Assembly (NCBI GenBank): GCA_903933715.1
Contig: CAIZLD010000068.1
Location: 1 to 56,550 of the forward strand
From: an uncultured Spartobacteria bacterium
Lineage (GTDB): Bacteria; Verrucomicrobiota; Verrucomicrobiia; Chthoniobacterales; Chthoniobacteraceae
Reading direction: 5' to 3'
Length of the DNA: 56,550 nucleotides
Shown here: positions 1 through 56,550 of the stretch, one piece after another
Layout of the letters: each line of letters opens with the position of its first letter
How positions within the stretch are numbered: the first letter of the stretch is position 1
Program-made: the position numbers and the translations under genes
Notes under the pieces: generated by a model
Seen by the model: only the letters and a program-made list of their open reading frames with translations
Databases searched by the model: none
What the model was told of the DNA's origin: nothing

Positions 1-149
1 GGTTGAGCGTTAGCGACACCACCGGATGAGGTGTTGGAAGAATTCACCCCAAAGAGGTGGCAGAGCATCGCCTCGTTTTCTGCCACCCCTTTTGGGGTGA
101 GACGCAGTTTTGCATTGAACCGGTGGTGTCGCTAACGCTCAACCACCGG
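1..149. repeat. REP/BIME-like palindromic intergenic element
   Basis: Bases 1-25 and 120-144 form a perfect 25-bp inverted repeat that includes GCGTTAGCGACACC. Nested inside, 44-63 and 80-100 form a second near-perfect palindrome (CACCCCAAA against TTTTGGGGTG), differing by one substitution and one extra base. The right arm carries its own small hairpin: CCGGTGGT at 120-127 pairs perfectly with ACCACCGG at 142-149 around a 14-nt loop. This arrangement resembles two REP units in opposite orientation (a BIME) or a small MITE. The window begins at the element, so its left boundary is not visible. No coding sequence overlaps it convincingly. Confidence 0.75.
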
Positions 150-243
150 CTATGGGCTTCAAATCCTTTGGGTTTGGCTCGATCTGAATGTCGATTCAGC
201 TTAGCTCGCGCTCCGGCATTGCGATTTAGGGATCAAAACGTTA

Positions 244-289
244 AACCAAAAGCGGGACACGAATTCGCAATTTGCAGCCGCTTTTGGTT
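244..289. promoter_or_regulatory. 12-bp inverted repeat abutting the fruK start
   Basis: AACCAAAAGCGG at 244-255 is the exact reverse complement of CCGCTTTTGGTT at 278-289, separated by 22 nt. The right arm ends on the base before the ATG at 290. In DNA this could be an operator for a dimeric repressor. In RNA it could form a hairpin occluding the initiation region of fruK. Only the symmetry is seen; regulation is inferred. Confidence 0.45.
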
Positions 290-1273
290 ATGATTACAAA
301 TGCCTCTCTATTTGATGCGATCACGGTAACGCTGAACCCGGCGATTGACCGCACCGCCACAATTCCCAGCCTCACTCCCGGCGCGGTGAACCGGGCCGAG
401 GCGTTCCACGATACCCCGGGCGGCAAGGGCATCAACGTCGCTTCCGCGCTGGCCGACGCCGGGCACCGGGTCGCCGCGTCCGGATTTCTGGGCAACGCCA
501 ACGACAGCTTATTCGAGACCCTCTTCACGAAGAAAACAATCACGGACCGCCTGATCCGGACGGCCGGAGAGACCCGCGTCGGAATCAAAATCGTAGACCC
601 GGTCCGGCAGGAAACGACTGATCTCAACTTTCCCGGACTCGCGCCCGGTTCCGAGGAAGTCGCCGCTTTTCACCAACAGCTAGCCGGGTTACAAGCCCCG
701 TGGTTCGCGCTGGGTGGCAGCCTCCCTCCAGGTCTCGCCCCCTCGTTTTATCGGGAACTTATCGTCACCCTCAAAGAGCGCGGAATCAAAATTGCCCTCG
801 ATACGAGCGGCGAACCGCTGCGCCTCGCCCTGGAAGCCGTTCCGACCATCATCAAACCCAATCTGCACGAACTCGAAGCCGTGCTGGGCAAACGATTGGC
901 GAGCGAAGAAGCGGTGATCCGGGCGGCGCGCGATCTCGTCGCGCTCGGGATTGAACTCGTCGTCGTTTCCATGGGTAAAGCGGGAGCGTGCTTCGTGGAC
1001 CGCGAGCACGCCATCGTCGCGCGCCCCCCCGAAATCCCGATCCGAAGCACGGTCGGCGCAGGCGACGCGATGGTTGCGGGCATTCTCTCGGCCAAAATTC
1101 GCGGGTTGCCGTTGGAAGATTGCGCCCGATGGGCCACGGCGTTTTCCCTCAAACATTTAAGCCGCCACGAAGACAAAACCGAGCCGCCCGACTCCAGGGT
1201 TCAATGGAACGCGCATCTTTTGAATGCGCTTGTTCCCAAGGTTCAAATCGATATGAACTTTAACCCATCTTAA
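290..1273 (+). CDS. fruK: 1-phosphofructokinase family sugar kinase (PfkB/ribokinase superfamily)
   Basis: This 327-residue cytoplasmic protein has the hallmarks of the 1-phosphofructokinase/hexose-6-phosphate kinase branch of the PfkB family. The substrate-binding GGKGINVA is at about residues 44-51. The C-terminal GAGDAMVAG is at about 256-264, with D259 as predicted catalytic base. The phosphate-binding stretch KPNLHELE lies near 189. It would use ATP to phosphorylate a sugar phosphate, most likely fructose 1-phosphate to the 1,6-bisphosphate, but tagatose-6-phosphate or fructose-6-phosphate kinase is also possible. The ATG at 290 was preferred to the upstream TTG at 272 because the family's first beta strand begins just after it. 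A histidine phosphatase gene follows after 9 nt. No PTS gene is adjacent. Confidence 0.88.
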   Translation: MITNASLFDAITVTLNPAIDRTATIPSLTPGAVNRAEAFHDTPGGKGINVASALADAGHRVAASGFLGNANDSLFETLFTKKTITDRLIRTAGETRVGIKIVDPVRQETTDLNFPGLAPGSEEVAAFHQQLAGLQAPWFALGGSLPPGLAPSFYRELIVTLKERGIKIALDTSGEPLRLALEAVPTIIKPNLHELEAVLGKRLASEEAVIRAARDLVALGIELVVVSMGKAGACFVDREHAIVARPPEIPIRSTVGAGDAMVAGILSAKIRGLPLEDCARWATAFSLKHLSRHEDKTEPPDSRVQWNAHLLNALVPKVQIDMNFNPS

Positions 1274-1282
1274 ATATCATCA

Positions 1283-1960
1283 ATGAACACCCGCATTTTC
1301 CTCGTTCGGCACGGCTCAACTCCTCTAACCGCAGAAGACCGCTTCGCCGGCGCAACCGACGTCCCCCTATCCGACGAAGGCCGCGCTCAGGTGGAGCATC
1401 TTGCAAAACGGCTGTGCGGGCAATCGATTGCCGCAGTTTACGCTTCCCCGCTGTTGCGCACAATGGAAACCGCCCGCATCCTGGCAAAACCCCATAATTT
1501 AGCCGTGCAGGCCCGCGATGGACTGCGCGAGATTTCGCATGGACGCTGGGAGCAATTAACCCGGCGTGAGGTGGAAAGAGAATATCCCGACGAAGCGGCC
1601 GCCTGGGAGGAAGACCCTTACACTTTCGCGCCCGAAGGCGGAGAGAGCGGCTTAAGCGTGACCGCCCGTTCGCTCCCCGTGCTCATGGAAATCGTGCGGG
1701 CTCATGAATCCCAAAACGTGTTGATTGTCTCTCACAAGGCGACCATTCGCCTTCTGTTGAGTTCCATCCTCGGGTTTGATCCGCGCCGCTACCGGGACAA
1801 TCTCGACCAGAGCCCTGCCGCGCTCAACATCGTCGATTTCAAAGACTCGGTGCATTCGCGGCTCACGCTTTTCAACGACACCTCGCATTACACCGCAGCC
1901 GGGTTGGCGATTCCCGCAGTCCCGTCGTCGCGGCTGTCCAAATGGTGGGACGCTCGCTAA
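1283..1960 (+). CDS. Histidine phosphatase (phosphoglycerate mutase-like) family protein
   Basis: The 225-residue product begins with the family signature FLVRHGST (H10 is the predicted phospho-acceptor). Further catalytic-pocket residues are R60 in LLRTMETA, E83 in REISHGRWE and H151 in IVSHKA. Members include cofactor-dependent phosphoglycerate mutase, alpha-ribazole phosphatase (CobC) and broad-specificity sugar phosphatases. The length and the REISHGRWE form fit the phosphatase branch better than glycolytic Gpm, but the substrate cannot be read from sequence. It probably shares a transcript with the upstream kinase, 9 nt away. The C-terminal 40 residues carry no recognised feature. Confidence 0.85.
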   Translation: MNTRIFLVRHGSTPLTAEDRFAGATDVPLSDEGRAQVEHLAKRLCGQSIAAVYASPLLRTMETARILAKPHNLAVQARDGLREISHGRWEQLTRREVEREYPDEAAAWEEDPYTFAPEGGESGLSVTARSLPVLMEIVRAHESQNVLIVSHKATIRLLLSSILGFDPRRYRDNLDQSPAALNIVDFKDSVHSRLTLFNDTSHYTAAGLAIPAVPSSRLSKWWDAR

Positions 1961-2316
1961 GAAGTAAGCCTCAAAAACAATCTCGCGATGGCAACCGTTT
2001 GCGGGGGCGATTTGCCCTCCGAATTGCATCTCATTCCTTTTGCGCTTCTTGCATCTTTTTGCGCCTTTTTGCGGATTATTTAAGAGCCTCTTCTGTTGTG
2101 GAGAAAGCCTGTTTTCCAGGCAGAACCGTTTTTGCTTGTTGTTCTACGCATTTTCGCTAATCTGATCGGGCTCAATATGCGCCGTTTTCCGCATAAGAGT
2201 CGCTCATCCCCTCAATGGTGGAACCTTCTCTTTGCGTATTGCCAAGCGGTAAGGAGGTGTATTGCAGCCCAACCCCCCGGAACCTACTGAGCCCTGCGGT
2301 TTCCAATTTGACCAAA
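1961..2316. other. Intergenic region with a degenerate TTTGCGC repeat
   Basis: This 356-bp gap contains no convincing gene. At about 2037-2077 there are several TTTTGCGC/TTTTTGCGG units that look like a degraded copy of the CGCAAAG octamer repeat found elsewhere in the window. A purine-rich AAGGAGGTG at about 2250 resembles a Shine-Dalgarno sequence. It is directly followed by GTG in frame with the response regulator, but without the normal spacing, so I did not use it as the start. Confidence 0.5.
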
Positions 2317-2877
2317 ATGAACATCATTGTTGCAGAAGACGATTCCGAATTTAATGGAATTATCACGCAATTCCTCAAAGATTTGGGGCATGAAGTGAGG
2401 GCTTTTTCGAGCGCGGACGATGCCTGGGTCGCCTTCGGAACGGAACCTGCGGACGTTATCTTTAGCGACTGGGCCATGCCGGGCATGGATGGACTGGAAT
2501 TTTGCCGCCGAGTGCGCCAGCTCCACCGGAAAAACTATGTCTATTTCATTTTGGCAACGGGGAACAGAACCAACGTTGCCGACCACGACTCTGCCATGCG
2601 GGTCGGCGTGGACGATTTTCTGATCAAACCGATTCATCTCGATGAGATCTGGCGTCGGCTGGCCGTGGCGAAACGCATTCTCGATTTCACCCGGCGCATC
2701 CAGCAGCTCAAATCCCTCCTGCCTGCGTGCATGCGTTGCAAAACAGTTCGCGACGACAACCATTATTGGCAGGAATTCGAAATATTTATTGGGGAACAGC
2801 AAGACGAGGATCTCGCCTCCTACATCTGTCCAGATTGCCAGAACGCTGTGGAAGCCCGGGTTAAAACCGGCGCTTGA
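2317..2877 (+). CDS. Response regulator: receiver domain plus short Cys-rich C-terminal module
   Basis: The 186-residue protein is a CheY-like receiver (about 1-120). It has the acidic pair D8/D9, phospho-acceptor D51 in FSDWAMPGMDG, T81 and conserved K104 in FLIKPI. Instead of a DNA-binding output it carries about 55 residues with LLPACMRCKTVRDD and ICPDC. This paired-cysteine pattern (CxxCK...CPDC) is often seen at the end of receiver or PAS proteins and may bind zinc. It is a single-domain-type signalling protein with no kinase gene adjacent, so its partner is unknown. The start MNIIVAEDD was chosen because it begins the first receiver strand; no clear ribosome-binding site precedes it. 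Confidence 0.85.
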   Translation: MNIIVAEDDSEFNGIITQFLKDLGHEVRAFSSADDAWVAFGTEPADVIFSDWAMPGMDGLEFCRRVRQLHRKNYVYFILATGNRTNVADHDSAMRVGVDDFLIKPIHLDEIWRRLAVAKRILDFTRRIQQLKSLLPACMRCKTVRDDNHYWQEFEIFIGEQQDEDLASYICPDCQNAVEARVKTGA

Positions 2878-2927
2878 TGCAAGATCGGGCTTCGATTTGC
2901 CGTATTCCCCTGAGAATAGGGAAAAAG

Positions 2928-3008
2928 TGCTCGGGGAGGGACTTGAACCCTCATGCCTTACGGCATACGCCCCTCAAACGTACGTGTCTGCCATTTCACC
3001 ACCCGAGC
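2928..3008 (-). tRNA. tRNA-Leu (anticodon GAG)
   Basis: On the minus strand the 81-nt sequence folds into a type II cloverleaf. The acceptor GCTCGGG (3008-3002) pairs with CCCGAGC, followed by discriminator A at 2928. The D arm contains GTGGTGAAATGGCAGACAC. The anticodon stem TACGT/GCGTA has loop TTGAGGG, so the anticodon GAG lies at 2975-2973. A long variable arm has stem TGCC/GGCA, and the T arm is GAGGG-TTCAAGT-CCCTC. Long variable arm and anticodon both indicate leucine (CUC/CUU codons). The 3' CCA is not encoded; the template continues CTTTTTC. A TTGCAC at 3057-3052 lies in a plausible -35 position, but the -10 match is weak. Confidence 0.96.
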
Positions 3009-3131
3009 TTTTGTTGCGGTGGGCCGTTATTCCTAACATGAGTTCGCTTCCGTGCAAGCCGTTTTTCATTTTTTTGCGCCCCTTTTTTCAGCTCTTGAGA
3101 AATGGACTGCCTTGGCGCAGAGTGGGGTCAC

Positions 3132-3890
3132 ATGGCTGCCCCCGGCAACTCGTTCCCCAATTTTGATCCCAAGCTCCCCGGTTGGCTGAAAATCGATTTT
3201 CACCTGCATTCCCGGGAAGACCCGAAGGATGATCTCGAACACTCGGCGATCGAGCTTCTTCACCGGGCTCGCGCCCTCGGGTTCAACGCCCTGGCGATCA
3301 CCCTCCACAACAAAGTCTTGAACGATCCCGCCGTTTTCGAGACCGCGCGCGAACTCGGCCTGCTCCTGATCCCGGCGGTCGAACTGCGCCTCGAGGGAGC
3401 CGACGTCGTCGTGGTCAATCTCACGCCGGAAGAGGCGCGCGGATTACGGAAACTGAGCGATCTCGTGGAATTCCGGCAACGCCGGGGGCGGTCGGCGTTT
3501 ATTTTTGCTCCTCACCCATTTTATAAGCTGGGAGGGTCTATGGGTGGGCGGCAGCTTTCCGAGCACATCGACCTCTTTGATGCTATCGAGATCTGCCATT
3601 TTCACACAAGCTGGTTTGATCCGAACCGGAATGCCATCCGGGCTGCGGAGCGGTTCCAGAAACCGCTCATCGCGACATCGGACACCCATCGGCTGGCCTA
3701 TTTCGGCGATCACTATTCGCTCGTGCAAGCGCCGCCCGACGCCACGCCTGAAATGATCTTCGACGCCATCCGCGCCGGGTGCATCCGCCCCGTGAGCCCG
3801 GCATTGACCAACGCACAATTCGTCAACCACCTCTGGTGGGTTTTTGTCGAACACCGGCTGGGATGGCTATGGAAAGGCCGCGCCAAATAA
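3132..3890 (+). CDS. PHP-domain metal-dependent phosphoesterase-like protein
   Basis: The 252-residue protein carries the PHP metal-ligand set: DFHLHS (H24, H26), H59 in ITLHNK, E84 in PAVELR, H128 in APHPF, H156/H158 in ICHFHTS, and D184/H186 in TSDTHR. PHP proteins are typically Mn/Zn/Fe phosphoesterases that hydrolyse histidinol phosphate, nucleotides or DNA ends. The substrate here is unknown. An in-frame ATG at 3102 would add ten residues; I prefer 3132 because the fold starts soon after it. The gene stands between a minus-strand tRNA and a short permease gene, with no operon evidence. Confidence 0.82.
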   Translation: MAAPGNSFPNFDPKLPGWLKIDFHLHSREDPKDDLEHSAIELLHRARALGFNALAITLHNKVLNDPAVFETARELGLLLIPAVELRLEGADVVVVNLTPEEARGLRKLSDLVEFRQRRGRSAFIFAPHPFYKLGGSMGGRQLSEHIDLFDAIEICHFHTSWFDPNRNAIRAAERFQKPLIATSDTHRLAYFGDHYSLVQAPPDATPEMIFDAIRAGCIRPVSPALTNAQFVNHLWWVFVEHRLGWLWKGRAK

Positions 3891-3953
3891 GAAGCCGCTT
3901 CGGGCTGGACGGTGTGGGCCGCTTCGCTCTAAAGTTCGGCCTTGCTGTTTTTT

Positions 3954-4439
3954 ATGGATCATCAACCTTGGATTTCACTTCAAACCTCGGGCATCGCCAC
4001 ACTCCTGGCTTTCGTTGTCGCCGTCCTGATCGCGCGCGTTCGGGGGGGCTTGGGGAAACCTGCGAGGTTCGTATTGGACGCTTTCTTCCTGCTGCTGCTC
4101 CTCCTACCATCGGGAGTTTCCATTTTCATCGTCCGCTCTCTGGGATTTTTCGTGGCTCGCGCGCTGGGCGGCGGAGCGTGGCTGAACAGTCTTATCGGCC
4201 TGAAGCTGCACGTCATCGCGGCGGTCTCCGTGATTTATTTCTGTGCACGGATGGGTTTTCGCAAAACCTCGCCGGCATTGGTGGAAGCGGCGCGAATGCA
4301 GGGATTTGGACCTTGCGGCACTTTCTGGAGGATTGAAATCCCGCTGGCTTGGCATTGGCTGCTTGCAGGATTGCTGATCGGCTTCCTGCGGGCCTTCGGC
4401 GAATCCGTCTTCACGCTCCTGCCCTGCGTGACCCGTTAG
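3954..4439 (+). CDS. ModB-like ABC transporter permease, C-terminally short (possible pseudogene)
   Basis: The 161-residue hydrophobic protein resembles molybdate/tungstate or sulfate-type ABC permeases. It has an N-terminal membrane segment, a long Leu-rich segment (DAFFLLLLLLPSG) and an EAA-like loop (EAARMQGFGPCGTFWRIEIP) that would contact the ATPase. It ends right after LLIGFLRAFGES. ModB proteins of about 220-230 residues continue at this point with GATxM and a last membrane segment, so roughly 50-60 residues are missing. No modA or modC lies nearby. Its stop codon (4437-4439) overlaps that of the convergent hydrolase gene. It may be a decaying remnant or a frameshifted gene. Confidence 0.6.
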   Translation: MDHQPWISLQTSGIATLLAFVVAVLIARVRGGLGKPARFVLDAFFLLLLLLPSGVSIFIVRSLGFFVARALGGGAWLNSLIGLKLHVIAAVSVIYFCARMGFRKTSPALVEAARMQGFGPCGTFWRIEIPLAWHWLLAGLLIGFLRAFGESVFTLLPCVTR

Positions 4440-5593
4440 GCGTATATCGCCTCAACCAAATCCAGCGCCCGCTCGTTCGGCATGACTCCCGGCGCCATCT
4501 GGTTCATCACGTAGGCGAACGAGATGCGGTTCTCCGGGTCGGCAAAAGCCAGGCTCCCCCCGGACCCCGGCTGCCCAAAGGCTTGAACCGAAGGCCCAAA
4601 TAAACGGCGCAGTTTTTTCCCCGATTCATCCACCGGATCGTGCATGAACCCGGCGGAAAAGGCCGTGGGACGGAGCAGGATGTGGTCGGGACCGTTAACG
4701 AGCGGCGTCGTCATCGGCGCGATGGAATCAAACAAGCGCATCCCATTGAGCGCCCCCCCTTCGGCGAGCATGGCATAAAATTTCGCCAGCGCGTGAGCCG
4801 TGCCGATCCCGCCAAACGCCGGAAACGAGAGATTGCGCGCTTCGGGGGTATTCATCGAGGTAATTGCCGTCAAGCCGTGCGGCGAATGAAAGGCCCGCGC
4901 CGTCAGGGAATCTCGTTTGTGGAGCGCCTTGTAAAAAAGCGGACTGCGTGGGGGCATTCCCGTCTTTGGCAAATAAACGGGCGAAACGGTTTCCGCAACC
5001 TCCCGGGGCAAGTCGCCGATCCAGAAATCAAGCCCCATCGGGACGCCAAAATAGGTTCGCCAATACCGGCCCAGCGTCATGCCGGGCGTGCCGTCCACGC
5101 GGCGGAGAATCTCATCCAGCAACCATCCGTAAGTCCGGGGGTGATATCCGTGTCCCGACTCCAACGGCCAGTTCGGAACCTGCGCCGCAAGCGCCGACAC
5201 CACCGCGCCGTATTCCTGCACCGGCACGGAATGATCAAGCGCGGCAAGCCCGGCTTGATGCGAAAGCAGTTGTGCTACGGTCACCTGTTCCTTGCCGCCC
5301 TGCGCAAACTCCGGCCAGAGAACGCTCACCGGAGTCCCCAGCGACACGCCTTCTGTTTGAAGCGCGTGGATTACGCACGCCGCCGCCAACCCTTTCGTGC
5401 ATGACCAAACGAGCACGGGGGTGCGGGCTGTCCACGGCCGGGCTGCATGGCGATCTACAAAACCGCCCGCCAACGAAACGAGTTCGCGGCCCTCATGCCA
5501 GATCGACAACGACGCGCCCAACTCTCCCCGACGCTCGAAATTTTCGCGGAAAATTTTCTCGATTTGGGAGATTTTGGACGGGGTGCAATTCAT
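4436..5593 (-). CDS. Serine hydrolase of the beta-lactamase class C/esterase family
   Basis: The 385-residue product has the serine-hydrolase motif SCTK (S64, K67) in LVWSCTKGLAAA. It also has a YGW motif in RTYGWLLDEI in place of the class C YxN, as found in EstB/LACTB-like enzymes, and a Gly-rich third motif near GQPGSGGSLAF. No signal peptide is apparent, so it is probably a cytoplasmic esterase or peptidase rather than a resistance enzyme. The start at 5593 is supported by an ATGA overlap with the upstream TPR gene. It is the third gene of a pepF-TPR-hydrolase operon, and its stop overlaps the convergent permease stop. Confidence 0.82.
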   Translation of the reverse strand: MNCTPSKISQIEKIFRENFERRGELGASLSIWHEGRELVSLAGGFVDRHAARPWTARTPVLVWSCTKGLAAACVIHALQTEGVSLGTPVSVLWPEFAQGGKEQVTVAQLLSHQAGLAALDHSVPVQEYGAVVSALAAQVPNWPLESGHGYHPRTYGWLLDEILRRVDGTPGMTLGRYWRTYFGVPMGLDFWIGDLPREVAETVSPVYLPKTGMPPRSPLFYKALHKRDSLTARAFHSPHGLTAITSMNTPEARNLSFPAFGGIGTAHALAKFYAMLAEGGALNGMRLFDSIAPMTTPLVNGPDHILLRPTAFSAGFMHDPVDESGKKLRRLFGPSVQAFGQPGSGGSLAFADPENRISFAYVMNQMAPGVMPNERALDLVEAIYA

Positions 5594-6054
5594 TCGCGGA
5601 GCGGCTGCAAATCGGGATCGGTTTGAGCGAACTCCCGGAGGTGTTTGTCCATTGAAAAACTGGCCGCGAGATAGGCGCGGGCCGTTTCGATATTGCCCAA
5701 CGCGCATTCGTAACATGCCAGGTTGTAATGGTAGGTTGGATCGGTCGCAAGCGACGCCGGGCCTTCCAAAAGCAGCTCCTTGGCTTGCTGGGTCTTGCCC
5801 ATTTCATGCAGGCAAAAGGCGGCATGGATGAACCCAATCGGGGCGTCCGGGGCGATCGCACAAAGTTTCTCGCTGGCATCCAACGCTTCGCGCCAGTGAT
5901 GATGCTTCATCAGGATGAGCACGCGCATTTCCAGCACCTCGGGGCGGATCTGCTCGGTCAACGGCAGCTTGTCCAGCTCGGCGATAGCCTCCTTGTGCAT
6001 CTCCAATTCGAAGTAGCCTTGGGCGGCCAGAATAATGGGATCGGATTCACTCAT
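5590..6054 (-). CDS. Small TPR-repeat protein
   Basis: The 154-residue protein is almost entirely helical, with tetratricopeptide-like pairs (for example AAQGYFELEMHKEAIAELDK and NLACYECALGNIETARAYL). These usually form a protein-protein interaction scaffold. There is no signal peptide or membrane segment. It is translationally coupled on both sides: its ATG overlaps the pepF stop (ATGA at 6054-6051) and its own TGA overlaps the next ATG (5593-5590). This suggests stoichiometric production with its neighbours. The partner is unknown. Confidence 0.78.
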   Translation of the reverse strand: MSESDPIILAAQGYFELEMHKEAIAELDKLPLTEQIRPEVLEMRVLILMKHHHWREALDASEKLCAIAPDAPIGFIHAAFCLHEMGKTQQAKELLLEGPASLATDPTYHYNLACYECALGNIETARAYLAASFSMDKHLREFAQTDPDLQPLRE

Positions 6055-7877
6055 CCCAGCAGCTCCTCCAATTCCTTCACCCGTTGGGCAAAAAGCTGGA
6101 GCGTTTTTTCGATCGGGGCGGGCGACGACATATCGACGCCTGCCGCGGCGAGCGTCGGCAACGGGAACCGCGAACCGCCGCTCTTAAGGAATCCGAGGTA
6201 CGGCTCGGTATTCCCGGTTGAAAGCACCTGCTGCGAGAGGCTGACGGCAGCCGAAATCCCGGTGGCGTATTTGTAAACGTAAAACGCACTGTAAAAATGC
6301 GGGATGCGCAGGCATTCGAGATCGAGCTCCGCATCCAGCGCGAACCGCGGCCCGAAATACGCCTCCAGCAATCCGCGATAAACGCTCTTGAACGTTTCCA
6401 GCGTGAGCGCTTCGCCCGCTTCCTCCATTTCGTGAATCAGCTTTTCAAACTCCGCAAACATCGTCTGCCGATAAACGGTTCCGCGAATATCATCGATTTG
6501 GCGGTTGATCAGGTAGGCCCGCATCTTCGGGTCCAAGGTGTTTTCGAGCAGATGATGCGTCAGCAATTCCTCGTTAAAAGTCGAAGCGACTTCGGCCAGG
6601 AAGATCGGATAATCGTAGTCCTGGAAAAGCTGATTAGCCTGCGAATACCAGGTATGCATCGAGTGCCCGCCCTCGTGGGCCAGCGTGTAGATATCCGAAA
6701 AAACGTCCGCCTTGTAGTTCATCAAAATGAACGGCGGATTCCCATAGCTGCTCGACGAGAACGCGCCCGAGCGTTTTCCCCTGCTCTCATACCGGTCGCT
6801 CCAACGCTGATGGCGCAGTCCGCGTTCCAATACAGTGCAATACTCCGTTCCCAATGGCGCGAGCGCGGCAATCACTTTATCGATCGCCTCGTCGTAGCTC
6901 ACATGCGTCTCCATCTCTGAAACCATCGGCACGTAAGTGTCGTAATGATGGATCTCGTCCAGCCCGAGGGTCTTCCGGCGCAGCTCGTAATAGTCAAAGA
7001 GCGGCGTGAGATGGGCGCGAACGGTGGAAATCAGGTTATCATAGACGCTTACCGGGACATCGTCGCCAAACAGCGCGGCTTCTCGGGCAGAGCGGTGATT
7101 CCTCGCTCGCGCCGAGAAAACATCGGCCCGCACGGAATTGGCCAGCGTGGAAGCGAGCGTGTATTGGTGATCCGAGAACTCGCCGTAAAATTGATGAAAC
7201 GCCGCTTTGCGAACCTCCGGGTCGCGTTGAACCAAAAACGACGAGAACGAACTCTGGCTTAATTCGCGCTCGCGCCCTTTTTCGTCGGTCAACAAACCGA
7301 ACTTCATATCGACATTGGTCAACTGCTCAAACGTGTCGCGGTGCCCGTGCAATGCCGCCGAGCCGAGCGCGAGGAGCCGTTCCTCCGCGCCGGTGAGGGT
7401 GTGAGGCTTTAGCCGGCGGAGCTTACGCAGCGCGATCTGCCATTGCGCCAGCAGCGGATCGGCGTAATAGCGTTCGAAAGTCTCATCATCGAGCGCCTGG
7501 ATTTCGGGCAAAATGAACGCGCTCGCCTCGCCCAGGTTGGTCAAGAGGTTTTGCAACACCCCTTCGCGATTCAGATTTTCCTCATTGGAGGCGTCCTCGG
7601 AAATGCGGAGCATTGCGAAATGAGAAAGTCGCTCGATTTTCAAATTGAGCGCCTTCTCGAACTCCAGCACCTCCCAAAGCGTCTGGGCCGACTCCCCCAC
7701 CCGCCCCTTGAAACCGGTGACGGCGGGCCATTTCGCCTGGAGATCGGCGAAATCGGCGCGCCAGGCTTCATCATTGGGATAGAGCACCGAGAGATCCCAC
7801 GTGTCCTCCGCCGCCACTTCGTCCCGCGTGGGAATCCGTCCGCCGCCCGCCTCGTCGCTATTGAAGAAAATGTTCAT
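6051..7877 (-). CDS. pepF: Oligoendopeptidase F (M3 family zinc peptidase)
   Basis: The 608-residue length is normal for oligoendopeptidase F. The zinc site is LAHEGGHSMH, with H401, E402 and H405, and the third ligand is probably E429 in FLAEVASTFNE. The rest is helical, as expected for the M3 channel that admits only short peptides. It acts in the cytoplasm on oligopeptides, probably in peptide recycling. It is the first gene of a three-gene operon with a TPR protein and a serine hydrolase. No Shine-Dalgarno sequence precedes the ATG at 7877. The upstream 210 bp holds a palindromic repeat. Confidence 0.95.
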   Translation of the reverse strand: MNIFFNSDEAGGGRIPTRDEVAAEDTWDLSVLYPNDEAWRADFADLQAKWPAVTGFKGRVGESAQTLWEVLEFEKALNLKIERLSHFAMLRISEDASNEENLNREGVLQNLLTNLGEASAFILPEIQALDDETFERYYADPLLAQWQIALRKLRRLKPHTLTGAEERLLALGSAALHGHRDTFEQLTNVDMKFGLLTDEKGRERELSQSSFSSFLVQRDPEVRKAAFHQFYGEFSDHQYTLASTLANSVRADVFSARARNHRSAREAALFGDDVPVSVYDNLISTVRAHLTPLFDYYELRRKTLGLDEIHHYDTYVPMVSEMETHVSYDEAIDKVIAALAPLGTEYCTVLERGLRHQRWSDRYESRGKRSGAFSSSSYGNPPFILMNYKADVFSDIYTLAHEGGHSMHTWYSQANQLFQDYDYPIFLAEVASTFNEELLTHHLLENTLDPKMRAYLINRQIDDIRGTVYRQTMFAEFEKLIHEMEEAGEALTLETFKSVYRGLLEAYFGPRFALDAELDLECLRIPHFYSAFYVYKYATGISAAVSLSQQVLSTGNTEPYLGFLKSGGSRFPLPTLAAAGVDMSSPAPIEKTLQLFAQRVKELEELLG

Positions 7878-7986
7878 GAGTAAGAAAGAGTCTAGCGCGG
7901 AAGCCGGGCGGCGGCAAAGGTGGAAATCGAGTTTACGCGAGGAACAGGAAAAGCCTCACGCAGGGGTGTTCACGAATGAATTTGTT

Positions 7987-8070
7987 TCTCGCAAAGACGC
8001 AAAGGCGCAAAGAAAAGGCAAAGAGAGCCACGCATACACCTTCTTTGCGGCTTTGCGCCTTTGCGTGAGA
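7987..8070. repeat. Palindromic (CGCAAAGN)3 intergenic repeat
   Basis: The left arm (7987-8012) is TCTC followed by three tandem octamers of the form CGCAAAG plus one base. The right arm (8043-8070) is its inverse (CTTTGCGG, CTTTGCGC, CTTTGCGTGAGA) with a 2-nt offset. The arms could form a long stem around a spacer containing AAAAGGCAAAGAG. It lies between pepF and plsC, both transcribed leftward. Related copies occur at 56362-56550 and, in partial form, at 15012-15072, 26749-26764, 49942-49964 and about 2037-2077. Confidence 0.8.
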
Positions 8071-8087
8071 TTAAAAAGGCACGGTCG

Positions 8088-8705
8088 TTAATCGACGTAT
8101 TCAATTGCCGCGATGGCCGCCATCACGCGATCGGCCAGACGCTGATAAACCTCGCGTCCCCCTTCCAGATCGGCTTTGGTAAAATAGATCGGTTCCCCCA
8201 GCACGATGGTGATCGGCGAAGCCTGAAACTTGCCGGTGCGTGGCAACGCTTCGTACGACCCAAAGATGCGCATCGGCACCACCGGCGCGAGCGTTTTGGA
8301 AATAATCAAGCCGATGCCCGGCTGCGCCGGTTGCAACTGACCATCGATCGAGCGGGTTCCTTCCGGAAAAATCAGCGTGGCGTAGCCTTGTCTGAGGATG
8401 CGCACCGAGAGCTTCAAGGCGGTTGAATCGCCGCCCTTGGGATCAATCGGCACGACGTTGATCCGGGGCAGCACCCATTGCATAAACCGCGTTTTGAAAA
8501 GGGTGTTCCGGGCCAGCGTGTACAGCTCCCGCTCACAGGTGATCCCGGCCATCGGCGGGTCCAGATAACTCTGGTGGTTCATCGCCAAAATCGCCGGCCC
8601 TTCTTCAATCATCCATTCCGGATTGACCACCCGGAACGAAAAGAAGGTGCTTCCAACGAATTTGAAGAGGCTATGCCCCAGTTGATAGAGCGGTTTGATT
8701 TCCAC
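8088..8705 (-). CDS. plsC: 1-acyl-sn-glycerol-3-phosphate acyltransferase (PlsC family)
   Basis: The 205-residue enzyme has the acyltransferase motif NHQSYLD (H44, D49, the HX4D catalytic pair) and the substrate-binding FPEGTRS. It transfers a fatty acyl chain to lysophosphatidate to make phosphatidic acid at the inner membrane. A hydrophobic N-terminus (FKFVGSTFFSF) fits membrane association. The start is GTG at 8705, nine bases after the cmk stop. It is the last gene of tyrA-aroA-cmk-plsC. A cmk-plsC pairing occurs in several bacterial groups. Confidence 0.9.
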   Translation of the reverse strand: MEIKPLYQLGHSLFKFVGSTFFSFRVVNPEWMIEEGPAILAMNHQSYLDPPMAGITCERELYTLARNTLFKTRFMQWVLPRINVVPIDPKGGDSTALKLSVRILRQGYATLIFPEGTRSIDGQLQPAQPGIGLIISKTLAPVVPMRIFGSYEALPRTGKFQASPITIVLGEPIYFTKADLEGGREVYQRLADRVMAAIAAIEYVD

Positions 8706-8714
8706 GGCTGGCCC

Positions 8715-9359
8715 TTAGAGTCCCAAACGCTGCACCACTTCGTCAACGACTTCTTCAACGCTCAGGCAGGTGCTGTCGATGACCTGAGCCCCCGGGGCGA
8801 TGCGCAACGGGGCGGCGCTCCGTGAGGAGTCTTTCTTGTCGCGTGCGGCCAGGTTATCGACAATCCCCTGCGCCGCCCGGCGTTGGGCGCGGACTTCTTC
8901 GGAGGCGTCGATATAGGCTTTGAACGGAGTTTCGGGAAACACAACGCTGCCAATGTCGCGCCCTTCCATGACGAGCGGGTTGCCCCGGACGTATTCGCGC
9001 TGCCGGGCGACTAAAAATTCGCGAACCTTCGGGAGCGCGGCGATTGCGGAGACATTGGCGGTGACCTGCGGCTCGTCCAGATAAGGGGTGGGATCGACCC
9101 CTTCGATTCGGAGGGTGCTTTTCGACTCCTCGACGCCAAATTCGATCGGCGTGGCATTGAGCAGCGCATCGACGGCTGCCGGATCGGACGGGTCCACCCC
9201 GTGACGCATGACCAGCCACGTCACCGCGCGGTACATCGCACCGGTGTTCACGTAAACATAGCCAAGCCGTTGCGCCAGCAAGCGGGCCACGGTGCTTTTG
9301 CCCGATGCAGCCGGGCCATCAATGGCAACGACGCGGTGAGGAAGCGGGGACGAAGGCAT
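8715..9359 (-). CDS. cmk: Cytidylate kinase
   Basis: The 214-residue protein starts with the P-loop VAIDGPAASGKSTVARLLA. It also contains the CMP-kinase features TGAMYRAVTW, VVFPETPFKAYIDAS and a terminal region that matches Cmk length (about 220-230). It phosphorylates CMP and dCMP with ATP for nucleic acid and phospholipid (CDP-diacylglycerol) precursor supply. Only 3 nt separate it from aroA upstream and 9 nt from plsC downstream, so one transcript is likely. The arrangement aroA-cmk is common across bacteria. Confidence 0.95.
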   Translation of the reverse strand: MPSSPLPHRVVAIDGPAASGKSTVARLLAQRLGYVYVNTGAMYRAVTWLVMRHGVDPSDPAAVDALLNATPIEFGVEESKSTLRIEGVDPTPYLDEPQVTANVSAIAALPKVREFLVARQREYVRGNPLVMEGRDIGSVVFPETPFKAYIDASEEVRAQRRAAQGIVDNLAARDKKDSSRSAAPLRIAPGAQVIDSTCLSVEEVVDEVVQRLGL

Positions 9360-9362
9360 GGC

Positions 9363-10700
9363 TTACTTTTCGCGGGCGGGAAGCGACGCGATGACCGGAA
9401 TCTCCTGGGTGCGCTGGGTGACGAGCCGTTGGAGGGTTTCGTAAAAACCGGGATAGGAGGTGGCGACGCATTCCACTCCGTCGATGGTCGTAACCCCCTC
9501 GGCAAAGAGCCCGGCAATGGCAAACGCCATCGCGATCCGGTGATCGCCATAGCTCGAAAGCCGGGCTCCCTTGAGCGGCGTGCCGCCAAAGATCTCCAAC
9601 CCATCCGGGTTTTCGTTCACGGTGACTCCCATGGCGCGAAGGTTGGTGGCAATGGCCGCGAGCCGGTCGGTTTCCTTGACGCGCAACTCGGCGGCATCGG
9701 CGATCACGGTCGCCCCTTGCGCAAGCGCTCCGGCGACGGCCAGAATGGGCAATTCGTCGATCACGTTGGGGATTTCCTTCCCGTGGATCGTTGTTCCCTT
9801 GAGTGTGCCGCCGTGGAGTTCGATTTCGCCGTAAGGCTCCCCTTCCTCGACCTTGATGATTTCCTTCACGTGCGCCCCCATCCGGACGAGGACTGCCAGA
9901 ACCCCGGTGCGGGTTTCATTTAAACCGACGCTGGTGACCAGCAAACGGCTGCCGGGTTGAGCGGCGGCGGCGACCAGCCAGAAAGCCGCGCTCGAAATGT
10001 CGCCGGGCACATGGAAATCGCGCGATTCGGGCGTCTTTTCGCCCACCACGGAAACGGTCAACCCCTCGACGTGCGGCTCCACCAGGAACCATTCCAGCAT
10101 CCGCTCGGTATGGTTGCGGCTCTGGACCGGCTCCGTGACGCTGGTGCGGCCGTGGACAGATAACCCGGCCAGCAGCACGGCGCTCTTCACCTGGGCGCTG
10201 GCCACCGGGGATTGATAATGCAACGGTTTTAATTTTGCCCCTTCCACCACCAGCGGCGGAGCGCCGTTGGCCCCTTCGGCATGGAGGGTGGCCCCCATCC
10301 GGGTCAGCGGCTCGATCACACGCTTCATCGGGCGGCGGGAAAGCGAGGCGTCTCCGATCAGCCGGGAACGGAACGGTTGCGACGCAAGCACGCCGGAAAG
10401 GAGGCGCAACGTCGTGCCGCTGTTGCCGCAATCGATATTGCCGGACGGTTCAAGCAACTGGCGGGAACGCCCTTTAACCACCAGCGTCGTCGGCTCCGGC
10501 TGATCGATCTCCACCCCCAGCGCCCGCATCGCATTGACGGTCGAAAGGCAGTCTTCGCTGGGCAAAAAGCCGGTAATTACGCAGGTGCCGTTGGAGAGCC
10601 CGGCCAGGATCGCCGCCCGGTGAGAGATACTCTTATCCCCGGGGACGGTGATCTCGGCATGAATGGCCGAGGGGGCTTTTTCGATTTTCCAGCTTTCCAT
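9363..10700 (-). CDS. aroA: 3-phosphoshikimate 1-carboxyvinyltransferase (EPSP synthase)
   Basis: The 445-residue enzyme joins PEP to shikimate-3-phosphate in the shikimate pathway. Motifs include VPGDKSISHRAAILAGLSNG near the N-terminus, CGNSGTTLRLLSG (PEP site), DELPILAVAGALA and ELRVKETDRL. I chose ATG at 10700; a TTG at 10706 would overlap the tyrA stop and add two residues. It lies directly downstream of tyrA, consistent with coordinated aromatic amino acid synthesis. Resistance class towards glyphosate cannot be judged reliably by eye. Confidence 0.96.
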   Translation of the reverse strand: MESWKIEKAPSAIHAEITVPGDKSISHRAAILAGLSNGTCVITGFLPSEDCLSTVNAMRALGVEIDQPEPTTLVVKGRSRQLLEPSGNIDCGNSGTTLRLLSGVLASQPFRSRLIGDASLSRRPMKRVIEPLTRMGATLHAEGANGAPPLVVEGAKLKPLHYQSPVASAQVKSAVLLAGLSVHGRTSVTEPVQSRNHTERMLEWFLVEPHVEGLTVSVVGEKTPESRDFHVPGDISSAAFWLVAAAAQPGSRLLVTSVGLNETRTGVLAVLVRMGAHVKEIIKVEEGEPYGEIELHGGTLKGTTIHGKEIPNVIDELPILAVAGALAQGATVIADAAELRVKETDRLAAIATNLRAMGVTVNENPDGLEIFGGTPLKGARLSSYGDHRIAMAFAIAGLFAEGVTTIDGVECVATSYPGFYETLQRLVTQRTQEIPVIASLPAREK

Positions 10701-10702
10701 GT

Positions 10703-11563
10703 TCAATTCTTTCGTTTGATGTGCCGGTCCCTGCGGATTTGGGCATTGGTGAGAAATTCTTTCAGTTTGGCATCGTCGCCGCCAGCAATATCTCGCGACA
10801 CTTCCCGCAACCGGGCGATAAACGCCTCCAACTGGCCCCCCAACTCAGCCCGGTTGGAAGCCAGAATTTCCGTCCACATCCCCGGGAGCCCGGAAGCAAT
10901 CCGCGTGGTATCGCGCAACCCGTTCCCACAGAAATCGACCGCCTCGGGATTTTGCGTGCAGACAAAATTAGTCAGCGCGGCGGCGATCAAGTGTGGCAAA
11001 TGGCTTACGAGCCCGATGGCGGCATCGTGTTCGGCCGGGGCGAGCGTCCTCACTTGGCATCCCACAGAACGCCAGAACCCGGCGGCGGCTTCGACGGTTT
11101 CGGGGGCATCTCCCGGCCGGGGCGTCACGATGCAGACGGTCCCTTCAAAAAGATCGGCGCAAGCGGCGGAGAAGCCGGCTTGCTCGGACCCCGCCATCGG
11201 ATGGCTGCCGATAAATCGACCCCGTCCAGCCCGTTCAAAAATGGGGGCGAGCGCCTCGACAACCGACGCCTTGACGCTCCCGACATCGGTCACCAAGGCA
11301 TCCGGTTCAACACAATCGGCAATTCCGCGTGCCAGCTCCGGCATGGCCCCGATCGGGACGCACAAAACAACCCTATCGGCTCCTTCGAGCACCGGTCCAA
11401 GCTCTGTGGAAGCCAGTTCGCACACTCCCGAGGCACGGATTTCTTCGACCGCCTCTGCCCGCCGAGCCCAAACCGCCACACGGCATTGCGGCGCACGCGC
11501 CCGGAGTGCCAGCGCCAGCGAACCGCCCAGCAGACCTGGACCAAGGAGGGCAATTTTATTCAT
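10703..11563 (-). CDS. tyrA: Prephenate (or arogenate) dehydrogenase
   Basis: The 286-residue protein begins with the NAD(P)-binding Rossmann glycine motif LLGPGLLGGSLALALR. It contains the TyrA-family VTDVGSVKASV and GSHPMAGSEQAGF, the substrate-binding region. It oxidatively decarboxylates prephenate or arogenate on the route to tyrosine. The stand-alone form has no chorismate mutase or ACT domain; the C-terminus ends with a short basic tail. It is the first gene of tyrA-aroA-cmk-plsC. No Shine-Dalgarno sequence is seen before the ATG. Confidence 0.94.
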   Translation of the reverse strand: MNKIALLGPGLLGGSLALALRARAPQCRVAVWARRAEAVEEIRASGVCELASTELGPVLEGADRVVLCVPIGAMPELARGIADCVEPDALVTDVGSVKASVVEALAPIFERAGRGRFIGSHPMAGSEQAGFSAACADLFEGTVCIVTPRPGDAPETVEAAAGFWRSVGCQVRTLAPAEHDAAIGLVSHLPHLIAAALTNFVCTQNPEAVDFCGNGLRDTTRIASGLPGMWTEILASNRAELGGQLEAFIARLREVSRDIAGGDDAKLKEFLTNAQIRRDRHIKRKN

Positions 11564-11618
11564 AATGGTGTGTGCTGAGGAAATGCGATGTCCGAGCGTA
11601 TCGGCCCCCTAAACTAAC

Positions 11619-11643
11619 AAGCCGCCCCGGATGAGGGCGGCTT
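11619..11643 (-). terminator. Candidate intrinsic terminator after the lipoprotein gene
   Basis: AAGCCGCCC (11619-11627) and GGGCGGCTT (11635-11643) form a perfect 9-bp GC-rich stem with a 7-nt loop. It lies just downstream of the minus-strand lipoprotein stop at 11668 and upstream of tyrA. On the minus strand it is followed by TTGTTAGTTTAG, a weak U-rich tail, so termination may be imperfect. Confidence 0.6.
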
Positions 11644-11667
11644 GCCAGACAAATTCCGCTCCAATAC

Positions 11668-12054
11668 TTAGGGGACCAAAATGATCTTGCCGGGAGTGTA
11701 GGGGTCTTTGACCTCCGTGCCGGAGGGCAACCCGCGATAATCGATCAAACCAGCTTCGGGATGGAAGGGGCTTTTCATAAACCCGAGTTTCCCGGGAACC
11801 GGGATGCCGTAAACGGCCTCGCGACGAGCGGGAAGCGGCGTAGCGGCGGGCGCGGGCTGCGGAGCCGGTGTTGGCGTCGCCTCGGGGATCGACGTGTCCG
11901 GCGCAACCGGCGGAACTCCTTCAGGGGCAACGTATTCCGAATAATTCCCGTTATATCCAAACGGGGCGGGCGCCGTCCGCCGATGCACCTTTGGGGAGGT
12001 GCAAGCCACAAGAAGAGTGCAGGAAAGCAGCGAGAAAACTAGGGTTCGCTTCAT
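11668..12054 (-). CDS. Small lipoprotein with Pro/Ala-rich linker
   Basis: The 128-residue product has a lipoprotein signal peptide with lipobox LVAC (Cys18). A low-complexity region rich in Pro, Ala and Thr follows (about 45-85). A compact C-terminal segment has IPVPGKLGFMKSPF, GLIDYRGLPSGTEVKDPYT and GKIILVP. I associate this C-terminal layout (PGK-GF-SPF...VKDPYTGK) with small lipoproteins of Verrucomicrobiota; its function is unknown. It is monocistronic: a hairpin follows, and a 156-bp gap precedes it. Confidence 0.8.
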   Translation of the reverse strand: MKRTLVFSLLSCTLLVACTSPKVHRRTAPAPFGYNGNYSEYVAPEGVPPVAPDTSIPEATPTPAPQPAPAATPLPARREAVYGIPVPGKLGFMKSPFHPEAGLIDYRGLPSGTEVKDPYTPGKIILVP

Positions 12055-12156
12055 AAAAATCTGGCTAATTAAATACTGGATTCTCCATTACGTGACAACA
12101 GGAAACTGCCGGGATGGGAACATCCCAGGAAAAGGGAGCGGAGCCTCTTCTGCTCT

Positions 12157-12201
12157 GGGTAGTGTCATGGCGTGCATATCTCGTGACGACATTGCCTAAA
12201 C
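12157..12201. repeat. Imperfect palindrome with a 24-bp dispersed repeat (copy 1)
   Basis: Bases 12178-12201 (starting ATCTCGTGACGACA and ending CCTAAAC) recur at 53710-53733 with 22 of 24 identical. The preceding GGTAGTGTCATGGCG (from about 12158) is roughly the reverse complement of the right half, making an imperfect palindrome. Both copies lie in intergenic DNA upstream of a minus-strand gene. It could be a mobile palindromic repeat or a binding site. The rest of the 12055-12210 gap shows nothing else. Confidence 0.45.
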
Positions 12202-12210
12202 AGCAACGTA

Positions 12211-12753
12211 TTACGCCATAATGCTTTCGGCGACTTCCCGCTCTTTTTCCGCACCAAACAACCGCCGGACCAGCGTGAGCCCGAACTCAAGTGCCGTTCC
12301 AGCCCCCCGCGAAGTCACCAGTTCGCCGTCCTCGACCACCCGTTCATCGGCCAAGGCGGATTTTAGTTCGCCGAATACCGAAAAATGGGCCGTAAAACGC
12401 TTCTTTTCGAGCAATCCGGCATCGGCGAGTACCGTTGGGGCAGCGCAAATGGCTCCCACCGGCTTGCCCGCCTTCACAAATTCGGCGGCAATTTTGGCGG
12501 CGCGCCCATCGTAGCGAAGGGCATTGACTCCCGGCCCGCCGGGAATCAAGAGCAGATCGAACGCTTTGTGGATGATATTGGCAAGCTCGGAATCCGCTTG
12601 CACGACCACTCCACAGCGCCCTTTCACAAACCGGTCGCCCGTGACCGAAGCCATCGAGACTTCGGCCCCGGCCCGCCGCAAAAGATCGACCGGCGTGATC
12701 GTCTCGATTTCCTCAAATCCGTCCACCAGCAAACAAAGGACTCGTTTTGACAT
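12211..12753 (-). CDS. DJ-1/PfpI family protein (YajL-like)
   Basis: The 180-residue protein has the DJ-1 superfamily active-site pattern: E14/E15 in VDGFEEIE and the nucleophile elbow GAICAAP with C103. DLLLIPGGPGV precedes it. The length and motifs match the DJ-1/YajL branch, whose members act as protein or DNA deglycases, chaperones or redox-stress proteins; the exact activity remains debated for the family. It stands alone between der and the lipoprotein gene. No signal peptide is present, so it is cytoplasmic. Confidence 0.88.
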   Translation of the reverse strand: MSKRVLCLLVDGFEEIETITPVDLLRRAGAEVSMASVTGDRFVKGRCGVVVQADSELANIIHKAFDLLLIPGGPGVNALRYDGRAAKIAAEFVKAGKPVGAICAAPTVLADAGLLEKKRFTAHFSVFGELKSALADERVVEDGELVTSRGAGTALEFGLTLVRRLFGAEKEREVAESIMA

Positions 12754-12868
12754 TTAAATTTTTTACCAAAAAAACGAGACCTCGCCCAACCCTAAATACA
12801 GCCCCGGTTTCGCCCCGATGCCCCCCCCCGAGGTTGACTGCTTTGACGCAAGAGCAATGATCCCGGGG

Positions 12869-14260
12869 CTACTCCAAATGCGCCCTGCGTCCCCTCGCCT
12901 CCCGTTCCTTGAAGTAGAATTTAAGCGGGAGGCCGGTCCACGGGACTTCTTCCCGAATCTTGGAATCCAGGAATTTGCGATAATGCGGCACCATCAAATC
13001 GGACTGGTTAACAAAGAGAAGCACACTCGGGATCGGGAGTGGCGTCCGGGCGACCTCATGCCGCTCGGGCTGGGTGGCGTAGACGATTTTGAGCCGCTTG
13101 TTGCCGCGCGCAGGTGGCGGATGCGCCGTGAGCGCGTCGGCGAGCAGGCGGTTGAGCGCGCCGGTGCCGATGCGCTGGGTCGATTGAACCCGAATCTGCT
13201 CAATCAGTTTGAATAACCGGGTCATCCCCTCACCTTTAAGGGCAGAGATGACGATGATCGGGGCGTAATCTACGAAAAACAGTTCGACCCGGATGCGCTC
13301 CAGCAACGCTTCGAGCTGCTCTTTGCGGGTGCCGAACCCGGCGGCTTCCTTGACCAAGTCCCATTTATTAACGGCCACGAGACACGGCTTTTCGGCTTCC
13401 TGGATCTGGCCCGCGATTTTTTTGTCCTGCGCGGTGACGCCCACCGTGGCATCGACCACGAGCACGCAGAGATCGGCGCGCCGGATGGACCGCTCCGAGC
13501 GCATGACGCTGAAGATTTCGACGGTCGAATCCTGCTTGCCGCGAGGCCGGATGCCCGCGGTGTCGATGAGAGTGTAATCGCGGTCATTACGCCGGTAAGG
13601 AACGTCCACGGCATCCCGGGTCGTGCCGGAGATGTTGGAGACCATGGTGCGGCTGTCTTGAAGGACGGCGTTGATCAACGACGATTTGCCGACGTTGGGA
13701 CGCCCCACAATGGCGATTTCGACTGGCGGGTCCACCAACGGGGCTTGCGCGTCTACTTCCGGCCCTTTGGGCAGCAGCGCCTGGATTTGGGTGACCAGAT
13801 CGGCGATCCCGCGGTTGTGCTCGGCGCTGATGCAAAGCATTTGCTTGAACCCGAGCCGCACGAAATCGAGATCAAGCTCCGCGTGCTTTGGATGATCGAC
13901 TTTGTTGACGACGAGCAATATCGGTTTGTCAATCTTGCGCAACCGCTTGGCGAGAATTTCGTCCACCGGGTTGAGGCCCGCCTGGGCGTCCACCATGAAG
14001 AGGATCAGATCGGCGGTTTCCATCGCGATAGAGACCTCCGCTTCCACGGCTTCGGTAAAGCTCGAATCGACATCGGTGCCGATGCCGCCGGTATCGATCA
14101 ATTGGAACGGCTCCCCTTCATCCCACCGGCATTCCACGGAGATGCGGTCCCGGGTCACGCCCGGCTGGTCGTGGACAATGGAAATGCGGCGGCGCGCGAG
14201 CCGGTTGAATAAAGCGGATTTGCCGACGTTCGGTCGGCCGACAATGGCGACGGTTCTCAT
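12869..14260 (-). CDS. der: Ribosome assembly GTPase Der (EngA)
   Basis: The 463-residue protein has two tandem GTPase domains, diagnostic for Der. The first has GRPNVGKSALFNRL at about 7-20, DTGG and NKVDHP. The second has GRPNVGKSSLINAV, DTAGIR and NKWDLV. A C-terminal KH-like domain follows (from about 350). Der is essential for 50S subunit maturation. The ATG overlaps the pgsA stop (ATGA at 14260-14257), so the two are probably coupled. The C-terminus is short and basic (KEREARGRRAH). Confidence 0.97.
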   Translation of the reverse strand: MRTVAIVGRPNVGKSALFNRLARRRISIVHDQPGVTRDRISVECRWDEGEPFQLIDTGGIGTDVDSSFTEAVEAEVSIAMETADLILFMVDAQAGLNPVDEILAKRLRKIDKPILLVVNKVDHPKHAELDLDFVRLGFKQMLCISAEHNRGIADLVTQIQALLPKGPEVDAQAPLVDPPVEIAIVGRPNVGKSSLINAVLQDSRTMVSNISGTTRDAVDVPYRRNDRDYTLIDTAGIRPRGKQDSTVEIFSVMRSERSIRRADLCVLVVDATVGVTAQDKKIAGQIQEAEKPCLVAVNKWDLVKEAAGFGTRKEQLEALLERIRVELFFVDYAPIIVISALKGEGMTRLFKLIEQIRVQSTQRIGTGALNRLLADALTAHPPPARGNKRLKIVYATQPERHEVARTPLPIPSVLLFVNQSDLMVPHYRKFLDSKIREEVPWTGLPLKFYFKEREARGRRAHLE

Positions 14261-14859
14261 GTGGTGTGGTCTCCGGCTTGGAGTTGCCGAATGCCGTCAA
14301 TGACGTATCCGATTCCAGAAACTAAGGTGAAAAACCCGGCGATCCCAACCAAACCGTTCATCCAGGAGAAGGACGGTGTGAGTGGCAAACCGGGAAGGTT
14401 GAGTTGCAGCATGGCTGCGGCGATGGCAACCATCTGAAATGCGGTGGCGGCTTTGCCGCTCAGAGAAGGCCGCACTTGGACTTTGCCGTTGAAATAGTGA
14501 AGCAAAAGAGCCCCGAGGACGATCACGACATCCCGGCTGATGACCAGGATCGGAAACCAGAGCGGGAACTCGTAGTGCCAATTGGAAAAGCTCAAGGTCA
14601 CAATGGCCGTCAGGAGCAGCCCTTTATCGGCGATCGGATCGAGAACTGAACCGAGCCGGGTGCGTTGGTTATAATGCCGGGCGATGTAGCCGTCGATACC
14701 GTCACTGGCTGCCGCGAGGACGAAAATGCCAATTGAAACCAGCCGTTGCCATTCTTTGGGCTCACCGTTCTGCACCCCCCGCCCATAATAGATCACCATC
14801 GCCACGAAAAGCGGGATGGCGAGAATGCGGACGATCGTGATTTTGTTGGCGGTGGTCAT
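14257..14859 (-). CDS. pgsA: CDP-diacylglycerol--glycerol-3-phosphate 3-phosphatidyltransferase
   Basis: The 200-residue membrane protein contains the complete CDP-alcohol phosphotransferase motif DG-x2-AR-x8-G-x3-D-x3-D, here spread over DGIDGYIARHY, RTRLGS and VLDPIADK. The N-terminus (NKITIVRILAIPLFV) is typical of PgsA. Several hydrophobic segments fit a six-helix membrane enzyme. It makes phosphatidylglycerol phosphate at the inner membrane. It overlaps der by 4 nt and precedes it in the transcript. Confidence 0.92.
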   Translation of the reverse strand: MTTANKITIVRILAIPLFVAMVIYYGRGVQNGEPKEWQRLVSIGIFVLAAASDGIDGYIARHYNQRTRLGSVLDPIADKGLLLTAIVTLSFSNWHYEFPLWFPILVISRDVVIVLGALLLHYFNGKVQVRPSLSGKAATAFQMVAIAAAMLQLNLPGLPLTPSFSWMNGLVGIAGFFTLVSGIGYVIDGIRQLQAGDHTT

Positions 14860-15011
14860 GGGCGCGGTGCTGGAACTCCAGCCATCGGTTTCTCTAATTA
14901 GCAGGGGAATCCGGATAAAAGCAACGCTTACCGCTGTCTCTCTTCCCTTTCTGATTGATACGACGCTCCCGCAACCTTACCAAAAGGCGGGCCGTGTCCC
15001 TGGTTTTATTC

Positions 15012-15072
15012 TCTCGCAACTGCGCAAAGTCGCAAACCAAAGGCAAAGCAACTCCTCTTCTTTGCGTTTTGA
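15012..15072. repeat. Degenerate CGCAAAG-type repeat in the pgsA-kinase gap
   Basis: Within the 267-bp gap 14860-15126, bases from 15012 read TCTCGCAAC, TGCGCAAAG and TCGCAAACC, then AAAGGCAAAG, then TTCTTTGCGTTTTGAGGG in inverse orientation. This is the order of the intact element at 7987-8070, with decayed octamers. I see no gene or other feature in the remainder of the gap. Confidence 0.6.
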
Positions 15073-15126
15073 GGGAAACAAATTCCTCATTGACTATGCG
15101 GCAAGCCCTCAAGGCGGATTTCCAGA

Positions 15127-17055
15127 CTAAACCGGCTCGCCGGTCACTCGCTTGATTGCCTGTAAAAGCTCGGCAATTTTTACCGGCTTGGTGAGATGTT
15201 CCTGGAATCCGGCTTCACGGCTCTTTTCGATATCCTCTTCCATACCATAACCGCTCAAGGCAATCCCCCGTAAACCATACTGATCCCGCAAGATCCTCAT
15301 CAACTCCAGCCCATCGCCGTCCGGCAAACCCAGGTCGCTGACGATCAGGTCGAATCGCCCCGCTGTCTCCTGAACGCTCCGGATGGCGCTCAAAGCTTTT
15401 GCCATGCTCTGGACGGGCGTCACCTCGATTCCTTGCTTTTGCAAAAGTCGGCCCAAAATGCGCAAGGTGTCCAGATGATCCTCCACCAACAAGAGCTTGA
15501 GCTTGCGCGCGACTGGCCGCGTCGCTCTCTCCGCTTCGTCCGGAGCGACCGCCTCCTCCAATGGAATTTGGGATTGGGTAATTGGCAGTTCAACGATAAA
15601 CGTGGTCCCTTTCCCCTCCCCCTCGCTCCGCGCCTCGATCCGCCCATTGTGCAGATCCAGGAGAGCCTTGCTGATCGCCAACCCCAACCCCATCCCGCCA
15701 AACTGCTGGGTAATACTGACATCTCCTTGTTCAAATGGGATAAAAAGGCGGGCAATCTTCTCCGGGGCGATTCCGATTCCTGTGTCGGTGATCTCCACGC
15801 GCACAATCCGGGGGTTGGGATTGTAGGATCGAATGATGATGGCGCCCCCTTTGGGCGTGAATTTGGCGGCGTTGCGCAGAATATTCCAGAAAACCTGGAG
15901 GAGGCGGCCCGCATCGGCATCAACGATCTGCTCTTGCGCGCGCAATTCCTGCTGAATGGAGAGCGATTTCACCTCGATATCCGCGTGACAAACCGCCAGA
16001 GCCCTTTGAAGCAGGGGATGAAGGCTCCGGGGTTGAAGGTGCAACTGGATTTTACCCCGGATCACCCGGTTCAGATCGAGAAGATCATCAATCAGCCCCA
16101 CCTCCAATTCGAGGTTCCGGCGAGCCGTGGCCATGTCATCGCGCAGCTCTTGCGATAACGAGGGGTCCGATTCCCGGGCGGCGATGACCATCAAAGCCGG
16201 AGTTAACGGAGTGCGCAATTCGTGGGAAAGAGCGGCAAGGAATTGATCCTTGGAGGCATTGGCTTTCTTCAGCCCTTCCTCCATCTTCCTGCGTTCGCTG
16301 ATGTCATGCACCTGCCCGGTAAAAATGCGCCGTTTTCCCAGCCAGACTTCACTGACCGCCAGGCGCATCGGAAACGTGCTGCCGTCCTTGCGCATCGCAA
16401 ACACCTCGCGTCCAATACCGATAATCTTTTTAATGCCGGTGCGCCGGTAATTCTCCAGATATTGATCGTGTCGTTCGCGATCAGGCGAAGGCATGAGGCA
16501 TTTGACATTCCGGCCCATCAGCTCCTCGGCCTGATAGCCAAAAAGTTTTTCCCCGGCAGGATTGATCGATTCGATGATTCCCATCTCGTTAATGGTGATG
16601 ATGGCGTCCACCGCCGTTTCGCAAATGGCCCGGTATTTTTCCTCACTTTCCTTAACCGCTTGAGCTTGCTCATTTAGCCTGGCGGCAACACTCGCCGAGG
16701 CTTCAGCCTCTGCCGCACGGATGTTGGCCCGGATCATTTTATCGGAAATCCAAAGTATCAGAAAACCAGTAAGAACAAACATCCCATAGCCGACCATTTC
16801 GATAGGCGATTTTTGGTTGAATCCAACCGGTTCCAACCAATAAAAAGCGGAAACAGAAGAAAGAAAAGTGGCCAGCAATCCCGGATAAAGCCCTGCATAG
16901 AGCGTTACAAAAATAATTGCAGAATAAAATGCGAGATACCGGGGTGAACCGACCCCACCCCAGCCATACATTCCGCTCCGAATCAATACCGCCATCCCGG
17001 TGACGGCCACCGCAAGGCCATAACGAAACCAGATTTGCTTTGTTCTTCGGTCCAT
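15127..17055 (-). CDS. Membrane hybrid histidine kinase with FixL-like PAS domain and receiver
   Basis: The domains of this 642-residue protein are, in order: a small DUF4118/KdpD-type membrane region (about 10-105); a PAS domain (about 135-255); HisKA with H278 in ALSHELRTPL; HATPase ([20 protein letters not shown]); and a C-terminal receiver with D574 in VSDLGLPDGDG and K623. The PAS stretch has RHDQYLENY and IIGIGREV, with H196 and R216 at the same 20-residue spacing as the haem-ligand His and distal Arg of FixL. Oxygen sensing through haem is therefore possible but unproven, since haem-free relatives keep parts of this motif. No dedicated regulator gene is adjacent. Confidence 0.9.
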   Translation of the reverse strand: MDRRTKQIWFRYGLAVAVTGMAVLIRSGMYGWGGVGSPRYLAFYSAIIFVTLYAGLYPGLLATFLSSVSAFYWLEPVGFNQKSPIEMVGYGMFVLTGFLILWISDKMIRANIRAAEAEASASVAARLNEQAQAVKESEEKYRAICETAVDAIITINEMGIIESINPAGEKLFGYQAEELMGRNVKCLMPSPDRERHDQYLENYRRTGIKKIIGIGREVFAMRKDGSTFPMRLAVSEVWLGKRRIFTGQVHDISERRKMEEGLKKANASKDQFLAALSHELRTPLTPALMVIAARESDPSLSQELRDDMATARRNLELEVGLIDDLLDLNRVIRGKIQLHLQPRSLHPLLQRALAVCHADIEVKSLSIQQELRAQEQIVDADAGRLLQVFWNILRNAAKFTPKGGAIIIRSYNPNPRIVRVEITDTGIGIAPEKIARLFIPFEQGDVSITQQFGGMGLGLAISKALLDLHNGRIEARSEGEGKGTTFIVELPITQSQIPLEEAVAPDEAERATRPVARKLKLLLVEDHLDTLRILGRLLQKQGIEVTPVQSMAKALSAIRSVQETAGRFDLIVSDLGLPDGDGLELMRILRDQYGLRGIALSGYGMEEDIEKSREAGFQEHLTKPVKIAELLQAIKRVTGEPV

Positions 17056-17180
17056 GAATTTTCAGGAAGGTGCCTGGGGCTCTGCATCCATGCGTTGCCC
17101 ACTAATACGATTACCCCCTTTAATCGTGTGTTAGAGGGAGCCTCGTCGAAAAATTTATCAGCGCGGGAAAGGCGCCTCTG

Positions 17181-17663
17181 CTACAGTTTACGCTGGGCCG
17201 TTTGCTGCTCGGCGTTGTTACGGATCACATCCATGAGCCGCGATGCCGGGACCATCTTCGAAGTGGTGAAATCCAGGTTCCCGTCTTTGCCAACGACGCA
17301 CAGGTTAAATTTGCCTTCAAAACCGTAATCGGCGGCGACTTTTACCCCCTCGCTGGCCAAGGTGAACGGAATATTGGAAGGAACCGTTTGCCCGGCAGCT
17401 TCCGGATCGGTAAAAACAGCGACAAAAACCGCGTTGCGAGCCGCGAATTCCTGATAAACTGCCTGGATGCGCTTGGCTTGTTTGCGGAACGCCCCCGACC
17501 GGGGCGATGGAGCGATTAAGAGGATTACCGGCTGTCCCTTGAAGCTCTTGAGCGATTTTCCGGCGGAGCAGCTAAAAGCCGGCGCTGGGCGGACCCCTTC
17601 GGCCCGGAGCATCGGAGTACAGAGTTGCGCAACCAGAAGAGCGACGAGGGAGAGCTTTTTCAT
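17181..17663 (-). CDS. Secreted thioredoxin-fold-like protein of unknown function
   Basis: The 160-residue protein has a signal peptide (KKLSLVALLVAQLCTPMLRA), so it is periplasmic or exported. The mature part reads SLKSFKGQPVILLIAPSP, AVFVAVFTDPE and FNLCVVGKDGNLDF, a layout typical of thioredoxin-like or DUF4174-like folds. It lacks a CxxC redox motif, so it is unlikely to be a classical oxidoreductase. It lies 11 nt downstream of frr and probably shares the pyrH-frr transcript. Confidence 0.65.
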   Translation of the reverse strand: MKKLSLVALLVAQLCTPMLRAEGVRPAPAFSCSAGKSLKSFKGQPVILLIAPSPRSGAFRKQAKRIQAVYQEFAARNAVFVAVFTDPEAAGQTVPSNIPFTLASEGVKVAADYGFEGKFNLCVVGKDGNLDFTTSKMVPASRLMDVIRNNAEQQTAQRKL

Positions 17664-17674
17664 GGCCGTTGAAA

Positions 17675-18235
17675 TCAGACCTTGAGGATTTCAGCCTCTT
17701 TGTGACTCACCGCTTCGTCGATCGCTTTAACCGATTTATCCGTGAGATTTTGCACTTCTTTTTCAAAGGTGCGCAGGTCGTCTTCGGTGATGGCCCCCTC
17801 TTTTTCGAGCTTTTTGAGGCCATCCATGCCGTCCCTGCGGACGCTGCGGATGCGAACCCGCGCCTCCTCGGCCATCGTTTTGATCGTTTTGCAGAGGGTA
17901 ATGCGGCGTTCTTCGCTCAACTCAGGGATGCGCAGGCGGATCAATTTGCCGTCCACGGTGGGGTTAATGCCGAGTTTGGATTCCTTGATTCCCCTTTCGA
18001 CATCCTTCATCGTGCTCATGTCGAACGGCTGGATCACCAGCAAACGCGGCTCCGGGGCGGTGATGACGGCCACCTGCTTGAGACGCATGGAACTGCCGTA
18101 GGCTTCTACTTCGATGTTTTCAACCAATGCAGGGGAGGCTTTGCCGGTGCGGACGCTGGCAAACTCATGGTGCATGTATTCGACGGCCTTTTCCATCGCT
18201 TCTTCGGTTTCCAAAAGAATGTCGTCTGAGTTCAT
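17675..18235 (-). CDS. frr: Ribosome recycling factor
   Basis: The 186-residue length and sequence match ribosome recycling factor: LLETEEAMEKAVEYMHHEFASVRTGKASP near the N-terminus, RLKQVAVITAPEPRLLVIQPFD, and the C-terminal helical KEVQNLTDKSVKAIDEAVSHKEAEI. With EF-G it splits post-termination ribosomes. It follows pyrH by 24 nt, the common bacterial arrangement. The usual upstream rpsB and tsf are absent here. Confidence 0.97.
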   Translation of the reverse strand: MNSDDILLETEEAMEKAVEYMHHEFASVRTGKASPALVENIEVEAYGSSMRLKQVAVITAPEPRLLVIQPFDMSTMKDVERGIKESKLGINPTVDGKLIRLRIPELSEERRITLCKTIKTMAEEARVRIRSVRRDGMDGLKKLEKEGAITEDDLRTFEKEVQNLTDKSVKAIDEAVSHKEAEILKV

Positions 18236-18259
18236 ATAAGGTGCTCTTTTTAGGGGTTG

Positions 18260-18997
18260 TTAATCTCCGGAGGTCACGAGGGTTCCGACGGTTTCCCCCA
18301 TGACGACGCGCTTGATGTTGTCGTCACGCATCATATCGAACACGATGATCGGCACGCGGTTATCCATGCAGAGGGAAAAAGCGGTTGAATCCATCACGGC
18401 AAGGCGCTGGGTGAGCGCCTCGGTGTAGGTCAGCTTGTCGTATTTGACGGCGTCCGGGTTTTTGGCCGGATCGGCGGTGTAGATGCCGTCCACCTTGGTG
18501 GCTTTGAGGATCACCTCGGCGCCGATCTCGCTGGCCCTCAATGCGGCGGCGGTGTCTGTGGAAAAGAACGGGTTCCCGGTCCCCGCGACGAAAATGACGA
18601 CCCGCCCCAGTTCCATGTGCCGCATGGCGCGGCGGCGGATGAACGGCTCGGCGACGTTTTTCATTTCGATGGCCGTCTGGACGCGGGTGGCGACCCCCTG
18701 GGCTTCAAGGGCGCTCTGAAGCGCCATGCCGTTGATGACGGTGGCGAGCATTCCCATGTAATCGGCGGCCGTCCGCTCCATCCCTTTGTGACTCGCGGAA
18801 AGACCGCGCCAGATATTGCCGCCGCCAATGACGACGGCGATTTCCACGCCAAGATCGTGAACTTCACGGATCTGGCGGGCCATGTCGCTGACGATCCCGG
18901 GGGAGATCGTGTCGCTACTACCGGGTTCTTTTAAAGCTTCGCCGCTGACTTTGAGGATAATCCGCCGGTATTTTGGGCTCGGGGTGGAGTTTGACAT
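18260..18997 (-). CDS. pyrH: UMP kinase
   Basis: The 245-residue amino-acid-kinase-fold enzyme has [12 protein letters not shown] near the N-terminus, [29 protein letters not shown] and [20 protein letters not shown], all typical of bacterial PyrH. It phosphorylates UMP with ATP as a hexamer. I start it at ATG 18997 ([12 protein letters not shown]); an upstream extension to 19036 is hydrophobic and unlike the family. It is the first gene of pyrH-frr-thioredoxin-like. The divergent sppA starts 140 bp away. Confidence 0.96.
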
Positions 18998-19137
18998 CAA
19001 GTTCACAATGAACACGAAGACCCTCCCGCGCATCAAGCCTCATCTTTGATGAAGTGAGGGGGAAAGCCTGAATCCTCCTCTTTTTTTCAAGACGCGCTTG
19101 TCTGGACCGGCTTTCTAGGGCACGCTTCAAATCTCTT

Positions 19138-20142
19138 ATGAGCAACAAAAGGTCGGGTTGTCTATGGGTGGCCCTGGTGATTGTCCTGGTCATCAGTTTG
19201 ATGGTCAATGTCGCGTTGGTGGGAACCAAGGGGCAGGTAGGAGTCAAACCATGGCACTCGGCCCGCACCCCGGAGCATCTGGAAGAGCGGGTGATTCGCA
19301 GCGGAGCCGGAACGGACCGCATCGCCGTCATCCCGGTGCGCGGCCTCATCAGCTCCAGCGTTTCCGGCAAGATCGGCGCGTCGATGGTCGAGGATATCAA
19401 AATGCAGCTTCGGCAGGCGGAGGAAGATCCCAGAGTCAAAGCCGTCGTGCTCGCCGTGGATTCGCCCGGAGGGGAAGTGACCGCGTCCGATATTATTTAC
19501 AACGCCGTGCGCCGGGTGAGAGTCCGCAAACCGGTGGTGGTTTCGATGGGATCGATGGCCACCTCGGGCGGCTATTATGTCTCGTGCGGGGGAAGTCATC
19601 TCATTGCCAATCCAACCACCTTCACCGGCTCCATTGGCGTGATTATTCAATCTTTCCGCTACAACGATCTGCTCAATAAAATCGGGCTTGTGCCGGTGAC
19701 CTTCAAAAGCGGCGCGTTCAAGGATATGCTCAGCGGCAACCGGGAAATGACTCCCGAGGAAAAGGAATACGTCCAGGGGCTCGTGATGCAGACGTACGGC
19801 ATTTTCGTCGGCATCGTCGCCAGGGAACGTCATCTCGACGAAGCCAAGCTCCGTTCCGGGATCGCCGACGGGCGCGTGGTGACCGGCAAGGATGCGCTCA
19901 ATGCCAAACTGGTCGATCAGCTCGGAGAGATCGAGGACGCCTATGAAAAAGCGCGGGAACTCGGAAAATCCAAGGATGCGGCGGTGATCTCTTACCAGTC
20001 TCAGTTTAATTTAAGCCGCCTGTTTCAATATTTGGGAAGCGAGGAGAGTTCAGGCAAAGTGGAGATCAACGTGACCCAAAAACTGTTGCCCGCGCTGGAA
20101 CCAGGCCGGGCCTACTGGCTCCCCGGCTTTTACGCCCCGTAG
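19138..20142 (+). CDS. sppA: Signal peptide peptidase SppA, short form
   Basis: The 334-residue protein has one N-terminal membrane helix (about 9-29) and a Clp/crotonase-like protease domain. S143 in SMATSGGYYVS is the predicted nucleophile. K195 in AFKDMLS, 52 residues later, matches the Ser-Lys spacing of the single-domain Bacillus-type SppA. It cleaves leftover signal peptides at the membrane. It leads a plus-strand series with a CPBP protease, thiL, tsaE and tsaB. The bases before the ATG (CAAATCTCTT) contain no Shine-Dalgarno sequence. Confidence 0.92.
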   Translation: MSNKRSGCLWVALVIVLVISLMVNVALVGTKGQVGVKPWHSARTPEHLEERVIRSGAGTDRIAVIPVRGLISSSVSGKIGASMVEDIKMQLRQAEEDPRVKAVVLAVDSPGGEVTASDIIYNAVRRVRVRKPVVVSMGSMATSGGYYVSCGGSHLIANPTTFTGSIGVIIQSFRYNDLLNKIGLVPVTFKSGAFKDMLSGNREMTPEEKEYVQGLVMQTYGIFVGIVARERHLDEAKLRSGIADGRVVTGKDALNAKLVDQLGEIEDAYEKARELGKSKDAAVISYQSQFNLSRLFQYLGSEESSGKVEINVTQKLLPALEPGRAYWLPGFYAP

Positions 20143-20153
20143 AAGTCTCCTCC

Positions 20154-20996
20154 ATGGGTTCCTACCTCTCTCGCGTCGCCGATTTTTCCCAAAATTGGCT
20201 TTCCCTGTTCAGCTTCGCCCTCGCGCTGGCGATTGTGGCCATTTGCCTGCGGATTTATCAACGGCTCCTCACCCGCGTTCTGGCGGGACGCGGCAAAGTT
20301 TCGACCGATCGGCTCGGGCTCCCGGACTTGCTGATGTCCCTGGTGCTTATGACGTGGCTGGGCAACACGGCGGCGCGCGGTTTTGTCAAGACCAGCCCCA
20401 CGCCCCCGTTGACCGATTCCTCCATCATCGCCAGCTCCGCATTATTCGTCATCATCGTGATCGCCGTAACGCTGTTTTTGCGAGCCCGGCAGATCGCCGT
20501 GGGGCGGTTGTTCGGGTTACATTCTTCCCGCCCATTTTTTATCGTCAAAACCGGGCTTTCGCTGATCTTGGCCGCCCTTCCGCTGGTTTTTGCGGCCAGC
20601 ACGCTGGTGCAATGGATTGCCGGTGAAGAATTGGAACCTCAGGAAGTGGTCAGATACTTCAGCCACGCGGCAGAGCATGCACAATGGGGGCGCGTGATTT
20701 TGGCCGCTGTATTCGGCGTCATTGTCGCCCCGGCGACCGAGGAATTTCTTTTTCGCGGCTATTTTTACGGAGTGCTCCGCCGTTACCTGGGCGTCTTGCC
20801 CGCGCTGATTTTGATTTCCGCGCTCTTTGCGTCGATCCACCTCTCCCTGCCCTCGTTTTTACCGCTATTCCTGCTGGCGGGCTGCCTCACCCTGGCTTAT
20901 GAAGCGACCGGCTCCCTCTGGACGCCGATCTTGATGCACGCCTGCTTTAACGCCATCATGCTGGGCGCAATGTATTTTAAAGCCGCCCACCCATGA
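20154..20996 (+). CDS. CPBP family intramembrane glutamic endopeptidase
   Basis: The 280-residue multi-pass membrane protein carries the CPBP (Abi) motifs EEFLFR (E196, E197, R201), H229 in SALFASIHLS and ACFNAIML near the end. The family includes CAAX-type proteases and bacteriocin-immunity proteins; the substrate here is unknown. It lies 11 nt after sppA, so two membrane peptidases may be co-expressed. Its stop overlaps the thiL ATG (ATGA at 20993-20996). Confidence 0.9.
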   Translation: MGSYLSRVADFSQNWLSLFSFALALAIVAICLRIYQRLLTRVLAGRGKVSTDRLGLPDLLMSLVLMTWLGNTAARGFVKTSPTPPLTDSSIIASSALFVIIVIAVTLFLRARQIAVGRLFGLHSSRPFFIVKTGLSLILAALPLVFAASTLVQWIAGEELEPQEVVRYFSHAAEHAQWGRVILAAVFGVIVAPATEEFLFRGYFYGVLRRYLGVLPALILISALFASIHLSLPSFLPLFLLAGCLTLAYEATGSLWTPILMHACFNAIMLGAMYFKAAHP

Positions 20997-21862
20997 AGCT
21001 CTCCGATCTTGGCGAAGACGCGCTGATCGCCCGCTGGACGCGCCATTTGCCGGGCAGTCCCTCGCTCCTCATTGGACCCGGCGACGACTGCGCGGTGACC
21101 GGGCGGCGCTCTGACCCGGTTTGGACTTTGCTAAAAACCGATTGCGTCCTCGAAGGGGTTCACTTCACCGGGGATGCCGATTTCGCCCGTGTCGGCTGGA
21201 AAGCGCTCGCACGAGCCGTGAGCGACATCGCGGCGATGGGCGGGGAACCCCGGCACGCGCTGATCACCGTCGCATTTCCCCCGACATTGGAAGTGGTCAA
21301 AGCCGATGCGCTCTATGCCGGGTTGCGCCGGTGCGCCCGCAAGTTCGGCATCGCCATCGCAGGCGGCGAAACGGCTCGCAGCCCCGGCCCCGTTTTTGTT
21401 TCCGTCGCCCTCACGGGGGAAGTGGAGCGGACGCGCTGCGTGACCCGTGCGGGCGGCAAACCGGGCGACGTTCTATTTGTCACCGGGCGGCTGGGCGGCT
21501 CGCGCTCCGGCAAGCACCTCGATTTCATGCCCCGCGTCCATGAAGCGCGTTGGCTTGCCGGGCACTTTCGCCTCCATGCGATGATGGACTTAAGCGACGG
21601 GCTCGGAGCCGATCTTCCCCGGCTGGCCCGGGCCAGCAAGTGCGGGTTCGAATTGGGCGATATCCCCTGCTCTCCCGGCGTTTCGCGGGACGAGGCGCTC
21701 AGTGATGGCGAAGATTTTGAACTCCTCTTTGCCGTATCCCCACGGCAGGCGGCGAAACTGGAGCGCGAATGGCCTTTTTCTAAATTGCCATTGACGCGGG
21801 TGGGGGTTTTAACCGCGAATAAGGCTTTGCAATCCACTCATGGCTTCGATCATTTCGCATAG
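20993..21862 (+). CDS. thiL: Thiamine-monophosphate kinase
   Basis: The 289-residue protein has the ThiL/PurM-type motifs [39 protein letters not shown] and [10 protein letters not shown]. It phosphorylates thiamine monophosphate to the diphosphate cofactor. It is about 30 residues shorter than E. coli ThiL, mainly between the DLSDGL and GEDFELLF motifs, but every catalytic motif I can identify is present. It overlaps the preceding CPBP gene by 4 nt and the following tsaE by 23 nt. Confidence 0.93.
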
Positions 21863-22250
21863 TCCGCAAGAAACCCAGGAGCTGGGCCGCCAACTCGCCG
21901 CATCGTTGCGCCGGGGCGATGTCCTTGCGCTCGCGGGCGATCTCGGCGCGGGCAAAACGCAATTCACCAAGGGGCTCGCTGCCGGGCTGGGCGTGGAAAG
22001 CGACGTGACGAGCCCCACCTTCACGCTGGTCCATGAATACGATGGAGGGCGGCTCCCGCTAATCCACATCGATCTCTATCGGCTCGACGACGAACAGGAA
22101 GTCCTCGGCATCGGCCTGGACGACTACCTGGAGAGCGACGGGGTGACGCTGATTGAATGGGCCGACAAATTTGAAGCGCTGATGCCTCGCGGCGCACGCT
22201 GGGTCCGGTTCCAAATCCTCGACGGAGACGAAAGGGAGATCACGCTATGA
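21840..22250 (+). CDS. tsaE: tRNA threonylcarbamoyladenosine biosynthesis ATPase TsaE
   Basis: The 136-residue protein has the Walker A motif [26 protein letters not shown] and HIDLYRL, which define TsaE (YjeE). It works with TsaB and TsaD to form t6A37 on ANN-decoding tRNAs. Its start lies 23 nt inside thiL and its stop overlaps tsaB (ATGA at 22247-22250), so the three are probably translated in a coupled way. Confidence 0.94.
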
Positions 22251-22870
22251 CGACGACCCTGGCCATCGAAACCTCCACCCACCAAGGCAGCCTTGCGCTT
22301 TTGCATCGGGGCGAGATGATCTTTTCAGAATCGTGCGGGGCGGGCCGCAGCCACAGCTCGTTGCTTTTTGCCGTGCTGGAACGGGCGCTCAAAGCCTTGC
22401 CGGAGGGATCGCGAATCGACCTGATCGCCGTGGGGCTCGGGCCCGGCTCGTATGCGGGGGTGCGGATCGCCATCGCCGCCGCGACCGGGTTTGCCATTGC
22501 CACCGGGGCGAAACTGGTCGGGTTGCCCAGCATCGTCGCGTTGAGCGAGGGGGATTACGTGGCGCTGGGGGATGCGCGGCGGCAAAGCTACTATTACGCC
22601 CGGGTGAGCGCGGGCGAATGCGTGGAAGGCCCGACCCTCTTCACCGCCGGGCAATTGTCGGAAAAACTGAGCGGTAACCCCCTCCCCATTCTCGCCTCCG
22701 AAGAAATCGCGGGGCTGGAGCCCGCCCCGGCAATCCAGTTGGCCTATCCCAGCGCGGAACGGCTGGCGCGATTGGCCGCACGCGGAAGTTCGATCGGGGC
22801 GCGTGGCAACCTGGAACCGATTTACCTGCGCGATCCGCACATCACCGTGTCCAAGAAAATCGCGGAATAA
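22247..22870 (+). CDS. tsaB: tRNA threonylcarbamoyladenosine biosynthesis protein TsaB
   Basis: The 207-residue protein begins with the ASKHA-fold strand TTLAIETSTHQGSLAL. It contains GAGRSHSSLLFAVLERAL and GLGPGSYAGVRIAIAAATG, the TsaB signature. It is the scaffold partner of TsaD and TsaE in t6A synthesis and lacks TsaD's catalytic metal site. The gene ends 2 nt from the stop of the convergent L,D-transpeptidase gene; there is no rimI or tsaD here. Confidence 0.93.
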   Translation: MTTTLAIETSTHQGSLALLHRGEMIFSESCGAGRSHSSLLFAVLERALKALPEGSRIDLIAVGLGPGSYAGVRIAIAAATGFAIATGAKLVGLPSIVALSEGDYVALGDARRQSYYYARVSAGECVEGPTLFTAGQLSEKLSGNPLPILASEEIAGLEPAPAIQLAYPSAERLARLAARGSSIGARGNLEPIYLRDPHITVSKKIAE

Positions 22871-22872
22871 AC

Positions 22873-23490
22873 TTAGTGCACCACTTCCACGGGCGTCCCG
22901 ACTTTGACCTTTTGGTAGAAAATCGGCGCGATCTCCGCTGGCATGCGGATGCAGCCGTGCGAAGCCGGATAACCGGGGAGAATCCCCACATGCATCCCGA
23001 CCCCTTCGGAGATCCTCATAAAATAATACATCGGGGCTCCTTCAAAATGCGTGCCGCTGGGGGCGGAGTCGATCCGGGCGCTCACGCCAGCCCGCACAAT
23101 GCGCCCTTGGCGATCCACAAAATTGCCATACAAGTTGGAGCGGTGATCCGGGTCTTTTTCCTGAACGTGGAAACTGCCCGTCGGCGTCATTCCGGAAGCC
23201 TTGCCCGAAGAAATCGGCGTATCAATGGCCACCTCTCCCTCCAAAAGCAGGTAGGCGCGCTGTTTGCCCAACGAAACCACAACACGCGAGTTCCCGGGAT
23301 TTACCCGATCCAACACCCGGGGCGAAACTTTGGGCGGGTCTTGGCGATGCAGCGATTCGCTCGCTTTTTTGACTCCAAAAAGTCCAAAAAAAGAACCACC
23401 AAAAGCAGAATTGCCGCATCCGATCAAAACGAAGCCGACTGCCAACGTGATCAAGAGGCTGAAGAATTGACGAGGGATTGGAAATCTCAT
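22873..23490 (-). CDS. L,D-transpeptidase (YkuD family) lipoprotein
   Basis: The 205-residue product has a lipoprotein signal with lipobox LIGC (Cys25) and a YkuD catalytic domain ending in YPASHGCIRMP (H178, C180 nucleophile; H167 upstream). Such enzymes form 3-3 crosslinks in peptidoglycan or attach proteins to it. The start at 23490 (MRFPIPRQFF) gives a proper signal peptide; upstream in-frame codons do not. It is divergent from a large anchored envelope protein. The shared 62-bp gap must hold both promoters. Confidence 0.88.
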   Translation of the reverse strand: MRFPIPRQFFSLLITLAVGFVLIGCGNSAFGGSFFGLFGVKKASESLHRQDPPKVSPRVLDRVNPGNSRVVVSLGKQRAYLLLEGEVAIDTPISSGKASGMTPTGSFHVQEKDPDHRSNLYGNFVDRQGRIVRAGVSARIDSAPSGTHFEGAPMYYFMRISEGVGMHVGILPGYPASHGCIRMPAEIAPIFYQKVKVGTPVEVVH

Positions 23491-23552
23491 TGCAGGCAAA
23501 CGGTTGTTGTTTCTTAATGGCACCCGGTTTGACGATCAATCGAAAACTCCAA

Positions 23553-25166
23553 ATGTTTGTAATCCGCACCCGGAATGGATACGGAACGGCGGCTTGTTTT
23601 GCCCTTTTTCTTTTTCTGACCCTGGCCGCCACCGCGTCCATCTCGATCCCGGAGCTTCCGAAGGAAAAACGGTCCGAAAAGAAAAAACAGATCGTTCCAC
23701 CGCCCCAGCCGATCGCCGTTTCCGTGGAAGTCCCCAGCAGCGGCACGGTGCAAATCCCCCTTCGCATTTACGGGAAGCAGGAACAAACGACGAGCTTCCT
23801 CATCCGCAAGGGGCCGCAGTTGGGAAAAATCGTCGCCCTGGCCCCCATGGAACCCGAAGTCTGGCTCCTGACTTATCAGCACACCTCCGCCATGACCGGC
23901 GAAGCCCGGTTGAAAGATCGTATTCTTTTTGCCGCTCAGAACAAAAACGGCACCTCTGCCGCCGCCGAGATCGTCATTGATATTGTCGATGCTCCGCCAG
24001 AGTTGGCCGCGCCGGAATCGGTCGACTTTGGCAAAGTCCCCGCAGGCCTCCCTGCCACGCGTGGGGTCACTGTTTCCAATAATGGAGGCGGATTACTGGA
24101 AGGCAAAGCGTTGGCAGATGCCCCTTGGACCGTTGAACCGGCCTATTTCAAATTGCGACAGGGTGAAAAAGCACTCTTCCATGTCACTTTGGCCCCGGAT
24201 GCCGAAGGGGAATACCAAAGCCACCTCCATTTTTTGGTCGGCGATACCCAGGCACAACCGGCCCTGCACGCCAGCGCCTATGCGCCATTTACCGTCGAGC
24301 CGTCCAAACAGGATTTGACCTCCGGGTTATCCCGCTCGGGGAGTTTGGCGCTCACAAACCAGACCGCAACGGAACTGACGTTGCAACTGGAAGCCAACGC
24401 CCGATTGCACCTTCCCGCTCAAATCGTTCTGCCGCCCCGGAAAACCGAGATCGTCCCGATCACTTTGGAAAAAGAAGATCCCGAGGGGATCGATACCACC
24501 GTTCGTTTGAGCTTCGGCTCCATTTTTAAGCAAGTGGCCGTCCACGCCCAGCCCGTCCGCAAAGAACTCCCCTCGCCCACGCCGGCCCCCGTCGCAATTG
24601 CCCAACCTTCGCCAACCCCCACCCCGGAACTCCGCAATCTTCCGCCCCCACCACCCACGGGAGATGTTCCCGGCCACCCTGCATCTCCCGAGCCGGATGC
24701 CCAAAGCATCGACAGCGCGATCCTTAACGCGTTGGGGCAACCCCAAATCCCGGTGATCGGGAATGTTTCCGTGGTGCGCACCACGGTGGCGGGAATCGCC
24801 GAACTCGCCTGGCCTGCGGTCCGGGACAGCTCCGATTACCAAATTGAAGCCCGGCAGATCTCGATCGGGGCCAAAGGGAACCCCGTCCAAAACTGGATTG
24901 CCGTGCCCAACGTAAAAATCACGAAAGCTCAGGACCGGGTCACAGCCGTCATCACCGGAATCCCGACGGGAGTCAGCGCCACGATTCACATTCTGGCGCT
25001 TGGTCCAGAGGGCAAGCCGTGCGCGGCGTCGCTGCCGGTCCACTTTAACATCCCGACTCCGCAACCGCTTTTCACCGCCCGGAACCTGTTGTTGGCCGGG
25101 TTTGGTCTCCTGCTGCTCGTCTCGCTAGCAATGATGGGCTTAAAAAAACTGCGAAGCGGCAATTAA
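23553..25166 (+). CDS. Large envelope protein with Ig-like domains and C-terminal membrane anchor
   Basis: The 537-residue protein is not one I recognise by name. It has a signal peptide (about 1-30, hydrophobic CFALFLFLTLAATAS), a basic stretch, and two or three beta-rich modules. One (about 155-245, VDFGKVPAGLPATRGVTVSN) resembles the ASPM/SPD-2/Hydin-type Ig fold. A Pro-rich linker covers about 338-385, an Fn3-like module about 400-500, and a terminal membrane helix (LLLAGFGLLLLVSLAMMGL) is followed by KKLR. This predicts a protein held in the inner membrane and reaching into the periplasm. In-frame ATGs at 23517 and 23478 exist, but the signal peptide favours 23553. Its neighbours (L,D-transpeptidase, mpl) suggest a cell-wall link. 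Confidence 0.75.
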   Translation: MFVIRTRNGYGTAACFALFLFLTLAATASISIPELPKEKRSEKKKQIVPPPQPIAVSVEVPSSGTVQIPLRIYGKQEQTTSFLIRKGPQLGKIVALAPMEPEVWLLTYQHTSAMTGEARLKDRILFAAQNKNGTSAAAEIVIDIVDAPPELAAPESVDFGKVPAGLPATRGVTVSNNGGGLLEGKALADAPWTVEPAYFKLRQGEKALFHVTLAPDAEGEYQSHLHFLVGDTQAQPALHASAYAPFTVEPSKQDLTSGLSRSGSLALTNQTATELTLQLEANARLHLPAQIVLPPRKTEIVPITLEKEDPEGIDTTVRLSFGSIFKQVAVHAQPVRKELPSPTPAPVAIAQPSPTPTPELRNLPPPPPTGDVPGHPASPEPDAQSIDSAILNALGQPQIPVIGNVSVVRTTVAGIAELAWPAVRDSSDYQIEARQISIGAKGNPVQNWIAVPNVKITKAQDRVTAVITGIPTGVSATIHILALGPEGKPCAASLPVHFNIPTPQPLFTARNLLLAGFGLLLLVSLAMMGLKKLRSGN

Positions 25167-25224
25167 CAAACGCGACTTTTTCAATGGCGCTCGCCCCCAA
25201 CCTGCGCTTTGATTTCTCTTCTCC

Positions 25225-26610
25225 ATGAATCACGGCATCCAACACATTCATTTCCTGGGCATTTGCGGCACCGCGATGGGCTCCGTCGCCGCCGCCTTGC
25301 AGGAACGCGGCTTCACTGTCACCGGCTCCGATGAAAACGTCTACCCACCGATGTCCACTTTCCTGGAGCAAAAAGGGGTCAAAATCACCGCCGGCTATTG
25401 CCCCGAAAACCTCCCCGAAAAGGCGCAACTCATCGTCGTCGGCAACGCCATGAAGCGCGGGAACCCGGAGGTCGAGGCCGTCCTCAACCGCAAGCTCTAC
25501 TATCTTTCCCTCCCTGAGACCCTCAAAGAATTTTTCCTTCGGGGCCGCCACAATCTGGTCGTCACCGGCACCCACGGCAAAACCACCACGACCTCGCTGC
25601 TGACCTGGATCTTTGAATCGGCGGGGCTGGAGCCAAGCTACTTGATTGGCGGGATTCCCAAGAATCTTGGCCAGGGAGCCCGGTTTCGCGATTCCAAATA
25701 CGTGGTTCTGGAAGGCGACGAGTACGACACCGCCTTTTTTGACAAGCGGAGCAAGTTCGTCCATTACATGCCGGAGTTGGTCATCGTGAACAATATCGAG
25801 TTCGATCACGCCGATATTTTCAACAATCTCGACGAAATCAAACTGAGCTTCCGGCGCATGCTCAATATCGTCCCCGGCAACGGGATGGTTCTGCTCAACG
25901 CCGACGATCCCAACTGCCTGGAAGTCGGCTCCACCTGCCCCGCGCCGGTGCTGGAGGTCGGTTTTTCCGAGACCGCCGGTAACCGGATCGTTGACGTTCA
26001 CTATCATCCGCACGGCTCCGAGTTCACCCTTTTCGGGACACGTTTTGCCCTTTCATTAGTCGGCGAATACAACGTTCGCAATGCCGCCATGGCCGTCAGC
26101 GCCGCCCATTTTTACGGCATCCCGCTCCCGGTGATCCAGCAAGCGCTCGCGAGCTTCGAAGGGGTATTGCGCCGGCAGGAAGTGCGCGGCGAAGTGCGCG
26201 GAATCAAGGTGATCGACGACTTTGGGCATCACCCCACCGCCATCCGCCAGACCTTAACGGGGCTGCGCCACCAATACCCCGGCGCACGACTCTGGGCGAT
26301 TTTTGAGCCGCGCTCCAACACCACCCGTCGCGCGGTGTTTCAACACCAGCTCCCCGCCGCCTTCGAGCAGGCCGACGGCGTCATCTTTTCCAAAGTCGCG
26401 AGGCTCGACCAGATCGCCGAAGCCGAGCGGCTTAACCCCGAGCAGGTCATCTCCGACATCGCGGCGACCGGCAGACCGGCTTTTTACGAGCCCGGCGCAA
26501 CCCAGATCATTGAGCGTTTAAAACCGCTGGTCCAAAGCGGCGACGTGATCGTTGTGTTCAGCAACGGCGGGTTTGACGGCATCCACGCGCGGCTGCTGGC
26601 GGAGTTGTAG
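25225..26610 (+). CDS. mpl: UDP-N-acetylmuramate:L-Ala-gamma-D-Glu-meso-DAP ligase
   Basis: The 461-residue Mur ligase has HIHFLGICGTAMGSVAAALQ at its N-terminus, GTHGKTTTTSLLTW as P-loop, EGDEYDTAFFDKRSKF and IDDFGHHPTAIRQTL. The EYDTAFFDKRSKF stretch separates Mpl from MurC. Mpl reattaches recovered murein tripeptide to UDP-MurNAc in peptidoglycan recycling. The start has no Shine-Dalgarno sequence; the leader is CTTCTCC-rich. It is followed by a hairpin-rich 175-bp gap. Confidence 0.94.
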   Translation: MNHGIQHIHFLGICGTAMGSVAAALQERGFTVTGSDENVYPPMSTFLEQKGVKITAGYCPENLPEKAQLIVVGNAMKRGNPEVEAVLNRKLYYLSLPETLKEFFLRGRHNLVVTGTHGKTTTTSLLTWIFESAGLEPSYLIGGIPKNLGQGARFRDSKYVVLEGDEYDTAFFDKRSKFVHYMPELVIVNNIEFDHADIFNNLDEIKLSFRRMLNIVPGNGMVLLNADDPNCLEVGSTCPAPVLEVGFSETAGNRIVDVHYHPHGSEFTLFGTRFALSLVGEYNVRNAAMAVSAAHFYGIPLPVIQQALASFEGVLRRQEVRGEVRGIKVIDDFGHHPTAIRQTLTGLRHQYPGARLWAIFEPRSNTTRRAVFQHQLPAAFEQADGVIFSKVARLDQIAEAERLNPEQVISDIAATGRPAFYEPGATQIIERLKPLVQSGDVIVVFSNGGFDGIHARLLAEL

Positions 26611-26689
26611 CATTGACGCCTCTCGTAACCAAGTCGCACTGCCGCACGCACCGGAGCTGAAATCTACGTCTGCTATCCATGGCTCGTGT

Positions 26690-26764
26690 GCGAAGTGCAA
26701 CTTCGCCAGAGAATGCGTTCCCAAGTAAAACTTGGGAACGAGAAAAAGGCGCAAAGAGCGCAAA
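26690..26764. repeat. Double-hairpin repeat plus CGCAAAG remnant (locus 1)
   Basis: The first hairpin is at 26690-26706: stem GCGAAGT/ACTTCGC with a 3-nt loop. After 9 nt the second is at 26716-26740: perfect 11-bp stem CGTTCCCAAGT/ACTTGGGAACG with loop AAA. This is followed by AGAAAAAGGCGCAAAGAGCG, a remnant of the octamer repeat. The element sits between the convergent mpl and hydrolase genes and could act as a bidirectional terminator. Copies with compensatory changes lie at 49988-50116 and 56415-56465. The rest of the 175-bp gap shows nothing. Confidence 0.85.
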
Positions 26765-26785
26765 ATAAAAAAGAGGACCGAAAGA

Positions 26786-27784
26786 TCACCCTTTGACCAC
26801 GTGCAAATCCGGGTTGAGTTGCTCGTTCAAAACCGCCACCAGCGCATCGGGATCTTCCATCGGGGCCAGCGCCCCGACGCGCGGGATCACCACGAGATTC
26901 CCATGGGGCACGATCCCCAGCAGCCGCTCGCCCATTTCCAGCGACGGCTGACCCGGCTCGCTCCCCCAAAGGAGCGTCACCGGCAGCTTGAGCAGCCCCA
27001 TGCGCGTTTCGAGATCGAAATTCAATCGCCCGCTATGGAAATTGCGAATCGCGTATTCCGCCCCGCTTTGCTGGGCACAGGTGGTATAAACCTCCACCGC
27101 CTCTTCGCTCAGGCGCGACGCGTCCACAAACCCGGCGGCCAGCCAGTTCCGGACAGCCTCACGGCTCGACTGATAGTTGCGATATAAAAACCGTTGGAGC
27201 GATTCCACATGGGCCGCAACCCGCGTGCTCCGGCGCAACCGACCAAAGCCAAATTCACGTTTGCCGGTGGGCATGTGCAAAATGAGCCGCCCGACCAATT
27301 CCGGATGCTGGCTGGCCAGATAAACGCAAAACCCGGCCCCCAGGCCGCTTCCCACCACGATCGGTTTCTGTTCTCCGCAAGTTTCGCGGATCAACTCGGC
27401 CAGCATCTGGGCGTAATCGGCGGCCGAAAACCGGGCCGAGGGGCGTTGGGATTCTCCAAACCCGATCAAGTCCGGCGCGACGACACGGAAGCGCCCGGCG
27501 AACTCGGGATACACTTTGGCCCATTCGAAAGAGGACCCCCCCAGACAAACGCTATGCACAAAAATCAACGGCTGGCCGGAACCGGATTCGTGATAAATAA
27601 CATGCCCCAAGGTCGTGTGCTGGACTTTGGTGGCGAAGATTGCCGGTGAGATCGTTTCCGGCATCGGCGACTTCCCGGCAGGCCAAAACGCATATTTCAA
27701 CGCCAGCACGAAGGCGCCAGCCAGCCCCGCACCGAGTCCGACACCCACGAGTTTTTTGTTTTCCTTGCGGAACATTCTCTTCAT
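26786..27784 (-). CDS. Membrane-anchored alpha/beta-hydrolase-fold protein, catalytic triad incomplete
   Basis: The 332-residue protein has an N-terminal membrane helix (about 12-34) and an alpha/beta hydrolase fold. PDLIGFGESQRP and the elbow VGSGLGAG (S146) are recognisable. The usual acid position reads LLWGSEPGQ, and the usual catalytic His position (GHxxHxEDP) reads VGALAPMEDP, so the His is Ala. It may be an inactive or atypical hydrolase. The start at 27784 is one of the few here with a strong Shine-Dalgarno sequence (GGGGGAGA, about 8 nt before the ATG). It follows the hybrid kinase gene by 110 bp. Confidence 0.8.
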   Translation of the reverse strand: MKRMFRKENKKLVGVGLGAGLAGAFVLALKYAFWPAGKSPMPETISPAIFATKVQHTTLGHVIYHESGSGQPLIFVHSVCLGGSSFEWAKVYPEFAGRFRVVAPDLIGFGESQRPSARFSAADYAQMLAELIRETCGEQKPIVVGSGLGAGFCVYLASQHPELVGRLILHMPTGKREFGFGRLRRSTRVAAHVESLQRFLYRNYQSSREAVRNWLAAGFVDASRLSEEAVEVYTTCAQQSGAEYAIRNFHSGRLNFDLETRMGLLKLPVTLLWGSEPGQPSLEMGERLLGIVPHGNLVVIPRVGALAPMEDPDALVAVLNEQLNPDLHVVKG

Positions 27785-27894
27785 AGCATTTTCTCCCCCA
27801 GACAAATCTCCGGGGGGCGGTCCAGGAGAGAGTTTTCGATCACGCGGAAGATTATGCGCCACAGCCGTCCACCCTGCAAGAAGGGAGCGCAAGG

Positions 27895-30800
27895 TTACGC
27901 CTGTTTTTCTTGTGCGATGGCAAGCTTGACGGCTTCGAACTCAGTGACAAGCCGTTCCATCAATGCCGCCGCCTCATCGGCGATTTTTTCTCCCGACATA
28001 TCCTGGAGGGTCCGGCAAATTTCACCCATTTCCCTCGCCCCGATATTCTGGCTGCCGCCTTTGAGCGAATGGGCTTCGTTTCTCAGTTTGGAACCATCCC
28101 CGCTGGCGAGCGCCTCTTGCATGCGGGCAATCCGGCTGCTGGCATCGTTCTCAAACATTTCAAACAGGCCGGCCAGAAACGATCCATCCATTTCGTTGGC
28201 GATTTCTCGGAGCCCTTCGACAATTTCCGGGTCCAAGGCGTTCTTGCGAACAGCGGAACCGTCCATGCTTCCCGTTTGGAGTTTCTCCGGGAACGCCACC
28301 GTCGCCGGAAGTCCCCGGGCCAACGCTTCGGCGAACGGTTGAAGCTGCACCGGTTTACTGATGTAATCATTCATCCCGCAAGCCAGGCATTTGCCGATCG
28401 CCCCCTGGGTGGCATGGGCCGTTAACGCGATGATGTAGGGCTGCCGGAGCGACTTGCCTTTGGATCGGATCTTCCGGGTTGCCTCGTAACCGTCCATTTT
28501 CGGCATCTGGCAATCCATCAGGACGATGTCGTAGTGGGCTTTTTCCAAAGCCTCAACCGCTGCGGTGCCGCTTTCGACAACATCTGCATCAAACCCAAGT
28601 TTCCGGAGCTGCCCCAAAGAGACCATCTGGTTGACTTGGTTGTCTTCGGCCAGAAGAATTCGCGCCGTTCGGAATTCCGGCGGCAGGGCGGGAGTCGGGG
28701 AACCCCCGGCCACCGGAGAAGTCGCAGCGGGATCGGCGACCGGTCTGGATGGGCTTTTCCCCATAATCCTGACAATGCTGGCAAAAAGGCGCGAGTGCTT
28801 GACCGGCTTGACCAAAGCCGCCTCGATTCCCGCAGCCGCGGTAACGTCATTGGGGAATTGCCCCATGGAAGTCAAAATCATCAGCCGGACCCCCGCAAAC
28901 GCCGGATCGGCTTTGATCGCGTGGGCCAGCATCAGCCCGTCCATCTCCGGCATCTGCATGTCGAGAATCGCCAGATCGAAGGAGAATCCGGCAGGGGCGC
29001 ACCGCAACACGGAGAGCGCCTCGCGCCCGCTGGCAACGCAGGTGGGCTCCATCTTCCACGAGGAAAGATGATGATGCAGGATTTGCCGGTTCGTCGCGTT
29101 GTCATCGACAACGAGTACGCGCAAGCCGGTCAGTTTGGCGGCGGCCGTTTCCTCCAATCGCGGTTCCGGGTTGAGCGGTTTCTCCAGCTTGGCTGTAAAC
29201 CAGAAGGTCGAGCCGAGGCCGGGCGTGCTTTCGACCCCGATCTCTCCGTCCATCATCGAGACCAACTGCTTCGAAATGGCGAGCCCCAGACCGGTGCCGC
29301 CGTAACGCCGTGTCGAGGAGGTGTCGGCCTGATTGAATGGCAGGAACAGGTTGGCCTGCCCCTGCCGGGAGATCCCGATGCCGGTGTCTTTGACCTCAAA
29401 ATGAACGGTGACGTGGGTTTCGTCCTCGTCCTGCTTTGAGACCAGGACAAAGACTTCGCCGTGGTCGGTAAATTTCACGGCATTGCCGACAAGATTGGTG
29501 AGAATCTGGCGGAGCCGTCCGGCGTCTCCGTGGAGGTAAACCGGCAGGTTCGGTTTGACAAAGTCAACCAGTTCGATCCCCTTCGCATGGGCCTCCTTGG
29601 CCCCCAGGTCAATGGCATCCTCCACCATCCTGCAAAGATCAAAATCAACCGGAGTGAGTGTCAGTTTGCGCGCTTCGATTTTTGAGATATCCAGGATGTC
29701 GTTGATAATTTTGAGCAGAGCGTCGGCGCTGCTGGCGATGGTATTGGCGTATTCGCGCTGCTCCGGGGTCAACGGAGTATCCATCAGCAGTCCGGTCAAC
29801 CCGATCACCCCATTCATCGGGGTGCGGACTTCATGGCTCATGTTGGCGAGAAACTCGCTCTTGGCGAGGTTGGCCGCTTCAGCCACCGATTTGGCGGCTT
29901 GCAGCTCCAGCTCAATATCTTTGCGCTCCGTGATATCCTGCAAGGTTCCGGAAATATGGGCCGTGTTGTACCGGGAATCGATCAACGGCTCGCCTTTCAT
30001 GAACAGGAACCGCTGGCTGCCATCAGAAAGCGGCACGCGAAATTCCACCTGGCAAAGCTCATTGTGTTCCAGGGAATGCTGCAATGTCTCGGCCACCATT
30101 TTCCGGTCCTCGGGATGAATGTGTTTAAGCAGCGCCTCGAACGAGGGAGTGCAGGTCTCTGTGGAGATCCCCATAATTTCAAAGGTCTCTTCCGACCAGA
30201 TGAATTGATTTTTGGAAATATCCCAGTCCCAGCTCCCCAAGTGGGCGAGCCGCTGCGCCTCGGCCCGGCGTTTATTGCTCGATGCAATGGCTTCAGAGGC
30301 TTCCAGGATGCGTTGCCGCCCAATAAAGAAGACCACCAGGAGAATCGACGAGATCAACGTAATCAAAATGGGCGAAAGCCGGTGCCATGCGACGGACCGG
30401 AATAACATGGCGGCATCAATATCAATTCCAATTACCGCAAGCAGTTTGCCCGTTGCCGGGTCAACAACCGGGGTGAACCCGGAAAGGAACGTCCCCCATT
30501 CATCCGAGTAAGGACCGACCACGGCCGGTTGCCTGGTCTTGAATATTTCAATCAATTGCGGCGGCGGTTGTTGATAAACAGCCCCCGCATCGACATAGAG
30601 CGGATCGCTTTTCGGGATGGAATCGACCCCTAAAATGAGTTGTTCCCCTTGTTGGAACACCGTGTAGATCCAGCGGTTGGTGGGGTCTGCCGCCTTGATT
30701 TCCTGGAGGCGCTGGCGAACCAGGGCAAATTCCGGCTTTTTCATGTCGGCCGGATCCGCCGCCAGGCTCTGGAATGGCTCCGGCCCAATGCCTGCCGCAC

Positions 30801-31608
30801 AAACCCGGACTTGGTTCAAAAGGGTCTGCCGGTACTCCCAATGCACTCGGGATCCAACCTGCTCGGTTGCGATCCAGCCGCAGATCAGGACTCCCAAAAG
30901 AAGGATCGGAAGGTAGATACCGCAAGCAGTTTCCAGTTCCCGCCCGGTCAGCAACGCGGCTTCACGGCGGCTTTGCTGATAAGTGGACCAAATGGAAAGC
31001 GAAAGCCCCATCGCCAGCAACCCACGGAAGATCTGGATCGGAATGCCGGTCCGTTGAAAGAACAGGTTTTCATTAAAAACCGTGGTGGGGTAGAACGAAG
31101 CGGGAACAGTGATCAGACCCGAGACAACACTGTACAACACCAAAATGGCCGCTGCCGCAAAGAGGCTTCGCGCATTTCCAATTTTCTTTCTGCCGGCCTG
31201 GAAAAAAATCAATGCCGCCCAAAGACTGCCAACCAATCCGAGCGCATAACGGCTGGTGGCAATGGCGCTCGACATCCCGAGATAACCGCCCGCGTTGGTC
31301 AGAATGAGCAGCGGTAAGAAAATCCATCGGCCCGGCCCCCTGCCGTGGACCCGCCACATTCCTTCCCGTGCAAACTCGATTAAAAATAAAAACGAAAAAG
31401 CCAGGCTCGCAATACGGGCAATAGAAAACGCCCGCGAATCGCCCATGTTGGTGGCGAACATTTCCATCCATTCGTGGAGCCCGTGAGTCGCCGCAAAGAG
31501 CCCCAGCCAACCCCAGGGAAGGTTTAACGTTTTGTGCTGCTGCAAGAGAAAGCAAACCGCCGCGAGTACGACGAACGCAAAGCCGTAAACGAAGAAGATG
31601 TAGTCCAT
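27895..31608 (-). CDS. Hybrid sensor kinase with two receivers and an HPt domain (BarA-like layout)
   Basis: The domains of this 1237-residue protein are, in order: seven or so membrane helices (about 1-250); a periplasmic Cache-like sensor (about 255-405); one more helix (about 412-430); PAS (about 455-562); HisKA with H592 in [12 protein letters not shown]; HATPase ([18 protein letters not shown]); receiver 1 with D883 in [11 protein letters not shown]; receiver 2 with D1032 in [13 protein letters not shown]; and an HPt domain with H1180 in [10 protein letters not shown] complete internal phosphorelay is thus encoded; the output regulator is not adjacent. The start at 31608 is supported by GAAAGG 4 nt upstream of the ATG; an earlier in-frame ATG at 31638 lacks this. 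Confidence 0.92.
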
Positions 31609-31796
31609 TTGCCTTTCGAGGGAAGCGGGGGTTAGCATATGGCTAGGTAAATCTCAAACCAGCTGGATTCGGGTTTAGTCCTTCCGGTAAGTTTTTCAAG
31701 AGCAAACACCGGAATCTGCCCCTTTGCGCCGGATGGCACAAAGGTTTGAAAGATGGGGTTTTTGCAAGGGGTTGAAGGAATGTTTTTTGGGGCGGC

Positions 31797-33056
31797 TTAT
31801 TCCCTGACCTGGCCGGTTCCCCTGATTTGATATTTGTAAGTGGTCAATTCTTCGAGCCCCATCGGGCCGCGAGCATGAAGTTTATCGGTGCTGATCCCGA
31901 TCTCGGCGCCAAATCCAAATTCACCGCCGTCGGTGAACCGGGTGCTGGCATTCCAGTAAACCGTGGCGGAATCGACCTCGTTTAAGAACCGTTCGGCGAT
32001 CTCCGGGTTCTTTGTCACAATGCAATCGCTGTGGTGGGAACCGTGGCTTTCAATATGGTCGATGGCTTCATCGACCGAATCGACCACCCGGGCCGCCAAA
32101 ATCAGATCAAGGAACTCGGTGTTCCAATCGTCTTCTTTGGCCGGGAGCGCTTTTCCTTCCAGGATCGCGCAGACGGCCTCGTCGCCCCGGATTTGCACCC
32201 CGTTTTCCAGCAAAGCGCTGCCGCCATTCTTGAAAAAAGCCTCGGCGACGTCGCGGTGAACCAGGACGGTCTCAATGGCGTTGCAAACGCCGGGCCGCTG
32301 GGTTTTCGCGTTGATGACGATGTTTCGGGCTATGTCGAGGTCGGCCTCTTTATCGACGTAAACTGCGCAAATCCCGTTGTAATGCTTGATCACGGGCATG
32401 CGAGCGGCGGCGACCACCGCTTCAATGAGCGAGTGCCCGCCCCGGGGAACGATCATATCGATAAATCGATCCATCCCGGCCATCAGCTTGACGGCTTCGC
32501 GGTCGGTCGTGGGAACCAGCAGAATCGCGTCCGCGGGCAATCCGGCCCGTGCAGCCCCGCGGCTTAGGGCGGCGGCGATGGCCAGATTGGAATCGATCGC
32601 CTCGCTGCCTCCACGCAAAATCGTGGCGTTGCCCGTCTTGGTGCATAGAACGGCGGCATCGCTGGTGACGTTGGGGCGGGATTCAAAAATGATGCCGATC
32701 ACGCCGATTGGGACGCGGATTTTGGAAATCAGGATGCCGTTGGGCCGGGTCCATTGGCTGATCGCCTGCCCCACCGGGTCGGGCAATGCCGCGACCTGCC
32801 GGACTCCCTCGGCCATTTTGACGACCCGCGCCGGAGTCAGGGTAAGCCGGTCGAGCATGGCGCTGGAGAGGCCGTTCGCTTTCGCGCGGGCGACGTCCCG
32901 GGCATTGGCGGCCAGGATCTCCGCCTGGGCATCGATTAACTCCTGCGCCATCGCCAGCAATCCCGCGTTCTTTTGCTCGCTGGAAAGCTGGGCCAGTTGC
33001 TTGGAAGCCGCCCGAGCCCGGCGTCCAAGGTCGTAAATGAGTTCTTTGAGGTCCAT
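31797..33056 (-). CDS. proA: Gamma-glutamyl phosphate reductase
   Basis: The 419-residue NADPH-dependent enzyme has GVIGIIFESRPNVTSDAAVLC, LRGGSEAIDSN, TQRPGVCNAIET (catalytic Cys) and TGGEFGFGAEIGIST-type residues near the end, all characteristic of ProA. It reduces gamma-glutamyl phosphate to the semialdehyde in proline synthesis. It lies 49 nt downstream of proB and is probably co-transcribed with it. Confidence 0.97.
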   Translation of the reverse strand: MDLKELIYDLGRRARAASKQLAQLSSEQKNAGLLAMAQELIDAQAEILAANARDVARAKANGLSSAMLDRLTLTPARVVKMAEGVRQVAALPDPVGQAISQWTRPNGILISKIRVPIGVIGIIFESRPNVTSDAAVLCTKTGNATILRGGSEAIDSNLAIAAALSRGAARAGLPADAILLVPTTDREAVKLMAGMDRFIDMIVPRGGHSLIEAVVAAARMPVIKHYNGICAVYVDKEADLDIARNIVINAKTQRPGVCNAIETVLVHRDVAEAFFKNGGSALLENGVQIRGDEAVCAILEGKALPAKEDDWNTEFLDLILAARVVDSVDEAIDHIESHGSHHSDCIVTKNPEIAERFLNEVDSATVYWNASTRFTDGGEFGFGAEIGISTDKLHARGPMGLEELTTYKYQIRGTGQVRE

Positions 33057-33105
33057 GAGAGGAGAGGATAGATTAGAGATGATAGAGGGGTGAGATGAAG
33101 AGAAT

Positions 33106-33879
33106 TTATGCTTTGCGCTCTTTCACCAAAAACCGCGTGCCGACAGGTTCGCCCGCCAGGATGGAAGCGACGATTCCGGGGGCGCGTCCGCTGGCGATCA
33201 CGGTCGGGATTCCCGCATCAACGGCTATTTTGACGGCCTGGAGCTTGGAAGCCATGCCGCCGACGCTCATTTTCCCCTTGGTCGGCTCAACGCAGCCCAT
33301 CACGGCGTCAATATCGCTCACCTCGGGAATCACTTCGCCGCCGTCGAGGAGGCCGTCGGCGGAGGTCAGCAGGATGAGCAGGTCGGCCCTGGAAAGCATG
33401 GCGACTTCGGAGGAAAGCCGGTCATTGTCGCCAAAACGGAGTTCTTCCACGGCCACCGAGTCGTTCTCGTTGAGGATCGGGACGACGTTCCCTTCGCTCA
33501 AAAGGCGATTGAGGGTGTTGCCCGCGTTTTCGTAACTGGTGCGGCTGTCGAGATCGCCGTAGGTGAGCAGCATCTGGGCGACCAACAGGCCGTGCCCGGC
33601 AAACGCCTGTTCGTAAAGATTCATCAGCCGGGACTGCCCCAGGGCGGCGCACGCCTGGACGCCTGCGAGATCGCCCGGACGCTCCTGCAAACCGAGGATC
33701 AGCATCCCGGCCCCCACGGCTCCGCTGGAGACGACCAGGCACTCGTGCCCCGCGCGGACGGCGGCGGCGACTTCGGCCGAAAGACGTTGGATCTGGTCAC
33801 GATCGAGCGTGTTCGCCTCCGGGTGGGTGAGGATGCCGGTGCCGAACTTCAAAACGATGCGCTTGGGTGTGAGTGCCAT
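33106..33879 (-). CDS. proB: Glutamate 5-kinase without PUA domain
   Basis: The 257-residue protein covers the amino-acid-kinase domain only: RIVLKFGTGIL, LVVSSGAVGAGM, NENDSVAVEELRFGDND and STKGKMSVGGMASKL-like residues (GKMSVGGMASKLQA). The E. coli enzyme has about 365 residues with a C-terminal PUA domain, which is absent here. It phosphorylates glutamate and is usually feedback-inhibited by proline. It is the first gene of proB-proA. Its leader is pyrimidine-rich without a Shine-Dalgarno sequence. Confidence 0.95.
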   Translation of the reverse strand: MALTPKRIVLKFGTGILTHPEANTLDRDQIQRLSAEVAAAVRAGHECLVVSSGAVGAGMLILGLQERPGDLAGVQACAALGQSRLMNLYEQAFAGHGLLVAQMLLTYGDLDSRTSYENAGNTLNRLLSEGNVVPILNENDSVAVEELRFGDNDRLSSEVAMLSRADLLILLTSADGLLDGGEVIPEVSDIDAVMGCVEPTKGKMSVGGMASKLQAVKIAVDAGIPTVIASGRAPGIVASILAGEPVGTRFLVKERKA

Positions 33880-33983
33880 TGTAAAAAAGGAAAGGAGTTG
33901 GACGTTATCCCCTCCCGGTGCTCAGTTCAAGACGATTGCATTTCCGGTTCAAGCAGATATAAGCTCCCTGTTTTCACCGCACC

Positions 33984-34940
33984 ATGAAACTCATCATCCA
34001 AATTCCATGCTTCAATGAAGAGGCAACCCTGGGAATCGCCCTCGCGGCGCTGCCCCGCACCTTGCCCGGCGTGGACAAGGTTGAATGGCTGATCATTAAC
34101 GACGGCTCCTCCGATCGGACGACGGAAGTGGCCCGCCAACACGGCGTGGATCACATTGTGGAGCTGGGCTCCCATCTGGGGCTCGCCAAGGGGTTCATGG
34201 CCGGGCTCGATGCCTGCCTCAAGCTCGGGGCCGACATCATCGTCAATACCGATGCTGACAACCAGTATTGCGCGGACGACATTCCCAAATTGCTGGAGCC
34301 GATTTTTTGCGGCCAGGCGCAAATCGTCGTGGGCGAGCGGCCCATCGCCGAGGTGACTCATTTTTCGCCGCTGAAAAAAGCGCTCCAGAAGCTCGGCAGC
34401 CTGGCCGTTCGGCTGGCCAGCGGGACGGAAGTGGCCGATGCGCCAAGCGGTTTCCGCGCCATCAGCCGCGACGCCGCCATGCAGTTGAATGTTTTCAACA
34501 AATACACCTACACGCTCGAAACGATTATCCAGGCCGGGCGCAAAAATATCCCGATCCGGTCCGTGCCGATCCGCACCAACGGTTATCTGCGCCCCTCGCG
34601 TCTCATGAAGAGCATGCGGGCGTATGTGCAACGGTCGATCCTGACCATCCTGCGCATTTTCATGACCTACCGCCCCATGTGGTTCTTCAATGTGCTTGGG
34701 ACGGTCCCCGCGACGCTGGGCGTGATCCTGGGCCTGCGCTGGTGCTACCTGTTTTTTGAAGACCCCACCCGCGGTCATGTGCCGAGCTTGATCCTCGCGG
34801 CCATCCTCACGCTCATTGGCGTGCAGCTCTGGGTTTTCGGGCTGATCGCCGACGTGATCGCCGTGAACCGGGCGCTGCTGGAAGATATCCAGCTCCGGGC
34901 GCGCCGGCAGGAATACGGCTCCTCCACTGAGAAAAAATAA
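33984..34940 (+). CDS. GT2 glycosyltransferase, probable polyprenyl-phosphate sugar transferase
   Basis: The 318-residue protein has a GT-A catalytic domain (IIQIPCFNEEATLG, INDGSSDRT, DAD at 90-92 in VNTDADNQY). Two predicted C-terminal membrane helices follow (about 230-250 and 265-290). This layout matches dolichol/undecaprenyl-phosphate hexosyltransferases such as ArnC, GtrB and DPM1, which load a sugar on a lipid carrier. It opens a five-gene series; its TAA overlaps the next ATG (TAATG). The donor sugar is unknown. The start is SD-less. Confidence 0.88.
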   Translation: MKLIIQIPCFNEEATLGIALAALPRTLPGVDKVEWLIINDGSSDRTTEVARQHGVDHIVELGSHLGLAKGFMAGLDACLKLGADIIVNTDADNQYCADDIPKLLEPIFCGQAQIVVGERPIAEVTHFSPLKKALQKLGSLAVRLASGTEVADAPSGFRAISRDAAMQLNVFNKYTYTLETIIQAGRKNIPIRSVPIRTNGYLRPSRLMKSMRAYVQRSILTILRIFMTYRPMWFFNVLGTVPATLGVILGLRWCYLFFEDPTRGHVPSLILAAILTLIGVQLWVFGLIADVIAVNRALLEDIQLRARRQEYGSSTEKK

Positions 34941-36526
34941 TGAAAGAGCTGTTTGCCCAAAACGCGCTGGCGCAGGTTCCAAAAATCCTGACGCTCCAGG
35001 ATCGCAACCCCCACAGCGCGACCTACGGCTGTTTCGACCGGAACTTCTGGCATTACAAGATCATCGATTTCCCGAGCGGGATGTCGCAGGAATTCGTCTG
35101 GCCGTTGGCGCTGGCCTATACCCTGCCCATTGAAGGGAACCGGTATTTTCAGCAACCGGCCATCCGGGAATGGGTGGAAGCCGGAATTCTGTATGCCGCC
35201 CGCTCCGCGCACCCGGACGGCTCGTGCGACGATTATTTTCCGTTTGAAAAAGCGGCGGGGGCGGCGGCTTTCACGCTGCTGGCTTGCATGGAAAGCTATC
35301 GCATTCTCGGGCTCGAGAACGCCGAGATGCGCGCCTTCTTTGCCCGGCGCGCAAGCTGGCTGGCCGCCCACCACGAAAGCGGACGGCTCTCCAACCACGC
35401 CGCGCTCACGGTGCTTTGTCTGGAACTCGCGGGACGGCTCCTGAACACGACCCAGTTTGACGCGCTCAAAGAATCGCGCCTGGCCACGGTTCTCTCGTGG
35501 CAGAATGAGGAAGGGTGGTTTCAGGAATACGAAGGGGCCGACCCCGGCTATCACACACTCACCATCGGCCTGCTTGCGCAATTACTGGAGTTGACGGAAC
35601 GCGCCGAAATCCGTTCAGCCCTCGAACGAGCCATCCAATTCGCCGCCGAGTTCATCCATCCCGACGGCTCCTTTGGCGGCGAATACACCAGCCGCAACAC
35701 GTACAACTATTTTCCCCACGGGTTCGAGATCGCCGGAAAATGGTTTCCGCAAGCTCTGGAAATCAACGACCGCTTTCTCGGCGGGCTGCAAACGGGGCTC
35801 GCCCCATGTTACGCGGACGACCATATCATCGGCCACCACACCTGGAGCTATCTCCTGGCCTACCAGCATTTTGCAGCCGGGCGGCCCGTCCCGTCGCCCC
35901 GTCCCGATGGGCGCGTCCATTTCCCCAACGCCGGGATTCTCGTCGAGCGGCGTGCGGGAACCGTGCTTTACCTCGCGCTCAATAAAGGCGGCGTTTTCAA
36001 ATTTTTCCGAGACGGCAAGCTCGTCGCCTCCGACACCCAGCTTTCGCTTCAAGTTCAGCAAAAGAAACTCCGCAACGCCGTCGCTCATCTGGTCGGCAAT
36101 TATGCGTTCACGTTGGGCGAGGATGAAATCACCCTCTCGGGGCGCATGGGCTGGGCGAAAGCGAAGGGAATGACCACCTTCAACCTGCTGGTTTTGCGGG
36201 CCATCATGTTCTGCGGCGGGCGCTTCAACCCGGACCTCGTCCGCAAGCTCCTCCAAAAGCTGCTCATCACCGGCAAAAGCAACGCCCCGTTCACCTTTAG
36301 GCGCACGCTGAAATGGGAGGGAAACAAGCTAAACGTCAGCGATGAAGTGACCGGCGAATCGTGGGAACCAGTCCGCGCGGCGGGCATCGGCGCCTCGCAA
36401 ACCTCCATCTACGTCGTCATGAGCCGCACCTACCAGCCGGGCCAGCTCCAGCCGTGGCTCGACCTGACTTCGCAAATCAAAGAGCTCGCCCCCGGAGCGG
36501 CATTGTGCGTCCAACGGGAACTATGA
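34940..36526 (+). CDS. Uncharacterised protein, predicted alpha/alpha-toroid with C-terminal beta domain
   Basis: I do not recognise this 528-residue protein by name. Residues 1-310 are a helical series with repeated aromatic and Gly turns (SHPDGS-type turns: AHPDGSCDDYFPFEKAAGA, ADPGYHTLT, IHPDGSFGGEYTSRNTYNYF). These resemble the (alpha/alpha) toroid of polysaccharide lyases, heparinases or uronyl C5-epimerases. Residues about 320-528 look beta-rich, like the sandwich of the same enzymes. There is no signal peptide, so it would act in the cytoplasm. It is fused by overlapping start and stop codons to the GT2 gene (TAATG) and to the next membrane protein (ATGA). A role in modifying the glycan made by this cluster is inference. 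Confidence 0.7.
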   Translation: MKELFAQNALAQVPKILTLQDRNPHSATYGCFDRNFWHYKIIDFPSGMSQEFVWPLALAYTLPIEGNRYFQQPAIREWVEAGILYAARSAHPDGSCDDYFPFEKAAGAAAFTLLACMESYRILGLENAEMRAFFARRASWLAAHHESGRLSNHAALTVLCLELAGRLLNTTQFDALKESRLATVLSWQNEEGWFQEYEGADPGYHTLTIGLLAQLLELTERAEIRSALERAIQFAAEFIHPDGSFGGEYTSRNTYNYFPHGFEIAGKWFPQALEINDRFLGGLQTGLAPCYADDHIIGHHTWSYLLAYQHFAAGRPVPSPRPDGRVHFPNAGILVERRAGTVLYLALNKGGVFKFFRDGKLVASDTQLSLQVQQKKLRNAVAHLVGNYAFTLGEDEITLSGRMGWAKAKGMTTFNLLVLRAIMFCGGRFNPDLVRKLLQKLLITGKSNAPFTFRRTLKWEGNKLNVSDEVTGESWEPVRAAGIGASQTSIYVVMSRTYQPGQLQPWLDLTSQIKELAPGAALCVQREL

Positions 36527-37497
36527 AAAAACTCGTCTCCCTGCTCGTCAGCCTCGGCATTCTGGCGGTCATGTATTGCAAAATCGATTTCGCCAAACTG
36601 CTCGCAGCCTTTGCCCATGCCGATCCGCTCTGGCTTGTCGCAAGCCTGGGCATGGTGATCCCGCTGACAATGTTCACCTCCTGGCGGCTCCAGCAGTTGA
36701 TGCCCAAGCGCGGTCAGCTTGGCTTCGGCGAGGCCAATAAACTGATTCTCATGGCGAGCGTCTTGAATCTCGTCCTCCCATCCAAAATGGGCGATATTGC
36801 CAAGGCTTACTTCATGCGCGACAAGGGCCACCTCTCCGGCAGCCTCGCCCTTTCGCTCGTGGTCTTTGAAAAATCGTGCGACATGCTTTCACTCTTGGTC
36901 TGGTGCGTTTTTGGATTGATCCTGTATCCGCAAAAAGACCTCCTCTTCTGGTCGATGACGGCGGGCGTGGCCGGAACCCTCTTTTTTGGTTCGCTGCTGC
37001 TGGGCTCGACCGGATTCGCCAATTTTTTCTTTCACACGACATCGCGATTCGCCCCGGGCAAAATCGCCGGCAAGCTCGCAAAATTTCAGGGTTCCTGGAA
37101 CGAAATGCACGGTTACTTCTGGGCCAGCAAACGGCAATTTTTCAAAGTCGTCGTGACCTCGGTCTTCATCTGGTTTCTCCATTTGCTGCAAATCTGGATG
37201 TTCATCCTCGCGCTGAAAGCCTGGACACCGTTCCTCTCAAACCTGGCCCTTTCGCCGCTGGCCATTCTGGCCGGGCTGCTTCCGCTGACGTTTGCGGGCG
37301 TGGGGACGCGCGATGCCGCCCTGGTGTTGTTTTACGCTCCGTTCTTTGACGCGCCCACCGCGGCTGCGCTCGGCATCCTCTGCACGGGCCGTTACCTGCT
37401 CCCGGCGTTGGGCGGCTTGCCGTTTGTCCCGCAATACCTCCAGAGTGCGGCACGTGAACGCGCCCGCAAGAAGGAAGAAACCCCCGTTTTGGCATAG
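36523..37497 (+). CDS. UPF0104/LPG-synthase-type multi-pass membrane protein
   Basis: The 324-residue protein has about eight membrane helices and the pattern of the lysylphosphatidylglycerol synthase membrane region (UPF0104/AglD family): KIDFAKLLAAFAHADPLWL near the N-terminus, NLVLPSKMGDIAKAYFMR in the middle and LPLTFAGVGTRDAALVLF near the end. It has no soluble aminoacyltransferase domain, so it is not MprF itself. Family members are implicated in lipid or lipid-linked sugar transfer or flipping. The start at 36523 forms an ATGA overlap with the previous gene. Confidence 0.85.
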   Translation: MKKLVSLLVSLGILAVMYCKIDFAKLLAAFAHADPLWLVASLGMVIPLTMFTSWRLQQLMPKRGQLGFGEANKLILMASVLNLVLPSKMGDIAKAYFMRDKGHLSGSLALSLVVFEKSCDMLSLLVWCVFGLILYPQKDLLFWSMTAGVAGTLFFGSLLLGSTGFANFFFHTTSRFAPGKIAGKLAKFQGSWNEMHGYFWASKRQFFKVVVTSVFIWFLHLLQIWMFILALKAWTPFLSNLALSPLAILAGLLPLTFAGVGTRDAALVLFYAPFFDAPTAAALGILCTGRYLLPALGGLPFVPQYLQSAARERARKKEETPVLA

Positions 37498-37529
37498 CCG
37501 TTCCTTGCATGGTTTCAACAGTTCGAGAA

Positions 37530-39029
37530 ATGGACAATGATTTCAGTTTACGACGTCTCGCGATTTTGACGTTCCCAGCAATGCTGATCGGGCTGCTCTT
37601 GAGGACGATGCTCATGATCGATCTCCCCTACGGCAACATTCACCCCGATTCGGCCGACCTGCTGATGACGCCCGATTACCTCATTCATAAAGGTCAACCC
37701 AGGCTAAACTCAAAAAAGACGTTTCTCGTTCCGGTGCTCTATACGGCCGCGTTCGCCGTTCCCAAAGCTCCGGCGCTGGTCGTCATCCCTTTGGCACAAC
37801 ACCTCCTCGGTTTGGCGACGGTCGCCATCGCCGCGCTTTTGTGCCGGTTGTGGCTGCGCCATTGGCAATGGATCGTTGTTCCGGTTACGCTGCTTCTCGC
37901 CGTGAATCCGGCATTGATCTGGTTTGAACACTCGCTCATGAGCGAAACGGCCTTTGTCTTTTGCACCGCCTTGCTCGCTCTGGCCGGAACTTTTTACGCC
38001 CTGAGACCCGAAAAACGAAACTTCGTGTTTCTCTGCGTTGCGCTGGTGTTGGAAGCCGGTGCGCGGCCGGAAGGCAAACTGCTTTTCGCCTTCGGATTTT
38101 TGCTGGTTTTGCTCGTCGCATGGCCGGAATGGAAAAAAGCGCTCCGCCCCTTGGGTATCCTGCTCGTTGTCGCGATTCCCACCCATTTCGCCACGCTCAC
38201 CGGCCAGGCCGGGTTGCTCCTTTACACCTCGCTTCTGCGGATCGCACCCGATCACTCGAAAATAGCTCCCGGCGTGGAAGACTACACTGCGCCAATCCGT
38301 GCGAAATTCCAGGCCCAATGGGCGACTCACCCCAGTTATCCCCACGCCAGCGAACGCAAAGAACTCTCCGAAGCAATCGCCAGCTACCTTAAACAAAAAA
38401 ATCTCCCTCACCGGAACAGGCAAATTGAGGAGCTATGCAAACGGCTTTCAATGGAAGTTTGTCTGAATGAGATCCCCCAAATTCCGAACCTGATATTTCA
38501 TAAATGGCGTCACACCGCGTTGAGCTCGCCTTCAGAAGATTTCGACGAATTCGCTCTGGAAACCAAGCGGGATCGGGCGATTCAGAACGCCAACGAATTG
38601 ATGATCCGTAACGCCCAGGCTCTCATTGGGCGGCCACTTGCCGATAGTGCCGCAGTGGAGGCCTTCTTCAAATCCACCGACGCGGCAGCCAAGACCTCCT
38701 GGCTCAATCAATGGACCGAAAGGTGGTTCCGGTTTTTCGGCGCATGGCGCATGCCCGATACAGCATTCCCTGACGGATTTGTGGAACACGGCCTTCCCTT
38801 TTACATGCTCCTGGCTTTCTGTGGCTTTGCGCTGCTGGCATTCCGTCCCCCGCGGGCTTTCCATGTGGCGTGGGGACTCTCGCTGGTGGGGCTGTTTTTC
38901 GTCGTGCTGCTCACGGCCAACGTCCGCCCCCGTTTCCGCCTTTTTTTCGAGCCCTATTGGCTGCTGGCCTGGGGAGCGATCTTCGACACCGCACTTGCGG
39001 CAATATTACGCTGCTTCAAACGCTCATGA
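37530..39029 (+). CDS. Multi-pass membrane protein, GT-C glycosyltransferase-like
   Basis: The 499-residue protein has about nine to eleven hydrophobic segments. An early acidic loop (IHPDSADLL) follows the first helix, and a large hydrophilic region is seen at about 245-400. GT-C enzymes (PMT, ArnT, GT39) have such a first extracytoplasmic loop with a catalytic Asp/Glu and use polyprenyl-phosphate sugars as donors. That assignment is by layout; I see no exact signature. I prefer ATG 37530, preceded by GAGAA, over 37509. The gap to the previous gene is 32 nt. Its TGA overlaps the next ATG. Confidence 0.72.
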   Translation: MDNDFSLRRLAILTFPAMLIGLLLRTMLMIDLPYGNIHPDSADLLMTPDYLIHKGQPRLNSKKTFLVPVLYTAAFAVPKAPALVVIPLAQHLLGLATVAIAALLCRLWLRHWQWIVVPVTLLLAVNPALIWFEHSLMSETAFVFCTALLALAGTFYALRPEKRNFVFLCVALVLEAGARPEGKLLFAFGFLLVLLVAWPEWKKALRPLGILLVVAIPTHFATLTGQAGLLLYTSLLRIAPDHSKIAPGVEDYTAPIRAKFQAQWATHPSYPHASERKELSEAIASYLKQKNLPHRNRQIEELCKRLSMEVCLNEIPQIPNLIFHKWRHTALSSPSEDFDEFALETKRDRAIQNANELMIRNAQALIGRPLADSAAVEAFFKSTDAAAKTSWLNQWTERWFRFFGAWRMPDTAFPDGFVEHGLPFYMLLAFCGFALLAFRPPRAFHVAWGLSLVGLFFVVLLTANVRPRFRLFFEPYWLLAWGAIFDTALAAILRCFKRS

Positions 39030-40936
39030 GCCGATTTTTTAAAAACGACCGTCTCGCGGTGGGTCTGCTCGCCATGGCTGTGGTGTTGCTTTTCATTCAT
39101 GGCCCCGGGCTGGGTGATGATTTCCAATACTGGTGGATCGCGGCCGACCTGCATTTAAAAGGCGCCTCCGCCTGGAATCCGACCGACTTTCATTCCCTGC
39201 GCTGGCCGCTTTGGGGGCTTTCATGGATTTTGCAGGGGATATTCGGCCCGGGGATGATTTCGTACTACGGAATCCCGATGTTCTACGTCACTTGTGGCGC
39301 GCTTATGGCTTATGCGTTGGGCGCACGCCTCTTCGAGAACCGCATCGCCGCCTGGGGTTGCGCCCTCGCCTACCTTTTCCATCCGCTGCTCGATGACGTG
39401 ATCTACCGCCCCATGCCGGACCTCTCCGAAGGGGTATTCATCGCCGCCGCCGCCGTCTGCTGGCTGGCAATGGCAGAGCGGAACCGGGCGAGCGAACGCC
39501 TCCCCTGGGCTCTGGCCACCGGGGCGATCTGTTTTCTCCTCTACGCCAACCGGCTCACGGGCATTTTTGTTTTTGGCGTGTTGTTCACAATGAGCGCCGT
39601 CCTTGCATGGAAAAACCAACGCTTTTCGTATTCGCAAGCAATCCTCTGGCTGGGTGTGGCAGGGTTGACCTGGCTGGCGCTCGTCAGCCTGGAGGGGCTG
39701 GTTTATCATCACCTCACCGGCGACTTTTTTCACAGTCTGACCTCCAATCTGGGAGCCCGGGGCCGCAAGGGAACCGAATCGGTTTCCCTGCTCGCCATGC
39801 CGTTCCGGTTTTTCGGAAGCCTTTGGATCAACGGCGTGCTCGGCCCGATATTCACAATCCTCGCGTTTGTGGGCGGCTGGCGGATGTGGCGCACCGGCGA
39901 ACGCCAGCAGCGGGCAATCGTTGCCTGGGCCGTCACCCTTTATCTCGCCTACAACTGCGCGATCCAGAGCCTGTTCCCGCTCCGGCCCCTCCTTCGTAAT
40001 GCCGACCGTTTCCTCTGTTCCCTCGCGATTCCGATGGGAGTTCTCGGCTGGGCTGGCGTGCGCTGGTTATGGAATTTCTGGCCCGCCTGTTCCACCTGGA
40101 CCCGGCTGCGCCCGATAGCCGCCGCATCGCTTTTTTTTACCATCCTGGCGATCGTCTGCAGCCGCGATTTTTTTGATCTCGGCTACTTGCCTGATCTCCG
40201 CGCCACCGTCCGGAACACACCGCCCGGAACGCGCGTTTTCACGCACGACACGATGCGATTTGCCGCGATGCTCGCCGACGCCGATGCCGCATCCCGGCTC
40301 CAATGGTCCACCGAGAAAAGAATTTTTTCCAAGCAGCCGGCCACCGAGCAAATGGCCGCCGAAGCTGATGAATTCTGGTATTGCCGCAAGCACCTTTGGC
40401 TCTCGGCCCGCAAACAACTGGAACGCGACGACGAGGCGGATACGAGCAACATGGCCCCCTATCTGGATAACCCCCATCCCATCTGGATTCTCCGGCGGGT
40501 TGTATTGCACGATAATGCCCCGGAGTTTGTTTTTTACAAGAAACGCCCCGCGAACGCCCCGAAACCGGAGCGACTTTCGCTTGGCTCCCTTTGCCCGCAA
40601 GCCCCGGCCTTTCCCATTTTATGGCACCCCGGCCAAACTCGTGAACTCCGTTACCGGGTGAATCTTCCCGACCGGCTGAAAGGCAAACCGCTGCGGCTGG
40701 AGATCGAGGGAAAATCCAACATCGTCGAAGCCATCGACCTGGACCTCCATTTCTTGCACGGCAAAAAGCGGCTCCAAACCTTGGAGCTGACCCCCTACCT
40801 TCAACACAAGCGGGGCATCGATTTTCATACTTTGGAAGTCCCAACGGATGCCGATGCGTGTGAAGCCTTGATCCTCCTCAATCCCAAAACCAAGTCGCTG
40901 GAAATCGACCAGGTCTGGCTAATCACCGAGCCGTAG
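39026..40936 (+). CDS. Multi-pass membrane protein, second GT-C-like glycosyltransferase
   Basis: The 636-residue protein has about ten membrane helices in its first 400 residues. The first extracytoplasmic loop, GPGLGDDFQYWWIAADLHL, carries an acidic pair typical of GT-C catalytic sites. A soluble region from about 405 to the end has mixed alpha/beta character. The ATG at 39026 overlaps the preceding stop (ATGA). It is the last gene of the five-gene series and ends 5 nt from the convergent transporter gene. The acceptor and sugar are unknown. Confidence 0.75.
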   Translation: MSRFFKNDRLAVGLLAMAVVLLFIHGPGLGDDFQYWWIAADLHLKGASAWNPTDFHSLRWPLWGLSWILQGIFGPGMISYYGIPMFYVTCGALMAYALGARLFENRIAAWGCALAYLFHPLLDDVIYRPMPDLSEGVFIAAAAVCWLAMAERNRASERLPWALATGAICFLLYANRLTGIFVFGVLFTMSAVLAWKNQRFSYSQAILWLGVAGLTWLALVSLEGLVYHHLTGDFFHSLTSNLGARGRKGTESVSLLAMPFRFFGSLWINGVLGPIFTILAFVGGWRMWRTGERQQRAIVAWAVTLYLAYNCAIQSLFPLRPLLRNADRFLCSLAIPMGVLGWAGVRWLWNFWPACSTWTRLRPIAAASLFFTILAIVCSRDFFDLGYLPDLRATVRNTPPGTRVFTHDTMRFAAMLADADAASRLQWSTEKRIFSKQPATEQMAAEADEFWYCRKHLWLSARKQLERDDEADTSNMAPYLDNPHPIWILRRVVLHDNAPEFVFYKKRPANAPKPERLSLGSLCPQAPAFPILWHPGQTRELRYRVNLPDRLKGKPLRLEIEGKSNIVEAIDLDLHFLHGKKRLQTLELTPYLQHKRGIDFHTLEVPTDADACEALILLNPKTKSLEIDQVWLITEP

Positions 40937-40941
40937 AGCGC

Positions 40942-43900
40942 TTACCGGCGCTGCGTCCGCAACTGCCGCACCAGGCTCACGTAAAGGGCAAAAAGTGAAC
41001 CGAACGCGAACCCCATCAACACCATCGTGTTCACCGTCAGGACGCTGAAATGCAAGCTGTGTTCCCGCCCGAAAATCGAAAAATTGTAAAATTTCTCGGG
41101 GCCAAAAAAGACGTTCATCCGATGAAGCGGCTGCCGGCGATAGTCGAGTTGTTCGCTTTCGGCCTTGGACACCAGATCCGAAATCTTCTGGTTCACGTAA
41201 AGCTGCTCGGCGGTGATGCCGTGTTTTTTGGGCTGAAGCGTTCGCGTTTGCAGCGGAGCGCCTTTAAGCACCTCATCGACCCGCTTGAACCGTTTCACCA
41301 AATCCTTTGGCGTGTTCGCCTCAAGGCCGGAAAGGAGCGCCAATGTTTCCTTGAGATCTTCGAGCCGCTCATTTTCGGCGGGCGTTAGCGGAGCGGTTTT
41401 GATCTTCTCCCTCAAATCCTCGATCTGCTCTTGCGCTTCATCCTGGCGGCTGCTCAACGGGTTTAATTTGTATTGGGCGACGATCAACGCTTCGTAGCTC
41501 CAGCGCATCGGGACGAATTCGCACACGAGCGGGACCGAAAGGACGCTGTCGTCCTTGTCCTTGGCGCGATCGGGATGGGCCACAAACCAGCGGCTGAAGG
41601 CGTAGGCGAGATCGAGATTGCGGTTCATCTCCTCGTATTTGATGAGCGCGCCGCTTAAAAGAATCTGCGGGATCAGGATCAACGGCACGACGATCAGCGC
41701 CGTTTTGCCATCAGCCACCACCGAGGAGATGAAAAGCCCGATCGCGATCCCGGTAAACGCGGTGATGAAATTAAAAAAAAAGTAAATCCAGAACATCCCG
41801 CGCACTTCGAGAATCGCATTGCCGATCAACGTAAACATGGCGCATTGCACCGCCGCGAAAAGCGCCAGCGTGAGCGCCTTGGCGGCAATGTAATACGGGA
41901 GCCGCACGTGCAGGTTGCGTTCGCGCTGGAGAACCGAGCGGTCGGAAACGATGTCGTCGGCGGAATTGGTCAGCCCCAGGAACATCGCCACCACCAGCGA
42001 CAAAAAGAGATAGGTGGGAATGTGATAGGCGCTCGCAAAATCGTAGCTGCCGCTTTCGTTGTAATAGAGCACGCTGCCAATCAGAGCGGCGAGCACCGGG
42101 GCGATTACAATGGTGAAGAAGAGATTGCCCCGGTTGCGCATCTTGCTCAAGAAGGCGCGGCGCACCAGCGTCTGAAATTGAGTCCACTCGTCCCGCCACC
42201 GGATCGGCTCCTTCGCAGCGTACTGCGGCACCGCCGAGTCCGTCGCGGCAACGGTTGCGGGAGCCGGTTGCTTGCGCACCGCCACCTGCCGCACATCCTG
42301 GAGCAGCCGGAACGATTCGTATTTGTCGCGCCAGTAATCGGGCGAATACCGCCGGGCCGGAACGAGCTGCCCCTGGTTGTTCTCCTCGTAAATGATATCG
42401 CCGGAAAGATCGCGCAGCGGGGTTTCAAGCACGTCGAAGATGAACTCCGGCCGCGTGGTGCCACAGGCGGGGCACGCCCCCAGCTCGGTGCCAAAGTGCT
42501 GTTCGTGCTCGGCCTGGGCAAAGTAGGCGAGCATCTCGGGCGGGGTGCCGAAGAAAACGAGCTTGCCCCCCTTGTCGAGCAACATCGCCTTGCTGAACAT
42601 CTGGAACAGCTTGGAGGCGGGCTGGTGGATCGTGACCAGCACGATCTTGTTGTGCGCCATTGCCCGGATGATCTCGATCACATGCTCCGCGTCTTTGGAA
42701 GAAAGCCCGCTGGTCGGTTCGTCGAAAAGGAACACATCGGCGCCGCCAATCATGTCCAACCCGATATTGAGCCGCTTGCGTTCGCCGCCGGAGAGAATTT
42801 TTTTAATAGGCGAGCCGACGACTGAATCGCGCCGTTCGCTCAACCCGAGTTCCGCCAATTTGTTTTCGATACGCCGGTCGCGGTCGCGCGCGGAGAGATG
42901 CGGAGAACGGATCGCGGCGGCAAAATTCAGATTTTCGGCGATGGTGAGGTGTTCGTCGAACGCGTCATCCTGCGGGATGTAAGCGACGTGCGCCTTCAAC
43001 TGCTCGACATTTTCATACAACGGGGCGCTGTTGAGGAGCACCTCCCCGTGCATCGGCTGGAGCTGTCCCGCAATGACGCGAAGGAGGGTTGATTTCCCCG
43101 AGCCGCTCGCCCCCATGACGCAGACCACCTCGCCCCGCTTCACGCTAAAGGAGATGCCGTCGAGGCTGGTTTCGTGAGGGGCAAAGCGGTGGCTTAAATC
43201 CCGCACTTCCAATAGGGAAATGACGTTGCGCTCCTCCTCGATGATCCGCTCGGAAAAGTCGCACCGCAAAACCTGTCCCGTATCGATGCGGATTGTGTCG
43301 CCATCCACCAGTGGCGCGCTGTTGCGCACGGGGGTTTCGCCGACGAGAATGGGGCGGTCGGATTGGAGCACTTCGAGCCGCCCCACGCGGTTTTCGTAAT
43401 CGCACTGAATTCTTAACAAGACGTCGCCCGCCGTTCCCGGTGAAAGCAGAATGTCGTCTTCTTCAAGAAGGCTCGAGTTATTGGAAACGAGGTATTCGCT
43501 TTTGTGTGCCTTGAGCTGGAACCGGCCGCCCAACGCCCGGGCGTTGCGGCGCAGATCGTCAAGCGGCAACTCGGACCCGTTCTTGAACCGGATGATGTCG
43601 TCGAGCGTCCCTTCCGCCATCGCTCCGGCCTTAAGCTGGGTTCCGTTGAGAACCGCCTCCACATTTTTGAGCGCCTTGACCTGGATTTTGAGCCCAAACT
43701 TGATCTCCAAGCGCGAGTCGCGGCTGCGCGTTTTTTCCAACTCCACCTCCCCATCGTGACCGATCGAGAGATAGGCGTTGGTCACCACGACGTTCTTTTT
43801 GGCGTCAAAATACCAGACAAGATCCTGGTAAGTGAGCACTTGTTCGCCCAAGACGATCCGCTGGCCCGAGTAGACCCGGCAAAATTCTCCCGGTTGCAAC

Positions 43901-44589
43901 GGGCGGCTGCGCACAAAGACGGGCCGCTGCGTCTGATTTTTAAAAAGAATCAGCTCGTGATAGCGGTACGCCATCAAATGCTCCCCTGGCTCCAGCCCCC
44001 GCAACCCCACCTCGCACGCAGGCCCGCCGCCAAAACAGATCGATTCCAGCGGCGACGCCCCTTTTTGGTAGATGGACGGATCGGAATCGGTGGAAGCGTT
44101 GAGCTGGTAGACGATATCGATGGCCTGGGCCGCCATCCCCAACTGCGACATGAAAGCGTAGAAATCGACCAACTGCTCGCTTTTGTTCATGTCCGCCTTG
44201 GCAATCAGATCGTAAAGCTGCACGCCGAGCATGATCTTGCGGTCGTCGCTCAACTGCGTGGAAAGCTTCTGGGCCATCCCTGCCAAATCCTGCTGCTCGT
44301 TGAGCGCCTGGCGGAAAAGTTTGCGCAGTTCGGAATAGACCGCTTCCGGGTAATCGTAGCGCAGAAAGCCGAGCGAGGAGTCGATTTCCTCCTCCAACAC
44401 CTCGCCGTTGACCTTGGAAAACGCGGCAAGCACCTGAATGAGCAGCGGGAGCAAATTGGGGCTCTCCGTCACCGTGCGGGGGCGGCGCAAGGCGCGGCGC
44501 AACATCGTATGCCCCGTGCTGTTCATCCGGTGCAGGATGGGCGTCACGGCGCGGATCTGCGCGGCTATTTTTTCCACAAACTCAGTCAT
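40942..44589 (-). CDS. ABCG-type transporter fusion with TerB-like and FHA-like N-terminal domains
   Basis: The 1215-residue single-chain protein starts with a helical TerB-like region (about 45-165). A beta-rich region follows (about 170-455), including FHA-like sections (KSEYLVSNNSSLLEEDDI, PLVDGDTIRID). The ATPase has Walker A GASGSGKST at 493-501, signature SGGERKRLNIG and Walker B DVFLFDEPTSGLS. A CPACG motif lies in the linker, and an ABC-2/ABCG membrane domain follows with helices on both sides of a charged insert. Such half-transporters dimerise; FHA domains bind phosphothreonine, so control by Ser/Thr kinases is possible. Substrate unknown. It is monocistronic and divergent from parA. 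Confidence 0.88.
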   Translation of the reverse strand: MTEFVEKIAAQIRAVTPILHRMNSTGHTMLRRALRRPRTVTESPNLLPLLIQVLAAFSKVNGEVLEEEIDSSLGFLRYDYPEAVYSELRKLFRQALNEQQDLAGMAQKLSTQLSDDRKIMLGVQLYDLIAKADMNKSEQLVDFYAFMSQLGMAAQAIDIVYQLNASTDSDPSIYQKGASPLESICFGGGPACEVGLRGLEPGEHLMAYRYHELILFKNQTQRPVFVRSRPLQPGEFCRVYSGQRIVLGEQVLTYQDLVWYFDAKKNVVVTNAYLSIGHDGEVELEKTRSRDSRLEIKFGLKIQVKALKNVEAVLNGTQLKAGAMAEGTLDDIIRFKNGSELPLDDLRRNARALGGRFQLKAHKSEYLVSNNSSLLEEDDILLSPGTAGDVLLRIQCDYENRVGRLEVLQSDRPILVGETPVRNSAPLVDGDTIRIDTGQVLRCDFSERIIEEERNVISLLEVRDLSHRFAPHETSLDGISFSVKRGEVVCVMGASGSGKSTLLRVIAGQLQPMHGEVLLNSAPLYENVEQLKAHVAYIPQDDAFDEHLTIAENLNFAAAIRSPHLSARDRDRRIENKLAELGLSERRDSVVGSPIKKILSGGERKRLNIGLDMIGGADVFLFDEPTSGLSSKDAEHVIEIIRAMAHNKIVLVTIHQPASKLFQMFSKAMLLDKGGKLVFFGTPPEMLAYFAQAEHEQHFGTELGACPACGTTRPEFIFDVLETPLRDLSGDIIYEENNQGQLVPARRYSPDYWRDKYESFRLLQDVRQVAVRKQPAPATVAATDSAVPQYAAKEPIRWRDEWTQFQTLVRRAFLSKMRNRGNLFFTIVIAPVLAALIGSVLYYNESGSYDFASAYHIPTYLFLSLVVAMFLGLTNSADDIVSDRSVLQRERNLHVRLPYYIAAKALTLALFAAVQCAMFTLIGNAILEVRGMFWIYFFFNFITAFTGIAIGLFISSVVADGKTALIVVPLILIPQILLSGALIKYEEMNRNLDLAYAFSRWFVAHPDRAKDKDDSVLSVPLVCEFVPMRWSYEALIVAQYKLNPLSSRQDEAQEQIEDLREKIKTAPLTPAENERLEDLKETLALLSGLEANTPKDLVKRFKRVDEVLKGAPLQTRTLQPKKHGITAEQLYVNQKISDLVSKAESEQLDYRRQPLHRMNVFFGPEKFYNFSIFGREHSLHFSVLTVNTMVLMGFAFGSLFALYVSLVRQLRTQRR

Positions 44590-44695
44590 TTTTTACAAAG
44601 TAGGTCTCATTCTCTCACGAAAACGCCTTGTGGAAAAGGGCAACTTCCCACTGTTCAAAGCCGTAAAAACAGGGCATGTTTTTCCGTCTCGCCCC

Positions 44696-45472
44696 ATGAA
44701 GATCATTGCCATTGCGAATCAAAAGGGCGGCGTCGGGAAAACCACGACCGCCGTTAACCTCGCCGCCTGCCTCGCCTCCAAGCGCAAGCGGGTTCTTCTC
44801 ATCGATCTCGACCCCCAGGCCAACGCCACGAGCGCCCTGGGCATGAGCGGCGAGGAAGAGGGCAAAAGCATGTATCAGCCGCTCATCAGCGAGGCGACCG
44901 CGGCGGATCAAATCGTCGCCACCCGGTTCGACAATCTATGGATTATCCCGGGCGACATCAACCTGGCCGGGGCCGAAATCGAAGTGGCGCGCCAGGAGGA
45001 ACACCTCACCCGGTTGCGCACCGCCCTCGAACCGCTCCGCCAGGGCGCCCCGCTGGATTTCGTCCTGTTGGATTGCCCCCCTTCCCTCGGCATCCTCATG
45101 ACCAATGCCCTTGCGGCAGCAGACGAAATCCTGGTCCCGATCCAGTGCGAATATTTTGCCTTGGAGGGGTTGAGCAAAATCGACCACGTCATTCATCAAA
45201 TCGCCGATTCCGGCGCGAACCCCGGGTTAAGGCTTGCGGGGATCATCATGACGATGTTCGACGTTCGCACCAATCTCAGTTCGCAAGTCGTCGAGGAAGT
45301 CCGCAAACATTTCGGCGACACCGTTTACAAGACGATGGTCCCGCGCACCGTGCGCCTGGGGGAAGCCCCGAGCTTTGGCAAACCGATCATCGAATACGAG
45401 CCGGTCGGGGCGGGAGCCATCGCCTACAATGCCCTGGCCAAGGAGTTTATCGCCCGTCACAGGGAAGGGTAA
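44696..45472 (+). CDS. parA: ParA/Soj family ATPase
   Basis: The 258-residue protein begins with the deviant Walker A motif IANQKGGVGKTTTAVNLA and has LLIDLDPQANATSALG, LLDCPPSLGILMTNAL and PRTVRLGEAPSFGKPI, all typical of chromosomal ParA (Soj). It binds DNA as an ATP dimer and usually acts with ParB and parS in origin segregation. No parB follows; the next gene is the convergent hpt, 6 nt away. I start it at 44696 because the motif begins there. The CDS lacks a Shine-Dalgarno sequence. Confidence 0.93.
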   Translation: MKIIAIANQKGGVGKTTTAVNLAACLASKRKRVLLIDLDPQANATSALGMSGEEEGKSMYQPLISEATAADQIVATRFDNLWIIPGDINLAGAEIEVARQEEHLTRLRTALEPLRQGAPLDFVLLDCPPSLGILMTNALAAADEILVPIQCEYFALEGLSKIDHVIHQIADSGANPGLRLAGIIMTMFDVRTNLSSQVVEEVRKHFGDTVYKTMVPRTVRLGEAPSFGKPIIEYEPVGAGAIAYNALAKEFIARHREG

Positions 45473-45478
45473 GCCCAA

Positions 45479-46021
45479 TCAACGAAGCCCCAGGGAAGAG
45501 GTATTCAGCACTCCCACGACCGGCAGGTTGCGGTAATGGCCATCGAAATCAAGGCCGTAGCCGACCACAAACTCATCCTCAATCTCGAACCCGGCATAAT
45601 CCGCGACCAGCGTTTCGGCGCGCGGTTTTTTCTTTTGGAGCAAAACGGCTGCGCGAATGCTCAACGGCGCGGCTTCCGCCAAAATCCGTTGGCGGACGGC
45701 GTTCAACGTGCATCCAGTGTCCAAAATATCGTCCAGCAGCAGGACGTGCCGCCCGGAAACGGCGGGCAGATTGCTTTGGCGAAACGAGACGATGCCGCTG
45801 CTCTCGGTGCCTTGATAACTGGCCACCGCGAGGCTTTCAAACCGCAGCGGCAACGGGATGCGGCGCAATAAATCGGCGGCGAAAACGAGGCTGCCGTTGA
45901 GGATAGCCAATACCGTAAGCGGCTTTTTTTGATAAAACTCGGTGATTTCCGCGGCCATTTCGTCGAGGCGGGCGGCGATGTCCCGTTCGTGGAAAAGGAC
46001 GCGTTGGAGGCCGGGATGCAT
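45479..46021 (-). CDS. hpt: Hypoxanthine phosphoribosyltransferase
   Basis: The 180-residue enzyme has the PRPP-binding loop VLLLDDILDTGCTL (D97, D98, D101) and VLAILNGSLVFAADLLRR, plus the C-terminal VGYGLDFDGHYRNLP typical of HPRT. It salvages hypoxanthine and guanine to IMP and GMP. Its ATG overlaps the stop of the adaptor gene upstream (TAATG at 46023-46019), so it is the last gene of a tatC-tolC-like-adaptor-hpt series, an unusual home for a salvage enzyme. Confidence 0.95.
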   Translation of the reverse strand: MHPGLQRVLFHERDIAARLDEMAAEITEFYQKKPLTVLAILNGSLVFAADLLRRIPLPLRFESLAVASYQGTESSGIVSFRQSNLPAVSGRHVLLLDDILDTGCTLNAVRQRILAEAAPLSIRAAVLLQKKKPRAETLVADYAGFEIEDEFVVGYGLDFDGHYRNLPVVGVLNTSSLGLR

Positions 46022-46890
46022 TATCGTTTTTTGAGAACTCCGATGACCGCGCCCGGGCGGAGGGGTGTGCCAGCTTCAATCTTAGTTTCGGGATGGACGG
46101 GGTCGCCCACGATGAACTGACCGGCGGCCGGCGCATAGAGAACCGTGCTTTTAAGGAGTTGTTTCAAGCGCTCACATTCCGCTTCGATCCATTTCAGCTT
46201 TTGCCGGGCCGCTTCAACGGCTGCTTTCGCCGCCTCCACATTTTTCACTCCCTGGGCTTGCGTATTGGAGAGAGCCTGCTTTTTGGTTTCGAGAATGCGG
46301 GCCAATTGCTCGCTCGTCTGGTCCCGCTCGTATTTGACAAAGGAGTCGAGCTTGAGCTTGGCGGCTTCCAGCGCGTATTGGGCCTTGGTAAGCAATACGG
46401 CTTCCTTTTCATAATCATTTTTTTGAATATACCCGTCGGCGAGGAGTTTGTCGCGGGCATTGAACCGCTCCTGTTGACGATCCAAAACGGATTGCGCTTC
46501 CACAAGCGCGAGCTTGAGCATCAGTTCTCCGGCCGGAGCCTCTCCTTCCTTGTACCGATTGAAGGCGCGCTCTGCCTGGGTCGCGTCGTATGCGGCGGCA
46601 GCGGCAGCGGCGGCGGCGGCAGCCTCGGCTGGCGCGACTTGATCCTCTCTGGATTTGAGTTCACCTGCGGCGGCTTTGCGGAAGCCCTCAGTTTCCCGCA
46701 GCTCGTCCAGGATCGTCCCCGTATCGAGAACGAGCAGCGCCTCGCCGGGTTGCACGGCCCGGTTGGAAGCGGCGATAAACTCGACGACGCTTTCATTTTT
46801 CATGGGGCTGACAAGCGTGAGGGTGGCCGGTTCCGCGAAGGCAGCGCTGGCAGCCAGGGTTACGGATACAAGAGCTAGTTTGGTTTTCAT
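46021..46890 (-). CDS. Periplasmic adaptor-like (HlyD/membrane-fusion type) protein
   Basis: The 289-residue protein has a cleavable signal peptide (LALVSVTLAASAAFAE). It continues with a short lipoyl-like half-motif (VQPGEALLVLDTGTILDEL), a long helical hairpin (about 60-240) and the second half-motif STVLYAPAAGQFIVGD. This is the layout of a membrane-fusion adaptor, without the usual beta-barrel domain. An 11-residue poly-Ala run sits in the first helix. It overlaps the outer-membrane channel gene by 4 nt (ATGA) but no inner-membrane pump is adjacent. Partner unknown. Confidence 0.78.
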   Translation of the reverse strand: MKTKLALVSVTLAASAAFAEPATLTLVSPMKNESVVEFIAASNRAVQPGEALLVLDTGTILDELRETEGFRKAAAGELKSREDQVAPAEAAAAAAAAAAAYDATQAERAFNRYKEGEAPAGELMLKLALVEAQSVLDRQQERFNARDKLLADGYIQKNDYEKEAVLLTKAQYALEAAKLKLDSFVKYERDQTSEQLARILETKKQALSNTQAQGVKNVEAAKAAVEAARQKLKWIEAECERLKQLLKSTVLYAPAAGQFIVGDPVHPETKIEAGTPLRPGAVIGVLKKR

Positions 46891-48455
46891 TGGTTCTCGG
46901 CAAAAAGAATTTCAGGATGAAGGTCGAGCACACCCATGTCCCGCTTTAAACGGAGAATGGCGAGATAATGGGCCAATTGCAGGTCGAGACGGTTGTTGGT
47001 GGCGTTCACCAAGGCGTTCTTGGCTTCGATCAGTTCGCGGTTGGAGGCCCGTTGCTGGGCAATCAGGATTTTGGCGACTTCCACTCGTTTGGCTCCGCTT
47101 TCCACAATCATGCCTTGAATGGCAATGGCGTTTTCGCTGGCCTGGATGGTGTTGATGCTGTTGTGGATGGAGGCGGTGACGGTGTTTTTGAGCCATTCGA
47201 GCGTCCGCTCGGCCTGGCGCAACGAGATCGAAGCCTGATAAAGCGCCAGCCGCTCGCTGGTTTGCTCCAAAGGAAGCGAGAGGACAAACCCGGCGCTGTA
47301 ATCATCGTTAATCACACCCGCGCTGGATCGGGAATTGCTGTTGGCAAGATTGGCTCTGAGATTAAGGTCGAGATCCGGGAGCAAATTGCGTTTCGCAAAT
47401 TTCAATGTGCGCCGGGCGTCCTCCACCGCGTCGGTTGCGGTGCGAATATCGACCCTCTTTTCCAACGCGGTGCGGACGGCTTCCGCCCGATCGATGTCCA
47501 GCTTTTTGCCCGGGATGACCGCTTTGGCCAACACCAGGGAATCCGTTGGAGGTAGCCCCAGGTTGATCTCGAACAGAGCCCGGCGATTGCGGCATTCGAG
47601 ATCCTGATTCAGGATATCTTGTTGAACAAGAAATCCTTCCTGCGTGACGCGCAACACCTCCAGCCGGGTCTCCTCGCCCAGGTCATAAAAGGCTTTGGAG
47701 CGTTTGAGCAGTTTCTCGTAGGCGTCGCTCTTTTCCTTGAGGTTGCCGATTTTCTGCTCAAGGAGCTGGATGCCGAGAAAATCGCCAATAATGCTGATGG
47801 CAAACGTCTCGCTCTGGGTCCGGTAATTGCGCAATGAATAAAGCAATTTGCGCTTGGCTTGCGTGAGCGGCTCTTGCTGCAAATCACGCCCGGCACCCCG
47901 CAGAAGCGGTTGGGCCAGCGAAATCGAAAGGCGCGGCGCGAAAATTCCATCCACGTCATTGTTCTGGTTGTATCCCCCGGTGAGCCCGAGGGAAAGATCG
48001 CCGCCAAACGGGAGGATCTGGGAAACGCCCAACGTTTGGGTGATTGAGGTGTTTTGGTTGGTCGTACGGAAATCATCGAGGGTGATCCCGCTTTCCCGCT
48101 GAACCGCCGCCATGCTCGCCATCCATTGCGGGCCGTAACCCCGGCGCACCGCTTCGAGGCTCAATGCCGTGGTGCGGACGCTTTCCCGGTAAGTCTGCAT
48201 GGTGTTGTTGTTGGCGAGAGCCGTTTCCAGCGCCCGGGGGAGAGTCAGCGTCTCCGATACCGCTGGAAAAGGGACGTGATCGGGGCGCAGCAAGTCGGGT
48301 TCCAGCTTGATCGTTTCGTCGATGATGGCCAGGGCCGCGGCATCGGCATTCTTTGGCATCGGAATCCCTCCCCTGCCCGAAACAGCGAGGCCAATCGCCA
48401 AATAAAACAAGGCGGCGCGAACGAAGGGTTGGCAAATGGACCTGGTGGGAAGCAT
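46887..48455 (-). CDS. TolC-type outer-membrane efflux channel protein
   Basis: The 522-residue protein has a probable signal sequence (AALFYLAIGLAVSGRG) and two OEP repeats with long heptad helices. Examples are LTLPRALETALANNNTMQTYRESV, LSISLAQPLLRGAGRDLQQEPL-type segments and a second repeat from about 300 (RVDIRTATDAVEDARRTLKFAKRNLLPDLDLNL). Trimeric TolC channels cross the outer membrane and periplasm. It is coupled to the downstream adaptor and begins 2 nt after tatC, so the three are probably co-expressed. Confidence 0.88.
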   Translation of the reverse strand: MLPTRSICQPFVRAALFYLAIGLAVSGRGGIPMPKNADAAALAIIDETIKLEPDLLRPDHVPFPAVSETLTLPRALETALANNNTMQTYRESVRTTALSLEAVRRGYGPQWMASMAAVQRESGITLDDFRTTNQNTSITQTLGVSQILPFGGDLSLGLTGGYNQNNDVDGIFAPRLSISLAQPLLRGAGRDLQQEPLTQAKRKLLYSLRNYRTQSETFAISIIGDFLGIQLLEQKIGNLKEKSDAYEKLLKRSKAFYDLGEETRLEVLRVTQEGFLVQQDILNQDLECRNRRALFEINLGLPPTDSLVLAKAVIPGKKLDIDRAEAVRTALEKRVDIRTATDAVEDARRTLKFAKRNLLPDLDLNLRANLANSNSRSSAGVINDDYSAGFVLSLPLEQTSERLALYQASISLRQAERTLEWLKNTVTASIHNSINTIQASENAIAIQGMIVESGAKRVEVAKILIAQQRASNRELIEAKNALVNATNNRLDLQLAHYLAILRLKRDMGVLDLHPEILFAENQ

Positions 48456-48457
48456 GG

Positions 48458-49246
48458 CTAGGGAATTGGCGCGATCGGGTTGACCTGCGGTCGGCGTTTT
48501 TCGATTAACCAGGCGATCCAGATGCAGCCTTCATAGAGCAGGCACATCGGCACGCCCAACGACAGGAACGAGATGAGGTCCGGGGTGGGCGCGATCACAG
48601 CGGCAAGCGCCAACACGGCAAGGTACGCATAGGGCCGGGTATTGTGGAGCAGGTGAAAGGAAACAATGTTCAAATAGACCAGCACGACCACCGCCACCGG
48701 CAATTCAAACGCCGCGCCAAAGGCAATCATCATCTGGGTCACGAAGGAAAAGTATTCGCGCACGGTCCAATTGGGGGTCCAGTTAAGCGACTGGGTATCG
48801 TGCAAGAAAAACTGGAGCGCCTGGGGCAGGATCGCAAAATAACAAAACGAAACCCCTCCCAAGAACAAAAACGTGCCGACCGCGATGGAGGGGAGGACGA
48901 CCTTTTTTTCCCGCCGCGTCAGCCCCGGCACGACAAATTGGGCAAGGAATAGCAGCAGCATCGGGAAGCTGACCACCAGCCCGGCATAAAAGGCGAGCGT
49001 GAAGGAAATCGTGATCGAATCGGCCACGCCGAAGGTCTGCAATTTCGCAACCGCTGAAGGATCGACAAGCACCAGGGGGCGCTGAATGATTTTCACCAGT
49101 TCGTGCCGGAAGAAAAAGCTGCCAAACATGCACGACACCAGCACCGCAGCCATTTTGATGAGCATAAACCGCAAATCCTCCAGATGGTGAAGGAACGGTT
49201 TTGCCTGATCCGGTTCTTCCCGGAGTTTAAATAGACGTTCGAGCAT
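48458..49246 (-). CDS. tatC: Sec-independent protein translocase subunit TatC
   Basis: The 262-residue protein has six predicted membrane helices and the TatC features FLHHLEDLRFMLIK near the N-terminus, FELPVAVVVLVYL and RPYAYLAVLALAAVIAPTPDLIS. It is the receptor for twin-arginine signal peptides. The start at 49246 (MLERLFKLREE) is preferred to 49267. No tatA or tatB is adjacent. It is the first gene of a transcript continuing into the outer-membrane channel, adaptor and hpt. No ribosome-binding site is seen. Confidence 0.93.
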   Translation of the reverse strand: MLERLFKLREEPDQAKPFLHHLEDLRFMLIKMAAVLVSCMFGSFFFRHELVKIIQRPLVLVDPSAVAKLQTFGVADSITISFTLAFYAGLVVSFPMLLLFLAQFVVPGLTRREKKVVLPSIAVGTFLFLGGVSFCYFAILPQALQFFLHDTQSLNWTPNWTVREYFSFVTQMMIAFGAAFELPVAVVVLVYLNIVSFHLLHNTRPYAYLAVLALAAVIAPTPDLISFLSLGVPMCLLYEGCIWIAWLIEKRRPQVNPIAPIP

Positions 49247-49335
49247 GGTGCTTTGATTAGTTAACAACGAAAACCCGAAGAGGTTTCATACAAATTTTCC
49301 AAATATCGGAAAACAGCCTGCATTCCGGCAAGAGC

Positions 49336-49932
49336 TTACAACATACCCCGCGCCGTCATCCGGGCAAATACCGAGAGGGTGTTGGCATCGCGAATTTCTC
49401 CGCTGGCGATCATTTCGCGCAACTCGTCCGGGGTAAACGCCCGGCATTCGCCGATGGCTTCAGAGGCTTCGTGTTCGGTGCCGTTGGGGCTGGGAACAAC
49501 AGGCCGCGCGACGAAAAGGTAATTGTGCTCGTCCATGATCCCCGGGGAAGAGAAAAACAGCCCCAGCGGAATCAATTCGCCACCGGGAGCCAATTCGAAG
49601 CCGCTCTCTTCGCGCAATTCGCGCAAGGCGGTTTGCTGAATGACCTCGTCATCCGCTTCGCCGACCTCGTCGATTTGCCCGGCGGGAAACTCCCAGATGG
49701 CGGCGCGAACCGGAATGCGTTCCTGCCGAATGAGGAGCAGCTTCCCCTCCCCTGTAATCGGCGCGACGACACACGCTCCCTTGCGATGGACGATCGTCCA
49801 GTTGGCCCCCTCGGGACGCATCGGCGTGCTTACTTTGACCAGATGAAGCTCGGCAAACGGGTTCGCAAAGGCGGTTTCGTCCGAAAGCGTCTGCCAGCCC
49901 GGGGCGTCGTGGTTGAAATTATGAAATCGCAT
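49336..49932 (-). CDS. NUDIX hydrolase, ADP-ribose pyrophosphatase-like
   Basis: The 198-residue protein has a Nudix box spread over WEFPAGQIDEVGEADDE and TALRELREESGF. The REL-REESGF core with its catalytic glutamates is intact, but the spacing after the first Gly is longer by several residues than the canonical G-x5-E. The preceding RQERIPVRAAIWEFPAG matches ADP-ribose or ADP-sugar pyrophosphatases. I start it at MRFHNFNHDAPG (49932). It sits between tatC and a repeat-rich gap, apparently alone. Confidence 0.85.
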   Translation of the reverse strand: MRFHNFNHDAPGWQTLSDETAFANPFAELHLVKVSTPMRPEGANWTIVHRKGACVVAPITGEGKLLLIRQERIPVRAAIWEFPAGQIDEVGEADDEVIQQTALRELREESGFELAPGGELIPLGLFFSSPGIMDEHNYLFVARPVVPSPNGTEHEASEAIGECRAFTPDELREMIASGEIRDANTLSVFARMTARGML

Positions 49933-49941
49933 GGGGAGGAA

Positions 49942-50116
49942 TCTCACGCAAAGACGCAAAGAGAGAGGAAGCCAGGAATGATCACCTCGTTCCCAAACTC
50001 TATTTGGGAACGCACTTGAAGCCGCAACTCCATTGCGGCAACTGGCTCTTTGCGCGACTCGCTCCCGGCAATCGAGTTGCCGGAACAATGGCGTTCCCAA
50101 ATGGAGTCTGGGAACG
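49942..50116. repeat. Octamer repeat plus two head-to-head double-hairpin repeats (locus 2)
   Basis: Bases 49942-49964 contain TCTCACGCAAAGACGCAAAG. Four hairpins follow: 49988-50012 (CGTTCCCAAA/TTTGGGAACG), 50021-50039 (GCCGCAA/TTGCGGC), 50065-50083 (CCGGCAA/TTGCCGG) and 50092-50116 (CGTTCCCA/TGGGAACG). The first pair read on the minus strand has the same order and spacing as the second pair on the plus strand, so two composite units face each other. They lie between argH and the NUDIX gene, both transcribed leftward. The 222-bp gap holds no gene. Confidence 0.85.
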
Positions 50117-50154
50117 AGGAAAACGAGGAAAAATGGGGAAATCGCATGGCTTCC

Positions 50155-51519
50155 CTATTCCAACGCCGCCTTCCACCGCGCCAACTGTGCTTGGACATTG
50201 GCTGAACTCGGCGCGCCCGGATTGGTTCGCGCGTCAATCGAACGCCGGACGTTGAGGAGGTCGAACACGTCGGCCTCGAATGCGGGGGAAAGCGCTTTGT
50301 AATCTTCCAAGCTCAAATCGGCCAGCGCAACCCCCTGCTCCACACAAAGGGCAACGGTTTTGCCGACGATCTCGTGGGCTTTGCGGAACGGGACACCGTG
50401 GAGCACGAGGTAATCGGCCACATCGGTGGCGAGCAGGTTCCAGTCAGCAACAGCTTCGGCGCACGGCGCGGGGTTGACCTGGATTTCCCGCAACATGGCG
50501 GCATAGATTTGCAGCGACGCTTTCACGGTATCCACAGAGTCGAAGAGCGGCTCTTTGTCTTCCTGCATGTCCCGGTTGTAAGTCATCGGAAGCCCTTTGA
50601 GTGTCGTGAGCAGCGAGACCAAATTTCCCACCACGCGCCCGGTTTTTCCACGGGTCAGTTCGCAGACATCCGGGTTTTTCTTCTGCGGCATGAGGCTCGA
50701 CCCGGTGGTGTAGGCGTCGGAGATGGTGACGAATTTAAATTCTGCGCTCGCCCACAGGATGAGGTCTTCGCTCAGGCGCGAGAGATGGATGCCGATCAAC
50801 GCCATGGCCGAGAGGAGTTCCACGGCGAAATCGCGGTCGCTCACGGCATCCATGCTGTTTTGGGTGATTGCCGGGAAATCGAGCAACCGGGCGATCAATT
50901 CGCGGTCGAGATTAATGGTGGACCCGGCGATGGCGCCCGAACCGAGCGGCATCACGTTAAGCCGCCCCCGGGCATCCGCCACTCGGCCCGCATCACGCGA
51001 GAACATTTCGACATACGCAAGCAGATGGTGCGCAAAGAGGACGGGTTGGGCGCGTTGGAGGTGGGTATAGCCCGGAATCACCACTTCGGCGTTCTTTTCA
51101 CCCAATTCCACCAGGCTTTTTTGGACCTCCGCGAGCAATTGACCGATTTCATCCGCCTGATCGCGCAAGTAAAGGCGGATGTCCAGGGCGACCTGGTCGT
51201 TACGGCTGCGGGCGGTGTGGAGTTTCGCGCCGGGATCGCCGATGCGCCGCGTCAGTTCGGCCTCGATGTTCATGTGAACGTCTTCGAGGTCCGGTTTCCA
51301 GACGAACTCCCCCCGGTCGATCTCATCCCGGATGCTTGCAAGCCCGCTGCGGATGGCTTCCAGTTCGGTTTGATTGATCAATCCCGCCGCTTCCAGCGCG
51401 GTGGCATGGGCGATTGAACCGGCGATATCGTGCCGGTACAGTCGCCAATCAAAGGAGATCGATTCGCTGTAATCTTTAAGAAGTTGCGCGGTGTCGGTTT
51501 TGAAACGGCCTTTCCACAT
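50155..51519 (-). CDS. argH: Argininosuccinate lyase
   Basis: The 454-residue protein belongs to the fumarase/aspartase superfamily. It has the signature GSSLMPQKKNPDVCEL, HTARSRNDQVALDIRLYLRD and GYTHLQRAQPVLFAHHLLAY (catalytic His), all specific to ArgH. It cleaves argininosuccinate to arginine and fumarate. It stands alone between a repeat cluster and a gap with short direct repeats; no other arg gene is present. Confidence 0.97.
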   Translation of the reverse strand: MWKGRFKTDTAQLLKDYSESISFDWRLYRHDIAGSIAHATALEAAGLINQTELEAIRSGLASIRDEIDRGEFVWKPDLEDVHMNIEAELTRRIGDPGAKLHTARSRNDQVALDIRLYLRDQADEIGQLLAEVQKSLVELGEKNAEVVIPGYTHLQRAQPVLFAHHLLAYVEMFSRDAGRVADARGRLNVMPLGSGAIAGSTINLDRELIARLLDFPAITQNSMDAVSDRDFAVELLSAMALIGIHLSRLSEDLILWASAEFKFVTISDAYTTGSSLMPQKKNPDVCELTRGKTGRVVGNLVSLLTTLKGLPMTYNRDMQEDKEPLFDSVDTVKASLQIYAAMLREIQVNPAPCAEAVADWNLLATDVADYLVLHGVPFRKAHEIVGKTVALCVEQGVALADLSLEDYKALSPAFEADVFDLLNVRRSIDARTNPGAPSSANVQAQLARWKAALE

Positions 51520-51562
51520 GGGCCGATCATGCCAGAGCGCGAGAGAGATTCAAACCAGAGAA

Positions 51563-51676
51563 TCCGCAGATTTCGCAGATTTTCGCAGATGAGGCGATTT
51601 GGGACAGGGCTGGATGTGCAGATGGCACGCTCTTATCGCGCCCGGAGCAAGGTCGCGATCCACCTCGCGATCCACC
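51563..51676. repeat. Short direct repeats upstream of argH
   Basis: From 51563 the 8-9 bp unit CGCAGATTT recurs three times (CCGCAGATTTCGCAGATTTT and CGCAGATGAG). At 51653-51676 the 12-mer TCGCGATCCACC occurs twice in direct tandem. They lie in the 172-bp gap between argH and the APC transporter gene. Their meaning is unclear; replication slippage is enough to explain them. Confidence 0.55.
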
Positions 51677-51691
51677 TCGAGCGCTTTTTTG

Positions 51692-53611
51692 CTATCCGTG
51701 GATGATAAGCTGAATGTCCTCCGGCAGTCCGGCGGCGACTTCGGCGATCACGTTCCCCTTGAGAATCTTGGTCAGGCTCATCCGATGGGAAGATCCGAGC
51801 ATGAGATAGTCGATCCCGAGCGTGGCAGCGAGGTCCAGAATGGTCCCCGCGGGATTTTCACTGACCGCGTAGATCGGCATCACATCGACGCACCGTTGCT
51901 CGGCGGATTTCATCACCAGCGACATGATCGCGGCGGCCTGCGGATCGTCCTGCCATTTGGGACGGCCTCGGCCGCTGGTCGCAGCCTGAGGTATGAACAC
52001 GGCCAATTCTTTGACGTAAAGAACACACAAGGTCGCCTTGCGCAGCTGTGCCTCGTCGAGCGCATACTGGAGCACCGGCGTCAGACCGCGGGCGGCGACC
52101 ATGATCTTCTGGCCTTCAGCCAAACGGGGGCGGAGTTTCTGGATCGACTCCGGCGCGACGATATCCGCAAGCTCCTGGGTCACTGTGACGCTGGTAAGCC
52201 CGGCTCGTTTCAACGCAAAGGCGCGCAGGGCCAATCCCAGCAATAGCACGCAGGTGACGAAGAAAAGCGCGTCGGGCTTGGTTTTGGCCAGGGTGAATTC
52301 CACCGCGAAAAGAATCAGGAAAGTGAGCCCAAAAAGAACCCGGTCATACCAGGCAAAACCGATGTGCCGATTGGACGCGCAGGAGCCGAGATTCACCGTA
52401 ATCGCCCCGACCACCCCGATGGCGTAGAGCCCGGCGAGAGCGGCGAAATTGGTCGCCGTCAAGAGCACCAGCATCGGCAACCCGACGGCAATCAGCAGCG
52501 GGGCCAGCGGCACGCCGTGACGGTTGAGCTTGGTAAACTCGGCGGGCATCTCCCCATCGCGCGCCATCATGAACATCAGGCCGACCAGGGCGACAATGGC
52601 CGTGTTCGCGGCGCTCAAAAGCAGCAGGGCCACGAGAATCCCGATCACCCATCCAAAAACGGTTCCAAACCACGGGGCGACCGTGAGGGTGCCGAACTGT
52701 TCGGCCATAAAGCGCAACATATCTTCGTTGCGTTTGTCCATCACGGCGATCCAGCTCGGCTTATCATGAAGCCCGAGCGTCGATTCCAGTGCACCCGGCA
52801 GCGAAACCATGGCCCAGCCAAGCAATGCCGTGCCGAACACCACCTCGATCGCGATGGGCCAAATGGCCTTGCCGGATTCCCGGGCAACCTTCGGGGCTTC
52901 GAGCGTTGAACCCGGATCAAGCTTCATCACGCCCGTCATATTCGCAATCGCCTCCACCCCGCTCAACGCAAGGATGACGCCGACGAACTGCACCCAGACT
53001 TTGCTGGCGCTCTCATGCGGCGGTTCCACATATTGAAGGGTCAAATGCGGCGCGCTGATGGCTATCAGCGCCAGAATGGCCACGATCACCGGCATTGAAA
53101 GCATCACGGCAAAGCTTCCGCTGTGCTTGGGTCCATACCAATTTAGCCATCCGATAAAGGCCAGCACGCCAATGGTCGTGAAAGCGATGTGCTCTTTAAG
53201 GAACCCAATCCACGCAATGTGTTCCGCCCCCGAAGTGAGATAGGCCAGCGCAGACCACCCGCTCAAGGCGGCGGTCACGGTCAAATCGGCGATCAAAAGG
53301 AGCGCGCCGACGACCGCCAGCAAGCGTCCCTGCGAGCGTGCGGCGGAATAAACGCCGCCCCCGTCGGGAAAATACCGGCAAATCACCGAATAATTGACCG
53401 CCACCAACCCCGTCAGGGCACAGACGGCGAGAATCAGCCAAAGCGAGGAAAAACCGGCTGCCAGGAATGCAAGCCCCGCGACATAGGCCTTGCTGGTGCC
53501 CCAATCTCCGTAAAGCAGGGCTGCGGCGCGTTTCCAATCGACATTTCTGGGGCGGTGCCCCTCAAGATTTAGTTCCACAATTTGAATATTCGTCCCCGGC
53601 GACAAAGGCAT
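51692..53611 (-). CDS. APC-superfamily permease with C-terminal UspA-like domain
   Basis: The 639-residue protein has about twelve membrane helices in its first 490 residues. It shows APC features such as SKAYVAGLAFLAAGFSSLW and GVILALSGVEAIANMTGVM. A cytoplasmic domain of about 140 residues follows, with a universal-stress-type nucleotide-binding ending (LMLGSSHRMSLTKILKGNV). APC-Usp fusions exist among amino-acid transporters, where the soluble domain may regulate transport. The start MPLSPGTNIQIVELN (53611) was chosen because upstream residues are not hydrophobic or conserved-looking. The substrate is not deducible. Confidence 0.85.
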   Translation of the reverse strand: MPLSPGTNIQIVELNLEGHRPRNVDWKRAAALLYGDWGTSKAYVAGLAFLAAGFSSLWLILAVCALTGLVAVNYSVICRYFPDGGGVYSAARSQGRLLAVVGALLLIADLTVTAALSGWSALAYLTSGAEHIAWIGFLKEHIAFTTIGVLAFIGWLNWYGPKHSGSFAVMLSMPVIVAILALIAISAPHLTLQYVEPPHESASKVWVQFVGVILALSGVEAIANMTGVMKLDPGSTLEAPKVARESGKAIWPIAIEVVFGTALLGWAMVSLPGALESTLGLHDKPSWIAVMDKRNEDMLRFMAEQFGTLTVAPWFGTVFGWVIGILVALLLLSAANTAIVALVGLMFMMARDGEMPAEFTKLNRHGVPLAPLLIAVGLPMLVLLTATNFAALAGLYAIGVVGAITVNLGSCASNRHIGFAWYDRVLFGLTFLILFAVEFTLAKTKPDALFFVTCVLLLGLALRAFALKRAGLTSVTVTQELADIVAPESIQKLRPRLAEGQKIMVAARGLTPVLQYALDEAQLRKATLCVLYVKELAVFIPQAATSGRGRPKWQDDPQAAAIMSLVMKSAEQRCVDVMPIYAVSENPAGTILDLAATLGIDYLMLGSSHRMSLTKILKGNVIAEVAAGLPEDIQLIIHG

Positions 53612-53709
53612 GATGGGGATGTCCGTCCATTTCTTAGGGCAAATGCCGCAGAGGGTCAATCCTGCATAAAAAATCGTATAAAGGCGGCAAAAGGCAAATG
53701 GATGGGGCA

Positions 53710-53733
53710 ATCTCGTGACGACAGTACCTAAAC
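53710..53733. repeat. Dispersed 24-bp repeat (copy 2)
   Basis: The sequence beginning ATCTCGTGACGACA and ending ACCTAAAC matches 12178-12201 at 22 of 24 positions. It lies in the 182-bp region between the divergent APC permease and phosphofructokinase genes, so it may lie in a shared promoter region. A TATTAT at 53775-53780, 14 nt before the ATG at 53794, is a possible -10 element for the kinase gene; no good -35 was found. Confidence 0.5.
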
Positions 53734-53793
53734 CCGGTTTTTTTCTTCTCGCGATTGATCCCAAGGCTTGCTCCTATTATAGACATCCATCTT

Positions 53794-55089
53794 ATGCAGA
53801 CTGCCATTACCTCGCTCGGACCGTGCCTTTTCCCTTCGCCGCTGACCCGCAACGGTCTATGCGGCACTTATTTCCGCAGCGATGACGAACGCGTTCTTTG
53901 CGATCACACCCTGGAGTTTTTTAACCAGGCACGCACTCAAAAGGAACCGCCCCCCTCTTTTGAAATCGCCGGACCGCGCGCCAAAATCTTTTTCGATCCG
54001 CGCCGGACCAAGGCGGGGATTGTCACCTGCGGAGGGCTCTGTCCCGGGCTCAATGACGTGATTCGCAGCCTCGTAATGGTGCTTCACCACACCTACGGGA
54101 TCGAAACCATTTTTGGCTTTCGCTATGGATACGAGGGGCTCGTGCCCAGCTTTGGCCGGGTTCCCTTGCAACTGCGCCCGGAGAATGTCGTGGCCATTCA
54201 CAAAATGGGCGGGACGATCCTGGGCACCTCGCGCGGACCGCAGGATGTCGGCGTAATGGTCGATACGCTCGACGAGATGGGGATCGATATGCTCTTTGTG
54301 ATCGGCGGTGACGGCAGCATCCGTGGCGCGGGCGAGATCACCGAGGAAATCCAGCGGCGCGGCCTTCACAAAGCAGTCGTCTGCATCCCCAAAACGATCG
54401 ATAACGACATCATGTATGTCGACAAATGTTTCGGTTTTGAAACCGCCGTCGCCGAAGCGGGCAAAGTCATTTCCTGCGCCCACGCCGAGGCGATGGGGGC
54501 GATCAATGGCATCGGGCTCGTTAAATTGATGGGCCGCGACTCGGGGTTCATTGCCTCCCTGGCCACCCTCGCCTGCTCGGAAGTCAATTTTGTGCTGATC
54601 CCGGAGGTTCCGTTCAAGCTCGAAGGGTCCGGCGGAATGCTTGAACACTTGCGCAAGCGGCTTAACAACCGCAAGCACGCTGTCATCGTCGTGGCCGAGG
54701 GAGCCGGCAAAGATCTCGTAGCCGAAGAAGGCACCGATGCTTCGGGCAACCAAAAGCTCGGCGATATCGGGATCTATTTGCGGGACAAAATCACCGCTTA
54801 TTTCAAAGAGCTTAACATCGAGACGACCCTCAAATACATCGACCCGAGTTACACGATCCGCAGTGTTCCCGCCTCCACACAAGACAACGTCTACTGCTCG
54901 CGCCTGGCACAGCACGCGGTCCACGCCGCAATGGCCGGGAAAACCGCGATGGTAATCGGGCGCTGGCACGGCAGCTACGTCAACATGCCCACCGACCTCG
55001 TTGTCCACGGCCGCCGCAAGGTCGACCCGGAAGGCGAACTTTGGCAGGCCGTCATAGAAACCACCGGCCAGCCGGCCCGCTTCGAGTAA
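53794..55089 (+). CDS. 6-phosphofructokinase, atypical ATP-type (G/K active-site combination)
   Basis: The 431-residue protein belongs to the PfkA superfamily: CGGLCPGLNDVIR, GTSRGPQD, GGDGS at 171-175 and PKTIDND at 199-205. Gly174 in place of Asp indicates ATP rather than pyrophosphate as donor. Lys200 in place of Gly is the residue normally found in pyrophosphate enzymes. The combination is seen in plant, trypanosomatid and some bacterial ATP-PFKs ('group X'). It phosphorylates fructose 6-phosphate in glycolysis. It is SD-less and divergent from the APC permease. Confidence 0.92.
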   Translation: MQTAITSLGPCLFPSPLTRNGLCGTYFRSDDERVLCDHTLEFFNQARTQKEPPPSFEIAGPRAKIFFDPRRTKAGIVTCGGLCPGLNDVIRSLVMVLHHTYGIETIFGFRYGYEGLVPSFGRVPLQLRPENVVAIHKMGGTILGTSRGPQDVGVMVDTLDEMGIDMLFVIGGDGSIRGAGEITEEIQRRGLHKAVVCIPKTIDNDIMYVDKCFGFETAVAEAGKVISCAHAEAMGAINGIGLVKLMGRDSGFIASLATLACSEVNFVLIPEVPFKLEGSGGMLEHLRKRLNNRKHAVIVVAEGAGKDLVAEEGTDASGNQKLGDIGIYLRDKITAYFKELNIETTLKYIDPSYTIRSVPASTQDNVYCSRLAQHAVHAAMAGKTAMVIGRWHGSYVNMPTDLVVHGRRKVDPEGELWQAVIETTGQPARFE

Positions 55090-55162
55090 CCCCTGAAGCA
55101 GCGCGGTGGCAAAGACGCTTGTTTTTGCCGGGCGCGGCGCACATAGTAGCTCGCTTTTTTTA

Positions 55163-56347
55163 ATGGACTCCCACCGTCACATCGCCCAACACGTCCGGCC
55201 CATCCCAAAATCCGGGATCCGCGACTTCTTTGAAGTCGTACAGAGCATGACCGACGTCATTTCGCTCGGCATCGGCGAACCCGACTTCGACACCCCGTGG
55301 CATATCCGCGAAGCCGCCATCTACTCACTTGAGCAAGGGCATACCGGTTACACCTCCAACCTCGGCCAGCCCAGCCTGCGCAACGCCATCGCCAAATACG
55401 TCGAGGGCCGTTTCGAGATCGGTTACGATCCCCAACAAGAGATCATCGTCACCGTCGGCGTTTCCGAAGCGATCGACCTCGCCCTGCGCGCCTTGCTCAA
55501 CCCCGGTGATGAAGTCATTTATCACGAGCCGTGCTACGTCAGTTACAACCCGAGCGTTGTCCTCGCCCACGGCGTCCCGGTGGCCGTTGCCACCCGCCCG
55601 GAAGACGGGTTCCGCGTCACCGCCGAGGCGATCGCCGCCAAAATCACGCCGCGTTCCCGCGTCCTGATGCTCAATTTCCCCACCAACCCGACCGGCGGCA
55701 CGCAAACCCGTGAGGAGTTGGAAAAAATCGCGCAACTCTGCATCCGGCACGACTTGGTCGTTCTCTCGGACGAAATTTACAGCGAGCTGACCTACGACGG
55801 GCAGACCCACGTCTCGATTGCCTCCCTCCCCGGCATGCAGGAACGCACCATCTTCCTCCACGGCTTTTCCAAGGCTTTCGCCATGACGGGATTCCGAATC
55901 GGCTACGCCTGCGGTCCGGTTCCCCTCATCGATGCGATGATGAAAATTCATCAATACGGGATTCTCTGCGCCGGAACCACCGCCCAGGATGCCGCGCTTG
56001 AGGCGCTTGAAAACGGCGCGCCCGCCGTGGAAACCATGCGCGCCAAATACGAAGCGCGACGCAATTACATCGTGCGCAGCCTGAACGAAATCGGGCTCGA
56101 CTGCATCAACCCGCACGGCGCGTTCTACGCTTTCCCGAGCATCCAAAACACCGGGTTGAGCAGCAAAGAGTTCTCGCTGGGGTTGCTCAAGGAGAAGAAA
56201 GTCGCAGTCGTCCCCGGCACCGCCTTCGGAGCCAGCGGCGAAGGATTTGTGCGTTGCAGCTATTCCACCAGCCTGGACGAGATCAAGACCGCCATGAAGC
56301 GCATCGACGAGTTCTGCCGGGAACTGCGCGGAAAACATATGTCGTAA
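55163..56347 (+). CDS. Class I/II pyridoxal-phosphate aminotransferase (PatA/AspC-like)
   Basis: The 394-residue protein shows the fold-type I landmarks: ISLGIGEPDFDTP, NFPTNPTGGT (N175), SDEIYSELTYDG (D203, Y206) and the PLP lysine K237 in GFSKAFAMTGFRIGY. The sequence is close to the PatA/aspartate-type branch that transaminates aspartate, aromatic amino acids or N-acetyl-L,L-diaminopimelate; specificity is open. The start at 55163 is preferred to 55106, which would prepend a basic segment. It lies 73 nt after the kinase gene, probably its own or a shared transcript. Confidence 0.92.
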   Translation: MDSHRHIAQHVRPIPKSGIRDFFEVVQSMTDVISLGIGEPDFDTPWHIREAAIYSLEQGHTGYTSNLGQPSLRNAIAKYVEGRFEIGYDPQQEIIVTVGVSEAIDLALRALLNPGDEVIYHEPCYVSYNPSVVLAHGVPVAVATRPEDGFRVTAEAIAAKITPRSRVLMLNFPTNPTGGTQTREELEKIAQLCIRHDLVVLSDEIYSELTYDGQTHVSIASLPGMQERTIFLHGFSKAFAMTGFRIGYACGPVPLIDAMMKIHQYGILCAGTTAQDAALEALENGAPAVETMRAKYEARRNYIVRSLNEIGLDCINPHGAFYAFPSIQNTGLSSKEFSLGLLKEKKVAVVPGTAFGASGEGFVRCSYSTSLDEIKTAMKRIDEFCRELRGKHMS

Positions 56348-56361
56348 CGCCGGGGAATTAT

Positions 56362-56550
56362 TCTCTCGCAAAGACGCAAAGCCGCAAAGAAAGGCAAAGA
56401 GTTTTTTTGCCTCTCGTGCCCAAGTTGAACTTGGGCACGCACTCCCAGGCGAAGTTGCACTTCGCAAGCGTTGATTTCAGCCCCCGCCTTGAACCAAGAG
56501 GAGTTCACAATTCCGAAAATCCCTTTGCGCCTTTGCGTCTTTGCGAGAGA
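56362..56550. repeat. Composite palindromic element: octamer arms enclosing a double hairpin (locus 3)
   Basis: The outer arms 56362-56389 and 56523-56550 are a 28-bp inverted repeat with a single mismatch, each made of TCTCT plus CGCAAAG octamers. The right arm reaches the window end. Inside lie a hairpin at 56415-56439 (CGTGCCCAAGT/ACTTGGGCACG, loop TGA) and one at 56449-56465 (GCGAAGT/ACTTCGC). On the minus strand this is the same order as at 26690-26740. The stretch 56466-56522 shows nothing recognisable. The whole block has the size and structure of a small non-autonomous mobile element. Confidence 0.85.

Follow-up and report, generated by a model that had tools for sequence, protein, structure and literature searches.

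Two-hairpin repeats of a Spartobacteria genome are probably REP/REPIN-type elements associated with a RAYT transposase gene

The window (the whole 56,550-nt stretch of DNA analysed, from an uncultured Spartobacteria bacterium) contains four copies of a repeat in which a small hairpin is followed by a larger one, and paired base differences among the copies raise the question of what kind of element would keep such a fold. The first-pass annotation located the four copies, both stems of each and their common layout accurately (Table 1), and when the window is scanned with a covariance model derived from 30 units, exactly these four come out as full units, with E values of 1e-14 to 5e-13. Under DNA folding parameters each copy is predicted to form two hairpins, and each 59-60 nt copy has a much stronger fold than its dinucleotide shuffles (z of -4.5 to -8.1, equalled by 0 of 200 shuffles); the inverted pair consisting of copies 2 and 3 is predicted to form one long folded structure (z of -10.4). 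Copy 1 lies between convergent genes (25225-26610, plus strand, and 26786-27892, minus strand), and copy 4 lies downstream of a plus-strand gene (55106-56347). A second dispersed repeat, TCTCGCAAAGACGCAAAGGCGCAAAG, is present in the window at 7978-8015, 8041-8074, 49942-49962, 56358-56391 and 56523-56550; it often forms inverted pairs, is often next to hairpin units, and has many more copies in the genus. The contig starts with a perfect 25-bp inverted repeat (window positions 1-25 and 120-144).

Table 1. Positions of the hairpins and associated features of the four units in the window.
Feature	Position	Strand	Remarks
Copy 1, small hairpin GCGAAGT-GCA-ACTTCGC	26690..26706	+	Loop class NCA
Copy 1, spacer CAGAGAATG	26707..26715	+	
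Copy 1, large hairpin CGTTCCCAAGT-AAA-ACTTGGGAACG	26716..26740	+	Invariant AG at 26741-26742
Copy 2, large hairpin, left half of REPIN	49988..50012	-	CT at 49986-49987
Copy 2, small hairpin GCCGCAA..TTGCGGC	50021..50039	-	AT-type apex
Copy 3, small hairpin CCGGCAA..TTGCCGG	50065..50083	+	AT-type apex
Copy 3, large hairpin CGTTCCCAAATGGAGTCTGGGAACG, right half of REPIN	50092..50116	+	AG at 50117-50118
Whole REPIN, CT-[large]-[small]-25 nt-[small]-[large]-AG	49986..50118	no strand	Covariance model and fold
Copy 4, large hairpin CGTGCCCAAGT-TCA-ACTTGGGCACG (minus-strand reading)	56415..56439	-	Compensatory T:A to G:C
Copy 4, small hairpin GCGAAGT..ACTTCGC	56449..56465	-	

A unit consists, in order, of a small hairpin with a 5-7 bp stem, a spacer with the consensus nGACAAGTG, a large hairpin with an 11-bp stem, and AG. 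The spacer length of 8-9 nt proposed from the window is accurate for the window copies and too narrow for the genome as a whole, in which spacers are mostly 8-11 nt long. The core of the large hairpin is CGTTCCCAA, variants of which, including CGTTACTAA, CGTTCCGAA and CATTCCTAA, remain paired; the T:A to G:C switch first noticed in the large stem is real, and is just one among many such switches. Of the large-hairpin sites, 109 of 109 are bordered on one side by AG, read as CT from the opposite strand, and the AGA or AGG reported to follow the large hairpin proved general, each of the 105 flanks read having A or G past AG; beyond this purine, conservation ends within a few bases. No run of T follows the hairpins on the 3' side, and the canonical GT[AG]G tag is absent from the 5' foot of the hairpin, where the spacer consensus is found instead. 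Mismatches at the large stem's second pair are A-C and those at the innermost pairs T-G; strand preferences drawn from G-T versus A-C mismatches conflict, and no strand is claimed.

The paired base changes by which the repeat was recognised are far in excess of chance and of controls. In 139 distinct units, which were found with a structural model and are therefore biased towards structure, 97.7% of cells are paired, two-sided compensatory changes affect 16 of 17 stem pairs and number 357 (versus 96 in shuffles), and slid structures collapse. A set of 30 units drawn from several phyla has 97.9% of its cells paired and shows two-sided changes at 10 of 18 pairs. An unbiased check was made on 92 non-redundant, orientable sites selected solely by the outermost 9 bp of the large stem: the unselected next stem pair is Watson-Crick at 91 of them (T-A at 49, G-C at 32, A-T at 10), and a small hairpin with a stem of at least 5 bp is directly upstream of 74, compared with 2% of shuffled flanks. 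The original proposal that a folded form is maintained, in RNA or in single-stranded DNA, thus stands insofar as covariation indicates that the fold matters, and finds no evidence on the side of an RNA function; single-stranded DNA is the better supported reading, because the units have neither an Rfam match nor a T-run after the hairpins.

The motif is distributed genome-wide and across phyla rather than being confined to the window. The pattern CGTTCCCAAN{4,16}TTGGGAACG occurs 108 times in the 2.8-Mb genome (0 in a reversed control), and the covariance model gives about 150 matches, a figure that equals the number of candidates scored and so may be a floor, and of which the weakest include tandem copies without the small hairpin. 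Neighbouring units less than 200 nt apart comprise 49 inverted pairs with the large hairpins outward, 4 pairs in the opposite arrangement and 10 in tandem, and whole pairs of about 150-170 bp recur at separate sites as subfamilies of 20 and 15 members; together these indicate a REPIN plan, with lengths here of mostly 133-173 bp. According to genes called by codon usage, the 46 clusters with both neighbours known are flanked by convergent genes in 27 cases, codirectional genes in 17 and divergent genes in 2, compared with 2, 15 and 2, respectively, for window gaps of at least 60 bp; convergent or 3'-end placement is a published habit of REPs (PMC3733652). Comparison of 49988-50116 across the genus demonstrated no empty site or fresh insertion: in G001 the gene pair is kept and the gap also has a decayed unit, and the same region of G003 and G004 is rearranged or cut. 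Several contigs of G000 (C7, C9, C20, C32, C36, C51, C59, C63, C66, C74 and C77) start within a few hundred bases of a unit, and therefore the repeat to which a name is given here appears to break the assemblies of these genomes. Large hairpins without a small partner are present within direct repeats of about 61 bp (GCCCGAAGAACCCACCRAAATYAGA + CGTTCCCAAGTGCAACTTGGGAACG + AGG), captured in another repeat, at L091, L094 and L111 (contigs C17, C18 and C37 of G000), with 4 to 5 tandem copies in L094 and L111 and single copies at L139 and L154.

Inspection of the DNA between two inverted copies on another contig (C1) revealed a single-copy gene (34205-34732, minus strand) framed by these units, with an ORF of 176-192 aa that matches NCBIfam NF047646 (REP-associated tyrosine transposase) at 113.5 bits against a cut-off of 80 (E = 7e-33). 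Its match to Pfam Y1_Tnp is below the cut-off (E = 0.012), so that a search with Pfam only misses it. A profile of four relatives of this RAYT matches PDB 4ER8, the E. coli TnpA_REP (E = 2.6e-8), which is also the best match of the predicted fold of a relative (E = 1.7e-4; mean pLDDT of the model 65.9). Alignment of the RAYTs reveals HUH, WQ and Y-x-x-NP motifs, in the forms THFH/NHFH, WQ and Y[LIV]H[HNQE]NP, the last being present in the complete sequences aligned. By these sequence and fold criteria the gene is identified as a RAYT/TnpA_REP, of the HUH/Y1 single-strand endonuclease family. A Pfam Y1_Tnp search detected three other Y1 transposase genes in the genome (L016, L017 and L018), two of which are flanked by inverted palindromes of their own, CCTGGGGCAACGCCCCAGG and CCACCGGCTTCAGCCGGTGG.

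Close homologues of the RAYT in Verrucomicrobia, Hydrogenedentes and KSB1 are likewise flanked by inverted units, less tidily in G019 and G037, and none of the other Y1 genes tested has units beside it. Inverted units are present at the ends of Hydrogenedentes homologues that are at least 54% identical across most of their length, two of which (L230 and L237) have one degenerate end each; the covariance model matches 38 sites in the Hydrogenedentes genome and 30 in the KSB1 genome. Among 57 relatives, repeats are present in each of the nine genomes that contain the gene (E below 1e-60), whereas only three of the 48 without it carry them, the other 45 having none or a single site; the three exceptions are incomplete assemblies (73-84%). 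Neither the gene nor the repeats were found in 387 other genomes of the phylum sample, and no relatives were found in viral contigs.

The four copies are thus very probably non-autonomous REP elements, mostly in REPINs, spread by a RAYT/TnpA_REP, since the RAYT gene is framed by units and the gene and the repeats co-occur. The initial impression that the layout belongs to no named family does not hold up, the gene that points to REP/REPIN-type elements lying beyond the window on another contig. REPs and REPINs are small repeats whose spread is believed to proceed through folded single-stranded DNA that a RAYT cuts, and the units could be mobilised likewise: in single-stranded DNA, such as that of lagging-strand replication, each unit would fold into two hairpins; the RAYT would bind these, reading their loops as group-3 TnpA_REPs do; and it would cut beside the large hairpin, the CT|CG edge being the probable position, with the REPIN being copied elsewhere. 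The CT/AG edge is the likeliest candidate for the cut site, because C|T is where TnpA_REP enzymes cleave (PMC8266576). As the two loops within a unit mostly agree, a single protein surface, present twice or used successively, would most likely read both hairpins. For the GT and AT subtypes found in the window, matching RAYTs occur only in relatives; the window copies are therefore probably long established, their own transposase having been lost or missed by the assembly.

The loops fall mainly into two classes, NCA and NGA. Among 105 units of this genome with both apices typed, all 25 GT small apices pair with GT large apices, and 76 of the non-GT small apices pair among non-GT types. In 13 of 15 RAYT lineages the small and large hairpins agree in the last two bases of their loops (permutation mean 6.5, p = 0.0004), and in 8 they agree over the entire loop (permutation mean 2.0, p = 0.00003), with permutations that ignore the relatedness of lineages; the loops do not match in G015 and L231. 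A further rule, that the two hairpins have exactly the same innermost stem pairs, was considered and given up, as 7 of 9 lineages at first became 9 of 15 with more lineages, and the concordance of loop class (13 of 15) holds better. Loop matching fits the requirement of group-3 TnpA_REP enzymes for specific loop bases (PMC8266576), and partly reflects shared descent. Concerted evolution of both loops is suggested and not proven, because the RAYT tree is weakly supported at depth and only about two independent switches of loop class are visible. It is possible, and put forward tentatively, that a cross-phylum clade of RAYTs reads both loops with the same protein surface, such that specificities switch together and REP subfamilies co-diversify with their transposases like locks and keys.

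Other explanations account for parts of these observations. Perfect palindromes are known to self-correct, and a mutational process operating inside the hairpin, be it template switching or gene conversion, could keep the stems perfect in place of selection for protein binding and homogenise both loops as well, which would suit the match of small and large loops even in detail, as at both ends of L229; it leaves unexplained why the spacer is conserved, why the CT/AG edge is invariant, why several phyla share the double-hairpin layout and why the repeats are tied to RAYT, and is unlikely to be the whole explanation, though such correction may act in addition to a RAYT. That the units are instead structured RNA, preserved because it stabilises, terminates or directs the processing of mRNA at gene 3' ends, is quite improbable: REPs are known to affect mRNA ends and most intergenic copies are downstream of genes (27 convergent and 17 codirectional versus 2 divergent), but the same placement is expected from mere avoidance of promoters and genes, no Rfam family scores above its gathering threshold, the hairpins are followed by AG and a purine with no T-run, the units occur on either strand and mostly as inverted pairs, and the presence of repeats tracks RAYT.

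The inverted units at both ends of the gene could also be terminal inverted repeats of an active gene-carrying transposon (a TIRtron rather than a REPtron), the dispersed copies being decayed ends or MITEs. 'Double palindromic TIRs' are drawn for some TIRYT genes in PMC3733652; against this, one gene copy versus about 150 units is the pattern of REPs, and the GGGGWSAS motif which that paper gives for TIRs was not noticed among the flanks read. This possibility is doubtful, and its difference from a REPtron is largely one of naming. Lastly, the units might be ordinary IS200/IS605 ends mobilised by the other three Y1 transposases of the genome, which are at least present; no unit adjoins L016-L018, and two of these genes have the different palindromes mentioned above, making this idea scarcely credible.

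As REP/REPIN-type elements, the repeats resemble those of E. coli, Pseudomonas and Stenotrophomonas with their RAYTs in being high-copy extragenic palindromes in inverted pairs, with sequence subfamilies, 3'-end and convergent location, and one RAYT gene framed by the same repeats; unlike these, they have two different hairpins per unit rather than one, and unlike canonical REPs they lack a GT[AG]G tag, are bounded by CT...AG and form REPINs mostly in the size range given above. REP, REPIN, RAYT and 'double palindromic TIR' beside RAYT-like genes have been described (PMC2817692, PMC3116915, PMC3733652, PMC6006769). The RAYTs may be related to subclass 2.6 of TnpA_Y1 (Quentin et al. 2018, PMC6006769; Bertels group 5), with whose HUH, WQ and YIH[QN]NP-type motifs theirs agree in kind; that subclass has a similar length of about 179 aa, and its flanking 'atypical secondary structures', without GT[AG]G, also recur in the genome. 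According to that paper, subclass 2.6 is mostly from Bacteroidetes, unlike the Verrucomicrobia, Hydrogenedentes and KSB1 considered here, and has the motif NH[LIV]H, where NHFH or THFH is present here; the text consulted makes no mention of a two-hairpin plan. Double palindromic repeats beside RAYT-like genes were shown in 2013 (Di Nocera et al., PMC3733652), where the inverted double palindromes of TIRYT genes (TIRtrons) likewise include some that form repeat families; these TIR families are called moderately abundant, their sequences appear in a figure only, and the text contains no match to CGTTCCC. A predicted-fold match also relates the RAYT to IS200/IS605 transposases (IS608, ISDra2), Y1 HUH enzymes of similar fold that recognise single-strand hairpins. 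IS200/IS605 elements have multiple mobile gene-carrying copies with LE/RE hairpins on one strand, often with tnpB; the present system differs from them in its one gene copy, in the inverted orientation of its end units and in repeats that far outnumber the gene. A literature search, with most subscription journals outside its coverage, found no paper giving the repeat sequence or the paired-loop rule; what is new here is the combination of two hairpins per unit, no GT[AG]G, a CT...AG edge and usually matching loops. The REP/RAYT partnership, studied mainly in gamma-proteobacteria, is extended to Verrucomicrobia, Hydrogenedentes and KSB1, where it takes a form with two hairpins and no GTAG, and the many natural loop variants with a matching transposase adjacent make recognition directly testable.

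The two-hairpin unit seems to represent a single branch within a wider and little-described set, because a sister clade of RAYTs has single hairpins and more distant RAYTs have palindromes of another type. The sister clade (L214 and L239-L242, from Salinivibrio and Hydrogenedentes) is flanked by single hairpins of the TATGCATTCCCACGC..GCGTGGGAACGAG type, with a single TATGCATTCCCACG hairpin in Salinivibrio (L239-L241), and these share the outer stem and the AG edge with the two-hairpin units. The more distant RAYTs (L040, L244, L245, L247 and L248) are flanked by GGTC..GACC palindromes, which are apparently double in L040 / Longilinea.
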